NCBI RefSeq assembly: GCF_010365805.1
Contig: NZ_CP048386.1
Coordinates: 372,001 to 436,000, forward strand
Direction: 5' to 3'
Source: Spiroplasma sp. BIUS-1
Lineage (GTDB): Bacteria; Bacillota_I; Bacilli_A; Mycoplasmatales; Mycoplasmataceae
DNA: 64,000 nt
Shown here: in pieces, positions 1 through 64,000 of the stretch
How positions within the stretch are numbered: position 1 is the first letter of the stretch
Layout: each line of letters opens with the position of its first letter
Made by a program: the position numbers and the translations under genes
The notes under the pieces: generated by a model
Databases searched by the model: none
The model's input: only the letters and a program-made list of their open reading frames with translations
What the model was told of the DNA's origin: nothing

Positions 1-2
1 TG

Positions 3-569
3 GCAACTGCAACAAAAAAAACAGCAACTAAAAAACCAGATCCAACTGCTGTTAAAAAAGCTGCTTCAAACAAAAAAAGAGCAGAACACATTCAAACTAG
101 AAAAAAAGCTACTGATCCAAAACCAGAGAAAATTGTTAACAAATCTATCAAATTAAGTGATGGACAAGAAAAATTTATCTGAGAAAAAGCAGATCCAGTA
201 TCAGCTACAAATGCTTCAATCTACAGACAAGATGTAGCTGGAGCAATTATGAAAATTAGTGAATTTGGACAAGCTTCAGAATTCGGTTGAGTTTACAGCT
301 TAATTGATCCAGAAGGAGAAAACGATGATGTAAACAACGTTGTTGCTCTTCACTGAATGAATGCAAAAGTAAAACGTAAACCAGATCAAAATTGAACAGC
401 TGTTGTAACAGGTGGAAGAGACATTACTGGTCTATTTAACCAAAAGAAAGAAACTAAAATTTCTGGAACTCAGTTATCAAAAACTAGAAAAACTGTTTTA
501 TTCCAACCTTCAAAAGTTGAACCTAAAAAAGTTAACGTTCAAATTAGAACTGCAACTGGTAAAAAATAA
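3..569 (+). CDS. 3' part of a basic Lys/Ala-rich protein of unknown function
   Basis: The reading frame is open from the window edge to TAA at 567-569 and gives 188 residues; the start lies upstream. The first 45 or so residues are rich in Lys, Ala and Thr and look disordered, like a histone-like tail. The remaining part is folded-looking, with several Trp residues (all encoded by TGA) and a stretch with GWVYSLIDPEGEND, followed by a basic C-terminus. I do not recognise the family. A basic tail on a compact domain would fit nucleic acid binding, but that is inference. A strong terminator follows directly, so this is the last gene of its transcription unit. Confidence 0.75.
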
Positions 570-570
570 T

Positions 571-602
571 AAAAAAACCTTACTTCAAGTAGGGTTTTTT
601 TA
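571..602 (+). terminator. Rho-independent terminator
   Basis: Inverted repeat AACCTTACT (576-584) and AGTAGGGTT (588-596) with a TCA loop, one G-U pair, then a run of T. It ends the unit of the Lys/Ala-rich gene. Confidence 0.85.
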
Positions 603-605
603 TTA

Positions 606-611
606 TATAAT
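606..611 (+). promoter_or_regulatory. -10 box for the miaA leader
   Basis: TATAAT, placing transcription start near 618, exactly where a perfect GTCC-TTCG-GGAC hairpin begins. No good -35 box is visible; the upstream bases belong to the preceding terminator. Confidence 0.55.
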
Positions 612-617
612 ATTTAT

Positions 618-748
618 GTCCTTCGGGACGCCAAGAATATTTGTTATTCTTTATGTTTGCGTGAGATATTAAAGACCGCTCAATAAATAAGTATTTCCTT
701 TCTCATGCATTTGATAGCGGGTGGGAATATTTTTTTTTGTCTTTTTTT
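618..748 (+). promoter_or_regulatory. Structured leader of miaA, candidate riboswitch or attenuator
   Basis: About 130 bases between a TATAAT box and the miaA ribosome binding site hold dense structure. There is a UUCG tetraloop hairpin at 618-629 and a second hairpin, AAGAAT (633-638) with ATTCTT (646-651). A long-range 8-bp stem joins GCGTGAGA (659-666) to TCTCATGC (701-708). CCGCT (675-679), in that stem's loop, can pair with AGCGG (715-719) outside it, which makes an H-type pseudoknot. A competing terminator stem (689-698 with 723-732) is followed by a long T-run. The layout is that of a transcriptional attenuator, but I cannot match it to a named riboswitch or T-box. There is no AUG with a good reading frame in it. 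Confidence 0.55.
689..747 (+). terminator. Conditional terminator in front of miaA
   Basis: AAGTATTTCC (689-698) pairs with GGGAATATTT (723-732), ten pairs including two G-U, with a 24-base loop and then T-rich sequence up to 748. It lies immediately before the Shine-Dalgarno AGGAGG of miaA, so forming it would switch off miaA. It crosses the alternative stem 659-666/701-708, so the two are unlikely to form together. Confidence 0.5.
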
Positions 749-765
749 AGGAGGTTGGAATAATT

Positions 766-1686
766 ATGAACAAATTAATAGTAATAGTTGGTCCAACAGC
801 AAGTGGAAAAACTGATTTGTCAGTAAAAATAGCAAAAGAATTTAATGGTGAGTGTATTAACTCAGATTCTACTCAAATATTTAAAGGAACAGATATAGCA
901 ACAAATAAAATTACAAAAGAAGAAATGGATGGAATTGAACACCATTTACTTTCTATAAAAGAAGTTAATGAATCATATTCTGTAGCTGATTTTCAAAAAG
1001 AAGCTAGAGAAAAAGTTGCACAAATTTTGGAGAAAGGAAAAACTCCAATAATTGTTGGCGGAACCGGATTATATACAAATGCATTGCTTATGGATTATAA
1101 TTTCACAAGCGATGATCATATAAAAGATTATGAAAAACAATATGAAAAACTTTCAAACCAAGAGGTTTGAGAAATTTTAAATGAAAAAGATAATCTAGAA
1201 GCTCAAAAAATTCATCCAAATAATAGATATAGGGCAATTAGAGCTTTAGAAATTATTGAACTTAATGGAAACCAAAAATCAGAATTAATTAAAGATAATA
1301 AAAAATATGTCTACAATAATTTACTAATTGTTGGATTATTTCCCCAAAGAGACAAATTATATAGTAGAATAAATAATAGGGTACTTAGCTTGGAGAAGCG
1401 AGGTTTATTTAAAGAAATTGAAATGGCTTATGAAGCGAATAACTTTAATAAGAAAGCTCAATCACTTAAATGCATTGGTGGTCCAGAAATTATAAAATAT
1501 CTTGAAAAAGAAATAACTTATGATGAATGTATTGAACTTATGCAAAAAAATAATAGACATTATGCAAGAAGGCAATTAACTTGATTTAGAAATCAACTAG
1601 ATAATGTTGAATGGTTTGAACATGATTATGATAATTTTAATAAAATTTCAGATGAAATAATTGAATACATTAAACTGAATATTTAG
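766..1686 (+). CDS. miaA: tRNA dimethylallyltransferase MiaA
   Basis: A 306-residue protein, the usual length for MiaA. It transfers the dimethylallyl group to N6 of A37 in tRNAs that read UNN codons, giving i6A. The P-loop GPTASGKT is at residues 9-16, followed by NSDSTQIFKGTDIATNK, which matches the family's substrate-binding DSMQIYKG.DIGTAK region. HHLLSI and VGGTGLY are also present. Two TGA codons encode Trp. A strong Shine-Dalgarno AGGAGG lies at 749-754. Transcription comes through the structured leader and its terminator, so expression may be controlled by attenuation. The downstream regulator gene starts 37 bases after the stop with no terminator between, so the two are probably co-transcribed. 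Confidence 0.95.
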
Positions 1687-1723
1687 TTTTTTTAAAATTG
1701 AATACAAGTTAGGAGACTTAACT

Positions 1724-2476
1724 ATGTTATCTGTATACGAACGTGTGGAGAACTTAATTAAGGACAATAAAAATACTACTTTTAAATTAATAGGAAAACA
1801 AATCTTAACTGATTGATCGGTTGGGGTTTTTAAAAGTCAAAACGAGATTAGTGAGTCTTGTTTTGTGTCTTTGGCAACTGTAACGCAATTTGCAAAAGCA
1901 TGTTTGTGTGAAGGTTACAAAGAACTTTCTATTAGATTAAAAGTTGAGTATGAAAATGTTATGCAAAACCAACTTAAAACTGCTGTCGGATCCGAAGTTG
2001 ATGAAGCGGCTATGATAACAATCATAAATCATTGAGTGAAAGATAATGATAACTTTTTAATTGATTTAGCAAATAAGATTAATGAGAAAAGAAAGGTTTG
2101 AATATGTCCATCATATCAGTCGGTATATGCTGCTAAGTTTTTAGAAGATGTACTTACAAATATTGGCGTTCAGGCTAAAATTATTGATATGTCTATTAAC
2201 CTAGAAGTCGGGAAACATTTAGAGTTTAATGATGAATTAATAGTTGTTTTATTAACTGGAAGAGACACAGAAACCACAGTTATTGCTTTAGAATATCTAA
2301 TGAAAGCAAATAACGAGATTTTTGTTGTAACAACACCAAGTAATATAACTGAGTTACCAAAAATAAAAGAACTTAAACACATGCTTATAGATTTCCAAGA
2401 TAATAACTTTTTCTATAAGTACAGATGTTACGCATTAATTACATTGTTCTTTTCATTAAGTGAAAAAATAAATTAA
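1724..2476 (+). CDS. MurR/RpiR family transcriptional regulator
   Basis: A 250-residue protein with the two-part layout of the MurR/RpiR family. The N-terminal helix-turn-helix covers about residues 1-75, with the family-like pattern SQNEISESCFVSLATVTQFAKA. A sugar-isomerase-fold (SIS) ligand domain follows at about residues 110-235, with VWICPSYQSVYAAKFLEDVL and a LLTGRDTETTVIAL stretch. Such proteins usually sense phosphosugars. Shine-Dalgarno AGGAGA is well placed before ATG 1724. The gene follows miaA with no terminator, and no sugar gene adjoins it, so its target cannot be told from context. The N-terminal domain match is convincing; the SIS domain is weaker in sequence. Confidence 0.75.
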
Positions 2477-2517
2477 AAAATATAAATCTAAAAAAAATAA
2501 AAAATATTTTAAAAGTA

Positions 2518-2546
2518 TTGACATCTGCAAAGCAATTATATATATT
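2518..2546 (+). promoter_or_regulatory. Promoter of tRNA-Gly
   Basis: Consensus -35 box TTGACA (2518-2523), a 17-base spacer and TATATT (2541-2546), about 18 bases before the tRNA 5' end. Confidence 0.85.
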
Positions 2547-2564
2547 TATTAATGTAATTAATTT

Positions 2565-2638
2565 GCGGGTGTAGTTTAATGGTAGAACTTCAGCCTTCCA
2601 AGCTGACTGTGAGGGTTCGATTCCCTTCACCCGCTCCA
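2565..2638 (+). tRNA. tRNA-Gly (anticodon TCC)
   Basis: Complete cloverleaf of 74 bases with encoded CCA. The acceptor arms are GCGGGTG and CACCCGC, the anticodon loop CTTCCAA gives TCC, and the T-loop GGTTCGATTCC is standard. UCC can read all four GGN codons by wobble, as is common in Mollicutes. It has its own promoter and terminator. Confidence 0.97.
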
Positions 2639-2650
2639 TTGAGAAAATTC

Positions 2651-2676
2651 AAATCCCTTAAGGGATTTTTTTATTT
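2651..2676 (+). terminator. Terminator of tRNA-Gly
   Basis: Perfect inverted repeat AAATCCCTT/AAGGGATTT (2651-2668) followed by T-rich sequence. Confidence 0.8.
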
Positions 2677-2707
2677 ATAATATTAATTAGATTAAAGGGG
2701 TGTAAAG

Positions 2708-3412
2708 ATGAAAAACAATTTATTAAAAGAATTTAATGAATCAAGAACTCCATTTTTTAAGAGTTTTAGTTTTCTATTAATAGAATCAATAATTCCTGGT
2801 TTTTTAATTTGATTTACAATTGGCTATGATTTTAAATTTAGTTTAAATGAAAAATTGCCTACACCTCATGTTGGATATTTGGCATTAATTTGCACTGTTT
2901 ATTTAATATATTCATGTTTGCTAACTTATTTATTTTATAAATTAAAGTTTCATGAAATTGATAACTTTACATTTGCACAAATTTCAACAATCATTTTTAT
3001 AGCAATTATTATGTTTGGAACTTTCATGAAAAGTTCAAGCTTATGAATCCTTATAAGATTTATATCAATATTGCTTATTGTGGTTGTTCTAACGCCTTTA
3101 TTTGTCTTTATAGGAACTTTGATAAGAAATAATGATCTTAGAAGGGTTGAAGACTTAGAAAGAACCTATGAAGCTTATAAAAAAGGAGAAATAATTCCAG
3201 ATAAGAAGCTTTTAAAAGCTCAAAGATATCAAAAATATCTAGTAAGTAAGATCCAAAAAGAAGAAGAACTTGAAAAGTTTAAACTTGAGTTGGATGAAAA
3301 AATTAAAAGAGAATTAAAAGAGCAAGAATTGAAAGAGAAACTTAAAGCTGAAAAGATTAATAAGAAACTTGATGCTAAAGAAAATAAGAAAAGAGAAAAA
3401 CAGAAAGACTAA
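2708..3412 (+). CDS. Membrane protein with C-terminal coiled coil, unknown function
   Basis: A 234-residue protein with about four predicted membrane segments (near residues 18-40, 55-78, 86-103 and 110-140). A highly charged Lys/Glu-rich helix follows to the C-terminus (about 150-234), of coiled-coil type and probably cytoplasmic. I do not recognise the family; such small membrane proteins with charged tails are common in Spiroplasma. Three TGA codons encode Trp. It has a GGGGTG Shine-Dalgarno. Its stop codon lies in the loop of a terminator hairpin, and it overlaps the convergent gene's stop by four bases. Confidence 0.75.
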
Positions 3413-3431
3413 TATGTCTTTCTGTTTTTTA
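3396..3431. terminator. Bidirectional terminator between convergent genes
   Basis: CAGAAAGAC (3401-3409) and GTCTTTCTG (3416-3424) form a perfect 9-bp stem, with A-rich flank on the left and T-run on the right, so it works in both directions. The stop of the plus gene (TAA 3410-3412) is in the loop, and the stop of the minus gene (3409-3411) spans the stem/loop boundary. Confidence 0.8.
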
Positions 3432-4200
3432 ATCTATTTAGCTTTTCAATCATTATTTCTTCAAATATTTTTTCCTTCTTTTTCTCATACATAAAATTAG
3501 CTCAAAGAGTTCACAATAAATCTTGATATTTAATCATTTTGTTTAAAATATCTAAATCATCTTTGTTTATCACATTAACTTTTATAAGTTTTTTTATAAA
3601 GTAGTCTATAAATTCTTCGTTATTGTTTAAAGTTTCAGTGATAAAACTTGCTATATCAAAGAATTTATTATTTAAAGTTACATAGTCGTAATCAATAAAA
3701 ATTGCTTTATCGTTACTTATCAAAATATTTCCCGGAACTAAATCATTATGACTTAAAACCAAATCTAAGCTATCAAATAATATTTCATATTCTTTTATTT
3801 GATCGATGTATTCATCATATTCTTTTAATTTTTTATCTGTATTTTTGTGAAAAATATTTAAAAAATTAACATATTCGAATTTTTTTACTTTATCTTTTTC
3901 TATATTTAAACTATGCATTTCCATTATGTTTTCAATAACCATATCGATAATGTCTTTATTAATATCTATTTGTTCAAGTGATTTGAAATCTGATAGAAAT
4001 TCAAATTTAGAAGTTAATTTATTTTTTGTTAAATTAAATTCAAGTGGTTTTAATAAACAATCCTGTTTAATTTTTTTTAATTCACTTAAAAAATTAAACT
4101 CATTTTTTTTATCTAGGTATAAATCATGAAATTCAATTGATTCTTTAACAACAATATTGTCTTGTAAAAAAGTATTGTTTGTATATCCTTTTAATTTCAT
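3409..4200 (-). CDS. Choline/ethanolamine kinase-like phosphotransferase
   Basis: Reading through two TGA (Trp) codons gives 263 residues. The C-terminal half shows the protein-kinase-like phosphotransferase core. The catalytic loop is LVLSHNDLVPGNILI (H-x-D-x-x-x-x-N) and the metal-binding motif is FIDYDYVTLNNKFFDIASF, close to the LicA / choline kinase pattern of IDxE/DY...N..xFDIA. It most likely phosphorylates choline or a related small alcohol for membrane or surface components; an aminoglycoside-type phosphotransferase is an alternative. The Shine-Dalgarno AAGAGGTG lies upstream of the start at 4200. The gene is divergent from rdgB and convergent with the membrane protein gene. Confidence 0.75.
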
Positions 4201-4264
4201 TTATTTCACCTCTTAAGATAATAATATTATAATATTAATTAGAACTTAAAGGAGTTAATTTAAA

Positions 4265-4870
4265 ATGAGTGTCATATGATTTGCGTCACAAAATGAAAAT
4301 AAAATAAAAGAAATAAAAGAGATGATTCCAGAAATGGAGGTTAAATCTTTAAATGATCTAGAAAAAGAATTAGATATACCAGAAGACGAACCAACATTTG
4401 AACTAAACGCTTTATTCAAAGCAAAAACTTTATCAAATTTAGTTGAAGGAATTGTAATTGCAGATGATTCTGGATTGAGTGTTGTTCACTTAGATAATTT
4501 TCCAGGAATTTATTCAGCAAGATGAGCTAAACCAGAAAAAGATTGAAATGTAATAAATGATATGCTTTTAGATAAATTAATGGATAATAATTTATTTAAT
4601 GACGAACAAAGAAAAGCTTTTTTTACTTCATCAATTGCTGTAATTGATAAAGAAAGAAATATAGAAGAAGTTTTTACAGGTATTGTTGAAGGTGTTATTA
4701 TGTACAGTCAAATGGGTGATAATGGCTTTGCATACGATAAAATTTTTAAACCCGATGGTTATGATAAAACATTTGCAGAGATGACTAAAGAAGAGAAAAA
4801 TGAAATATCTCACAGAAGAATTTCAATTTCTAAATTAAGAGAGTTTTTAAAAGAAAATAATTATTTTTAA
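4265..4870 (+). CDS. rdgB: Non-canonical purine NTP pyrophosphatase (RdgB/HAM1 family)
   Basis: A 201-residue protein of typical length. It hydrolyses ITP, dITP and XTP to monophosphates and so keeps damaged purines out of DNA and RNA. FASQNENKIKEI at the N-terminus is the family's (T/S)xNxxKxxE substrate loop, ADDSGLSV carries the metal-binding acids, PGIYSARW matches the PGxxSARx motif, and SHRRISISKL is the C-terminal SHR motif. The next gene, trmL, starts 12 bases after the stop, so the two form an operon. Confidence 0.9.
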
Positions 4871-4882
4871 GAGGTGCTTATT

Positions 4883-5401
4883 ATGAGAAAAATTAACATT
4901 GTATTGTTTGAACCAGAAATAGCAGATAATGTTGGAGCTATTATGAGAACATGTGCATTAACAAATGCAAAATTACATTTAATAGAACCATTTGGTTTTG
5001 TGTTTGATAAAAGAAACTTTGCAAGAAGTAGTGCAAATAATTTTGAAGGATGTGAATATGTAAGATATGATGATTGAAATCATTTTATTGAAGAAAATCC
5101 AAATCCAAATTTATTCTGTATGACAAGATATGGTAAAAAACCTATTAGTGATTTTAACTTCAAAGAAATTGATCAAGAAATTTTTATAATGTTTGGAAAA
5201 GAATCTACAGGAATTCCAAAAGAGATTTTAAAAGACAATATGCAAAGATGTTTTAGAATTCCAATGGTTGCCACTGGGAGAAGCTTAAACATAGCAAATT
5301 CAATGGGAATTGCTACGTATGAAGTTTTAAGACAATGAGATTACTTAGACCTTTCAAAAGTTGAAGTTGAAAAGGGAGAAGACTATCTAGAAAGAGATTA
5401 A
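4883..5401 (+). CDS. trmL: tRNA (cytidine/uridine-34 2'-O-)-methyltransferase TrmL
   Basis: A 172-residue SPOUT methyltransferase. Visible motifs are FEPEIADNVGAIMRTC (motif 1), MFGKESTGIP (motif 2) and IPMVATGRSLNIANSMGIA (motif 3, knot region that binds S-adenosylmethionine). TrmL methylates the ribose at the wobble position of tRNA-Leu isoacceptors in E. coli. ATG 4883 is chosen over the in-frame GTG at 4874 because that GTG sits inside the Shine-Dalgarno GAGGTG. The gene is translated from the same unit as rdgB. Confidence 0.9.
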
Positions 5402-5444
5402 TAAGATATAATAATAGTTGTATGAAATTAAGAGGTAAAATAGT

Positions 5445-6812
5445 ATGAAGTTTTCAGATTTTGGATTCAAAAAATTTATAAATGATTCGTTAGAAGAGAT
5501 AGGTTTTGTATATCCAACAAAAATTCAAGAAAAAGTTATTCCTCTTATCAAAAAACATAAATCAGTTATAGCTCAATCACATACAGGGACTGGTAAAACT
5601 CACTCGTTCTTGTTACCAATATTAAATAATATAAATTATGATGAAACAAATAAAATACAGTGTTTAATTGTAACTCCAACAAGAGAGTTAGCAAGACAAA
5701 TTTACGAAAATACAAAAGAGTTATTAAAGTTTAACGACAAGGGAACAGTTTCTTTATTTGTTGGTGGAGATGATATTGAAAAATCAATTCAAAATGTTAA
5801 AACAAAACAACCAACAATAGTTATTGGAACTCCAACTAGACTTAAAAAAATGTACGAAGAAGGTAATCTATATATTACTACTTCAAAATATGTTGTTATT
5901 GATGAGTGTGATATGATTTTTGATCTTGGATTTATTGAAGAAGTAGACTTAATGCTTTCTAAAATGAACAAAGATGTGAATGTATCTTTATTTTCTGCAA
6001 CAATCAACAATGGTTTAAAACCATTCTTGCAAAAATATTTATCAAACTCTATTTTTATTGAAAATATGGATACTAATCCAACAAATAAAAATATTGAACA
6101 TGTTCTTATATGAACAAAAAACAAAGAAAACAAAGATGTTTTAAGAACAATAACAAAATCATTAAATCCATATGTTTGTATGATTTTCTTAAATAAAAAA
6201 GATCAAATAAAAGAAATTATTAGTTGATTGAATGAATTTGGAATTAAAAACGTTGGAGAGCTTCACGGAGACTTGGATTCAAGACAAAGAACTAGCATGC
6301 AAAAAAGAATTCAGAGTGGAGAGTTTAAATGAATTGTGGCATCTGATGTAGCTGCTAGAGGTATTGATATTGATGGAGTTAGTCACATTATTTCAGTAGA
6401 TCTTCCAAAAGATCTTGACTACTATATCCACAGAAGTGGAAGAACAGGTAGAAATCAATATTCAGGAAAAAGTTATGTTCTATTCAACTCAACAAACCAA
6501 CATCAAATTGATGAGTTGAAATCAAAAGGTATAACATTTACAAACTTTAAACTTGTAAATAATGAATTACAAGAAGTAAATACTGTTAAAAAGAAAAAAG
6601 AATTTAATTCAGAATTACCAGTAAATGTTGAAACTAAAAAGATAATTGATAAGTATAAAGGTAAAAAAGTAAAACCTGGATACAAAAAACGTAGAAAAGC
6701 TGAAATTGAAAAAGTTAAAAAAGATATCAGAAGAAAACACATTAAAGAATCAATAGCAAAAATTAAAAAAGACAAATACAAAAAACGTAGAGAAGAATTA
6801 TTTGATAATTAA
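5445..6812 (+). CDS. DEAD-box-type RNA helicase with DECD motif II
   Basis: A 455-residue helicase with motifs in order: [10 protein letters not shown] (I), PTRELARQ (Ia), GTPTR (Ib), VIDECD (II, residues 153-156), SAT (III), then [12 protein letters not shown] (V) and HRSGRTGR (VI). The C-terminal 90 residues are strongly basic, as in CshA/CshB-type helicases acting on ribosomes or mRNA. Motif II is DECD instead of DEAD, a form known from eukaryotic Sub2/UAP56. Length and layout are nearest to CshB of Firmicutes, but I cannot assign an orthologue with certainty. A TATAAT at 5405-5410 may be its promoter. Confidence 0.92.
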
Positions 6813-6850
6813 CAATAACAATTATTTCCAAATGAGTGTTATTGTTTTAT
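6811..6850 (+). terminator. Terminator after the RNA helicase gene
   Basis: AACAATAACA (6811-6820) pairs with TGTTATTGTT (6837-6846) around a 16-base loop; only a short T-run follows, so it is weaker than others here. Confidence 0.5.
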
Positions 6851-6876
6851 AATTATAAGTAAATGAGGGAAAAGTC

Positions 6877-8421
6877 ATGGATATAACAGAAAGAATTAAA
6901 AAATTAATATCAGAAATTTCATATCAAGTTTATGAGAAAGAAACAATTTTTAGATTAGCAATGTTAGCACTTCTAGGAGAAGAGTCAATTTTCTTATTAG
7001 GAAAACCAGGGATTGCTAAATCTTTGATTTCTCGTAGACTTAAATTTGCCATTAAAGGTGGAACAAACTTTGAATACTTAATGAGTAAATTCTCAACACC
7101 AGAAGAAATTTACGGACCAATCGATTTAAGATTACTTAAAGAAGGAAAATACGTTAGGGTTGTTGATGGTTACTTACCATCATCAAACGTAGGTTTTTTA
7201 GATGAGATTTGAAAAGCTGGACCAAGTATTCAAAATACATTACTTACAATTATTAACGAAAAAATCTTTAGAAATGGTGGAACAGATATTAAAGTTCCAT
7301 TAAAACTTTTAATTTCTGCTTCAAACGAACTACCTGCTGAAGGTGAAGGATTGGAAGCTCTATTTGACCGTTTTATCATTAGATATATTGCTGAAGGATT
7401 AAAAACAGAAGAAAACTTTGAACAATTACTTGATGGAGAATCATCACTTGATGTTGAAGTTGATCCAAGACTTCAAATTTCAATTGAAGAATTAGAAATT
7501 TGAAAAAGACAATCAAAACAAGTAAGAATTAGTAGAAAATCATTAGACTTTATTCATTATTTTAGAAAAAAAATAGTTAAAGATACTAATGGAGAAGCTT
7601 ACATTTCAGATAGACGTTGAAAGAAAATCTCTGGTTTAATGAAAACTAGTGCGTTTTATAATGGAAGAGCAGAAACTGATATTGCTGATTTATTTGTAAT
7701 TCCTTACTGTATTTGAGATAACGAAGAACAAGAAAAAGAATATTTTAAAATCTTCTTCGATGCCTTTTTAGAACAATTTGGTTTAGAGTGAAGAAATGAA
7801 AAGAAAAACTTAATGAACCAAATTGATTCAATCAACTCACAAATTGGACAAATTGAAGCCCAATACTTAAGATTAACTCCATATACAGATCCTTTTAAAG
7901 GAGCTCTTGGTGGAACATATTATTTCATTAACTTTACAGATGGTGGAGAAGATTACAAAGTTTGTTTTATTTCAGCAGCTGATTGAAATAAAATTAGAAA
8001 CCTTACAAATGAAGACTTTGAAATTGACTTGCACTTCGGTCCTAACTTAAACAAATACGTTGGAAGTCAAAAAACTTTAGTTAGAGCATATAAATCTGAT
8101 CAAATCTTATTTGTAAATGAAAATAAAAAATACTTATTACAAAATGACAACCCAAACGAATTTAATGAGCAAATGGTAAACTTAGCAGACACAATTATTG
8201 ATTTAGAAAAACAATATAAAGAAGTATCTGCAAAAATGTTCAAAGAATATAAAAAATATATGAATATGAACTGTATCTTCTTTGAAGACATTTACAATGA
8301 AAAAATAGCTGAAGCATTTGATACAAAAACTAAAAAACAACTTGAAAGAGAAAAAGAATTAGAAAATATTGATGAATCAAACAGTCCAATTGACAACTTA
8401 GAATTCGAAGTTGAAATGTAA
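6877..8421 (+). CDS. MoxR/RavA-type AAA+ ATPase
   Basis: A 514-residue protein. The AAA+ core has Walker A GKPGIAKS (residues 42-49), a Walker B at VGFLDEIWKAG and sensor 1 LISASNELP, in the MoxR arrangement. The C-terminal half is longer than in plain MoxR and resembles RavA. The family acts as a chaperone with a partner von Willebrand factor A (VWA) protein to insert cofactors or assemble complexes. The next gene is such a VWA protein 19 bases downstream, as in the ravA-viaA pair of E. coli. Seven TGA codons encode Trp. The substrate in this organism is unknown. Confidence 0.85.
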
Positions 8422-8440
8422 TTAAAGAAGGTGAACTATT

Positions 8441-10108
8441 ATGGAATTCGATCTAGAAAAACCAATAAGTGAAATCAAACAAGAAATTGAGAAACTTAGA
8501 AGAAAAGATCTTCATAATAGTGAATTTCTTGCCTTCAAAAAAGATCATGAGTATGCAGCAGAACAATTAGATGATAAAATTAATAATTTTTATTCTGCTT
8601 CAAACTTATCTACAATAAAACAAATAAAACTTCCTGAACCAATAAGAAAAGAAATTGTTTACTATAACTATATTTCTGAAAAATATGATGAGGTTAGTTT
8701 TGCACAAAACCTAAACTTAATACAAAATAAATTAGATGAATTTGACTCACCATTTTCAACTTACATTGATACAATGAGATGAAAGATTGACAATGGTTAT
8801 TTAGAATTAAAAGACAGAGATTGACTTACAGATTTCTTTAGAACTTGAACTTTCATGTTAACAAAAAGAATTATTGATTATAGAATGAAAGCTGTAGAAG
8901 ATTTAAGATATAACTATTTAGTTGAGGTCTATTCAATTATCAAAAACTATGGTAAATATGCAAAGATTTACAAAACAATGTATGATGTTTTTGGAAAAGT
9001 TGCAAACATAGAAGATGAATTAAAAAACCAAAACATTGAATCAATTGCTAGATTTGCAGAATTTTTATATAAAGATCCTTCAATTTTAATGATTGCAGAA
9101 ATGTTGGGTAGATTAAATGGTGAAGACGACTTAATGGAAATAAATATTACTGAACAAGTAGTTACATATCCAACTCAAGTTAAATTACCTTACAACCCTG
9201 AAGAAATTGTTGGTTTAACAGTTTCAAAAGATTTAGAAAGATTGCTTCCAATGGAATTCGCCAATCTTTTTGATGAAGATTTAGAAATCATTTTCTATAA
9301 AAAGTTTGTTGAAGGACAACTTCAAACATTCTTATTTGAATCAAATGAAAATATTATTGAACATGAAATTGAAGAAGTTGAGTATGAAGCTCCAATTCCT
9401 TTAGAACAAGGTAAGTTTATTATTTGTATAGATACATCAAGTTCTATGGAAGGTGCTGGAGAATATATTGCAAAAGCACTTTCAATAGCTGTAGCTAAAG
9501 TTGCTTTAAAAGAATATAGAGATTTAGTTTTTGTTAACTTTGCAAATCAACACGTTGATGAATTTACAATTCATGGTAGAAATGTAAATATTGAAAAAAT
9601 GTTAGAGTTTTTAGCAAAATCATTTTATGGAAAAACAAATGCAAAACCAGCATTTGAAAAAGTTATTGAAAAAATGCATTCAGAAGACTTTAAAAGAGCT
9701 GACTTATTATTTATCTCAGACTTCATGATGGATTCACTTCCAAATTCAACAAGAGTTAAAATAGCTGATTTAAAAGATAACTACAATAGATTTCATTCTC
9801 TAGTTATTGGAACAATGCCAAATGTTGAAACACAAGAAGTTTTTGACAATGTAATGTATTATGATCCAAACGACCCTTATGCAACAAATCAAATTGTTAA
9901 GTCTTTAAATGAAACTTTAAGAGACTTAAGAGAATTAAAAGAAGAAGAAGTTGCTTATAGAGATGAACAAATTAACAAACTTAACTCAATAAGAGATAAA
10001 AAACGTTTTAGAGAAAAACACTTAGATGATCCTAAGTCTAAAAAACTTGCAAAACAAAAAGAAAAATTAAAAGAGCTTGAAGCTAAAAAACAACAAGCTC
10101 AAGGATAG
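8441..10108 (+). CDS. VWA-domain protein, ViaA-like partner of the MoxR ATPase
   Basis: A 555-residue protein. The C-terminal domain has a metal-ion-dependent adhesion site IDTSSSMEG (D331-x-S-x-S) and a later TNAKPAFEKV (the conserved Thr region) and LLFISDFMMD, the pattern of ViaA/CoxE VWA domains. The N-terminal 300 residues are helical and lack a recognised motif. The last 60 residues are a charged helix. The gene is in an operon with the RavA-like ATPase and followed 12 bases later by a PCC-domain gene. It probably acts in the cytoplasm as the substrate-contacting half of the pair. Confidence 0.82.
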
Positions 10109-10120
10109 GGAGAAAGAAAA

Positions 10121-10483
10121 ATGATAGTAAGAGAAAAATCAAATTTACTTGTAGTTTATCTAGATCATGGTGATGAGATAGCTCAACAAATTCAAAACAT
10201 AGTAAGAGAGTATAAACTTATCGATGCTAGAATAACTGGTTATGGTTATTTGGAAAGAGTTGAGTATGGAGTTCTTTCTCAATCAGATCCATTCTTTTTG
10301 TCAAAGATATTAAAAGAAGGGTTGTTAACTGTTACAAATATAAATGGTATGGTTGATAACAGAGAAGTTTCTATTATGATAAATTCTGTTGATGATAAAT
10401 TCGAACGTCACCAAGGAAGATTGATTAGTGGGGTAGTTACAAATTCATTTAATATAATTTTGGAAATATATAAGACCGAATAA
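10121..10483 (+). CDS. PCC/DUF296 domain protein
   Basis: A 120-residue protein consisting of one PCC (plants and prokaryotes conserved, DUF296) domain. The N-terminal strand LLVVYLDHGDEIAQQI, the ITGYGYLERVEYGVL turn and a C-terminal GVVTNSFNIILEI match the fold's repeated strands. Bacterial members form trimers; their biochemical role is unsettled, and in plants the domain joins AT-hook DNA-binding proteins. It is the third gene of the RavA/ViaA-like operon, so a link to that chaperone pair is a reasonable guess. TAA lies in the loop of the terminator that ends the operon. Confidence 0.75.
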   Translation: MIVREKSNLLVVYLDHGDEIAQQIQNIVREYKLIDARITGYGYLERVEYGVLSQSDPFFLSKILKEGLLTVTNINGMVDNREVSIMINSVDDKFERHQGRLISGVVTNSFNIILEIYKTE

Positions 10484-10495
10484 AGGTCTTTTTTT
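10471..10495 (+). terminator. Terminator of the MoxR/VWA/PCC operon
   Basis: AAGACC (10472-10477) and GGTCTT (10485-10490) followed by T-run; the stop codon 10481-10483 is in the loop. Confidence 0.85.
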
Positions 10496-10572
10496 GTTAA
10501 AAAATTTTAGAAAAAGAAAATATTTTTTAACTTTCTAGTGCTAAAATAGTAAAAATAAAAAAAGGAGAGAGA

Positions 10573-11475
10573 ATGAAACACATAAAGAATAAAACCCAAA
10601 AGTTAGTATTAATACTAATACTATCTTTTGTAGGATTTTTTTCTTTCTTATCAACGCTAATGATTTTACCTGGTATGGGTATTGAATCATTAACATTTAT
10701 TAATAGTGTTGAAAAACAAATTAAAAGAATTATGCCTGAGGGGAAATATGTATTTGACCCTACTCATCCACTATATGAAGAGATGATGAATAACGTAGTG
10801 AAAAACTCATTTAAAGCTGATGCGCTTTCAACAATTAATTACTATGACTCAAAAGATTATAATGACCATTATGATGCTTATGTTGAGTTTTCAAATAATT
10901 GATATGAACAGCATTGATCTCAAAAAGTAAAAGACAAAGAACCAATAGATTTATATGATGTTGGTTTAAACTTTATTGAATTTGACAAAGCAATAGCAAC
11001 TGAATATCATTCATTTGGTTTTGTAAATACTGGAATTCAATGAATTTTTAGACCCTCTGGTTTAAAAGAAATTTACTCTAAAGAAACATATGAACTTTCT
11101 TTAGACCAACAAACAATTTGAGACCAAGAAGAATATGATAGTGAAATTAACTATTCTGGTCCTGGTCTTAATGGTATTAAAATAAATTCATCAATAGGCA
11201 CAAACATTGTAAATAACAAGGTTTGATTTTTAAACACTCAAATAGATTCAGTTAATTTCGCTTTAAGCTTAACTAATCCGTTTGTTAATAAAAATATAGA
11301 TAAAAAAGAAAAAATTAGATACGTAACAGTAGATGATTTAAAAGCACCGAACTTTACAGCAACATTAACATTGCTAAGAGTTTCTATAGTATTGTGATTT
11401 TTAAACATCATTATTATTCCATCTGGAATAACTATATACTTCATTTTAAGAAAAAAATGAACTAACAAAGATTAA
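10573..11475 (+). CDS. Membrane-anchored surface protein, unknown function
   Basis: A 300-residue protein with one hydrophobic segment near residues 13-37 and another near 272-293, with a hydrophilic, acidic region between that should lie outside the cell. The C-terminus is a short basic tail. No lipobox and no recognised domain. Shine-Dalgarno AAAGGAGAG precedes ATG 10573. It lies 19 bases upstream of an SGNH-hydrolase lipoprotein and is probably co-transcribed with it and the next lipoprotein. Several TGA codons encode Trp in the outer part. Confidence 0.75.
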
Positions 11476-11494
11476 TAGAAATAAGGTTAAATAA

Positions 11495-12805
11495 ATGAAA
11501 AAATTATTGTCGGTTTTGGCAATGACAACTTTTTCTGTAGGTACTCTAAGTTCTACAGTTTCTTGTATGCCTCAAAAATCAAAAGAGTCTAAGAAAAACC
11601 CATTAAAAATTGGTTTAGATATAGATAAAAGTAAGGTAACGAACTCAAGTGTGGATCCAAAAACACACCATGGTTTTACAAATTACTATGTAATTGGAGA
11701 CTCATTAAGTGATGTTGACGGACTTACAACATATGTTAAAGATAAGTTTTTTGTATCCACTGGACTTGATTCAAAAGTAGACTTTAACTTAAATTTAGAT
11801 GGAAGTTATGGTTTTAAAGATAATGATGGTAAGCATCACAATGCTTTTTCAAATGGTCCAACAACAGCATATAACATTGCAAATCAACTCGGATTTGGTC
11901 CATTACAACCAAGTAATAAATATTCAAAAGTTAAAGAAAATGAAACATTTGGTAGAAATTATTCAATTGGTGGAGCAACTGCTGCAAAGATTGCACCACA
12001 AGCTGGAGGAATACTTTTAAATGATGTTAGTATTGAAGAACAAGCAAGAACACTTGTTGCTCAACAAAAAATATCTTCAAATGACTTGGTTTTTTTTGAA
12101 ATTGGAGGAAACGATCTATTTTCAATGATTACAAGTCAACAAAGTGGTAATGACGCAGCTGTTATTAAATACATGAATGATTCTATTGTTAGATTAAGAA
12201 ATGCATTATTCACACTTTTAAATAATGGAATACAAAACATTTTCTTTTTAGGACCACCAATTATGGATAATATCCCTAGATATGCAAAAGAAGATGATAA
12301 AGAAAAGCAAAGAATTATTGATTTAGGAAAAGAATTTGAAATAAAAATGCAAAGTGTTGTTAAAGAAGTTCAGTCATATTATGGAGATAAATTAGTTTTT
12401 TCTTCATTATACGAAGGTGAAAACTCATTTCCAATAATGCAAAAAGAGTATGGGGAATTAATAAAAAATGAAGGAATAATAGAAAATGATGATCAATATC
12501 ATTCAAATGAATCATTCACCAAAGATATAAAAATAAAAATAAATAACTCTGATATTTCAAAAACTATAAATGAATTTAAAAATTATTTTATAGAAGATAA
12601 CATTAAAAATTATTTAAACTTTGATGGTAAAAAGGAATTAAATGTCCTTGTTGAACTTGAAGGCAAAGAAGGTTGAAGCGAATATGAACAAAGAGATGAA
12701 GCTATGAAGAAATACTTCTTTACAGATATAGTTCACCCTACAAAACATGCTCATGAATATGTTTCAGACAAATTACTTAAAGAAATTTTAAAGGAATTCA
12801 AATAA
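11495..12805 (+). CDS. Lipoprotein with SGNH/GDSL esterase domain
   Basis: A 436-residue lipoprotein. The signal peptide ends in a lipobox STVSC with Cys24 as the lipid attachment site. The mature part carries the SGNH hydrolase blocks: YYVIGDSLSD (nucleophile Ser70), a block II-like NYSIGGATAAK, IGGNDLF (block III with the Asn) and DIVHPTKHAH near the C-terminus (block V, Asp-x-x-His). The catalytic residues are therefore all present, and it is likely an active surface esterase or lipase, perhaps acting on host lipids or glycans; the substrate is unknown. One TGA near the C-terminus encodes Trp, and the last catalytic block lies beyond it. The next lipoprotein gene starts one base after the stop. 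Confidence 0.85.
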
Positions 12806-12806
12806 T

Positions 12807-14765
12807 ATGAAAAAGATATTAAGTTTATTAGGATCAAGTTTAATTACGGTTTCTCCTGCAACTCTTTTAGTTTCGTGTACAACACCAAAAGTTAAATTAA
12901 ATGAAATTTCAATGAAAACAATTACTGAACAAGTTGCTAAAGCAGCTTATTTAGAAAAAAAATCTGATTATGACTTTAATTATCAATTAGATGAAATATT
13001 AAAAGTTAAAAGAATTAAAGATGTTTCAACAATTTTTTCAACAAATGTTGATGATCAAATAACTGCTTATTCAAGAGTGGGAGAGTTATTTGATAAATAT
13101 GTTGATTATAATTTATTTGTAAAAGACTATGAATTAAAAGATGGAATAAAACCAAAAGAAGCTTCTTCAATAGAAACTTTATTTGTAACATTACCAAATT
13201 TAGTTGAAATGTTATCTGATGGAAAAATTATTAATTTCTTGTTTAATTCAGTATTAGTATTGCCTGAAATTACAAATGTACTAAGAAACAATTACTTGGT
13301 AGGGTATTTAGATAAAATACTTTCAACAGAAAATACTGAATTACTAGTAAATGCATTTTCAAATGATAAATATGCTAACTTTACAAATCAAGAAGTAATG
13401 AACTCAGCTATTATGGGTTTATCAAATGCAATTGACTTTATGCTAGGAAATAGCAATAAAATTAATGTTCCTAAAAAAGAACAATCTAGTGGAAAAGAGT
13501 TTTTGGCAAGTATTGATAAATTAACAAAAAATCTTACTGCAATTAGAAAAAAAGAAAAAACTCTGAGTTTAGATCTTATAAGAGACTTACCAGCAATAGC
13601 TGAAATAATTAGATTTGCAAGAACTTTAATTGTTTATACTTCTCAAGGTGTTGCGAGTTTATCTTCAGATACAAGTAATGGAAATTACTTCAAAGAAATT
13701 GATGAATTTAGAAAAGCTTATTTTAATGTAAAAGATAACAATTTAAACATTATTTCTTTAATATATCTTCTTGTAGACACTTTCAACGATGGAAGTGGAA
13801 TAAGAAAAATTTTAGCAGTTCTATTTCAAAGTTATGAAACACCGAATATAAAAAATGGATTAATACCAAATGTTAGTATCATTTCTAATGAAAAAATATA
13901 TGAGACAGGTTTAACTCCTATTATTCAGTCTATTTTTAATAGTTTTATGCCTACACTAGATATAACTACTGGAGTTCCTTTGTGATTGACTTTAATACTT
14001 AAAGTTTTAAAAATAGATAGAATAAATATTGGAAGTATTTTTAATGAAATTATAGTTACGATTGTTTCTAACAACTCATTTAAAGAGATGATAGATGTTT
14101 TTAATAATATATTAGTAATAAATCAAATCAGTAATAAAGAGATTAAAGATAAGATTAAAAGCTTGAAACAAACTGCATTGTATAAAGAACAGTCTTGAAC
14201 AAGTTTGTTTGAAGGAAATTTTATAAATGACCTATTAAAATTATTGAACAAAGAAACTGGTAATCAAATAAACATCAAATCCATTTTAAAAAATACTAAA
14301 ATTAGTTTTCTAGGTAGTGAATTATCAATTACTGAAATTTTCTTAAAAATAAAAAATACCGATATAGGTTCAAGAAAATTATTATTGGATTTTGAAAATA
14401 TTTCAAATCTGATTAAAGATTTAAGAAGTATATTAGATTTAAATAATGGTATTAAGCATCCTGAATTTATTTACAAAAACTTTGTAGATAATTTAGCTTC
14501 TATAATAGAAAATTTATCTGGAATTAAAAAATTGACTAATTGAATAACTGTTTCTGAAAATGGAAAACCTTCAATTTTAGATGAATATAAGCAAGATCAA
14601 AAGCAATTAAAAACAGATATTTACGATAATTTATATAACTTAAAAGTAACAAGTGTTAACAAATTATCTGATTATTCATATGAAGCTTTAATTGGAGAAC
14701 AAACTTTTAAAGTAAATTATGTATTAAACAAGAAAAATAAATTACAAATTAAATCAATTAACTAA
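12807..14765 (+). CDS. Large lipoprotein of unknown function
   Basis: A 652-residue protein with a signal peptide and lipobox LLVSC (Cys24), so it should be anchored to the outer face of the membrane. The mature part is mostly helical, with alternating short hydrophobic helices and charged stretches, and no motif I recognise. Three TGA codons encode Trp, one at 13983-13985. It starts one base after the SGNH lipoprotein gene, so it is translated from the same message. Spiroplasma genomes carry many such lineage-specific lipoproteins. Confidence 0.75.
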
Positions 14766-14770
14766 AAATA

Positions 14771-14815
14771 CAATAAAAGTTAAGTTTTTGACTAAATTTC
14801 ACTTTTATTTAAAAA
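14771..14815 (+). terminator. Possible terminator before fib
   Basis: AATAAAAGT (14772-14780) pairs with ACTTTTATT (14801-14809), but the loop is 20 bases and the T-run is poor. Confidence 0.35.
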
Positions 14816-14841
14816 AGGTAGTGTTTTTTATAACTTTTTAG

Positions 14842-14847
14842 TATAAT
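14842..14847 (+). promoter_or_regulatory. -10 box of fib
   Basis: TATAAT about 75 bases before the fib start; the -35 region is not clear. The leader contains a small hairpin TTTGCA/TGCAAA and a good Shine-Dalgarno AGAGGTG. Confidence 0.5.
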
Positions 14848-14921
14848 GAGATTAATCTTTATATTTGCAGGATATTGCAAAGGATAGAGGTAATAGAGAA
14901 AAATATAAGAGGTGACTAGAA

Positions 14922-16457
14922 ATGATCGGTATTATTTCAACAGCTTACTTTACAGTTAAAGACCGTCCAGGTATTAAAACAGTAAGAAAATATTGATGAA
15001 GAAATATGGTTATTCAACATGTTAAATACAGAGGGAAGTTTTTCGTAATCGCAACAATCGGTTATGGAAAAGCAAATGCTGCTATGGCAATTACTTATTT
15101 AATGGAAGAATACCCAGCTTTAGAAACAGTTCTAAACGTAGACTTAGCTTTATCAACAAATGATAAATTTGATACTACAGATACAGTTATGGCTACAAAA
15201 TTCATCTACAGAGATGCAGACTTAACAGTATTTAAAGATATTAAATATGGACAAATCGTTCATGAACCAGAAGCATATGCTTTCAATACAGAATTTGTAA
15301 ACCAAGTTAAAAACTTTAAACTAGGTGTTTCAGATGGTATTGTTGGTACTGCAAATATGTTAATTTATAACTCAAAACAATTCAAAGAAATGGTTGACAA
15401 ATATGGTCAAACAATCGACGTAATTGATACTGAAGCTGGAGCATTAGCTCAAATAGCTAAAAAATCAAGCGTTAACTTTGTTGCGATGAAAGTTATGTAT
15501 AATAATGCATTATCTCCATGAGATAATGATCCATTACATAAATTCAAAATTTATGAAACAGCTAATACTTTAAAATACTTATTAGCAAGATTATTTAACT
15601 TATTATCATCAAAATACGTTTTAGATTTCACAAAATCAACAAATGATGAATTAGAAGTTATTAATGAATTATTCGAAATGTCTCATGATGCATGAGCAAA
15701 ACGTTTCAAAAAAAATACTACATCATTGATTTCAGGTTTAGGACCATCATTGATGTTAGTTGATAAAAAAGGAGTTACTCCTGAAGCAGTTGACATCGTT
15801 GAAGTTATGAAAACTAAATTAGACGATGAAGGACCAAGTAAAGTAATCTTAGGGGAAGACGAATGAAAAAATGCTCCTAAAAAATGATTACGTAAATTAA
15901 TGTTCTTATCAAACATTCATGTAAATGACGATGAATTATTATGAAATAAATCAGCTAAATATGATATTAAAACATCAAAAATTCATTCAATGGAAGATGT
16001 AAGTAAAGCAGTTGCAAAAGCAATCGCAGACCGTTCACAAGATAAATCATCATATACTTATGATGGAACAACAGTTCTTAAAAAACATTTACTTGTAACA
16101 GTTGATGCAGCAATTTCATTCTACATTACAAACAACTTAACACATGAATTCGTTGAAGATCCAAAACATGGTTCAAAATTAGTAGCAAACGAATTTATCA
16201 AACACTTAAACGAACAATTAGCAGAAGTTGAATCACCATATGATAAAGTGGTTGTTTTCTTCAAAATTCCAGCAATGGGAGCTGCAAAATTACCAGTGTT
16301 TGTTCAAACTAAATCAAAAGCTAACCAACCAGTTGTATTTGGTGGGTACTCAGCTAAAAATCAAAAAACTTACACAGTTGTTGATATTACAAGAAATGAT
16401 TACGACCCATTGAAAGTTGGATCATTCAAAGTTACAATTCGTTTGAAAAACTTATAG
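14922..16457 (+). CDS. fib: Fibril protein Fib, Spiroplasma cytoskeleton
   Basis: A 511-residue protein that I recognise as the Spiroplasma fibril protein (about 515 residues in S. citri). It starts MIGIISTAYFTVKDRP and ends with VDITRNDYDP and SFKVTIRL, both hallmarks of Fib. Internal stretches such as YRDADLTVFKDIKYGQIV, NNALSPWDNDP and KVILGEDEWKNAPKKWL are also characteristic. The N-terminal half is related to methylthioadenosine/S-adenosylhomocysteine nucleosidases (phosphorylase fold, IGYGKANAAMA, DTEAGALAQ). Fib polymerises into the flat ribbon along the inner side of the helical cell and works with MreB in shape and kink-driven swimming. It is transcribed alone, between its own -10 box and a strong terminator. 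Confidence 0.95.
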
Positions 16458-16463
16458 AATCAA

Positions 16464-16492
16464 TAGAAATCACTCTAGTAGTGATTTTTTTT
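16464..16492 (+). terminator. Terminator of fib
   Basis: AAATCACT (16467-16474) and AGTGATTT (16480-16487), 5-base loop, then a T-run. Confidence 0.9.
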
Positions 16493-16535
16493 ATTTTTTA
16501 GTATATAGTATTCTTGTAAAAAGGAGTGGCTTTTT

Positions 16536-16943
16536 GTGGCAAGTAAAAAAAATAAAACAAATAAAGATTTAGACAAAGATATAAGTTTGGCAATGGAAGA
16601 ATTGTTAGACCTTTCTAATATTGAATTTGATGATGATAAAAAAGATAATAATTTAAAAGTTGAAAATACTAAAAAAGAACAAAAAGTTGAACCAGAAGAA
16701 GATTTTGATCCAACTAATTTAGCATCAATTATTAAACATGCTCGAAAAGCAGGAGCTGCTGCAAATGGAATAAAATGAGTTGACCCTGATAAAAAAAGAG
16801 AAGATGACATTATTTCAAAAGCAAAAAGCCAAGGAAAATCTGCTTATGATTCAGATGTTTTAAGAGAATTAATTTTACAAAGACAAAAACAAAAAAATGA
16901 ATCAAAAGGTTTATCAAGTATAATAAACAAAGCAAAAAAATAA
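16536..16943 (+). CDS. Small charged cytoplasmic protein, unknown function
   Basis: A 135-residue protein starting with GTG, chosen because an AAAGGAG Shine-Dalgarno lies ten bases upstream. It has no signal peptide or membrane segment. Lys and Asp/Glu dominate, with an acidic first half and a short core near residues 60-80 (LASIIKHARKAGAAANGIKW). It probably is partly disordered or coiled coil. No family recognised. It sits directly downstream of fib but in its own unit between two terminators; a role with the cytoskeleton is possible but only suggested by position. Confidence 0.65.
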
Positions 16944-16947
16944 TTTT

Positions 16948-16976
16948 AAAAAAGATAAGCAAATCATCTTTTTTTA
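16948..16976 (+). terminator. Terminator after the small charged protein gene
   Basis: AAAGAT (16951-16956) with ATCTTT (16966-16971), then T-run. Confidence 0.65.
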
Positions 16977-17024
16977 TTTAAACTAATATTAATTGACAAA
17001 AAGATATGGAAAGGTATTACTCTA

Positions 17025-18719
17025 ATGGAACCAAATAATTTAGATTTAACTGAACTTAGCAATGAAATAGCTGAATCAGTTGATGAAATGATGAATGATG
17101 AAACCGTTGAATTCCAATCTCTTGAAGAAAAAAAATCAATTAATAAATTAGCAAAAGAACTTAATAAAGGTTTAAATATTGATGGAGAATTATTGTTAAA
17201 CTTTGAAAATAAAGTTATGTCTCAAAGAGAACAAAGACTTTTAGTTAAACAATACTTTAGAACTAAATTTATTAAAGACTTTTTTCAAATAGTTTTAGCT
17301 GCATTTTTAATTGCTCTAACATTTGACTACTTTATTTCCGTTACAGGAAGAGCGGGTCTTTTCCCTGCAGGGATAGGAGCTATTGCTCGTTTCTTTGCGA
17401 CTTTAACTTTCCCAGGTAAAGATCAAGTTAACTTACAATCATCATTTTACTTTGTTTACTACTTTATTGTAAACATACCTTTATTTATATTTGGTTACTT
17501 TAAACTTGGAAGAAAATTTACTTTTACAACATTCTTATTTGTAATTTTACAAATTGGTTTTGACCAAATTTTTCAAGCTTTACCATACATTAATCCAAAA
17601 GAGTTTCATTTAATAGTTAATTTCCAATTAATTTCAGGAATGCCAGGAGCATGAAATACAGGAATATGATTATTTATTTTTGGTGCACTTGGAGGGATTC
17701 TTTTAGGATTTTCATACTCAATAGTTTATAAAATCGGTTCTTCAACTGGTGGATTAGACTTTTTGACTGTGTTTATTTCAAATAGAACAAATAAACCTGT
17801 AGGTTCTTTGAATAGAAAAGTAAACTTAATAATTCTTGCTTGCGTTATTGTATTAAACACCTTAATTATTCCTATGAGTTTAATAAATTCTGACATTAAA
17901 ATAGATGTTTTGCAAAACGGAAACTATATTCATAATCAAAAACTTCTGCAATCTATGTGAGATTACTCGCTTGATCATGGGGCTATAATAAATGTTAATG
18001 GAAGTAATGTTTGAGATCCTTCATTTGCTGCTTGATTTGGTCTTACTGGATCACCTGACATGTATATTAATTCATTGCCAAATAGTTTAACTCAACACCA
18101 ATACAACTATCTTGTTGAGTTTGCATGTAAAGCAGGTTATGGTGATGATCTTTCTAATGTAAGTCCTGGTTTGGTTGCTAAAATTAAAATTCTATTTATT
18201 TTTGGACCATCATTATTTGCTTCATTTACTCTTGTAATGTGTGCAGGAATGGCAACAAATCACTTCTATCCAAAATACACAGTTAGAACTTATATGATAA
18301 CTACAAACATGCCAAAAGAAATAAACAAAATGTTATTAGAAAATGGATTCCAAAATGACATTTTAACTTGAGATAGCATTAACAGAATTAATGGTAACTA
18401 TTTACACAGAAGTGTATTGATGGTTGCTATGTCTGTTATGGACTGAGATAAAATTGAAAGACAAGTATTTATGGCAGATCCATTAGCTAAAGTAAATGCT
18501 ATTAATACAAAATCAGTTAAAGGTCTATTTAACTATGAAATCAAAAAAAATGATGACAGAGATATTATTAGAACTAAAATTGAAACTGATGAATTAGAAA
18601 AAGAAAAAATAAGACAAATTGCTATTGTTAGAGCTCAAAGAGAAAATGAAAAACTAACAAAAAAACAGCAAAAAAGAAAGCAAAAACCAAAGAAAAATGA
18701 TCAAAAAAGTGATCTGTAA
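17025..18719 (+). CDS. YitT/DUF161-type membrane protein with long extensions
   Basis: A 564-residue protein. The N-terminal 80 residues are acidic and cytoplasmic. The membrane part, from about residue 85, has the YitT look: AFLIALTFDYF, then AGLFPAGIGAIARF, GSSTGGLDFLTVFISN and later a cytoplasmic domain with MITTNMPKEIN, as in DUF2179. YitT proteins are usually about 290 residues, so this one has an added N-terminus, a large extracellular loop before the last membrane segment (about residues 290-390) and a basic C-terminal tail. The role of YitT proteins is not established. It has its own ribosome site and terminator. Confidence 0.75.
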
Positions 18720-18776
18720 AATCTAATAGTTTTTAAATAATCTAGTAAATTTATAGTATTTATTAGATTTTTTTGT
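18719..18776 (+). terminator. Terminator after the YitT-type gene
   Basis: AATCTAATA (18719-18727) pairs with TATTAGATT (18761-18769), long loop, followed by a T-run. Confidence 0.65.
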
Positions 18777-18803
18777 TTATAATTATTTAGTAGTGGTGGT
18801 TTA

Positions 18804-19079
18804 ATGAACGAAAATTACTTAAAGGAAATTATTTACGAAATGTTAGATTTAAAGCTAACTGAAGTAAGGAAAGAATACAATAATATTACTTTTAATGATT
18901 TAATATCTTATTTAAAAGATATAATTATTAAAAATAACAAGATAATGGATTTGAATGATTTGTCCTTCTTTATTATGAACATTAAGGTAAATAAAGTATT
19001 TGAATATCTAAATTTAAATGCAATTTTAGATAAAAGCAGTTCAATTGAAGCAGATTTAAAGAGTATTTTAGAAAGATAG
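18804..19079 (+). CDS. ComN-like small protein (post-transcriptional regulator family)
   Basis: A 91-residue acidic helical protein. The stretch around residues 28-72, with FNDLISYLKD, MDLNDLSFFIMNIKVN and KVFEYLNLN, resembles the ComN/YrzD post-transcriptional regulator family of Firmicutes, whose members keep a wnYL..K...(L)H-(E/D)-I...I(M)..(K)VN.YMNYL pattern. In Bacillus, comN lies close to secDF, and here secDF starts at the last base of this gene's stop codon. In B. subtilis ComN affects comE message and localises with DivIVA; the function here is unknown. The match is by eye over a short region, so treat it as likely but unproven. Confidence 0.55.
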   Translation: MNENYLKEIIYEMLDLKLTEVRKEYNNITFNDLISYLKDIIIKNNKIMDLNDLSFFIMNIKVNKVFEYLNLNAILDKSSSIEADLKSILER

Positions 19080-22000
19080 TGGTTAAGTTGAATATCAACG
19101 ATAAAAACATTAGTAAAAAACAAAAGAAACCTATTCTTAGAAGTTTTGCTATTTTATTGATAATCTGTTCATTAATTTTAGGGATATTTTTCTCTAGTTT
19201 AAAATTTTCAGAAAATATCGGGTTGGGTTCAGACTTTAATGGTTATTATTCAGCTCTTGTTTCAGTTGACAACTTAAATGAAGAGTCAAACACTAACGGA
19301 CAACCAAACGGAAATGCAAAAGAAGGTGCTAAAGCACTTAATCAACGTTTAAACCCAATGGGAAATAATCAAATAATAATAGAACAAGCTGGTAATAACT
19401 TTTTAAAAGTTTTATCACCAGTTGATGCATACCAAAATGAAACAGTATTTAAAAACCAAATTCAAAAAAATGGTGGTATTGTTTTACTTGACTCAAAAGA
19501 TAAAAAATACAACGATTTACAAATAACTGAGTCTAACAATAAAATTGAAAGAAAAGGTATTAACGACTACTTTACTGGAGCTAAATCAACTTCAATAACT
19601 TCATCAAATCAAAAAGAACCTGCTATTTCTTATAACTTAAATGGAGATGCTTTTAAAAGTCTTTTAACAGGTGGAAGTGAAGAGGGAACCTCACAAGAAG
19701 CTTCATCTTTATCTTTATTTATACTTTTAGATGCTGATGGTTTTTACAATGATATAAGAAACTACTATAACTTAATTAAAGGTGATAAAGAAGATAGGAT
19801 AGAAGACTTTTTTAAAGTTGTTATTAATCCTTTAAGAGCAATTTATACAAATACAAGTACAGATTCTAAGGTAAAACAAATTTTGTTCGACCTTTTTTAT
19901 GGTGAATGATACGATAAAACATCAGCCGGAACTAGCATTAAAAAATATGGTTCATTGATGGAATCAAATAATAGTGATTTAAAAGATGCAAAAAGCTTTG
20001 CAAAAGTTTCAGACACTTTCTCATATTTATCTGAAACTTCAAAATATGTTTATGATTCGAATGCTGTAACAAAAGATTTTGAAGCAACTGGAAGATATGG
20101 AACTAATGTAAAACTTTGAAATAATGCTAATTCACTTACTGATAGTGGACTTAAAGTTAATGAAATATTTGGTTTAATTAACCCTGTGTTAATTAAGTAT
20201 GTTGGAGATAACTTAAAATCATTTAATGAACTATATTTAAATAACTTAAGAACTAACTACTTTTTATTTGACGGAACTGTTGCAGATAAACCAGGACAAA
20301 GTGCAGGATATATTGACGGAGATAAATTAATTACTAAAGTTGATAGCTATACAAAAGCAGAAATAGGATCTTCTTTATTTAATGCAGCAGGTAAAGGGTT
20401 TGTCTTTACAGTTAACTCAATTGCTACTTTAAATGGAACTGTTTCAAGAGTTATGCTTTGATTAGGAATGATTTTCTTACTAATAGTTGCTTTAGCATTG
20501 ATGGTTTACATGACTTTCTTTTATAGATTATTAGGATTATTCTCAATGATCATTACTTTAGCCATTGTTGGAATGACACTGCTTTCATTAACTTGATTTA
20601 ACTTAACGGTTGGTCCAGAAACAATAATTTCAACATTTATTTTAGTTGCTTTAAATATGGAAATCTTCTCAACTCTTTTTGAAAACATGAAAGAAAGCTT
20701 CTATTTAAAACAAAGAGGTTTAAAAACAAGTTTTAACATTTCTATTAAAGAAAATATTGGTCTTGCAGCAGACTTAGTTGTTGCATTGCTTGTACCTGCA
20801 ATGTGTATGTTTTGAATTACTTCAAATGCAATAAGAGCTATGGCAATTACTATTGCAATGGGTTCATTCTTTACATTATTCTTTACAATTTTAATAGCAG
20901 TTATCTTATTTAAACTTGTTATTAATTCACAATGAATGATTTCAAATTCTAAATTCTTTGCTTTAAATACTGACTTTGCAAGTCAAGGAAAATTCTTATT
21001 AAACTTTAAAATAACAACTACAGAAGCTAAAATTAGTAAATTAAGTTCAAAAGAAATAGTTGATAAAGAAAAAATAAGTTTACTAGAAGATAAATTAAAG
21101 AAATTAAAAGATAAATTAGAAATAGTTACAAATAAAGAAATTGAAAAGCAAGATAAGAAACAAAAAATAGCAAAAGAAAAATTAAATAAAAGAATTGAAA
21201 AACTTAAATCTAAAGTTGAAAAATTAGATGAAGTTAAAAAAGCTAAAAAAATACAAAAGTTAAACTTTAAAATAAATGAATTGGTATTTATTAGAGATGA
21301 TAAAACACAAGATATTCTTGAACAAGAAGGTCAAATTGTAACAAGTACAAATGAAAAACTAAAAATTAAAACAGTTGAAAGAAACATCAAAAATGGAACA
21401 AAAATGATTTCATTATTCAGTGTTATTGCACTTATTCTTTCGGTCGCACTTGGTTTTGTATTTGGATTAAGATTTGATAACACATTTGGTGGAAGAACTG
21501 ACTATACATTCTGGGGAGAAAACATTTCAAACTCATATACTGGTATGATAGAACAAACTTTTGAGTCAAACGATCCTAAAGCTGCACCAATAGAAAAAGA
21601 AATAAAAAAATTAAAAACTGAGTTTGATGAGTTTGAGAAAGCAAATTTAAATGAAAAAGCAGCAATTGAAAATAAAAGAACAGAAGTTGTTGCAAAATAC
21701 TTGGACTTTGTATTTGCTGACGCATATTATGTAAATTACATTTCAAACAGTTTACATTTAGACAATAACTATAAAAATCATAAATACTCAGTATCTTATG
21801 GAGATAAATTTGTTTACAATAACACCTCTGTTTCTCAAAACTGAATAACATTAACTGTTTATACACAAAATTTAAAACAATCTGCTGCAATTAAAAAAAT
21901 GTTTAATTCATGAGGTGTTGATAAAACACAAGAGATAAGTGAAGTTAACGGATTTATTACAAAAGCTGTTAAACCAGCTACAATGACATGAACATTAACA

Positions 22001-22816
22001 CAAATAGCAATAACAGTTGCTATTATCATATTGGCTCTTCTAATTTATATTTTAATTAGATTTAAATGAACATACTATATTGCTATGGTTGTTTCAATTA
22101 TAGGAGTTCCTTTAGTAACTGCAGCTATAATTACTGTGTTACAAATACCTTTAGGAAACGTAGCAATTATTGCTATTGTAAGTAGTATTATGTTTGCAAT
22201 AACATCATTGTTTATTGTTTTTGGAAAAGCAAGATCATTAATATCTTCAAAAAATGAAAAATCATTATATGACTTCTTTAAAAAAGAAATAGAAATTGTT
22301 TATGATACAAAAACAATCAAAAAACAAATGAACGATGAGTTATTCAAATTAAAAGGTGAAATGACAATAAACATTAAAGCTAATAATTTATCAAAAGAAG
22401 AGAAAAAGAAACTTAAATTAGAATTTAAAGAAATTAAACATAATAAGAAAATTGAATTCAAAAAAATTAAAAAAGAGAATAAAATAAAAATAAATAGAGT
22501 TGGTAAAAATAACAACTATCTATCTGAAGTACTTGTAAAAAGTTTCAAATTTGGATTTGTAAGATGTTCATTACTTTCAGCTTTATATGTTTTAGTTGGA
22601 GCATTAATGGTAATTTCAATGCCAACAATCTCTGCATTCGGACTTTCAATTATAGTTGGAGCAGTAGTAACAAGTTTATTTGTATTATTTGTATCATTGC
22701 CTTTATGAGTTATTTTTGAACAAATAAGAATTAGAAATAGACTTGCAAGAAAACGATTTATAAATGGTCTTCAAGTTTCAAATGAAGAACAAATTATAGA
22801 GGGTATAAACGATTAA
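19079..22816 (+). CDS. secDF: Fused SecDF translocase subunit with large insertions
   Basis: A 1245-residue fusion of SecD and SecF, which use the proton gradient to help pull proteins through SecYEG. The first membrane segment (about residues 18-40) precedes a long outer domain; a block of five segments at about 455-610 has the resistance-nodulation-division fold. A second half begins near residue 785 with a membrane segment and FGLRFDNTFGGRTDYTF, the SecF G(I/L)DFxGG motif. Between the halves (about 645-745) is a Lys/Glu-rich coiled coil, and a second charged helix is inserted at about 1070-1150. Bacillus SecDF has about 740 residues. GTG 19079 overlaps the stop of the preceding gene by one base; TTG 19088 is an alternative. 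Confidence 0.88.
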
Positions 22817-22831
22817 TAGAGGATTAGAACT

Positions 22832-23344
22832 ATGGACTTAAAAAAATATATTTGAGATGTTGAAAACTTCCCAATTGATGGAGTAACATTTAAAGATGTA
22901 ACTCCATTATTAAATGACACACAAGCTTTTAAATATACAGTTGATCAAATGGTTGAGTATGTTAAATCTAAAAAAGCTGATGTTATTGTAGCACCAGAAG
23001 CTAGAGGATTCTTATTTGCATCAGCAGTAGCATATGCTGCAAATTGTAGATTTGTGTTAGTTAGAAAGCCTGGTAAGTTACCAAGAGAAGTTAAAGATGT
23101 TGAATATGAACTAGAATATGGAAAAGGTCACATTCAAATTCATGTTGGTGACTTAAAAGAAAATGATAACGTAGTTATAGTAGATGATGTTTTAGCAACT
23201 GGTGGTACAATGAAAGCGATTGTAGAACTTGTTAAACAAGAAAAAGCTAATGTTAATGGTATTGTTTTCTTAGCTGACTTATCATTCTTACATGAACCAG
23301 AATTATTTAAAGAATTCGATTCAAAAAGTTTAATTACATATTAA
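22832..23344 (+). CDS. apt: Adenine phosphoribosyltransferase
   Basis: A 170-residue protein, the normal length. It makes AMP from adenine and PRPP, the main adenine salvage step in Mollicutes. It shows FPIDGVTFKDVTPLL at the N-terminus, APEARGFLF, LVRKPGKLP and the PRPP-binding loop VVIVDDVLATGGT. It lies 15 bases after secDF and shares its unit; a terminator follows. The secDF-apt neighbourhood is common in Firmicutes. Confidence 0.96.
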
Positions 23345-23345
23345 T

Positions 23346-23374
23346 AAAAGACAAGGAAATAACCTTGTTTTTTT
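23346..23374 (+). terminator. Terminator of the secDF-apt unit
   Basis: ACAAGG (23351-23356) and CCTTGT (23363-23368) followed by T7. Confidence 0.85.
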
Positions 23375-23419
23375 ATTTATAAAATATTTTTATTTTAGTA
23401 AAATATTTTATAAAGTATG

Positions 23420-23425
23420 TATAAT
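23420..23425 (+). promoter_or_regulatory. -10 box of the lipoprotein-ABC operon
   Basis: TATAAT preceded by TATG, about 45 bases before the lipoprotein start. No strong -35 box. Confidence 0.45.
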
Positions 23426-23471
23426 TAAAGAGAAATATCTGCATAAATATATTGTGTTGTAAGGGGAAAAA

Positions 23472-24689
23472 ATGAAAAAATTATTGGGAATGCTGGGTTC
23501 GGCATTATTTGTAGTCTCTTCGATTGGGACTGTTGTTTCTTGTGGCGAAGTTGTTATAAAAAAAGAAAAATTAAAAACTATAGATCAAAACTTTTTAATG
23601 TGATCAACAAATTCATTTTATTGAAATAAGTTACAGTCAAATCAAAATTGTTCAATAGAGGATATGGTGGATTTTTTTAATAAAGATTATAATAAAGAAA
23701 AAAATATTATTCCAGATGGAATAATGAGTATTGAAGCTAGTAAAAAAGATACAGATGATGAAATAATAATCAAATCAAATGTATATTCAAACTATAAACA
23801 AAATGAAGATGTAGTAATTTATTATTCATCTAACCCAAAAACTATAGATGTATCAAATATTTTCAAGCAAAGTATTCAAAGTTACTTTGATTCAGAGAAA
23901 AGATATAACTTTTTAGATGATGCTCAAATTAGTTTTGGAAAAGCTGTATTATCTCAAAATACTTTCTTGCTAGAAGATAAAAAAACGGAATTAGAACAAT
24001 TTGTTGCTAAAAATAACTGAGGGAATAGTGACTCTATGATGAAAATAGATGTTATAAATGGAACTTGATCATTGGATACAACAAAACTGCAACCATTTTT
24101 AAATACAAAACAAGGATATGTATTTGCAGAAAAAGAGTTAAGTGGAACAATAAATATTAAACAAAGTTCTCAAGAAGTTGATAAATTATTAAATGGTAAA
24201 ATTCAAGATTACTATTCAAACAGTGGTTGAGTAAATAATTTTATTATTAATTATAATAATACTCAAATTTTCACACAAGGAACTTTAGGTTTTGGTCCAA
24301 ATTCTCTTAAAGATAAAACTTTAAGTGATGTTTACACTCAAATTATTAATACTGTAAAAGCAAATTCAAGTGTTACATTAACAGATAAAGATGAAGAACA
24401 AATATTTAGTGATTTATTTGCTTTATTTAAAGATATGTATATAAATCCTCCATTAAACATTATTGATAGCAAAGTTATTGGAACAGAAAATATTAAGATG
24501 ACAGTAACTGTGCAGGCATATCAAGTTGGAGAACAAAATAATAACTTTGAAGCTTTTAAAGATATTGAATTTAAAGAAATAGAAACTATACAAAAAGGTA
24601 ATGGTAGTAATACTTTTAAAGTCTATACATTTAGACAAAATGAAAAAGAAATATCATATTCTAACTATAGACATAACGTAAAGGGATAA
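23472..24689 (+). CDS. Lipoprotein of an ABC transporter operon
   Basis: A 405-residue lipoprotein with signal peptide and lipobox VVSC, Cys24. The mature part is hydrophilic and I recognise no family in it. It is followed after four bases by an ABC ATPase and then a permease, so it may be the outer partner of that exporter or importer. Its sequence does not look like a classical solute-binding protein, and sequence drift among Spiroplasma lipoproteins hides any relation. Five TGA codons encode Trp. Confidence 0.75.
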
Positions 24690-24693
24690 TTAA

Positions 24694-25425
24694 ATGATTG
24701 AATTAAAAAATATAACAAGGATTTTTAAAGATGGTAAAGGTATTCATGATATTAACTTTAACATTCCTGAAAAATCAATAGTAGTTTTCATTGGAAACAA
24801 TGGGGCAGGAAAAACAACAACAATTAGAGCGATATCGGGAGAATTAAAATTGCACTCTGGAGAAGTTTTAATTGATGGAGAAGATTTATTTAAAAACAAA
24901 AACTTAAATAAAGTAGCATTTTTTCCAGATACAAATTTAATTCCTAGAGGAATGACTGTTTTTGAGTATGTAAGATACACTTGTGCGGCTTATGGAATTA
25001 GAAAAGCAGAAATGAACGAAAAAGTTACTCCGATTTATGAATTGCTTGGAATAACACAATATATAAACACCAAAATAAAGCATCTTTCATCTGGAACTAA
25101 GAAAAAAGTTGCTATGGTAACTGCTTTGGTGTTATCACCAAAATATATTATTTTTGATGAACCAACAGCCAATTTAGATATTGAATCTAAAATTGAGTTT
25201 ATTGAAATAATCAGAGTTTTAAATTCTTTAGATGTATCAATAATGATAACAAGTCACTTAATAGAAGAATTAGAAGATATAGCAACTCATGTTGTTCTTA
25301 TAAACGAAGGCAAAATAGTTTATAACAATGAGTTTGATAGAAAAAAAGAAAAGATATTAGATATTTATAAAAATTTCATTGAAAAACCTGTTTTTGATAA
25401 GGAAATTATAAAAGATCTTTATTAG
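24694..25425 (+). CDS. ABC transporter ATP-binding protein
   Basis: A 243-residue ATPase with all ABC motifs: Walker A GNNGAGKTTT, signature-like LSSGTKKKVAM, Walker B YIIFDEPTANLD and the switch His in ITSHL. The signature SGTKKK and the overall shape are those of single-domain exporter ATPases of the CcmA/bacitracin/Nod type, not solute importers. It is the middle gene of a lipoprotein-ATPase-permease operon. The transported substrate cannot be told. Confidence 0.93.
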   Translation: MIELKNITRIFKDGKGIHDINFNIPEKSIVVFIGNNGAGKTTTIRAISGELKLHSGEVLIDGEDLFKNKNLNKVAFFPDTNLIPRGMTVFEYVRYTCAAYGIRKAEMNEKVTPIYELLGITQYINTKIKHLSSGTKKKVAMVTALVLSPKYIIFDEPTANLDIESKIEFIEIIRVLNSLDVSIMITSHLIEELEDIATHVVLINEGKIVYNNEFDRKKEKILDIYKNFIEKPVFDKEIIKDLY

Positions 25426-25437
25426 TAGGAGGCAAAA

Positions 25438-27405
25438 ATGAATAATCAAAATTCTTTAAAAGAAAATCAAAACGAAAAATCAAATGGAATACATGTTTTT
25501 AAAAGAAAAAAAGCTAAATCAAGAGTTTTAGACTATGAAAAAGTTGGTTGAAATAACTTTTTCATACTTTTAAAAATAAATTTAAGAAGTATTTTTAAAA
25601 GTATTCCTATATTAGTTTCTGGTGTTCTTTTTGTTATTTCTAATTTGTTAATAACTCTTTCTATGCATTTCATCAAAAGTGATAATGGACAATTAAATTA
25701 TTCTGTATTTTCAATCTTGCTTTCTGCTCAATATATAATTGGTGTAACTTTATTTTCAATATTTATTACTATTATTTGTATATTTTTAATGAAAATGCAT
25801 AAAAATTCAGGAATACAAAATATTGAACTGAGAGCTGGAGTAAGTCCCACTATTAGTTTTATTTTAAGAGTTGTTGTAATTGTTTTTACAATAACTTTTG
25901 TCTCTACAATAAATTATGTATTAAACATCTTAGTTTCTTTAGGTATTAATTTTGGAGATGAAAATGGTTTAAAAATATTGACAACTTCATTTGCATTTTG
26001 ATATTTATATGGACTATTGTTTGCATCAATTGCTATCTTAGCAGTTCAAGTTGTTTCTTTATTGGGATCAACTATGTTGCTTGTTTTTGTAGGGTTATTA
26101 TTTGCAGTAGCACCAGCTTTAACAAATCTTTCTAGAAGTACTTCTGCAATGAAAAGAATTATTGCTCAAAAAGATATAATGTATAAGATGTATCCAAATC
26201 TGGTTGCAGGACAAGAGTTTTATAACATCTTGAGTTCTGAAAACATTGATACAAAACTTTCTAATTTAACAAATGATCAAAATTTCTTTTCTCAAATAAA
26301 CAAAAATATAGGTGAATTATTTTTAGGTGGAACAGATAAAGTTATAAGTTTTGAAGATTTTTCATCAGACAATATTTCTTCATTTGTATATGATGCAAAT
26401 ACATTACTACAATTTTTAGTTCAAACTGGAAATTATAATGTTCAAATGACAACTAAGTTTGAAAATAAAAATGACAAAATGAATGATTATCTTTTAACAA
26501 ACACCGCTCTTTATAATTTAATAGATGATATGAGAATCAGATTGGATAATTCTAATTTTGTGGATAATCAAGAAAATGAGTTTTTAATAACTGATAATAA
26601 TCCCAACAAAATTGTTTATACAGATATTGATCCAGCTATAAATGTTTTGAAAAAATCTTATGGTAGTTCAAATACTTCTATGAATGCATTTTTAGATTTA
26701 ATTTCTTATCAGAAAAAACAATTAGAAATGTATGATTTAGTTTCTAAAACAAGTGAGAAAGTAAAATATGAAAGTGAACCTCAATATTATAATTCTGGAG
26801 GTTATGTAATTCCAAAATATAAATATGATCAAAACAGTATTTATATGGATTTAAAACAAGAACATAAACTTTCTTCTTCAATGCAAATGATTTCTTACAT
26901 GACAATGCAGTTATACAAAGATCTTTATATGGCTGGAAATAACGTCGATAGAAATTTTGATATAGATAGTTTCTTAAAAACAAATACTTCAAACTATTAT
27001 TTGGACTCAACAAATAAAAAATATAACTTATTAAACATGCTAAATATTTTAAATCACCCGGTTTTAATTTATTTAAATGGACAAACTTCTCCAATGACTT
27101 GAAATTACTTATTCAAAGAAGTTTCTTTAATAAATAAATACTCTTTAGTAGATTTTAAAGTGAATATAAATTATAGTGCTTGAAGTCATATGTATATTGA
27201 TTCAAGTGAAAATCCAAATTTAAACAAACCCAATAAAACATCAAATGATGCTATTTTATTCGCCTCAAGAAATGAAGGTAGAGAAAATCATGTTATTGTA
27301 AAAAATAATATTTTAGTTTCTGGTATTGTTATTTGATATTTATTTATATCATCAGGGTTAATAACATTTAGTTATTTTGAATATATAAAAAGAGCAAGAT
27401 ATTAA
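25438..27405 (+). CDS. ABC transporter permease with large outer domain
   Basis: A 655-residue membrane protein 12 bases after the ATPase gene, with an AGGAGG Shine-Dalgarno. About six hydrophobic segments lie between residues 45 and 235, and one more at about 625-645, with a roughly 380-residue hydrophilic domain between, predicted outside. The layout is that of ABC-2 or FtsX/MacB-like permeases with a big extracellular domain, but no motif is diagnostic. It should pair with the preceding ATPase as a homodimer. Four TGA codons encode Trp. Confidence 0.8.
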
Positions 27406-27428
27406 ACTTACTTGAGTAAGTTTTTTTA
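27404..27428 (+). terminator. Terminator of the ABC operon
   Basis: AACTTAC (27405-27411), TTGA loop, GTAAGTT (27416-27422), then T-run; the stop codon sits at the stem base. Confidence 0.85.
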
Positions 27429-27526
27429 TTTGCCTTTAAATTACACTTATTAATTAGTATTATATATTTTATTTATATATAATATAAATATTATGGCTAA
27501 ATTTTAGTATTAGGGGAGGAATTAAC

Positions 27527-29845
27527 ATGAGTACATTAGGGATACAAGATCAAGAATTTAATTACGTTGAATGTAGAGACGTTGAAATTCTTGTTGCAGA
27601 AATGAAAAAGTATATTAAAAATGCTAAATTAATTGATGAAGTTAAGAAAGCATATTATTATGCTGAAGAAAAACATAAAGACCAAAAAAGAAAGAGTGGA
27701 GATCCTTTTATAATCCATCCACTTTCAACAGGTTATTACTTAGCTCAATGAAGAATGGGTCCAAAAACTATTATTGCAGGACTTTTACATGACGTTATTG
27801 AAGATACTCCAGTTACTTTCTCTGAAATAGAAGAATTATATGGAGTTGAAGTTGCCGATATCGTAGAAGCTGTAACAAAAGTTAGTTACTTTACAAAAGA
27901 AAATCGTGAACAAATGAAAGCTAATTATTTAAGAAAACTTTTCTTATCAATGATTAGAGATATTAGAGTTATTATTGTTAAAATTGCTGACCGTATGCAT
28001 AACTTATTAACTTTAGAGTACATGAAACCTGAAAAACAAAAAATTATAGCCAAAGAAACTTTAGAAATTTACTCAACAATTGCTCACAGAATTGGTATGA
28101 AAACTGCCAAAAATATCTTAGAAGACTACTCTTTTGAATACTTAAATCCAAAAGAATATAGTCGTGTGAAAAGTCTTTTAGAAGAAGATAAAACTTCAAG
28201 AAAAGAAATAATTGATGACATAATTGAAGAAATTAATAAAAAATTAAAAGATGGTGGAATTAAAAACGCTCAAGTTTTTGGTAGATCAAAAACTATATAT
28301 TCAATTTATAGAAAATTGACTCAATTTGGTAAATCATTTAGTGATATCAATGATATTTTAGCTATTAGAATTATTACAGATAAACAAGATGATTGTTATA
28401 GAATATTGGGATGATTGCATGAACTTTTCACTCCGCTTTCAGGTAGATTTAAAGATTATATTGCAACACCTAAAAATAACTTATACCAATCACTTCACTC
28501 TACTTTAGCAAGTAAAGATGGTATCATTTTTGAAGTTCAAATAAGAACTAAAGAAATGGATGAAATAGCAGAAAACGGAGCTGCTGCCCACTGAAAATAT
28601 AAAGAGGGAGAAAAAACTGTTGATATTGCAGAAAAACAAAAAGAAATTGACTTAAAAGTTGATATGTTTACAAGATTAATGAATCTTGAAAAATTAGCAA
28701 CAGAAAGTATAGAAATTGATTATAAAGAAGAATCTGAAAAACTTGATTTAAGTGGTGAAGTTGTTGAAGAAACTTTCAAATCAGACTACTTATCTCCAAT
28801 GATCTATATTCTTACTCCTGATGGTAGTGTTGTAAACTTACCATTTGGTTCTACTGTTTTAGACTTTGCTTATAAAATACATACTGAAATTGGTAGCAAA
28901 ACAGTTGGTGCTAAAATAAATGGGGTATTTTCTCCATACAACACAACTTTAAACTCTGGAGAAATGGTTGAAATTCAAACTTCAAAAGATACAAACCCTC
29001 ATGAAAAATGATTGCGTTTTGTAAGAACAACAACTGCTCGTAGAGCTATTGAAGATTATTTAAATGCTGAAAAAGCAAAAGAAGCTGAAAAAGAAAAAAT
29101 AACAAATCAAAAAATCATAAGAAATGTTAAACGTGAAATTGACAGATACATCATTGCAAATAATTTAAAATGAAATGTAAATTCTCTTGATGAAATTCAA
29201 AAGAAACTTAGTGTTTTAGATTATAAAAACATAGATGAATTCTTATTATCTGTTGGAAATGGTGACTTTTCTGTTCCTGAAGCTGTAGAAATTGTTTATG
29301 TATCAAAACAAGAACTTAAAGATATTGAAGTTATCAATGATATGAAAACAAGAAAATATAAATCAGCAAAAGGTAGAGATGATTTAAGAATTAATGGAAT
29401 TGAAAAGGTGAGTTGTTCACTTGCTCAATGTTGTTATCCTGTACCAATTGAACCAGTAACAAGTTTTATGTCAAAAACAAAGGGTATTCAAGTTCATAGA
29501 AGTGATTGTTTAAATATTACAAATATTAAGAAAGTTAAAAACTTACTTGAAACTGAATGAATTGAAAAGAAAACAAATAATAAAAAATATAATGTAAAAA
29601 TTAGAATCAGCGCTTATGATAGACCTGGTATCTTATTAGATATATTCACTGTATTTGCAACTCAAAGAGTTAACTTAACAGAAGTTAAAGTTATTTCTCA
29701 AGAAGATGACTATACAGGAAAAGGAAGTATGATAATTAGTGTTAGCGATTTAGATCAACTAAACATAATTATTAAAACTATTTCTGAAATTCCTGGTGTT
29801 ATTGCAGTTGCAAGAGCTAGTTCTTCAGAAAGCCCAATAAATTAA
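27527..29845 (+). CDS. relA: Bifunctional (p)ppGpp synthetase/hydrolase RelA/SpoT
   Basis: A 772-residue long RelA/SpoT homologue. The hydrolase domain (about residues 35-190) keeps the HD pair at H88-D89 (LLHDVIEDT) and the IKIADR-like [10 protein letters not shown]. The synthetase domain (about 230-360) keeps [40 protein letters not shown] and the catalytic EVQIRT. A TGS domain follows at about 420-485 and a conserved-cysteine domain with [10 protein letters not shown] and VHRSDC near 625-665. An ACT domain with [11 protein letters not shown] ends the protein. All catalytic parts are intact, so it should both make and degrade the alarmone. Eight or so TGA codons encode Trp. Confidence 0.95.
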
Positions 29846-29846
29846 A

Positions 29847-29873
29847 AAAGTACAGTAAAATGTATTTTTTTAT
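29847..29873 (+). terminator. Terminator of relA
   Basis: AAAGTACA pairs with TGTATTTT (one or more G-U), followed by T-rich sequence. Confidence 0.55.
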
Positions 29874-29893
29874 TTCTAACCCTATTAATACTA

Positions 29894-29922
29894 TTGTTAG
29901 TGCTTCTTAAATATGCTATACT
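29894..29922 (+). promoter_or_regulatory. Promoter of the 269-residue unknown gene
   Basis: -35 TTGTTA (29894-29899), 17-base spacer, extended -10 TGC-TATACT (29917-29922). Confidence 0.75.
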
Positions 29923-29958
29923 ATATTTAATTATTATATTTTAATAGTGGAGGTACCT

Positions 29959-30768
29959 ATGAAAAAAGAAATGATCTATTTACCAATTCAAGAATTTGTT
30001 CAATCAAACTTGGATTTTAATATTGCTTCAAATAGAAAAGAATCTGAATATGATTTCAACTTTACAAGATGAAAAACAATGATTTTCTCAAGTCAAAAGT
30101 TAAAGTTTGTTTTAAAATATGCACAATCAGTTTTACAATGATTAAGCAAAGTTGTTAATGTACAAAACTTTAGTGTGTCAATCGATACAACTACTGTTGA
30201 TAGATTTAACTTATCTATTTATGAATTTGACACTCATGTGTTCAACTGTTCATTATTCACAAACTTCTACTTAATACCAGAAGGTGACTGATCAAGTAAA
30301 ATATTTGAAATGCACTTTTCAAAATTCGATTTAAGAAATGGTGAATTACAAAAAAAAGAAAACACTAGCTTTTGAAAAGGTGAAGAAGGTTTTGAAAAAT
30401 TTGTAAACATGCTTTATGCAATTATAAAAGAACCTTATAAATTTGAAAAGGTAGCTCCAGTACAATGACAAATTGACTTTAAAGATAAAAAATTATCAAG
30501 TTCACAAATAAGAATGCAACTTGCATCATTGGTTCAAACAGGTGTTAGACCGGAAGATCCTTATTTAACAATTGAACAAGCTATGAAAATTGAAAATGGT
30601 GCAAATCCAGAAGTTGTTGCTCAAGAAGCTAAATCTGAAAGTGAATTAAAAGAAGTTATTAATCCAATTTGAGATGAAGCAATCGAACAAGAATCTAAAT
30701 ATAGAGACTTAAACTTCGCTATGGCAAAATCAAGAGGAATTGACCCAACTAAAAAAAGAAAAAAATAA
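29959..30768 (+). CDS. Unknown cytoplasmic protein
   Basis: A 269-residue soluble protein with no signal peptide or membrane segment. It is fairly rich in aromatic residues and Trp (all TGA) in the first two thirds. A linker with acidic repeats follows, and it ends in a basic tail GIDPTKKRKK. No family recognised. It has a good promoter, the Shine-Dalgarno GGAGGT and its own terminator, so it is a single-gene unit. Its stop codon is part of the terminator stem. Confidence 0.75.
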
Positions 30769-30791
30769 TATGGAAACATATTATTTTTTTT
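30762..30791 (+). terminator. Terminator with GAAA tetraloop
   Basis: AATAATATG (30764-30772), GAAA loop, CATATTATT (30777-30785), then T8. The stop TAA 30766-30768 is in the 5' arm. Confidence 0.9.
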
Positions 30792-30800
30792 AAAATGTTT

Positions 30801-30820
30801 TTTTGGTTGTTTTTGGTTGT
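30801..30820 (+). promoter_or_regulatory. Tandem repeat upstream of the fructose operon, candidate operator
   Basis: TTTTGGTTGT occurs twice in direct tandem (30801-30810 and 30811-30820), one helical turn apart, 42 bases before the DeoR-type regulator gene. DeoR-family regulators often bind direct repeats, so this is a candidate autoregulatory site. No clear promoter boxes are visible nearby. Confidence 0.45.
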
Positions 30821-30861
30821 TTTTTATCTTTTTTGGAATATCATATTAATGAGGTGAAAGA

Positions 30862-31566
30862 ATGATCAGAGAAGAGAGACTGAAATTAATTCTTGACTTT
30901 GTAAACGCGCAAGATTATTGTTCTAATGAACAAATATCAAAACATTTAAACATTCCATTCACCACTCTAAGAAGAGATCTTACAGATCTTCACAATGAAT
31001 CTAAATTAAAAAGAGTTCATGGGGGAGCAAAGACCATTAGAGAAAAATCAATATTGGAAGCAGTTTTAGATGAAAAGCTGGAAGTAAATATTGATGCTAA
31101 AAAAATCATAGCTAAAAAAGCATTAGCATGTATTAAACCGTTTGAGACAATCTTTTTAGATGCTGGCTCAACAACATTTTTCTTAGCACAGATAATAAAA
31201 CCAGAATTTAATAACAAAGTTTATACAAATTCAATTATCAATGCGCAAATATTGGCAAAAAATGGTGTTAAAGACATTAATTTATTACCAGGAAAGTTAA
31301 AAGTCTCTACAGTAGCTATATGCGGTGTTGAAACAATTGCAGCACTTTCAAAGTATAATTTTGATTTAGCTTTCGTAGGGATTAATGCAGTAGACAATGA
31401 ATACAATTTCTTCACAACAGATGAAGATGAAGCAGAAGTTAAAAAAATAGCTATAGAGAATTCTCAATTTGCATTTGGTTTAGCAGATACATCAAAAAAT
31501 AACTCTAAATCACTTGTTAAATTTAGTGATAAATCTCAAATAGCACTTATCAACGAAGAGGTATAA
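30862..31566 (+). CDS. fruR: DeoR-family regulator of the fructose operon
   Basis: A 234-residue DeoR-type repressor. The N-terminal helix-turn-helix begins MIREERLKLILDFV and continues with ISKHLNIPFTTLRRDL and KRVHGGA, the typical DeoR signature. The C-terminal sugar-phosphate sensor domain has LDAGSTTFFLAQ, LLPG and FVGINAVD. It is the first gene of an operon with fruK and fruA, so it most likely responds to fructose 1-phosphate and controls its own operon. The Shine-Dalgarno is GAGGTG. Confidence 0.9.
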   Translation: MIREERLKLILDFVNAQDYCSNEQISKHLNIPFTTLRRDLTDLHNESKLKRVHGGAKTIREKSILEAVLDEKLEVNIDAKKIIAKKALACIKPFETIFLDAGSTTFFLAQIIKPEFNNKVYTNSIINAQILAKNGVKDINLLPGKLKVSTVAICGVETIAALSKYNFDLAFVGINAVDNEYNFFTTDEDEAEVKKIAIENSQFAFGLADTSKNNSKSLVKFSDKSQIALINEEV

Positions 31567-31570
31567 AAAC

Positions 31571-32509
31571 ATGATATATACATTAACATTAAACCCCGCA
31601 GTAGACCATATTGTTTTGGCTGACAAAAAAGTAGAACTTGGTGTAACTAATTATTACAGTGATGAATACAAAGTTGTTGGTGGTAAAGGAATAAATGCTG
31701 GAATTATTTTAAAAAATTTATCAGCAGAAGTTCAAGCAATTGGGATTATGGGAGAAGAAAATAAGGAAATATTTTTAAATAAATTTAATGAAATTAATTT
31801 AAATAATAAATTTTTCTTAAATTCAGGGTCAACAAGAGTTAATTATAAAATTAAACACTTAGAATCAAAACAAGAAACTGAATTAAATGGAATGGGATTT
31901 CAAACTCAAAAAGAAGTTTTAGAAAGCCTTGTCAAATATTTAAAAGATAATTTAAAAGAAAACGATATTGTAATGTTAACTGGAAGTGTTGCAATGGGTA
32001 TTGAAAAAAATATCTATGAACAAATTGGTAAACTTGCAAACGAAAAGAAAGCAACATTAATTTGTGATGCTACAAACGATCTTTTAAAAAATGTTTTAAA
32101 TGAAAAACCATTTTTAATTAAACCTAATTTAGAAGAAATTTGTTCAACATTAGGAATTGAGTTTAATGAGGATATAACTTTTGAAGAAACAAAAGAGTTA
32201 ATTCAAAAATTAAAAGATTTAGGAGCTCAAAATGTTTTATTAAGCATGGGTTCAAAAGGAAGTTTATATTTTGATTCAAACAATGATATTTATAAAGTTG
32301 GAATAGCACAAGGTAAACTTGTAAACTCAGTGGGAGCTGGAGATAGTATGCTTGCTGGATTTGTATATGGTAAATATAAAAATCTAAGTATTGAAAATAC
32401 ACTTCAATATGCAGCTGCAAGTGGAGCTGCAACAGCTTTTAATGAATGACTTGCTTCAAAAGAAGAAATTGAAAAATTAGTTTCACAAATTACAGTGGAA
32501 AAATTATAA
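31571..32509 (+). CDS. fruK: 1-phosphofructokinase
   Basis: A 312-residue PfkB-family sugar kinase that phosphorylates fructose 1-phosphate to fructose 1,6-bisphosphate. It shows the start MIYTLTLNPAVDHIV (LNPAxD), VVGGKGINAG and the ATP/catalytic motif SVGAGDSMLAGFVYG. It starts four bases after the regulator and 12 bases before fruA. The only TGA (Trp) is near the C-terminus. Operon position separates it from tagatose-6-phosphate kinase. Confidence 0.95.
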
Positions 32510-32521
32510 TAGGAGGTTCAC

Positions 32522-34912
32522 ATGGAATTAAAAGATTTATTTGCTAAACAAATAAGTTTCTTTGATGTGGATTTAAATTCAAAAGATGAAGTTATTGAAT
32601 TTTTATCTAACAAACTTCAAGCAGAAAAATATGTAAAATCTGTTGAAGATTTCAAAGCAGCTGTTTACAAAAGAGAATCTGAAGGATCAACAGGTGTTGG
32701 TGATGGTATTGCCATTCCTCACGTTTTAAATCCAACAGTTCAAAAATCAGCAATAGCATTTGCTAAACTAAAAAATAAAGTTGATTGACAATCATTAGAT
32801 GATCAACCAGCTGATTTAGTATTTATGATTATGACAAACGGAAAAGATGGAAATGAACACTTAACAGCATTAGCTGATTTATCTGGTTTCTTAATGAAAG
32901 CAGATGTTCAATCTAAACTTAGAAGTGCAAAATCAATTAAAGATGTTCAATCAGCATTAACAAAAGAAGAGAAAAAAGTTGAAAAAGTAGAAAAACCTGG
33001 AAGTTATGATGTAATTGGTATTACAGCTTGTCCTACAGGTATTGCTCATACTTACATGGCTCAAGAAAAGCTAGAAGAGTATGCAAAAGCAAAAGGTTTA
33101 ACTGTTAAAATTGAAACTCAAGGACGTAGAGGAATTGAAAACAAATTAACACAAGAAGATATAGATAATGCAAAAGTAATTATTTTAGCTCATGATAAAG
33201 CTCTTGAAGGACTTTCAAGATTGAATGGGAAAAAAGTAATTGATACAAACACTAAAGAAGCTATCTTCAAAGGTGATCAATTAATTGAAAAATATAAAAA
33301 GGGTGAAGGATTGACTGAAGTTAAAGCTGCAGGAGATTCATCAGATACAAGTGAATTTACAATGAGAAAATTCCTTGATGTAAAAGGTAATTTACTTGGA
33401 GGAATTTCAAGAATGTTACCATTCGTTGTTGCTGGAGGGATCATTTTAGGAATAGCATTCTTAATTGACTTTGCTTCAGGTAATGGGCAAGTTGACTGAA
33501 ATAGTCCATTTGCAATAAATTGATTGCACAGTCAAGAAGGTAATCCAACAGAATGAAGTCAAGCTTTAAAAGATCAATTTACTCCGATATGAATGGGTAA
33601 CTTTGGTACTCATAATCCGGGAGCTGGTTGATTTGCTGCAATAGGTAAAACTTCAATGGCTATGATGGTTCCAATGCTTGGTGCTTTCATTGCATTCTCA
33701 ATTGTAGGAACACAAGGTTTAATGCCTGGTATGGTAGCTGGACTATTTTCATCAAACATAATGGGGTTTGCATATTCATCAGATGAAACAGGATGAAATG
33801 GTCTATGAGGAAGACTTTTAAGTGACAATTTAAAAGGATCAGAATCAGGATTTATTGGAGCTATATTTGGAGGTTACTTAGCAGCTTTATTAGTTGTAGG
33901 TTGATCAAAAGCTATGGCTAAATTCCCTAAAGGATTACAAGGAGCAAGAGATATAGTATTTATTCCTGTAATTTCATTATTATCAATTTCATTAACAATG
34001 TTTGTTATTAATATTCCATTAGGATATGTAATGGGTGGAATAAGTTTAGGTATTCAAAAACTAGCAGAATTGAATCTATTATGACTAGTATCAATATTAA
34101 TTGGATTTATGATGTGTGTTGATATGGGTGGACCGATAAATAAAATTGCTTATTCATTAGGTAATTTAGCAGTTGGTGGTAAATTAGTTACTGATTTAAA
34201 TACACAAGGTTATAATGACCAAACAATTATTATGGCATCAGCTATGTTAGCTGGTATGTTACCTCCATTAATGGTTGCTATGTCAACTGTTATTTTCCCA
34301 AAAGCTTGAACAGCAAAAGATAGAGATGCTGCAAAAGCTAACTGATTAATGGGTGCATGTTTCGTTTCAGAAGGTGCTATTCCATTTATGGTTAAAGATC
34401 CAAAAAGAGTTGCTGTTTCAGCAATGGTTGGTGGAGCTTTAGTTGGTGGATTAGTTGGAGCATTAAAAATTAAATTATTAGCTTCACATGGTGGTATATT
34501 TGTATTCCCATTATTAAGCTCAAGTTACTTAGAAAATGGAACATCAATGACAGGTGGATCAATTGCTCTTGGTGCTGGTGGAGCATTAATTATTGTGTTG
34601 GGAGCAAGTTTCTTATCAGCAATGATTTTAGGAATTTGAAGAACAGCAGATATTAGAACTGGTAAATTAACTCTTGACTCAACAAACGGAGTTAAAGAAG
34701 CAATTGAAGCAAAAATTCAAGCTGTAAAAGCAAATGATAAAATTAAAGATAAAGATAAAAAATTAACTGTATTAAGTACAAAATTAACTCAATATGGAGA
34801 ATTTGAATCTGACTTAGTTGTAAGACAAAAAGCTTATCAAGTTAAATTAGCAGAAATGGCTAAAGAAAAAGAAATTAGACAAAAAGCAAAAGAAGCTAGA
34901 AAAGCAAAATAG
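32522..34912 (+). CDS. fruA: Fructose PTS enzyme IIABC
   Basis: A 796-residue transporter that imports fructose and phosphorylates it at C1. The IIA domain (about 1-145) has the phosphorylated His67 in GIAIPHV. The IIB domain (about 163-260) has the active Cys170 in ITACPTGIAHT. The IIC domain (about 285-700) has many membrane segments, with MCVDMGGPINK and EGAIPFMVKDP typical of the family. The final 80 residues are a charged cytoplasmic tail. An AGGAGG Shine-Dalgarno precedes ATG 32522. It ends the fructose operon. Confidence 0.96.
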
Positions 34913-34924
34913 TTATTAAAAAAT

Positions 34925-34955
34925 AAAAACCCTAAAATTTAGGGTTTTTATTTTT
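34925..34955 (+). terminator. Terminator of the fructose operon
   Basis: AAAAACCCT (34925-34933) and AGGGTTTTT (34941-34949), A/T loop, followed by T-rich DNA. Confidence 0.85.
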
Positions 34956-35000
34956 CTCTAATAGAAAAAAGTGTAAAATATTATGGTTAGAGGTGAAATT

Positions 35001-36236
35001 ATGATTCAAAAACCAAGAGGAACAGAAGATTTAATAGATTTAAAAGCAAAAGAATATTTTGCTTTAGAATTAACTATTAGACAAATAGTAGATACATTTA
35101 ACTATAATGAAATCAAAACTCCAATTTTTGAAAGTCTAGAACTTTTCAAAAGAGGTGTTGGTGAAGAAACTGATATAGTTTCAAAAGAAATGTATACATT
35201 TAAAGACAGAAAAGACAGAGAGTTAACTTTAAGACCTGAAGGAACTGCCCCAACTGTTAGAGCTATTTTAGAAAACAAAATGTATATAAATGAAAATCTT
35301 CCTTTAAAGTTATTTTACTTTGGATCAATGTTTAGATATGAAAGACCTCAAGCTGGAAGAAACAGACAATTTAACCAATTTGGTATTGAAGTTTTTGGTC
35401 CAAAAACTGCAGAGATTGATAGCGAAATTATTTGTTTATCTTCAACAATATTAAATACAATAGGTTTAGATAACCATACAATTCATATAAATTATTTAGT
35501 TAATGGTGAACAAAGAAAAAACTATATTAATGATTTAAAAAAATATTTAGAACCAAAAGAACTTTGTGATGATTGTAAAAGAAGAATTGATACAAACCCT
35601 TTAAGAGTTTTAGATTGTAAAGTTGATTCAAAAAAATTCAGTGATGTTGTTGATATGAAAGATTATTTATCTGATGAAGATAAAAAATATTTTGAAAACC
35701 TAATATCAAATTTAAAAAACATTGGAATTAATCCAGTTGTTGATAAAATGCTTGTAAGAGGTTTAGATTACTATACAGGATTTGTATATGAAGTAAAAGA
35801 TAAAAAAGGTTCAACTCTACTTGGTGGAGGAAGATATGACGAACTTGTAAATCAATTAGGAAATGTAGAACTTCCTGCAGCTGGTTTTGGTTTGGGAATG
35901 GAAAGAATATTAATTGCTCTTCAAGAAGAAGAAATTTATATTTCTGAGCCTGTAAGCTTAGATGCTTACATAATTGGTTTAAGTGAAAAAGCAAAACAAT
36001 TTGCAAACATCTTAATGTTAATGTTAAGAAAATCTGGTTTAAAAGTAGATTTTGATTTTATGAACAGAAGTATGAAATCTGCATTTAAACAATCTGAAAA
36101 ACTTAACTCAAAAAATATAATTATAATTGGTGACAATGAACTAAAAGAAAATGTTGTTGTAATTAAAAATCAAATCACAAAAGAAGAAAAAAAAGTTGCA
36201 TTTGAAAAAATAGTAGATGTAATAATGGGAGAATAA
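35001..36236 (+). CDS. hisS: Histidyl-tRNA synthetase
   Basis: A 411-residue class II synthetase, normal length. MIQKPRGTEDL is the standard start, so ATG 35001 is chosen over ATG 34983; the Shine-Dalgarno AGAGGTG lies between them. Motif 2 is seen as RYERPQAGRNRQFNQFGIE. The HisRS signature 1 is LVRGLDYYTG and signature 2 is GGGRYDELV; motif 3 is GFGLGMERI. The C-terminal anticodon domain is complete. It is followed four bases later by aspS, an arrangement common in Firmicutes. Confidence 0.97.
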   Translation: MIQKPRGTEDLIDLKAKEYFALELTIRQIVDTFNYNEIKTPIFESLELFKRGVGEETDIVSKEMYTFKDRKDRELTLRPEGTAPTVRAILENKMYINENLPLKLFYFGSMFRYERPQAGRNRQFNQFGIEVFGPKTAEIDSEIICLSSTILNTIGLDNHTIHINYLVNGEQRKNYINDLKKYLEPKELCDDCKRRIDTNPLRVLDCKVDSKKFSDVVDMKDYLSDEDKKYFENLISNLKNIGINPVVDKMLVRGLDYYTGFVYEVKDKKGSTLLGGGRYDELVNQLGNVELPAAGFGLGMERILIALQEEEIYISEPVSLDAYIIGLSEKAKQFANILMLMLRKSGLKVDFDFMNRSMKSAFKQSEKLNSKNIIIIGDNELKENVVVIKNQITKEEKKVAFEKIVDVIMGE

Positions 36237-36240
36237 AAGA

Positions 36241-37959
36241 ATGAAACGTACACACACATGTGGTGAACTTACTTTAAAAAATGTAAATGAAAATGTAATT
36301 CTACAAGGTTGAGTAACTAAAGTTAGAAAAATGGGTGCAATGAACTTTATTGATCTAAGAGATAGATACGGAATTACTCAACTTGTAATTGATGAATCAA
36401 TTAGTTTAGAAAACATTAAATCAGAATATGTTTTAGAAGTTGAAGGAAAAGTTATTGAAAGAAAATCAAAAAACTTAGATTTAAAAACAGGAGAAATTGA
36501 AATTAAAGTTGAAAAAGTAACTTTAATAAACAAATCTGAATTAACTCCTTTTGAAATTAAAGATGGTATTGAATCTCAAGAAGATACAAGATTAACTTAT
36601 AGATATCTTGATTTAAGAAGACCTGAAATGCAAAACAACTTACTTATTAGAAGTAAAATGAATCATGTAATTAGAAACTTTTTTGTAGAAAAAGAATTTA
36701 TTGAAGTTGAAACTCCAATTTTTGGTAAGTCAACTCCAGAAGGAGCAAGAGACTTTTTAGTTCCTTCAAGATTAAATGAAGGTAAGTTTTATGCATTGCC
36801 TCAATCTCCACAATTATATAAACAATTATTTATGATTTCAGGATTAGATAGATACTTTCAAATTGTTAAATGTTTTAGAGATGAAGATTTAAGAATTGAC
36901 AGACAACCTGAATTTACTCAATTGGATATGGAAATGTCTTTTGCTGATGCAAACGACGTTATGGATACAATTGAAAATCTTGTTAAAAAAGTTATTTTAG
37001 AAATAAAGGGAACTGATATAAAAGAATCAATTCAAAGAATAACATGAAAAGATTCAATGGATAAATATGGAAATGATAAACCCGACTTAAGATTTGGTTT
37101 TGAAATTCATACATTAAACGAAATCTTTAATGGAACTGAAATTCCTTTATTTTCTAATTTAGAAAACAAATCAATTAGAGCGATTTGTGTTGACTCTCTT
37201 TTAAACAAAAAAGAATTAGAAGATTTAACTGAAGTTGCAAAACAAAATAGTGTAAATATTTTAGCTTTTGCAAAATATGATTTAAATGAATGAACAGGAT
37301 CAATTGGTTCTAAACTTTCTGATAATGAAAAAACAAATTTAGTTAAAGAATTTAATATCGAAAAACCATCAACTATTTTATTTGTAGTAGAAGAATACTA
37401 TAAAGCAAGTCAGGCAATGGGATCAGTTAGAAATAGAGTTGCAAAACTTTTAAACCTTCTTGACTCAGAAGTTATGAAGTTAGCTTGAATTGTTGATTTC
37501 CCATTATTTGAATTCTCAGAAGAAGAAAATAGATTTGTAGCAGCTCACCATCCATTTACAATGCCAGCAGATGAATCATTGGATAACTTTGATACAAACA
37601 AAGAAAAAGCACTTGCAAAAGCTTATGATATTGTTTTAAATGGATTTGAAATTGGGGGAGGAAGTCAAAGAATTACTGATTCTTCAATTCAAAAAAGAAT
37701 GTTTGATGCAATTGGCTTAACAGAAGAACAAATCGAAACAAACTTTGGATGATTTGTTAATGCATATAAATATGGTGCTCCATATCATGCAGGATGTGCT
37801 CTTGGGTTAGACAGAATTTGTATGCTACTTACAGGTTCAGAAAATATTAGAGAAGTTATTGCTTTCCCTAAAAACTCATCAGGAACTGATCCAATGACAA
37901 ATGCTCCAGATAGAGTTACAACTCAACAATTAGATGAATTAAATATTAAATTAAAATAG
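36241..37959 (+). CDS. aspS: Aspartyl-tRNA synthetase
   Basis: A 572-residue bacterial-type AspRS. It has the N-terminal anticodon-binding OB domain (GWVTKVRKMGAMNFIDLRDR), motif 1 with FIEVETPIFGKSTPEGARDF, and motif 2 with FRDEDLRIDRQPEFTQLD. The bacterial insertion domain (about 280-415) and motif 3 LGLDRICMLLTG follow. It keeps the signature FPKNSSGTDPMTNAP. It is co-transcribed with hisS and followed by a strong terminator that overlaps its stop. Confidence 0.97.
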
Positions 37960-37981
37960 CTTTTAAAAGCTATTTTTTTTA
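37953..37981 (+). terminator. Terminator of hisS-aspS
   Basis: Palindrome AAAATAGCTTTT/AAAAGCTATTTT (37953-37976) followed by T-run; the TAG stop 37957-37959 is in the 5' arm. Confidence 0.85.
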
Positions 37982-38039
37982 TAAATCGTTATAAAACAAT
38001 AAATAAAATAGTATTTTCTATTTTAATTAATAATTACTA

Positions 38040-38045
38040 TATAAT
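38040..38045 (+). promoter_or_regulatory. -10 box of the RGG-repeat gene
   Basis: TATAAT about 84 bases before the start codon, giving a leader of about 77 bases. No clear -35 box. Confidence 0.5.
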
Positions 38046-38087
38046 ATAAAAAGTGTTTAATGACACGTCTTTTGATAGCGTAGTATT

Positions 38088-38123
38088 TATTGCCTTTAAA
38101 AGAATTTATATAGAAAGGCAATA
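38088..38123 (+). promoter_or_regulatory. Hairpin burying the ribosome binding site of the RGG-repeat gene
   Basis: TATTGCCTTT (38088-38097) and AAAGGCAATA (38114-38123) form a perfect 10-bp stem with a 16-base loop. The 3' arm contains AAAGG of the Shine-Dalgarno AGAAAGG (38112-38118), which lies ten bases before ATG 38129. In this form the ribosome site is paired. It is a candidate RNA thermometer or other translational switch. Confidence 0.65.
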
Positions 38124-38128
38124 TACTT

Positions 38129-38425
38129 ATGGGATTTGATAACAAAGATAACTTTAGACGTTCAAGAAGTGAAGGTGGATCAAGAGACGGTGGATCAAGA
38201 GACGGTGGAGATCGTGGCGGAAGATCTGGTGGATTCGGTGGTCGCGGTGGAGATCGTGGCGGAAGATCTGGTGGATTCGGTGGTCGCGGTGGTGACCGTG
38301 GCGGAAGATCTGGTGGATTTGGTGGACAAGGTGGAAATTCAGGAAGAATTGACAACTTTGAAAAACCTCTATTAGAACTATTAAAAGAAATTAGTGAAAA
38401 ACTAGATCTTTTATTAACTAAATAA
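38129..38425 (+). CDS. Small RGG-repeat protein
   Basis: A 98-residue protein. After a basic start (residues 1-15), residues 16-67 are almost only Gly, Arg, Ser, Asp and Phe. There are two GGSRD units and then three units of a 14-residue repeat, GGDRGGRSGGFGGR. This is an RGG/RG box of the kind that binds RNA or drives condensate formation in other organisms. The last 27 residues (IDNFEKPLLELL and on) form an amphipathic helix that could make oligomers. No catalytic domain is present. The repeat region is far more GC-rich than its surroundings. Its ribosome site is in a hairpin, suggesting controlled translation. Function unknown. Confidence 0.8.
   Translation: MGFDNKDNFRRSRSEGGSRDGGSRDGGDRGGRSGGFGGRGGDRGGRSGGFGGRGGDRGGRSGGFGGQGGNSGRIDNFEKPLLELLKEISEKLDLLLTK
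38174..38203 (+). repeat. Two tandem 15-bp repeats
   Basis: GGTGGATCAAGAGAC occurs twice in a row without a mismatch (38174-38188, 38189-38203), encoding GGSRD twice in the RGG protein. Confidence 0.9.
38204..38329 (+). repeat. Three tandem 42-bp repeats in the RGG gene
   Basis: Units at 38204-38245, 38246-38287 and 38288-38329. The first two are identical in every base; the third differs at several positions, including its last codon (CAA for CGC). The unit is in frame and encodes 14 residues. Identity of two copies suggests recent slippage or gene conversion. Confidence 0.95.
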
Positions 38426-38429
38426 TTTA

Positions 38430-38466
38430 AAAAAACTTTCAAGTATTATATTTGAAAGTTTTTTTA
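38430..38466 (+). terminator. Terminator of the RGG-repeat gene
   Basis: AAAAACTTTCAA (38431-38442) and TTGAAAGTTTTT (38452-38463), 9-base loop, with T-rich tail. Confidence 0.85.
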
Positions 38467-38536
38467 TTTATAGTGAGTGTTTTTAAGTATCTACACCTTT
38501 AAGAGTGTTTTTCTATTAATTATAGGTCAAATGAGT

Positions 38537-38542
38537 TATAAT
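38537..38542 (+). promoter_or_regulatory. -10 box of the 175-residue unknown gene
   Basis: TATAAT 30 bases before ATG 38572. Upstream, GAGTGTTTTT occurs twice (38475-38484 and 38503-38512), which may or may not matter. Confidence 0.45.
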
Positions 38543-38571
38543 CATTTTAATAAAAAGTTAGGAGAGATATT

Positions 38572-39099
38572 ATGGCTTTAGACAACAGTGTAAAAAATTT
38601 AATTGGAAACCTATTTAGAATAGATAAAAATTTAGAGGTATTTGCCCCTGGTTATATTGATTTAAAAAAAGTAACTGAAGATAACTTACCTTGATTAGGT
38701 CTTAAAAACCTAAATAGAGTTGTTTATTTTGCAACAACTTTCAATTATTTCTTTTTTGAGACAATGATTGCAGATATTACAATAGCTTTAGATGCAAAGA
38801 AAAAAGAACCAATAATCATTGAAGTTAGAGATAATTTCACAAACCTAATTGAATTAGAAAAACTTGGATTTTTACAATCAAAAGTTGAAAATATACCTCC
38901 ATCACAAATGATGTTATTAAGAGATATTTATAAATTTATATATACAAAATATGATAAATTTAATGCTTTATTTGAAAATGATCCAAACATTAAATTATTA
39001 GCAAAACACAGTGGTAACTTATCTGCTCCAATTTTCTTAGAAGATAAAGAAGTGTATGAATACTACGAAAAAGCTGCTAAACAAATATTTGGTAAATAG
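38572..39099 (+). CDS. Unknown soluble protein
   Basis: A 175-residue protein with no signal peptide or membrane segment, mixed helix and strand. No recognised motif. The Shine-Dalgarno is AGGAGAG. It forms a single-gene unit between its -10 box and a terminator. One TGA codon encodes Trp at about residue 41. Confidence 0.75.
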
Positions 39100-39126
39100 T
39101 AAATTCCTTATTAGGAATTTTTTTTA
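39100..39126 (+). terminator. Terminator of the 175-residue unknown gene
   Basis: AAATTCC (39101-39107), TTATTA loop, GGAATTT (39114-39120), then T-run. The pepF ribosome site starts right after it. Confidence 0.85.
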
Positions 39127-39136
39127 GGTGAATGAA

Positions 39137-40939
39137 ATGAAAAGAATCGATGCTGAAAACAAATATAAATGAAACTTACTTGATCTTTATAAAACAGATG
39201 AAGATTTTTTAAAAGACTTAGATATCTATATTGAAAAAAACAAATCTTTATTAGCTTATGAAAATAAATTAAACATAAAAGAAACTTTCATTGAGTTTTT
39301 AAAAAAATCAATTGAAGTAGATAAAAGTGGAAGTAAAATAGGACATTTTTTAAAGTATCTTTACATTGAACAAAAAAATGAAAGACTTACAAATTTAGAT
39401 TCAATTTATAGTAAGAAAATGCAACAATTTGATGGAAAGTTTTCTTGAATAAATGAAGAAATCAAAAATGTAGGAGAAACATTAATACTTGAATGATTAA
39501 AAAGCGATGAAAAATTAAAACACTACTCAAAAAGTTATAAGGATTTTTTTAAACATATAAAATATTTGCTTCCTCAAAAAGACAGAGAGTTAATATCAAA
39601 AGTTTCATCTTCGAGTTCTATTATTTATGAAATGTATGAAACAATGAGATTTAAAGATAATGAAGAAAAAGTTCTTAACTTTAATGGTAAAGAATATATT
39701 GTTAACCAAAAATTTATTTCAGATATACTAACTTACTCTGATCCAATTAAAGATCAAGAACTTAGAGCTTTAGCAAGTCTAAAATATAAAGAAGATAATA
39801 ATTTTAAAAAACACACATTTGCAAAAATTTATGACTCAATTGTTAAAGAAGAAATTGAGTCAAGCAAACTTGTTGGAATGAAAGGGTTTAAAGAAAACTT
39901 TTTTGATGATGATGACTTTGCTTTAGATGATTTTTTAAATTTAATAGAATTTACTTCAAAAAATTCGAAAGTATATTATCGTTATTATCAAATAATTAAA
40001 AATTTCCTAGGATTAGAAAAATTTTATGGAACAGATTCTGGATTAGAACTTATAAAAGCAGAGAAAAAAAATTACTCTGTAGAAGAAGCAAAAGATATAA
40101 TAAGAAACTCTCTTAAAGTTTTGGGAAATGAATATTTAGAAAATTTAGAAAAGTGTTGAGAAGATCACAAAGTTGATTATTTTGAAGATGAAAATAAATC
40201 AACTGGAGCTTTTACCGTTAGCAGCTACACTTATGATTCTTTGGTTTCATTAAACTTTACAGATGATGTTGATTCAATTTCAACTCTTGCTCATGAAATG
40301 GGACATGCAGTTCATAATTTATTTGCAAAACAAAATCAACCCAAACCTTTAAATGGTTTTTCAAATATGATTGCAGAAGTTGCATCTACTTTTAATGAAC
40401 ACTTGCTTTTTGATTACTTAATAAGAAATGAAACTGATGAAAATAGAAAAATAACTTTGATTCAAAATAGGATAGAATTTATTTTTAATAATTTCTTTTC
40501 TGCTGTAGCTGATGCTAAGTTTGAGTTTAGTTGTTATGAAGAAAGTGAAAAGGGTGAAACACTTACTCTTGAAAAAATTTCAAATATATTAAAGTCATCT
40601 ATAAAAGAAACTTTAGGAAAAACAGTTTTTGATAAATATAATTCAGATGCTATAAATTATAGCTGAATTTCTATTTCACATATTTTTGAACAACCTTTTT
40701 ATATTTATAAATATGCTGTTTCAATTGCCGTTTCTTTTAAACTTTACTCAGAATTTAAAAAGACAAATAATCCAGATGTTATTTTAAACTTCTTAAAAGA
40801 TGGTGGGAGTTTAGAAGTAACTGAATTATTTAAAAAGTATGGTTTTGATTGCAAAGATCCAAACTCTTATAATGAATTAGTGGTTGAAGTTGAAAATTTA
40901 GTCAATGAATTTGATAAACTATTAAATAAAAAAAGTTAA
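39137..40939 (+). CDS. pepF: M3-family oligoendopeptidase F
   Basis: A 600-residue zinc metallopeptidase. The zinc motif LAHEMGHAVH gives HExxH, and the third ligand is in IAEVASTFNEHL, both as in PepF. It cuts short peptides in the cytoplasm, completing peptide use. ATG 39137 has AGGTGAA upstream and is in frame; ATG 39132 is not. The start is only a few bases after the preceding terminator's T-run, so the promoter must be upstream of that terminator or weak and local; some readthrough seems likely. Confidence 0.93.
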
Positions 40940-40967
40940 TTATGAAATCATAATTAACTTTTTTTCT
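40929..40967. terminator. Bidirectional terminator after pepF
   Basis: Arms AAAAGTTAATTATGA (40931-40945) and TCATAATTAACTTTT (40948-40962) are perfectly complementary; it separates pepF from the convergent unknown gene, with T/A-runs on both sides. Confidence 0.9.
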
Positions 40968-41661
40968 AATAAACATTTCCTAAAAATCTTGCATAGTTTT
41001 GAATTATTGAATTTGAAAATACAATAACTTCAATTGAGTTTATATTAACATCAATTAAATCTTGTTCTGATATTTTACTTTTCTTTTTCAACATTCTTGC
41101 ATACTTCATAATTTCTCTAACAACATAATCAATACTTGTAATGTTTTCTTTACTTGAAAATACTTTTTCTGAAAGTAGTTCTACATAATCATCTTCTTTA
41201 ATTATTTTTAGTATTTCTTTTTTATAAATTTCAAAATATTTAATTACACAATTATTAACTAACTCTAAAGCAAATTCACTTTTTTTAGCAATATCTTTTT
41301 TCTCTATTGCTTCATAAAAATCACAAATTAATTCAATTGACTTTGTTCATCCTAAAATATATACATAGTCAACAATTAGTTTATGGAACTTAGAAAGTAA
41401 TTTACCGTTAGTGTTAATTAACTTAAACTTTTGATTATAAAAGTTAGTGTAATTATCTATTTGTTGAAAAAACTCTGGATAGTTATCATAGTTATTTGTA
41501 TATTCCAACTTAAAATCATCTGGATTTTTATTAAACTTAATTAATCATTTCTTTAATTTTGAAATATTCTTTATTATATTTTTTTCTCAATATGGATTTA
41601 CATTTTTTAAATGAGAAACTTGTTTTTCGTTTATCTTAAATGGCTTAAAATTACTAATCAT
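40966..41661 (-). CDS. Unknown soluble protein, minus strand
   Basis: With TGA read as Trp this frame is open for 231 residues from ATG at 41661 to TAG at 40966-40968. It is easily missed because three TGA codons break it under the standard code. The protein is helical, rich in Lys, Asn and Ile, with no signal or membrane segment; I recognise no domain. The ribosome site is weak (AGAAAG). It is divergent from the 234-residue gene at 41731 across 69 bases, and it ends in the shared terminator with pepF. Codon and residue use match neighbouring genes, which supports it being real. Confidence 0.75.
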
Positions 41662-41730
41662 TTTATCAAACTTTCTATAAATCGTTATTTTTATTATATA
41701 TTAATAATATACAAAGAAAAGGAACACTTT

Positions 41731-42435
41731 ATGATTGGAAAATATGATTTTAAAAATGAAGATATAGATCAAGTTCTAGAATTCTTTGAACCTGCAATAC
41801 ATACAATCAGTGTTCTTTTAGAAGCTCAAAAAACTGAGTTAATTAGAAACAATTTAATTGAAAAAGATTTTGAAAAACTTTTTAACTTTTTTAAAAACAT
41901 GGAATATTTAGATGATTTTAATGAAGGAAAAGATCTAATCTCATACTATTATGATGATTATTGAAATCAGTTGATTGTTTTAAACAAAGAACAAGTAGTG
42001 GATAGACATAAATTTTGACCTAATATAATATCTATTCATCAAATTTCTGAACTTTTAGATAGATGAATAAAGATAAGTTATGAAAATAAAAAGAATAATA
42101 AAAGCATTTTAAATTTAGAAGAATGCATACATGATATTAAAAACTTAATTGATAATCATTGTGAAAACTTAAGAAAAGCTGAAAAGGGGCTTTTCTTTAA
42201 TAAACAAATAAATGAACTTTTAGATATGTTTAAAAACTCAAGTAAATTCAAAACAATGGAAAACTCAGCTGAAATAATACTAGATATTATTGAGGAAAAA
42301 AACTTCTCTAACGATCAAATTCATGATATATTTGAACCTAATTCTGAAGAATACTGAAATACATTTAATATTCTAACTAGAATTTCAATATTATCTGGAT
42401 TTGCACTATTATTAGAAGAACAAATAAAAGGTTAA
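41731..42435 (+). CDS. Unknown soluble protein
   Basis: A 234-residue acidic, helical protein. ATG 41731 is chosen because AAAAGGA lies upstream; an earlier in-frame ATG at 41611 would run over the divergent gene and has no ribosome site. No signal, membrane segment or motif recognised. Six or more TGA codons encode Trp. It is divergent from the minus-strand gene of almost the same length (231), but I see no clear similarity between the two. There is no terminator before the next gene, which has its own promoter-like region. Confidence 0.72.
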
Positions 42436-42478
42436 TAATAGTTGTTTTGTACAATACCCAAGGCAGATAACTTTATAT

Positions 42479-42519
42479 TTGACCATTAATTTGTTATAAT
42501 ACTAGTAATTGACCATTAA
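42479..42519 (+). promoter_or_regulatory. Promoter region with paired TTGACCATTAA repeats
   Basis: TTGACCATTAA occurs at 42479-42489 and 42509-42519, start to start 30 bases (three helical turns), flanking a TATAAT box at 42495-42500. The first copy overlaps the spacer, and the second lies just past the likely start of transcription. This looks like an operator controlling the three-gene cassette that follows. Confidence 0.55.
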
Positions 42520-42533
42520 AGGGAGAAAATAAT

Positions 42534-43790
42534 ATGCAAGTAAAAAAAATTATAGTTAAAAACTTCTTAAATCCAGGAGAACAAAAGTTCGTTTTTAATG
42601 ATGATCAAGTCTTAACAAGAGGTATTTTCCATAATCCAAATGAAATACCTATGATAAATGATTTAATCAATGGATCATGAATTGAATCAACTATGAGTTT
42701 TGAAAAATATTATCCAAAATTTGCTAAAAAACTAAAAAACAAAGACATGGATTTTCAAATCGATGCATTATTTTCTTTAGAAAAAGAAGATTTGGATGAA
42801 TTAAACAGAATCTTAAAAGAATTTGGGGTAGCAAAACCTTACAAATCAAGAGCTTATTATTACTCAATTAAATGTGTATATCCATACATTTTCCCTATAG
42901 TTAGTTTAGTGCCTGCAGAATTTAAAAATGAACCTATAATTGGTATTGGAAATCATTATGATAAATTCTTTAAATCAAGCTTAAATAAAAGAGATATTTT
43001 AACAATCATGGGAATTAGTGCTGTTGGAAAAATTAGAGATAAATACTTTGAATACAAAAACTTTGATGTTAGAGATGAACAAAAAGTAGTTTACAGAAGA
43101 TACTTAGATGTTATTAAATCAACATACAGATATGATGAAGAGTTTATCAAAAAATTAGGACAAGCAATTTACAATATTGATGATGGAGATATCATTAACT
43201 ATGCTGATGAAGTAGAGTTCTTCTTAAGAAATGAAAACTTCACAAACTTCTTGGATACTATTCCTTTACTAAGGGAAGATGAAATGCTAAGACATGACTT
43301 TGCACAATTATTATTTGATGTATACTTAGTAGATTTAAAATGAATTTATTCTGTTAGAACATCAAATGATATTGTTGAAATAAGACAAAACTTATTTGAT
43401 AATGGTTGTGAAAAAGCATTTTACTCAAAAGAGTTAATTAATTTCTTTAAAACAAAATTAACTTTAGATAAAAAATTATTTGATTACAGTGTTTCTATTA
43501 ATCACTTTAATAATGATCTTGACGAATCAGTTGTTTACAAAGGTGAACCTCAATTTGAAAAAATATTTGAAAAGGGAGCAGTTGAACCTAAGTTTGTTGA
43601 AATAAAAGACCCTAAAAAAGTTAAAAAAACAAAAATAAAAACAATGAAAGAAAAATTAAAGAAAACTAAAAAAGAAGAAAAAACTGAAAAGAAAATTAAA
43701 AAAGAAAAAGTTAAAAAAGTATTAAAAGATACAAATGCAACTAAAAAGAAAATTGAAAAAGAAAGTAAGATTAAAAAAATAGATAAATAA
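42534..43790 (+). CDS. Unknown protein with Lys-rich tail
   Basis: A 418-residue soluble protein. Residues 1-335 look folded and mixed; the last 80 residues are almost only Lys, Glu, Thr and Ile and are probably disordered or coiled coil. I recognise no domain. It has few TGA codons and the Shine-Dalgarno GGGAGA. The upstream region carries two copies of TTGACCATTAA. It is the first of three genes in a row on this strand, followed by the SEC-C and P-loop genes; a terminator overlapping its stop means the link may be partial. Confidence 0.75.
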
Positions 43791-43816
43791 TAAATGCTAT
43801 TGTTTATCTATTTTTT
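43776..43816 (+). terminator. Terminator overlapping the end of the Lys-tail gene
   Basis: AAAATAGATAAA (43776-43787) and TTTATCTATTTT (43803-43814), a 12-bp stem with a 15-base loop that includes the stop codon, followed by T-run. Confidence 0.75.
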
Positions 43817-43830
43817 ATGGGGGAGTTATT

Positions 43831-45141
43831 ATGGCTGAAATAAAAGAAACAGATATATTATCTAATTTAGTAGACAAACAACAATTATACAGATCTGCTA
43901 AGAATACAAAAATTTCAAATGAAGATACACAAAGATTCATTGATTCAATTTTTGGAAATTACTATTTAGATAACGATAATATAAACTTTCTAGTTAAAAA
44001 TGGATACAATTTCTTTTCTTTCGAAGATGATGAATTATGTTTTTGTCTAAGTGGGGAAGAATTTCAAAAATGTTGTAAAGCAAATTTGAAAGATAAAAAA
44101 GATGAAAAATATATTCCATTTATTAAAGCTATTATTACTTACGAAAACTATAATGACTACCTAGATTTCTCATCAAAGTTATTTGAAAAAACATATTCAA
44201 GATTAGCTGAAAATGAAAAATGTAATATTCCATATTGTGAAAACAAAGCTGTGGAAAATCATTTATATAATTTAGATTTTGAAAAAGATAAATATGTTTC
44301 TTCAAATAAAAGAAATATATTTGATAACAATTACCAAATGGGTCATTCATTTTTTAATGAAGTACAAAACAATCAATTTGTTTACTTTGGTTTTTGTGAT
44401 CAACACTTTATTAAAATAAAAAACACAGAAGTTACTAAAGAAAGTTCTGATGAAGAAGTTTTAACACTTAACTTCACAACAGTTGTTTATAAATTATTCT
44501 TAGCAAGAGTTCAATTGGAAGCTCTTAAAGAAGAATTTAGAAATTACTTTAATTCAATTTTAGAAGAAAATATTAAAACATTATTTATTTACAATCTTAA
44601 AAAAATTTCTAATCATGTAAGTTCTTTAATTGATACTTATAATTTCTTTTTAGAATCTCTAAAAGGTGATTCAAAAAATTATGAAATAGTTAAATTTAAT
44701 TTACCAAAAACAAAAAACTTTAGAATCAAAGATGTGTTTCAACCACAAATAACTCCAGAAAATTTTAAAGTAGTTAATTCAATAAATAACTTTTTTATAC
44801 CAGAAAGTTTTGCAACAATAGTTATGAATGGAGATAAACATAATTCTTTTATAACAATGGTTTACGATAAAAGAAACGAAAACATGAGTGAGTTTTTCAA
44901 ACAGTACTTAAAAATTGTTCAATCAAAAACTAAAAGTGAAGCTGCATTTATATCTAACTGTTCTCTGATATTGGCAGACAACATTATTTATGATAAAAAA
45001 TTCTTTGATGATTTAGAAGATAATGAAAAATTCTTATATTCAGCTTTGAATAAATTTAGATTTCAACACCCAAATATGGGTCAAGAATATTTAAAAATGA
45101 AATTTTTTGCAGGATTCAATAAAGGAAATAATTTCTTTTAA
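43831..45141 (+). CDS. SEC-C zinc-motif protein, unknown function
   Basis: A 436-residue protein. Residues 70-82 read CFCLSGEEFQKCC, which is the SEC-C zinc motif (C-x-C-x8-C-C/H) found at the SecA C-terminus and in many other proteins. A second Cys/His set occurs at about 130-195 (CNIPYC and later FGFCDQHF) and may bind another zinc. The remaining 230 residues are not recognised. The protein is soluble. It starts 14 bases after the previous terminator and ends 18 bases before a P-loop NTPase gene, so the two are translated together. SEC-C domains outside SecA often sit in uncharacterised or defence-related proteins; that is only a hint here. Confidence 0.78.
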   Translation: MAEIKETDILSNLVDKQQLYRSAKNTKISNEDTQRFIDSIFGNYYLDNDNINFLVKNGYNFFSFEDDELCFCLSGEEFQKCCKANLKDKKDEKYIPFIKAIITYENYNDYLDFSSKLFEKTYSRLAENEKCNIPYCENKAVENHLYNLDFEKDKYVSSNKRNIFDNNYQMGHSFFNEVQNNQFVYFGFCDQHFIKIKNTEVTKESSDEEVLTLNFTTVVYKLFLARVQLEALKEEFRNYFNSILEENIKTLFIYNLKKISNHVSSLIDTYNFFLESLKGDSKNYEIVKFNLPKTKNFRIKDVFQPQITPENFKVVNSINNFFIPESFATIVMNGDKHNSFITMVYDKRNENMSEFFKQYLKIVQSKTKSEAAFISNCSLILADNIIYDKKFFDDLEDNEKFLYSALNKFRFQHPNMGQEYLKMKFFAGFNKGNNFF

Positions 45142-45159
45142 AAAATAGAGGTGTTTTAA

Positions 45160-46539
45160 ATGACGGGAATAATAAATTCAGGAGATATCTTGAATAAGTT
45201 AACAGATTTTTTATTAGTTCAAGGTGATCAACACGTTTTACTTAATGGGCCTGAAAGATCTGGAAAATCTACTATAGTTAATTCTTTTAGAGATAATTTA
45301 AGAAATGAAGGTTGAAGTACTATTACTTTTAAACCAGATGACTTAGATTTTTCAAAAGATCTTTTTGAACAATTTATTTCTATTTTACTTATGGGTATAA
45401 AGAGAAAACTTGGTCAAAGTGAATTTTTAAGATTTTTAAAAAATAGAAACTTAAAAAATATTGTTAGAAAAAAAATAAAAACAAATAATAGGGCAGTAGC
45501 CTTTAGATATTTTTTTCATCAAGATTATAAAAACTTCGATGTAGACAAAACAGAGTTGTTAAATATTCAAACACTTATTGAAATCAATGAAGCTATAAAA
45601 AAATTAAACATAAAATTATTATTAGTGTTTAATGATTTTGAAAATTGCGATCTTGTATCTGATCTAAGTGAATACAAAATGATAAGAAAAGTTAAAAAAT
45701 ATTTAACAGAAGCAAAAATGATTACAACTTTTAACTTTAGTGATATGGATTCACTTCCTGTTACAATTAAACTTAAATTAGAAAGAACTTTTGATAAAGT
45801 AATTGATTTAAATAAAGAATCATTATTATTTAGTCATCCTAATTTACAAGTTAATCATTTTATTAGAAAAATAAATGTTAAAGATATATTTTTAATAAAC
45901 TCAATAAATGAAAGTTTAGACTTACCAGAAAAATGATTAAAGAGAAATTTTGACTTTCATGAAAAAACAGAAAACAGAGTTTTATATTATGATGAAATAT
46001 ATTTTGTAATGTGATTCTTACTTTACATTAGAGTCAAAGATATCAATCAATATAATATGGTAATTGAAAATATAGATCTATATGATGCTTTAATAAAAAA
46101 CAAACTTACTGCAGAAGAAATAGATATTCATCATAACTTAGGAAATTTAAAATACTTAAAATTACTTTTAAAAACTAGAGGTTATGAATTTGAAACTGAA
46201 ACTAAATATTTTGAAATACTAAATATGATTGATAAGCCTTTAAAATCAAATAACCCAATGTTAATAACAGTGGAAACAAAACCAGGTTTTTTAAACATAA
46301 TAAATGAATACGCATTTTTATTTATATTCAATTGTGTTTTAAATAATGTTGAGAATGTAATTGCAAATGATAAAGCAGAAACATTATTGTTGAACTTTGA
46401 AGAAAATCAAAAAGAGTTAGAAGTTTTTGCAAAAACTTTAAACCCTAGAAACATCAAACAAATAACAACTTCAAAAGAAAAAGAGTTATATGATTTAAAT
46501 GTCTTTAATATAATTAAAAAACTAATTTCTAAGATATAA
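45160..46539 (+). CDS. P-loop NTPase, possibly STAND/KAP-like
   Basis: A 459-residue protein. Walker A is LLNGPERSGKS (GPERSGKS at residues 30-37). A Walker B-like KLLLVFNDFE is at about 152-161. The spacing, with FKPDDLDFSKDLFEQ between, is like AAA+/STAND or KAP ATPases, which sense or transmit signals. The C-terminal 250 residues are helical and unknown. No membrane segment is evident. It follows the SEC-C gene by 18 bases and closes the cassette with a strong terminator. Five TGA codons encode Trp. Confidence 0.75.
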
Positions 46540-46571
46540 AAAAATCACTATTTAAATAGTGATTTTTTTAT
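46538..46571. terminator. Bidirectional terminator after the P-loop NTPase gene
   Basis: Perfect palindrome AAAATCACTATTT/AAATAGTGATTTT (46541-46566) with A- and T-runs, between the plus-strand cassette and the minus-strand zinc-ribbon gene. Confidence 0.9.
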
Positions 46572-46573
46572 AT

Positions 46574-46753
46574 TTATTCTACTGAATGTTCTCAGTCTAT
46601 ATTGTTTTCTTCAGCCTTATTTTTGTTGTAACATTCATCACAAACATATATTGCTATTTCATCTTCGATATTTTCATCATAGATATATAATCTTTTTTTA
46701 TCCATGAAATTTAAGTCGTTATTACAATCTTTGTTTTGGCATTGTTCTTTCAT
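46574..46753 (-). CDS. Small zinc-ribbon protein
   Basis: A 59-residue protein with Cys at residues 5 and 10 (MKEQCQNKDC) and a second pair, VCDEC, at about 38-41. This is a C-x4-C...C-x2-C zinc ribbon. It begins after a strong AAGGAG Shine-Dalgarno and reads one TGA (Trp) near its acidic end. Small zinc ribbons often bind nucleic acid or act as partners of larger proteins; nothing more can be said. It is downstream of guaC on the same strand, after guaC's terminator. Confidence 0.75.
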
Positions 46754-46836
46754 AGTATCAACTCCTTATTTTTATTTTACTCCTTATTTGCATAAAAGAA
46801 AGTTTATAAAAATAAAAGGGCGAAATTGGATATAAA

Positions 46837-46863
46837 AAAACCCACTAAAATGTAGGTTTTTTT
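46837..46863 (-). terminator. Terminator of guaC
   Basis: On the minus strand AAACCTAC pairs with GTGGGTTT (one U-G pair) and is followed by a T-run. On the plus strand the same arms would have a mismatch, which fits minus-strand use. Confidence 0.75.
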
Positions 46864-46881
46864 ATAATAATTTTTTATTTA

Positions 46882-47844
46882 TTAAAAGTTACTTGTTTTT
46901 AGAATTACATAATCAACTTTTTTGATGTCGTTTAATGTAGTTCCTCCAGAATATGAAATAGATGATTGAAGATCTTCTTGCATTTCTTTGTAAGTTTCCA
47001 TTAATTTTCCTCTTACTTTGATTAATTCTTTCTTACCTTCAACATATCTTTTTTCACCTTTATTATATTCACTAGCACTTCCGTAGTATTCTTTGAATAA
47101 TACTCCATCCACAGTAACGTTAGCTCCTGGTGATTCTTCGTGAGCTGCAAATAAACTTCCGATCATACACATTGTAGCTCCAAATCTTAATGATTTAGCA
47201 ATATCTCCGTTAACTCTTAAACCACCATCAGCGATAATTGGTTTGTTAGCAGCTTTACTACATCATTTGATTGCTCCGAGTTGTCATCCACCAGTACCAA
47301 AACCAGTTTTTAATTTAGTAATACATACTTTTCCTGGACCAACTCCAACTTTAGTTGCATCAGCTCCTCAAAGCTCTAAGTCTCTAACTGCATGAGGTGT
47401 TCCAACATTTCCTGCAATAATGAAAGTTTTATCTTGCATGTTTTTTCTAATGTGGTCAATCATGTTTTTAACACTAATTGAGTGTCCGTGAGCAATATCG
47501 ATTGTGATATAGTCAGGAATTATATTATCTTTTGTTAATCTTTCAATTAATTCATAATCTTCTTTTTTTACACCAACACTAATTGATGAAATTAAGTTTG
47601 CATCGTTCATTTTTTTAGTGAAAGCATATGAATCAACATTGAATCTGTGCATTACATAAAAATGTCCTTCTTTTGCAAGCATTTCACACAATTCTTCATT
47701 AATTACTGAAGCCATGTTTGCTGGCATAACTGGCATTTTAAATGTGTTTTTTCCAAGTTTTACTTCTGTGTTACATTCACTTCTAGAATTAACAACACAC
47801 ATACTTGGAATAAGTTGTATATCTTCATAGTCAAAAGCGTACAT
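46882..47844 (-). CDS. guaC: GMP reductase
   Basis: A 320-residue GMP reductase of the type found in Gram-positive bacteria; it converts GMP to IMP with NADPH, linking guanine and adenine pools. It has no CBS domains, unlike IMP dehydrogenase. Visible marks are [14 protein letters not shown] at the start, TIDIAHGHS, the catalytic loop [15 protein letters not shown] (active Cys), [16 protein letters not shown] and [14 protein letters not shown]. The extended -10 box TGCTATAAT lies on the minus strand (47871-47876). The Shine-Dalgarno is AAGGAGAG. It is a single-gene unit. Confidence 0.93.
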
Positions 47845-47870
47845 TTATATCTCTCCTTGTTTCCTATGAG

Positions 47871-47876
47871 ATTATA
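47871..47876 (-). promoter_or_regulatory. Extended -10 box of guaC
   Basis: TATAAT with TGC directly upstream on the minus strand, about 27 bases before the start codon. Confidence 0.6.
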
Positions 47877-47899
47877 GCAAGTATTTTAAAAAAACAAAA

Positions 47900-47932
47900 T
47901 AAAATAAAAAAATAACCAAGTTGGTTATTTTA
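47900..47932 (-). terminator. Terminator of the azoreductase gene
   Basis: AATAACCAA/TTGGTTATT (47911-47929), with an A-run on the plus strand to the left that is a T-run in the minus-strand transcript. Confidence 0.75.
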
Positions 47933-48532
47933 GAATTTTTTAGCAACACTAATGATTTTTTCAGCTATTTGATCAATTGCTTCATCAGGGTTCATTGTTG
48001 AAACTGGAGCAATTTTTGTTCCAGCAAATAAAATTGGTTCATTTACTTTTGCACCAACAAATTCTCAAGTTCCTTTTAAGAATTCTGTGTGGTTTCCTCA
48101 TGGATATCATCCAAATGGAGCACCTTGTGTTGTTAAGATTTGAACGCTTAAGTGTTCTAATAAACCTTTAGCATCTCCTTGTTTAACATATTTATATGAA
48201 AAAGTTTGATCTGCTAATAAAACGTGGTCTAAATAGTTTTTAATTAAACCTGAAACGTTGAAGTTATTCATTGGACTTGAAATAATTACTTTATCAACTT
48301 CTTTTAGTTGGTTAATGTATTTAATTGCATCTTGTTCATTGAAATAAGTTCCAAAGTTTTCTCTTGAAAGTGTTTTATGAGCCATTTCTTCTTTATTTAA
48401 ATCTAATTCAATAATTTCATCTTCTGGATTTAAATTTTTGTATTCTTTAACAAATCTATTTGTTAAAGATAAAGAAAATGATTTTTCAGCAGGACTAACT
48501 GTTCCTGTTATTACTAATACTTTTTTTGACAT
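47930..48532 (-). CDS. FMN-dependent NADH azoreductase (AcpD/AzoR family)
   Basis: A 200-residue flavodoxin-fold reductase. It has VLVITGTVSPAEKSFSLSL at the N-terminus (FMN phosphate loop region, G.....S.S), SPMNNFNVSGLIKNYLDHV (the family's PMYNF.IP..LK.Y.D.V) and QILTTQGAPFG. The family reduces quinones and azo dyes with NADH; the physiological role is probably quinone or redox detoxification. Trp residues in YPWGNHTEF are encoded by TGA. The Shine-Dalgarno is AAGGAGAG. Confidence 0.9.
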
Positions 48533-48614
48533 AATTTTCTCTCCTTATCATTAACTTTATTTTATAGTTAAAAATGTTAAAAAAACTTCATAATTTAATA
48601 ATTTAAATATAAAA

Positions 48615-48620
48615 TATAAT
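48615..48620 (+). promoter_or_regulatory. -10 box of udk
   Basis: TATAAT 20 bases before ATG 48640; transcription start must be very close to the ribosome site TAGAGGT. Confidence 0.45.
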
Positions 48621-48639
48621 TTGAATATAGAGGTATTAA

Positions 48640-49263
48640 ATGGAAAAAGTTACAATAATTATTATTGCTGGGGGTAGTGCAAGTGGAAAAACTACAGTGG
48701 CCCAGACAATAGCTAATGAAATCTTTATGGACAAACCAGTAACTCATTTATCAATGGACAGTTACTATAAAGATTTTAGTGATTTAACTTTTGAAGAAAA
48801 ACAGTTATTAAACTTCGATCACCCAAGTGCATTGGATATTGAATTGCTGTGTAAACATCTAGATGATTTAAAAAACTTTAAATCAATTGATGTTCCGGTT
48901 TATGATTTTAAAACTCACTCACAAAAAGGTGAATTTATTAAACTTGAACCTTCAAATGTTGTTATTTTAGATGGAATTTTATCTTTACATGTTGAAGAGA
49001 TAAGAAAAAGAGGAGACATTAAGTTATTTATAAGAACTGATGATGATATTAGATTCATTAGAAGACTTATGAGAGACGTTAATGAAAGAGGAAGAAAATT
49101 AGATGATGTTGTAAGTCAGTATTTAAATACTGTTAAACCAATGCACAAATTCTTTGTAGAACCCTCAATTGATTATGCTGATTTAATAATTCCTTATTAT
49201 GAAGGAAATAGCATAGCAATTGATATGGTTGCAGCTAAAATAAGTAGTTTATTAAAGAAATAA
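48640..49263 (+). CDS. udk: Uridine kinase
   Basis: A 207-residue kinase that phosphorylates uridine and cytidine. The Walker A motif is GGSASGKTTVA. MDSYYKD, NFDHPSALD, PVYDFKTHSQ and ILDGIL are all diagnostic of Udk. RFIRRLMRDVNERGR is the lid region. It is a single-gene unit with its own terminator. Confidence 0.96.
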   Translation: MEKVTIIIIAGGSASGKTTVAQTIANEIFMDKPVTHLSMDSYYKDFSDLTFEEKQLLNFDHPSALDIELLCKHLDDLKNFKSIDVPVYDFKTHSQKGEFIKLEPSNVVILDGILSLHVEEIRKRGDIKLFIRTDDDIRFIRRLMRDVNERGRKLDDVVSQYLNTVKPMHKFFVEPSIDYADLIIPYYEGNSIAIDMVAAKISSLLKK

Positions 49264-49279
49264 AAACATTAAATATGAA

Positions 49280-49308
49280 AGAAAATGAGTTAAAAAACTC
49301 ATTTTTTT
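49280..49308 (+). terminator. Terminator of udk
   Basis: AAAATGAGTT (49282-49291), AAAA loop, AACTCATTTT (49296-49305) and T-run. Confidence 0.85.
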
Positions 49309-49398
49309 GTTAAAATTTTTCTCAAATTAAATGTTTTTTTCAACAAAATTGTAAAAAAATTCATAATTTTGCCTTATTTATTGACTTTATAAAAGAAA

Positions 49399-49428
49399 TT
49401 GACATTTCAAAAGTAATTATGTTATATT
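49399..49428 (+). promoter_or_regulatory. Promoter of parE
   Basis: TTGACA (49399-49404) followed after 17-18 bases by TTATAT/TATATT (49422-49428), 30 bases before ATG 49458. Confidence 0.8.
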
Positions 49429-49457
49429 TAGTTTAAATGGAATAATGAGGTATTAAT

Positions 49458-51392
49458 ATGGCTGAAAACAATAAGAATTTATCTTATACAGAAGATAGTA
49501 TTCAGATATTAGAAGGATTAGAAGCGGTAAGAAAAAGACCAGGGATGTACATTGGATCAACTGATTCAAGAGGTTTACACCACTTGGTTTGAGAAATAGT
49601 TGATAACTCAATCGACGAAGCTTTGGCTGGAATATGTACTGAAATTAACGTATCTATTGAAAAAGATGGATCAATTACAGTTAAAGATAATGGTAGAGGG
49701 GTTCCAATTGGTAAGTATAAAGGAACAAATCAATCAACTCCTGAAATTATATTCTCAGTTTTACATGCTGGGGGAAAATTTGGTGGTGATGGTTATAAAA
49801 CTTCTGGAGGACTTCACGGGGTTGGATCATCAGTTGTTAATGCGCTTTCAAGTAAATTTAAAGTAACAATCCACAGAGATGGGGTTATTTCAAAAATTAA
49901 ATTTGCAAATGGAGGTAAATTGGTAGAACCTTTAAAACAAATTGGAACAAGTAAACAAAATGGAACTACAGTTAACTTTTTACCTGATGAAACTATGTTT
50001 TCTACAACAAAATTCTCATTTTCTACAATAAGTGAAAGATTAAAAGAGTCAGCTCTTTTAAATTCAGGGCTAAAATTAACATTAAAAGATAATAGAAGTG
50101 ACAAATATGTTGAATACATTTATGAAAATGGTTTAACAGAATTTGTAAATGAACTTAAAGGTGATCAAAAAGCACTATGTTCACCAATACTTTTAAAAGG
50201 TAGTGAACAAAATATTGATGTTGAAATTGCTTTAACATATACTACAGATTTTTCAGAAACTGTATTAGGATTTGCAAACAACGTTAAAACAAGTGATGGT
50301 GGAACACACATGACTGGTTTTAGAAGTGGTTTGGTAAAAGCTTTAAATGAATATGGAAGAACACAAAACATTTTAAAAGAAAAAGATAAGAGATTGGATA
50401 CTTCTGATATAAAAGAAGGTCTAATAGCGATTGTTACAGTTAAAATTCCAGAAAGTTTAATTCAATATGAAGGTCAAACTAAAGGAAAGCTTGGAACTAG
50501 TGAAGCTAGAATTGCTTGTGAAAAAGTAACTGAACAAAACATTAGTTTCTGACTGCAGGAAAACAAAACAATAGCAATATCTATAATAGAAAAAGCACTT
50601 TTAGCTAGAAAAGCAAAAGAAGAAGCTAGAAAAGCAAGACAGGCAGTAAGAGATCAAAAATCAAAATCAAAATCAAGAACAATGCTTGGTAAACTAACTC
50701 CAGCACAAGGAAAAAACAAAAATGAAAACGAATTGTTTTTAGTCGAAGGGGATTCAGCTGGTGGTAGTGCAAAATCTGGAAGAGACAGAAAATTTCAAGC
50801 AATCTTGCCTTTAAGAGGTAAGGTTATAAATGCTGAGAAAACAAAATTAATTGATTTATTGAAAAATGAAGAAATAACAACAATAATTAACGCTATTGGA
50901 GCGGGAATTGGAAGTGACTTTGATCTAAGTGATTCAAACTATGGAAAAATTATTTTGATGACAGATGCCGATACTGACGGTGCTCACATACAGACATTAC
51001 TACTAACATTTTTCTACCGTTATATGAAGGAACTTATTGTAAATAAAAACATTTACATTGCAATGCCTCCTTTATTTAAAGTAACAACAGGATCAAACAA
51101 AAAAGATTTTATATACTTATGAACTGAAGAAGAGTTAGCAAGTTTTATGAAAAAATCTAAATCAAAAGTTGAGATTCAAAGATATAAAGGGTTAGGTGAA
51201 ATGAACGCTGACCAACTTTGAGAAACAACAATGGATCCAGAACACAGAAAACTTATTCAAGTAACAATTGATGATGCATTAGCAGCTGAAAATTCATTTA
51301 GAACTTTAATGGGAGATAACTCAGAGAAGAGAAAAGAATGAATTGAAGAAAATGTTAAATTTACACTTGAAGAAAATGTTGATTTCATTTAA
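49458..51392 (+). CDS. parE: DNA topoisomerase IV subunit B
   Basis: A 644-residue ATPase subunit. It has the GHKL ATPase motifs ([37 protein letters not shown]), the TOPRIM motif [21 protein letters not shown] (shown only in part here), and the DTDGAHI metal site. The sequence after [20 protein letters not shown], and the end [14 protein letters not shown] favour ParE over GyrB, and the partner gene downstream is clearly ParC-like. Topoisomerase IV separates sister chromosomes. A consensus promoter precedes it. Confidence 0.93.
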
Positions 51393-51424
51393 TTAACAAA
51401 TAAATCTAGATTGGTGGTGATGAC

Positions 51425-52405
51425 ATGGATAATAAGCTAACCTTTGATCAAAAGGTAGACATCATTATAAAGAAATTCGAAGAATATAATAAAATAAACA
51501 AAGATATTAAAAGATATGGAGATATTTTTAATACTTTTGTTTTCACATATGAAATAAAAAAACCAGAAATATTTTTCGAGTTGAAAAGTACTGATTATGA
51601 TGAGAATAACTTTTCCATGACATCGCTTGCTGCAGAGCAGTGAATTGAAATCAATGTTGAAAACGACAATGAAGTTAACTGATTAATTAAAACAATTAAC
51701 AAATTTATTGAAAAAGCCCAAGCTACAATGAAAAAAGCTAGAGAGTTTTCAAAACCACACGTTGGAATACTTGTATATGATGAATTTACAGACTCATATT
51801 ATTTGAACCCAACAACTGGTCCAATTCTTTTAAAATCAAAAGAAATTGCAAAAGAAATATCTTCTACAAGAATAGATATCTTCAATATTTTCATTAACTT
51901 GCGTTCAGCTGTTATTGAAGAAGATAGAAGAGTTGAATTATTTGGTCTATCATTGTCAGAAGTTATTGATAGAATAAAAGCTTGTTTAAAATCAATAAAA
52001 GCATCAGCTACAAAAATTATGAAAATTGAAGGAATACCTCGTTATGTTGCAACAATTGAACAAGAGGGAGAAAGAATTTTCTATAACACATATGCAACTG
52101 TTGATTTTGGTCTAGAAGCTGCAAATAAAAATAAAGTTAACGAAATTGATTTAGAAGCAGATTTAAACAATTTCGAAGAACTAGAAGTAATATATGTACA
52201 AATAAGAAAAGACGAAGAAGTAAGTAAAAATATGGTTGATTTAGCAAGAAGTTTAGTTTCAAGAAATGATCCAAAACTTTATATTCAAAATTCAACAACT
52301 GGACTTTGGTCACTATCAAAAGAAGGTAAAGAAACAATTAAGGATTTAAATATTATTGATTTCATTAACAATGACATCAGTGAGATTGAATTCTCAATTG
52401 ACTAG
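51425..52405 (+). CDS. Unknown protein encoded between parE and parC
   Basis: A 326-residue soluble protein with no motif I recognise. The first 100 residues are acidic, with a region of strands; the middle contains [20 protein letters not shown] and a helix-rich segment follows. ATG 51425 has a GGTGGTGA ribosome site. It lies 32 bases after parE and 11 bases before parC, so it is translated between the two subunits of topoisomerase IV. That placement suggests a partner or regulator of the enzyme, but it could also be a chance passenger. Confidence 0.75.
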
Positions 52406-52416
52406 GAGGAAACAAA

Positions 52417-55044
52417 ATGGCAATTAAAGAAGAAAAAGGAATCATTAATTTCGCGCTTGAAGATTTAATGGGAGATAGATTTGGTAGATATGCCAAATAC
52501 ATTATTCAAGAAAGAGCTTTACCTGACGTTAGAGATGGATTAAAACCAGTTCAAAGACGTATTTTATTTACTATGAACGAAATTAACTTAACTCATGACA
52601 GAGCATATAAAAAATCTGCTCGTGTTGTTGGGGATGTTATTGGTAAGTATCACCCACATGGAGATACTTCTGTTTATGATGCGTTAGTTCGTATGAGTCA
52701 ACCTTGAAAATTAAATATTCCTTTAGTTGATATGCACGGTAACAATGGATCAATTGATGGAGATAGTGCAGCTGCTATGCGTTATACTGAAACAAGACTT
52801 GCTAAAATATCAAGTATTATTTTAGCTGACCTTCAAAAAAATACTGTATTGTTTGCACCTAACTATGATGATTCAGAAAAAGAACCAACAGTTTTACCTG
52901 GATACTTTCCAAATATTTTAGTAAATGGAGCAACAGGAATTGCTGCAGGTTATGCAACAAACATGCCTCCACACAACATCAATGAAATTATTGATGCTGT
53001 TATTGAAAAAATTAAAAATCCAAAAATTAAATTAAAAGATATTTTAAAAATTGTTAAAGGTCCAGATTTCCCAACTGGTGGAATTGTTATGGGACAAGAA
53101 GGAATAGAATCTGCATTTGAAACTGGTAAAGGAAGAGTAATTCTTCAATCAAAAATGCACAGAGAAGAAAATAATATAGTAATTGATGAAATTCCTTATG
53201 AAGTTGTTAAACAAGATCTTGTAAGAAAAATCGGAGATGTTGTTGATGCAAATCCTCAAATCGAAGTAAAAGAAGTTAGAGATGAAACAGATAGAACTGG
53301 TTTAAGAATTGTAATTGAATTATCACCAAAAGCTGATTATGAAATTACAAGAAAGTTCTTATTGAAAAACACACCTTTACAAATTTCTTACAACTACAAC
53401 AATGTTGTTATTGTTGATAAACAACCAAAACAATTAGGAATCATTCCTATGATCGAAGCTTATATTAAACATTACAAAGAAGTGTTTTCAAGAAAAACAC
53501 AATTTGATTTAGACAAAGCTTCAAAAAGATTAGAAATAATTGATGGATTAATAAAAGCAATTTCTATTTTAGATGATGTAATAAAAATTATTAGAAACTC
53601 ATCAAATAGAGGAGATGCTATTGCTAACTTAAAAGAAAAACATAACTTTAGTGAAACACAAGCTATTGCCATAGTTGATTTAAGACTTTATAGATTAACT
53701 TCAACTGACGTTGTTAAGTTAGAAGAAGAGAAAAAAGAATTAGTATCATTGGTAGATGGTTATAAAGCAATCTTAAGTGATGTTTCTGTTCTTGATAAAA
53801 AAGTTATTGAACAACTTGAAGCAACTAAAAAAGAATTTGGTGTTGCAAGAAGAAGTGAAGTTGTAAGTGAAATTGAAAACATTGAAGTTGAAATTAAAAA
53901 AACAATCGTTCAAAAAGATTACACAATTTGAATTTCACAAGATGGTTACTTGAAAGCAATTGAAGATTCACAACTTGGTAAAAATTCAATGGCAGACTTT
54001 AAACGTAAACCAAATGATATTTGAATTTCACAAGTGCCTGCATCAAGTTTAGACTTTATTCTTTTAGTTTCAAGTGCTGGAACTTATTATTCAATTCCAG
54101 TTTATAAAATCATTCCAAGTAAATGAAAAGAAACTGGTATGCATATAAATAAAGTTGCAACAATTTCTGGTAATGAAAGAATTCTTGCAGCATTTGTTGT
54201 TAAAGAATTTAAAAATGCAAAACAAGAAATCTTGTTAGCAACAAAAAAAGGTATGATCAAACGTACTCCAATAGAAGATTTAGAAACAAAATTATTCTCT
54301 AAACCATTTAGAATTATTAAATTACAAAATGAAGACGAACTTGTTTCAGCTTCACTTGTAACTTCACAAACAAAAACAGTTACTATGCTTACAAGAACTG
54401 GTTTTGCAGTTAGATATGACATTGCAGAAATTCCTTCAGCAGGTCCTAACGCAAAAGGGGTTAAGTCAACAGTTGTTAAAGACGAAGACATTGTAGCTGG
54501 TAAAGCATTTGCAAGCGGAGATATATTAGTAATTACTAATAAAGGTAACGTTAAAAAAATTCAACAAGATCTTGTTCCGATTATGGCAAGACCAAAACGT
54601 GGAATCAGATTATATCCATGAAATAAAAAACGTGATGAGTTTGCAACATTCTTATACAACGTTCAAACAAAAGATATTTTAAATATCTTAGATGAAGAAG
54701 ATAATTTAACACAATTAAATGTTAAAAACTTTAAATTTGCAGAACTAGAAGATGTTCCTGAAGATTTAGATATGGCAGAAATTATAACAACTACTTTAGA
54801 AAAATCATTTATCATTAAAAACGGTGATACACCAATACCACCAAAAAGTGCTGATGAAGATGAAGCTGTTAAAGTAGAGGTTACTAAAAAACCTGAAGCT
54901 AAAAAAACAGAAACAGTTAAAAAAGAAACTAGTGTAAAAAAACCTGAAGTTAAAAAAGTAGAAGCTGTAAAAAAACCAGCTGAAAAAAATATTAACGATG
55001 AAGAAACTAGTGAACTTATAATAGATGTTGAAGACTTAATTTAA
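52417..55044 (+). CDS. parC: DNA topoisomerase IV subunit A
   Basis: An 875-residue subunit. The N-terminal half has [32 protein letters not shown] and the catalytic Tyr region [13 protein letters not shown]. The phrase [20 protein letters not shown] marks ParC; GyrA would have DGQGNFGS. The C-terminal beta-propeller region has repeated strands with degenerate motifs. The last 60 or so residues are a Lys/Pro/Glu/Val-rich, probably disordered tail with repeated KKPE and KKVE units, beyond the usual end. It ends the parE operon. Confidence 0.95.
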
Positions 55045-55066
55045 AAAACACCAAAGGTGTTTTTTA
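55043..55066 (+). terminator. Terminator of the parE-parC operon
   Basis: AAAACACC (55045-55052), AAA loop, GGTGTTTT (55056-55063), T-rich tail; it begins in the parC stop codon. Confidence 0.8.
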
Positions 55067-55094
55067 TTTTATTTTGTGGTTAAATTAGTAAGAA

Positions 55095-55538
55095 ATGAGT
55101 GATACTTTGATTATTCAAATAATAGGTCTATATGAGCAAGATCAAATAAACTTTGCTAATTACTTATCTAAGAAATATGGAATAAATTTATTTTTTGCAA
55201 ATCAATTTACTGAAAAGGATTTACAAGAAACTATCGATAAATATAGTTCTTTCATTTTAAAAAATAAAACCTTTATCATAGTGGGTTCAATATTTAATTT
55301 TATAAAAGCAGGATTTTATAAAAGAGATTATTTAATATGATTAGATAAAAAAGATGAAAATAAAATTAACAATAAAAATAAAATGAATAAGTTTAATGAA
55401 GTGTTTAGAGAATATGAAATATCAAATTCTAAAAAAATAATTATTGATTCAAATTTAAATTTAAGAGATCAAGAAAAAATATTTTTAAATATTATGGAGA
55501 AAAAAGATTATGAATACATACAAGGGAAAGATAAGTAG
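55095..55538 (+). CDS. Unknown small protein overlapping recD2
   Basis: A 147-residue protein with a short hydrophobic start (LIIQIIGLYEQ) and alternating strand/helix patterns, including FIIVGSIFNFI and KIIIDSN. It recalls a degenerate nucleotide-binding fold, but no P-loop is present. The ribosome site is weak (AAGAAA). The last 29 bases overlap the recD2 start in another frame, so translation is coupled. One TGA encodes Trp. Confidence 0.65.
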
Positions 55539-57720
55539 ATTTATTTTTAAAGGTGACAACGGTTTTGCTATTGCTGTTTTCATTTTATTTAATAATGAAA
55601 AAAAATCTATAACTTTAACAGGTCCCATTGGCTACATGAAGATGGGAATAGTGTATGAAATAACAGGAGAAGAAGTTGAAGACATAAAAAGAAATCAAAA
55701 AAACTTTGCAGTAAAAAGTTTTACTCAAGTTAAACATTTTGATACAGAAGGTTTAATAAAATATTTAAGTTCTCCAACATTTCCAACAGTAGGGAAAAAG
55801 TTAGCAGAAAATATTGTAGATCATTTTAAAGATGATGTATTTAAAAAAATAATGGACAACAAAGAAGAACTTTTAAAAGTTCAAGACATGACAAAAGAAA
55901 AAGCAGAAATTATTTATGATGTTATAGTTTCTAAGTTTGGAGACAATAAAGTTTTAGATGTGTTTGTTGAAAATAATTTAAAAATGGAATTTTTAAATAT
56001 CTTGCAAAGAGAATTTGAAGATGTAAATTTAATGGAACAAATTTTAAAAGAGGACTTTTATAACTGAGCAAACCAAAATAAACTACAACCATTTGTGGAA
56101 GTTGATAAAGTTTGTTTAGCTTTTGGAATGGATGAGTTTGATGAAAGAAGAGTTTCTTGATATGCAAATGAATTTGTAAAAGAAATTTTATTCAAAGAAG
56201 GAAACACTTATACTTCTCTTGATGAGTTAATGAAAAAGTTAAGACCACAATTTAATTTGAGTCAACAAGATATTTACAATAAACTTGTATATGCTAAAAC
56301 AGAAAAAATACTTTACTTTAAAAATGAAAAAATATATACAAATGAAAGTTATGAAGATGAACAATATATTGCAAAAGAACTTATTGATCTTTCTTTAAAA
56401 TCAAATTTCATTAAAAGAGAAATTGACTTTGATGCAAAACTAAAAGAAGTTGAAGAGTTCATAAGTTCTAGAAATGGAATTGAAGAATTTAAATACAATG
56501 ATGAACAAGTACAAGCTATTAGAAACTTTATTGACAATGATATATCAATAATTACTGGTGGACCTGGAACTGGAAAGACAACAGTTATTACTGGAATTGT
56601 AAAAATGTATGAATTAGTTTATAACGATTCAAATTATGCAATAACAGCTCCAACAGGAAGAGCTGCAGGAAAAATTAAAGATGATTCTGGTTTTAAAACT
56701 TCAACAATTCATAGACTTCTTCAATATTCTGGAAATGATGTTTTTGAAGCAAATGAATCAAAACCAATTTATAAAAATCTGGTTGTTATTGATGAATGTT
56801 CAATGATTGATAATCATTTATTTGCATCTCTTTTAAAAGGTGTAAAAGGAATTAAAAAAATATTATTAGTAGGAGATGCAGAACAATTGCCAAGTGTAAG
56901 TTATGGTAACTTATATGAAGATTTAATTGAATGTAATCAATTTAAAACAACAAGACTTGTTAAAAACAATAGACAAAAAACAAATAATGGAGAAGTTAAC
57001 TCTATTATTGATCTTTCAAATGCCATTAAAAATGAACAAATCAAAGAATTTGATTTTGAAAATTCTACAAATGTTGATTTTGTCTTTTCAAGTGATTTTG
57101 ACGAATCTATAAAAACACTTAAAGAAGTTTATTCTGATTTAAACCCTTCAAATATAGAAGATCAGTTAAACAATATACAAATAATAGCTCCAATGTATAA
57201 AGAATCTCTTGGAATAGACAATATTAATGCATTTATTCAAAACTTAGTAAATCCAGCAACTTCAAAGGTTTACAAAAGATATGATGCTGAATTTAGGGTA
57301 AATGATAAAGTTATGTACATTGAAAATGATCCAGTTCTAGAGTTATCGAATGGAGATGTTGGATATATTAAAGAATTAAACTTTATTGGTGAAAAGCTAA
57401 AATCAGCAATAGTTGTATTTAATGGAAGAAATATTGAAATGGGAAATAACTCATTTCAAAAAGTTAAACTAAACTATGCATGTTCTATTCACAAAACCCA
57501 AGGAAGTGAATACAAAAACACTATTTTAGTGCTGGATGGAAAAAATAGAGTTTCTAACTTTGTTTTAAATAAAAAAATGCTTTACACTGCAATTACTAGG
57601 GCAAAAGAGAAATTAATAGTGATTTCAGATATGAATTTATTTGTAAAATCCTCTTATAAAGCAGCAAAACAAAGGTTAACCACTTTAAAAGAAACAATTA
57701 ATTTATTGAATAATAAATAA
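55510..57720 (+). CDS. recD2: RecD2-type ATP-dependent DNA helicase
   Basis: A 736-residue superfamily 1B helicase. The N-terminal domain contains a helix-hairpin-helix-like region (GKKLAENIVDHF). The helicase core has motif I GGPGTGKTTVI, motif Ia-like APTGRAA, motif II VVIDECSMID, motif III LLVGDAEQLPSV, and later CSIHKTQGSEY and YTAITRAKEKL, all typical of RecD/TraA. RecD2 works without RecBC and probably takes part in repair and replication-fork processing. Its start overlaps the preceding gene. There is an AAAAAAGATT-poor ribosome site, so coupling to the upstream frame is likely. Confidence 0.93.
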
Positions 57721-57757
57721 ATAGTATATATAATAAAAAATAGTGAGGGTTAAATAT

Positions 57758-58945
57758 ATGAGACATAAAAATACATATACAGGTGCTATTGTAATTACAG
57801 TCCTTCTTTTAATTGGATTTATAGTAGCAGGAACTGTAGGACATTCTATAAATGTAAATGCTATATTAGATGCAAAAGAAAAAAATGCTTCTTGAAGTAA
57901 TCTTGTTGATTTTGATGCTTTAAGAAATAATATAACAACTCCATTATCATTATCATTTTTCTTATTTGGTATTGGTGGACTTGGAGAGTTAGTGGGGAAT
58001 GAAATTCAAAACTGATTTGGACTAGTTGTATTTACAATTACATCAATAGTTGTAATACCATTATTACTTACTTTATTTGTTTGTTATTTATCAGTTGTAA
58101 TAGTTTTATATTCAGTAGAATTCTTAAGAAGAGATTCTGAGGTTAGAAGAGTTAAAATGATCGGTAAATGAGGTATGTATGTTTCATTTGGTCTAGCTCT
58201 ATTATTTACTTTTATAGGAATAGCTTTATTTGCTTCAACTGAAAGTGGATTAAAAAATGACTTAGATGAAGGATTTAAAAATTACGATACTTTTGCAATT
58301 ACAACATTCTTAACACATATGACAAATGGTACTGTTTTTGGTGGACTTAACAGTCCATTATTAAGTGATTCAAATGTTATTGCAAACCTAAAAGGTGGTA
58401 TGGCTTTATTAGTTGTATTATTGCCAATTACAATTATTTGTTTAATAGCATTTGGTTCAATGTATATTGGGGTTTTCGTTTCAAAAAGAGAAAGTAAATC
58501 ATCAAGATTCTTTAACTGATTGAAAAATATTAGAATTGACTCACTTAGAGAATATGTTGGGTTAAATCTAAGAAACCCATGAATTTGAATTACTTCAATA
58601 ACATTTATGATTACAATTATAATTCCTGGATTTGCACATCCATATACAACTTTAACTCAGATTTTAATATCTGCAGTTAACATATTTGTTATTCCTTTAG
58701 CGTTTTCTCCTATGATTGTTGGGTTCTTTATGGCAAAAGCAATCAAGAGATTTAACTATAACTTATTAATGTTTGTTCAAATACTTGTATTATTAGCATT
58801 TACTTGAGCAATTCAAATTAACTTATGAGTATTTTTCAAAGACTCAATGTACCAAATCTCATGATTAAGTGCATTCTTACCATTTATTACATGTTCTATA
58901 TCATTGGTTGGAGCATTTGGATTTGTAAAATTCTCAGACAAATAA
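57758..58945 (+). CDS. Polytopic membrane protein, unknown function
   Basis: A 395-residue protein with about eight or nine hydrophobic segments spread over its length and only short loops. Loops carry several Trp encoded by TGA. The largest hydrophilic loop lies at about residues 165-195, before a hydrophobic segment near 210. No transporter signature recognised. A TATATAATA box lies at 57725-57733, and the Shine-Dalgarno is GAGGGT. It is a single-gene unit ended by a strong terminator. Confidence 0.78.
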
Positions 58946-58967
58946 TACGAAAGTATTATTTTTTTTG
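58941..58967 (+). terminator. Terminator with GAAA loop overlapping a stop codon
   Basis: AATAATAC (58941-58948), CGAAAG-type loop, GTATTATT (58953-58960), then T8; TAA 58943-58945 is in the stem. Confidence 0.88.
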
Positions 58968-59016
58968 TTTAAATGTTGTTTATTTGACTTAAAATATAAT
59001 TGTTAGGAGCTAAATT

Positions 59017-60159
59017 ATGATTTTAAAGAATGCAAAAATAGTATTAGAAAACAAAGTTATTAACAATGGATGAGTCGAACTAGAAAATAGAGTAATTAAA
59101 TCAGTAAATGAGGGAACAACTGATTTAGAAGGTATGGATCTAAAAGGGAAATGATTAATGCCTGGATTTATTGACTGTCATGTTCATGGTGGTTATGGTG
59201 TTGATTTTGAAAGTGGAACAATTGAAGCTTTTGAAAAGTTTTCAAAAAATGTAGCTCAAGAAGGTATTACAAGCTATGTTCAAGGAAGTGTTACTAATTC
59301 AAAAGAAAATAACAAAAAGTACTTAACTGAATTTGCAAAATTTATGCAAAGTCCAATGATAGGTTCTAAATGTTTAGGATTGCACTTAGAAGGTCCTTTT
59401 ATTTCTAAAGAAAAAAAAGGAGCTCACGAATTATCATTATTAGAAAATCCCAACATTGAGTCATTAAAAGAATTAATCAATTTTTCAAATGACAATATTA
59501 GAATAGTTACTTATGCAGCTGACTTACAAGATGGAAGCTTTACTAAGTTTATGTTAGAAAATAACATATTGCCAAGTGTTGGTCATACAAATATGAGTTT
59601 TTCAGAATGTGAAAAAGATTATGAAATAGGATTCAGACATGTAACTCACTTATTCAATGGTATGAGTGGTGTTAGTCAATATGAACCTGGTCTTGCTTCA
59701 TTTAGTTTATTTAAAGATGACATACTTTGTGAACTTATAACTGATGGAATTCATATAGAAAAAGATACTTTAAAACTAGTTTATAAAATAAAAGGACCTG
59801 AAAATATTTGTATCATAACTGATGCTATGAATGCAAAAGGTTTAGATGATGGTGAATATAAACTTGGTAATTTAGAAGTTATAAAAAAAGGAATGAAAGT
59901 TTCTTTAAAAGATAGTGGTGTTTTAGCTGGAGCTGGAGCAACTTATGATCACAACATAAGAACTATGATTGAAGCAAATCCTCAAATTGAAATGAGTGAT
60001 TTAATTAAAATGACATCAACAAATATTGCAAAGCAATTAAATATTTTTGATTCAACAGGAAGCATTGAAGTAAATAAATTTGCAGACCTAGTTGTTTTAA
60101 ATGACAAACTTGAAGTAGAAAAAACATTTGTAGAAGGGAAAGTTGTATATGAAAGATAA
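59017..60159 (+). CDS. nagA: N-acetylglucosamine-6-phosphate deacetylase
   Basis: A 380-residue amidohydrolase that removes acetate from GlcNAc-6-phosphate. Motifs are MPGFIDCHVHGGYGVDF (HxH metal site), LHLEGPF, VGHTNMSF, HVTHLFNGM, DGIHI and the catalytic Asp in ITDAMNAKG. It starts an operon of four genes with overlaps of 11 and 8 bases and a one-base gap. A TATAAT lies at 58995-59000, close to the ribosome site TTAGGAG. Confidence 0.95.
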
Positions 60160-60721
60160 AATTAATCCAAGAAGTTTTACAATGACAAAATTCTTGCTGA
60201 CTTTAGGATTAATTTTAAACTATACAATTTCTCTAATGGCTTTTATAAATATTCATAAAGGCAATGAAGAAAATTTATTATTATCAACAAGATCATATTT
60301 AATTATTGAAATACTATTATTAGTTTCTTCAATGGTTTCGTTTATTGTTTTTTTTCTTGTAAGAAAAGATATAAATAAAAAAATAAATTACAAATACAAT
60401 AAAAAAGAAAAAACTTTAATTTATATAATTTTTTCTATTTTATCTTTAGTTTTTGTAATTACTTTTATAAATCTATTTACTATATTTTTTATCTTTGAAA
60501 AAATTGAAATACTAATAATTGTATTGCTAGTAGTTCAACTAATAATAGGAATTTCAATTTCTATTTTGGAAAGTTACTCAAGACTTTCAGAACAAGTCAT
60601 TGTAAATAAATTATGATTTGAAAATGATGAAGATAAAAAAGAAGTTAAAAAATCAGAGACAAAAGTTATAAATAAAAAAGAAAATTTCAATCCATTTATG
60701 GAGGAGGAAGACAATGATTAA
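60149..60721 (+). CDS. Membrane protein within the nagA operon
   Basis: A 190-residue protein with four hydrophobic segments at about residues 12-33, 47-70, 89-110 and 112-140. A cytoplasmic charged tail follows and ends in an acidic run. No family recognised. ATG 60149 overlaps the nagA end by 11 bases. Its own end overlaps the next start by eight bases, and its tail codons MEEED form the GGAGGAGG ribosome site of the next gene. Confidence 0.75.
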
Positions 60722-61694
60722 ATTTGGAACTATAGGTACTTCAAAAATAACAGAACAATTTATTGAGTCTGCTGTTAAAAATCCGAATTGTAAAGTTGTA
60801 TGTTGTTACTCAAGAGATAAAATGAGAGCTCAAGGATTAATTAGAAGTCATAAACTTTATGCAAAAGCTGTAGATAGTTTTGATCAAATGCTTGATGAAG
60901 TTGATGCAGTATATATTGCTTCACCAAATGGTTTACACTATGAGCAAGCAAAATATTTTCTTGCACAACAAAAACATGTTTTGTTAGAAAAACCTTTAAC
61001 TCTTTCATTTAATCAAGCATTGGAATTAATTGAAATTGCAAAAAGAAATAATGTTTTCTTAATGGAAGCTTACAAAACTTTTCATTGTCCTCAATTTAGT
61101 CATTTATTTGAATTTACAAAAAAATACCAACCATTCATTGCAAATTTAAATTTAAATAAATATTCTTCAAGAATGGATAAAGTTAAAATGGGGCAATTTG
61201 ATTCTGTTTTTGATTCTACTTTAGGAAAAGGTTCTACTTATGACATGTTAATATATCCAGTTGAATTAAGTATTGCACTTTTTGGTCCTGTAGTTGAAGT
61301 AAAATCAATGGGTCAAAAATTAATCAATGGAAGTGGAATGAATGATTGTGTTATTTTAAGACATGAGAATGGAGAACTTACAAACATAGTTTGTAGTAAA
61401 GCAAGTAATGGAAGAATTGACAGTGAATTGCTTTCAGATATTGCAACACTAACTTTCAAAAATGTTATACAATTAGAAGAGATTAGTGTGCACAATACAA
61501 ACTCTGAAGAATCACAACTTATTCATAAAACACAAGATGATAAAGATTTATTTGATTATGAAATAGCTGTATTTTTAAAAATGATCTTGGAAAATGATTT
61601 CCAATTAAGAGATTACTTATTAGATATTAGTTGTGAAACTGTAAGAGTTTTAAATATTGTCGAAAACAATCAAGAGAAATTAGGAGATAACTAA
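60714..61694 (+). CDS. Gfo/Idh/MocA-family oxidoreductase
   Basis: A 326-residue NAD(P)-dependent oxidoreductase. The Rossmann motif is [10 protein letters not shown] at the N-terminus (GxxGxSxxx). [15 protein letters not shown] and LLEKPLTL are the signature of the family, with the substrate-binding Lys in EKPLTL. The C-terminal domain fits the dehydrogenase fold. The family oxidises or reduces various sugars; the operon with nagA and deoC suggests an amino sugar or nucleoside sugar substrate. Translation is coupled to the preceding membrane gene. Confidence 0.9.
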
Positions 61695-61695
61695 A

Positions 61696-62358
61696 ATGGA
61701 ATTAAATAAATATATTGATCACACTTTATTAAAAGCTGATGCTAAAAAAAGTGAAATAGAAAAATTATGTTTAGAAGCAAAAGAATTTGATTTTGCAACA
61801 GTTTGTATAAACCCTGGACAAATAGCTTATGCTAAAAGTTTATTGGCAGATACAAATGTTGGTATTACAACTGTTGTTGGTTTTCCTTTAGGAGCAACAA
61901 CAAGTGAAGTTAAAGCTTTCGAAACAAAACAAGCAATTGAAAATGGAGCAACTGAAATTGATATGGTAATCAATATTGGTGCTGTAAAAGATGCTAATTG
62001 AGATTTAGTTTTAAATGACATGAAAGCTGTAAAAAGTGCAGCTCCAAATAACTGTGTAAAAGTTATTTTAGAAAATTGTTTATTAACAAAAGAAGAAATT
62101 ACAAAATGTTGTGAATTAGCTTTAGAAGCTAAATTAGAATTTGTTAAAACTTCAACAGGATTTTCAACAGGGGGAGCAACTTTTGAAGATGTAGCTCTTA
62201 TGAAATCTGTTGTTAAAGATAATGCAAAAGTTAAAGCTGCTGGTGGAGTTAGAACTTTTGATGATGCTATGAAAATGATCGAAAATGGAGCAGATCGTTT
62301 AGGAACAAGCGGTGGAGTTGCTATTGTTCAAGGACAAGAGCACAAAAACGGTTACTAG
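61696..62358 (+). CDS. deoC: Deoxyribose-phosphate aldolase
   Basis: A 220-residue class I aldolase that splits deoxyribose 5-phosphate into glyceraldehyde 3-phosphate and acetaldehyde. It has [11 protein letters not shown] at the start, [18 protein letters not shown] and the Schiff-base Lys in [15 protein letters not shown], plus VKAAGGVRT. It starts one base after the oxidoreductase gene. Together with the salvage enzymes it feeds nucleoside sugars into glycolysis. Confidence 0.97.
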
Positions 62359-62383
62359 TTTTTTTAAAAGCATTTTAATAATT

Positions 62384-62410
62384 TTAAGTACTAAATAAGT
62401 ACTTTTTTTA
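62384..62410 (+). terminator. Terminator of the nagA-deoC operon
   Basis: AAGTACT (62386-62392) and AGTACTT (62398-62404), 5-base loop, T-run. Confidence 0.8.
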
Positions 62411-62420
62411 TAGCTTGAAT

Positions 62421-62450
62421 AAGGTTGCTTATAAAAAGCACCTTTTTTTT
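62421..62450 (+). terminator. Second hairpin after the deoC terminator
   Basis: AAGGTTGCTT pairs imperfectly with AAGCACCTT (one bulge) and is followed by T8. It may be a backup terminator. Confidence 0.45.
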
Positions 62451-62452
62451 GG

Positions 62453-62458
62453 TATAAT
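62453..62458 (+). promoter_or_regulatory. Extended -10 box of the coiled-coil gene
   Basis: TGG-TATAAT with no good -35 box, about 34 bases before ATG 62492. Confidence 0.5.
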
Positions 62459-62491
62459 ATAAATAATGTATTTGTCTAAGGAGCATTTTTA

Positions 62492-64000
62492 ATGAAAAAA
62501 CACGGTTTTGAAATTGATGACTATAATTTACCTGCATCAGTTAGAAAAAGAATTGACGATTTAGTTGACCTAAATATCAATCCTTCAACAATTAACTTAA
62601 TAACAGCTGAGTTTTCTGCTTCTAGTGACGAAGTTAAAGAAAATATCGGAAGATATATTGCAAGACTTCTAGAAATAGAAGATTTTGTTATTCAAAAATC
62701 TTATGAAAAAAACAAAGAATTTGGAGCTGGAATTAACTTAAAACAAGAAATGATGATGAAAAATCGTCAGACAAATCTTTTAAGAATTCAACAAATTTTT
62801 ATTAAAAATGATCAAGAAAAAGATAGAGTTAATAAATTTAATCAAAGAGTTCAAGAAGCAAATAGTAGCAATGAACCATTGCTTGATTTTAAAGAAGCTA
62901 TGGTTATAAAAAATAGAGTAGAAACAGATGAAACTTTAAGATTACAAGAACTTGCAAATAAAAGAAGAAAAATTGAACTTGCAATTTTAGAAGAACAAGA
63001 AAAAATAAAAGTTGCTCAAAAACAATATCAAAGAGCAAAATTGGAAGATGACAATATAACTCAAGAATTAAAATTAAATGTTGTTAAATTTGCAAATAAA
63101 AGATTAAAAGAAATATCTGAAGCTATTCAAACTTACAAAACAGTTGATAAAATTCCTGATGAAATAATTGATAATAAAACTGTTGCTAAAAAAGATTTTT
63201 TAAATCAAAATGATAAAATTGTTTTTGAAAAATTACAAAATGATATCAAGAATTTAAATGAGAAGAAAGCAAAAAGTAGCTCTACTCAAACTTTAGAAGT
63301 TGATTTAGAAACATTCTTTGATGTTCCTGGATTTGGAGCAGAAGATAGCTATGAAGCTTTAGAGTATCCTAGATATCCTACAAAAAATGTTAAGAAAAAA
63401 AATAAAGTAGTTTCAAAAAACAAACCAGAAGCTAAAAAAGAAGTAGCAGCTAAAAATAATCAAAAACAAAAACCAAAAACAGAAACAAAAAAACAAGTTG
63501 TAACTAAAAAAGTAGAAACTGTTAAAAAAGAAGTTAAAAAAGAAGAAGTTGTTTCTAAAAAAAATAATAAAGATCAAGAAGCAGAAAAAATAATAAGAAA
63601 AATTAAAAAAAAAGCAAAAGCTAAAGACAGACAAATTGAAAAAATAATTAAAGAAAAAGAAGATATTAAAAAAGAATTAACAAAACTAAAAGAAGAAAAG
63701 AAAATTAATGAACTTAGAGAATTAGAAAATAAAAAGAAAAAGCTTAGCGAAAATTATGAAGAGAATGTAAAAAAAGAAAAAAGAAAAATAGAAACTACTC
63801 ATCAAATTTTAGAAAAAAAATGAAAAGCAGAAACTGTTGCTCAGTCTTTAAATTCTAAGAAAAAAGCATTTAATGCAGTTAATTCTATAAAAGAAAAATC
63901 AAAATTAGTTGATTCAAACAAAGAGCAACCAAAGAAAGTTGAACAACCAAAACAAGTTCAACAACCAAAGAAAGTTGAGCAACCAAAACAAGTTCAACAA
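62492..64000 (+). CDS. Long coiled-coil protein, 5' part
   Basis: An open frame of 503 residues from ATG 62492 with an AAGGAG ribosome site; it leaves the window open. The N-terminal 250 residues are charged helices, then comes an acidic FFDVPGFG linker near residue 270-280. A very Lys-rich region (about 290-360) and a long coiled coil (about 365-445) follow. From about residue 475 a repeat of EQPKQVQQPKKV units begins. There is no signal peptide or membrane segment. The layout is that of a large cytoplasmic scaffold; coiled-coil proteins of this sort are common near the division or cytoskeleton machinery in Mollicutes, but function is unknown. Confidence 0.85.
63928..64000 (+). repeat. Short tandem repeat at the window end
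   Basis: CAACCAAAGAAAGTTGA and close variants recur, encoding QPK-KV-E and QPK-QV-Q units. The array continues past the window. Confidence 0.75.

Follow-up and report, generated by a model that had tools for sequence, protein, structure and literature searches.

The window that was analysed, a stretch of 64,000 nucleotides, comes from the 915 kb genome of Spiroplasma sp. BIUS-1, in which, judging by broken open reading frames (ORFs) and by translations with table 4, UGA appears to encode tryptophan. A small gene on the forward strand of the window (38129-38425, with its ATG at 38129) encodes an RGG-rich protein of 98 aa with a conserved C-terminal helix (NSGRIDNFEKPLLELLKEISEKLDLLLTK), and was recognised from the ORF itself, its homologues in 16 genomes, their alignment and a structure prediction. 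Its neighbours are aspS and a gene of unknown function; as it has its own -10 box and a probable terminator, it was regarded as probably monocistronic. The -10 box, TATAAT (38040-38045, forward strand), was read from the sequence, is identical in all of the nine closest genomes and sets the predicted transcription start at approximately 38051-38053, and a consensus scan upstream of the gene found no match for a -35 box. The probable terminator, a palindrome followed by a T-run (38430-38466, forward strand; its self-complementarity also gives a match on the reverse strand), was likewise read by eye, as a G+C-based terminator scan did not pick it up. Further downstream, a gene on the forward strand (38572-39099) encodes a protein of 175 aa; the ORF list also places it behind the RGG gene in genome G034, and in G039 there seems to be one more gene in between.

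The RGG protein matched no family in Pfam, NCBIfam or PHROGs and had no convincing match to a known structure, and our literature search found no paper that joins Spiroplasma with RGG proteins. Its predicted structure comprises a C-terminal helix (residues 78-97) in a block with a pLDDT of 79-90, the remainder being of low confidence. Because of the arginine and glycine repeats and the conserved C-terminal helix, the product looks like an RNA-binding protein, and the helix, as modelled, may serve for oligomerisation. RGG repeats often show low specificity when they bind RNA. The link to cold response or RNA chaperoning that was made in the preliminary description of this locus is a guess from the amino acid composition. 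Among species, the repeat region is highly variable in length (proteins of 58-109 aa), and the first residues and the last 30 are conserved.

Base pairing in the leader

Counted from the -10 box at 38040-38045, the leader is approximately 76-78 nt long, which agrees with the previous estimate of about 77 bases. The perfect 10-bp hairpin that was described there is present exactly: TATTGCCTTT (38088-38097) pairs with AAAGGCAATA (38114-38123) around a loop at 38098-38113. In this helix, termed P2, UAUUGCCUUU is the 5' strand, which faces the Shine-Dalgarno (SD) sequence, and AAAGGCAAUA is the 3' strand; both were assigned on the forward strand from the sequence and from covariation. The SD sequence, earlier given as AGAAAGG and as overlapping the 3' arm, does overlap that arm and is longer than was stated, i.e., UAGAAAGG (38111-38118, forward strand), with 8 nt of complementarity to CCUUUCUA at the 3' end of the 16S rRNA of the same genome (an exact match to GGATCACCTCCTTTCTA). 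Five of its bases, AAAGG, lie inside the 3' strand of P2, so that the SD is paired in the leader helix. The relatives keep this SD, with two exceptions: G030 has one substitution, and G028, whose leader is the most diverged, has a different SD.

Of the 54 genes of the window that have an SD-like site, none matches the RGG gene in the length of the perfect Watson-Crick stem over the SD (10 bp; the next ones have 7, 7, 6 and 6 bp). When its upstream region was shuffled 2000 times, a perfect stem of at least 10 bp over the SD arose in 6 cases. The folding energy is less special, since two other genes among the 54 are slightly lower in the same 53-nt stretch; the hairpin alone has a z of -3.0 relative to dinucleotide shuffles. 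One hairpin with a folding energy lower than that of the RGG leader (-12.7 kcal/mol) is found at 11390-11440 on the reverse strand, where a perfect 7-bp hairpin (TTATTCC/GGAATAA) encloses an SD-like site upstream of a putative short ORF.

Two elements of the leader were missed in the preliminary description. One is a second, 5'-terminal hairpin, P1, of the form GUGU-UUAAUG-ACAC (38053-38066, forward strand), which is supported by covariation in the leader alignment. The other is UCUUUU (38068-38073, forward strand), identical in the nine closest genomes and complementary to AAAAGA (38098-38103, forward strand), the first bases of the P2 loop. This third helix, PK, to which the pairing counts and a position-specific test refer, would give an H-type pseudoknot with the SD in its 3' strand. 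UCUUUU can also be paired with the SD itself (GAAAGG, with two G-U pairs); this pairing showed no covariation and was rejected.

Base pairing in P1 and P2 was shown by covariation. In the model-fitted alignment (A4), 100% of the cells of P1 are paired and all three of its counted pairs change on both sides, while in P2 93.8% of the cells are paired and three pairs have changes on both sides; for the two helices together, the values are 95.3% and six pairs. The clearest case is the P2 pair 38092:38119, which changes from G-C to A-U in four leaders (G030, G031, G033 and G045) and has a G-U intermediate in G041; two more P2 pairs changed on both sides, and G039 has one P2 mismatch. When PK was included, 94.3% of the cells in the alignment of 13 leaders were paired compared to 53-63% when the partners were slid by 1-3 columns, and there were seven pairs with changes on both sides compared to 1.8 in shuffles. 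None of the 500 shuffles reached the observed covariation; as these shuffles keep the relatedness of the leaders, such counts are to be read as support rather than as probabilities. Looking for compensatory changes in relatives had been proposed as a check, and for P2, the stem that holds the SD, the outcome was positive. A transcription start inside the hairpin, which had been named as a reason to abandon the proposal, is unlikely, given that both the -10 box and P1 are conserved further upstream and at a constant spacing. In the relatives P1 starts approximately 5-8 nt past the -10 box, and it is therefore probably located at the extreme 5' end of the mRNA.

For PK we hold moderate confidence, as on its own the helix is only modestly above shuffles. 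It was paired in 94.9% of the cells compared to 61-80% when slid and has two pairs with changes on both sides, values that were reached by 24-33 of 500 shuffles. Complementarity of this strength is common by chance in single sequences due to the U/A-rich region. In a position-specific test on six leaders, 0 of 5000 shuffles reached the observed sum, with the stretches having been picked after viewing the alignment. Moreover, the helix lies at the same two places in every leader that has it, and in the diverged leader of G028 it is kept as CUUUUUAAG:UUUAAAAAG, with nine pairs (p 0.0002); in G031 it is poor.

The leader among related genomes

When 60 genomes of the family were searched at the DNA level, the leader turned up in ten further members of the genus. 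With the 34 conserved C-terminal residues as the query, the RGG gene was detected in 16 genomes, 14 of which belong to this genus. An alignment search of 298 genomes of the order gave no further RGG homologue with a convincing score. Leaders were extracted from each genome, and the 13 distinct ones were aligned (A3) and used to build the covariance model R1. With this model 14 leaders were recovered, each genome having one, and the most diverged of them still reached E = 1.6e-6; the E-values are rough, and the 13 leaders behind R1 match it by construction. All 14 leaders, in one copy per genome, precede the RGG gene. There was no convincing match before any other gene in the 60 genomes of the family: the weak model matches (E 0.007-1) were judged to be chance, the ten that were inspected lacking an RGG gene downstream. 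The two RGG homologues from outside the genus (G003 and G004) have no recognisable leader. Six genomes of the same genus (G032, G036, G037, G038, G044 and G046) have neither the RGG gene nor the leader, which indicates that both were gained or lost together, and because the neighbouring genes differ between species, the leader appears to travel with the RGG gene.

In the nine closest genomes, the mean identity is 97.8% for the 5' arm of P2, 93.5% for the loop sequence AAAAGA and 86% for the whole leader, compared to 57% for the DNA upstream (-200 to -93). The SD is buried, the leader is conserved and its association with the RGG gene is exclusive. When the whole window was scanned at Rfam gathering scores, only a tRNA was found, and no family covers the leader. 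The only sub-threshold match there, malK-II RNA (RF03008; 38085-38124, 20.6 bits against a gathering score of 52.9, E = 0.61), was regarded as chance; the RGG locus has no mal gene.

Possible modes of control of the RGG gene

The compensatory changes in the relatives give good support to the earlier proposal that SD sequestration controls translation. The reading that we prefer, to which we assign a probability of roughly 0.4, is that the leader is an SD-sequestering pseudoknot under feedback control by the RGG protein that it precedes. The entire 5' leader, up to and including the SD, would form one conserved RNA domain, with P1 followed by the H-type pseudoknot, whose second stem, P2, holds the SD. 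In the folded state, 30S subunits would be kept off the RGG mRNA, so that folding would repress translation. The trigger would be the free RGG protein, which, as it builds up, would bind and stabilise the fold and thereby repress its own translation; we infer the protein to be the ligand. Since the element is found only with the RGG gene and the product resembles an RNA-binding protein, feedback is the simplest account. The often low specificity of RGG repeats, the lack of a recognisable leader in G003 and G004, the poor PK helix of G031 and the frequency of chance complementarity in such U/A-rich sequence count against it. Pseudoknots at the ribosome site through which an RNA-binding product regulates its own synthesis are known for uS4 (alpha operon) and uS15 (rpsO) (PMC10931766). 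The RGG leader resembles these in having a pseudoknot at the ribosome-binding region of a gene for a putative RNA-binding protein and in the feedback on translation initiation that we infer here. However, the product is a small RGG protein rather than a ribosomal one, its binding to the leader is a conjecture, and both the sequence and the arrangement of the helices are different.

Tentatively, the 5' hairpin and SD-sequestering pseudoknot could represent a previously undescribed family of cis-regulatory RNA in mollicutes, which would act as the feedback operator of a lineage-specific RGG protein; we consider this possible rather than probable. If it is true, an RGG protein would recognise a defined RNA pseudoknot. 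A compact, covarying leader that is tied to one RGG gene makes it testable whether a bacterial RGG protein can recognise a specific RNA fold, and it would add a structured leader that is absent from Rfam 15. Small genomes of the mollicute type have few transcription factors, and their translational control has been little described.

The same structure and the same evidence of conservation would also fit a folded leader that responds to another trans-acting factor, such as a ribosomal protein, a helicase, a cold-shock protein or a small RNA, with the synthesis of the RGG protein tracking the translation machinery. The short U-rich strand UCUUUU could also serve an RNA-binding protein, and the ribosomal protein bS1 prefers U-rich sites and pseudoknots (PMC10931766). 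A general factor might, however, have more targets, and the element precedes no other gene in the 60 family genomes, for which reason we consider this explanation rather unlikely. It is quite improbable that the leader has no regulatory role at all and is a constitutive damper of translation combined with a 5' hairpin that guards the mRNA from decay: P1 does lie at the predicted 5' end and a fixed hairpin might do no more than keep translation low, but UCUUUU and its partner AAAAGA are more conserved than constant damping requires. A metabolite riboswitch, which we regard as quite improbable, would share its topology with SAM-II, SAM-V and the preQ1 class, in which an H-type pseudoknot likewise sequesters the SD in its 3' strand, and the loop sequence between PK and P2, GAUAGCGUA, is conserved in the nine closest genomes. 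In contrast to an aptamer core, this loop drifts in the distant leaders; moreover, the controlled gene is neither metabolic nor that of a transporter, no Rfam class matches at threshold and the leader has the extra 5' hairpin P1. A leader peptide or attenuator was also considered for the reading frame at 38060 (ATG ACA CGT CTT TTG ATA GCG TAG) and rejected, as the relatives conserve neither an upstream start nor a frame.

That the switch might depend on temperature, as was suggested previously, was not supported by our folding calculations. An RNA thermometer or cold-response switch would agree with the position of the SD in an AU-rich hairpin, and the leader of E. coli cspA is known to adopt another conformation in the cold (PMC6386945, PMC9947658). 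In the leader of the window, the SD was predicted in silico to be approximately 95-98% paired, i.e., 2-5% open, between 25 and 42 C, and four of the five further leaders examined behaved in much the same way. P2 alone, computed at 30 C, keeps about -7 to -11 kcal/mol across eight leaders, and that of the window, which is perfect, has about -10.6 kcal/mol. With the SD buried at a constant level and P2 this stable, heat alone is unlikely to act as the switch. These calculations leave out pseudoknot energies, and PK would stabilise the closed state further; they also describe folding without kinetic effects, which leaves some room for a thermometer. The leader shares with fourU and ROSE-type thermometers an SD that is paired within a hairpin, and it differs from them in being predicted closed at physiological temperatures and in its additional conserved helices. 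In fourU thermometers, four uridines pair with the AGGA of the SD (PMC4166951); the partner of the SD in the window is GCCUUU, and this class was therefore rejected. Moreover, P1 and PK would be superfluous in a thermometer, and a melting hairpin does not need the conserved single-stranded and loop sequences. Altogether, we regard a temperature switch as improbable. A point in its favour is the leader of G033 (L043/L076), for which temperature-dependent refolding in the cold was predicted, with the SD 66% open at 5 C and 6% open at 37 C. Here, a longer stretch of pairing is possible between the U-rich linker and the P2 loop.
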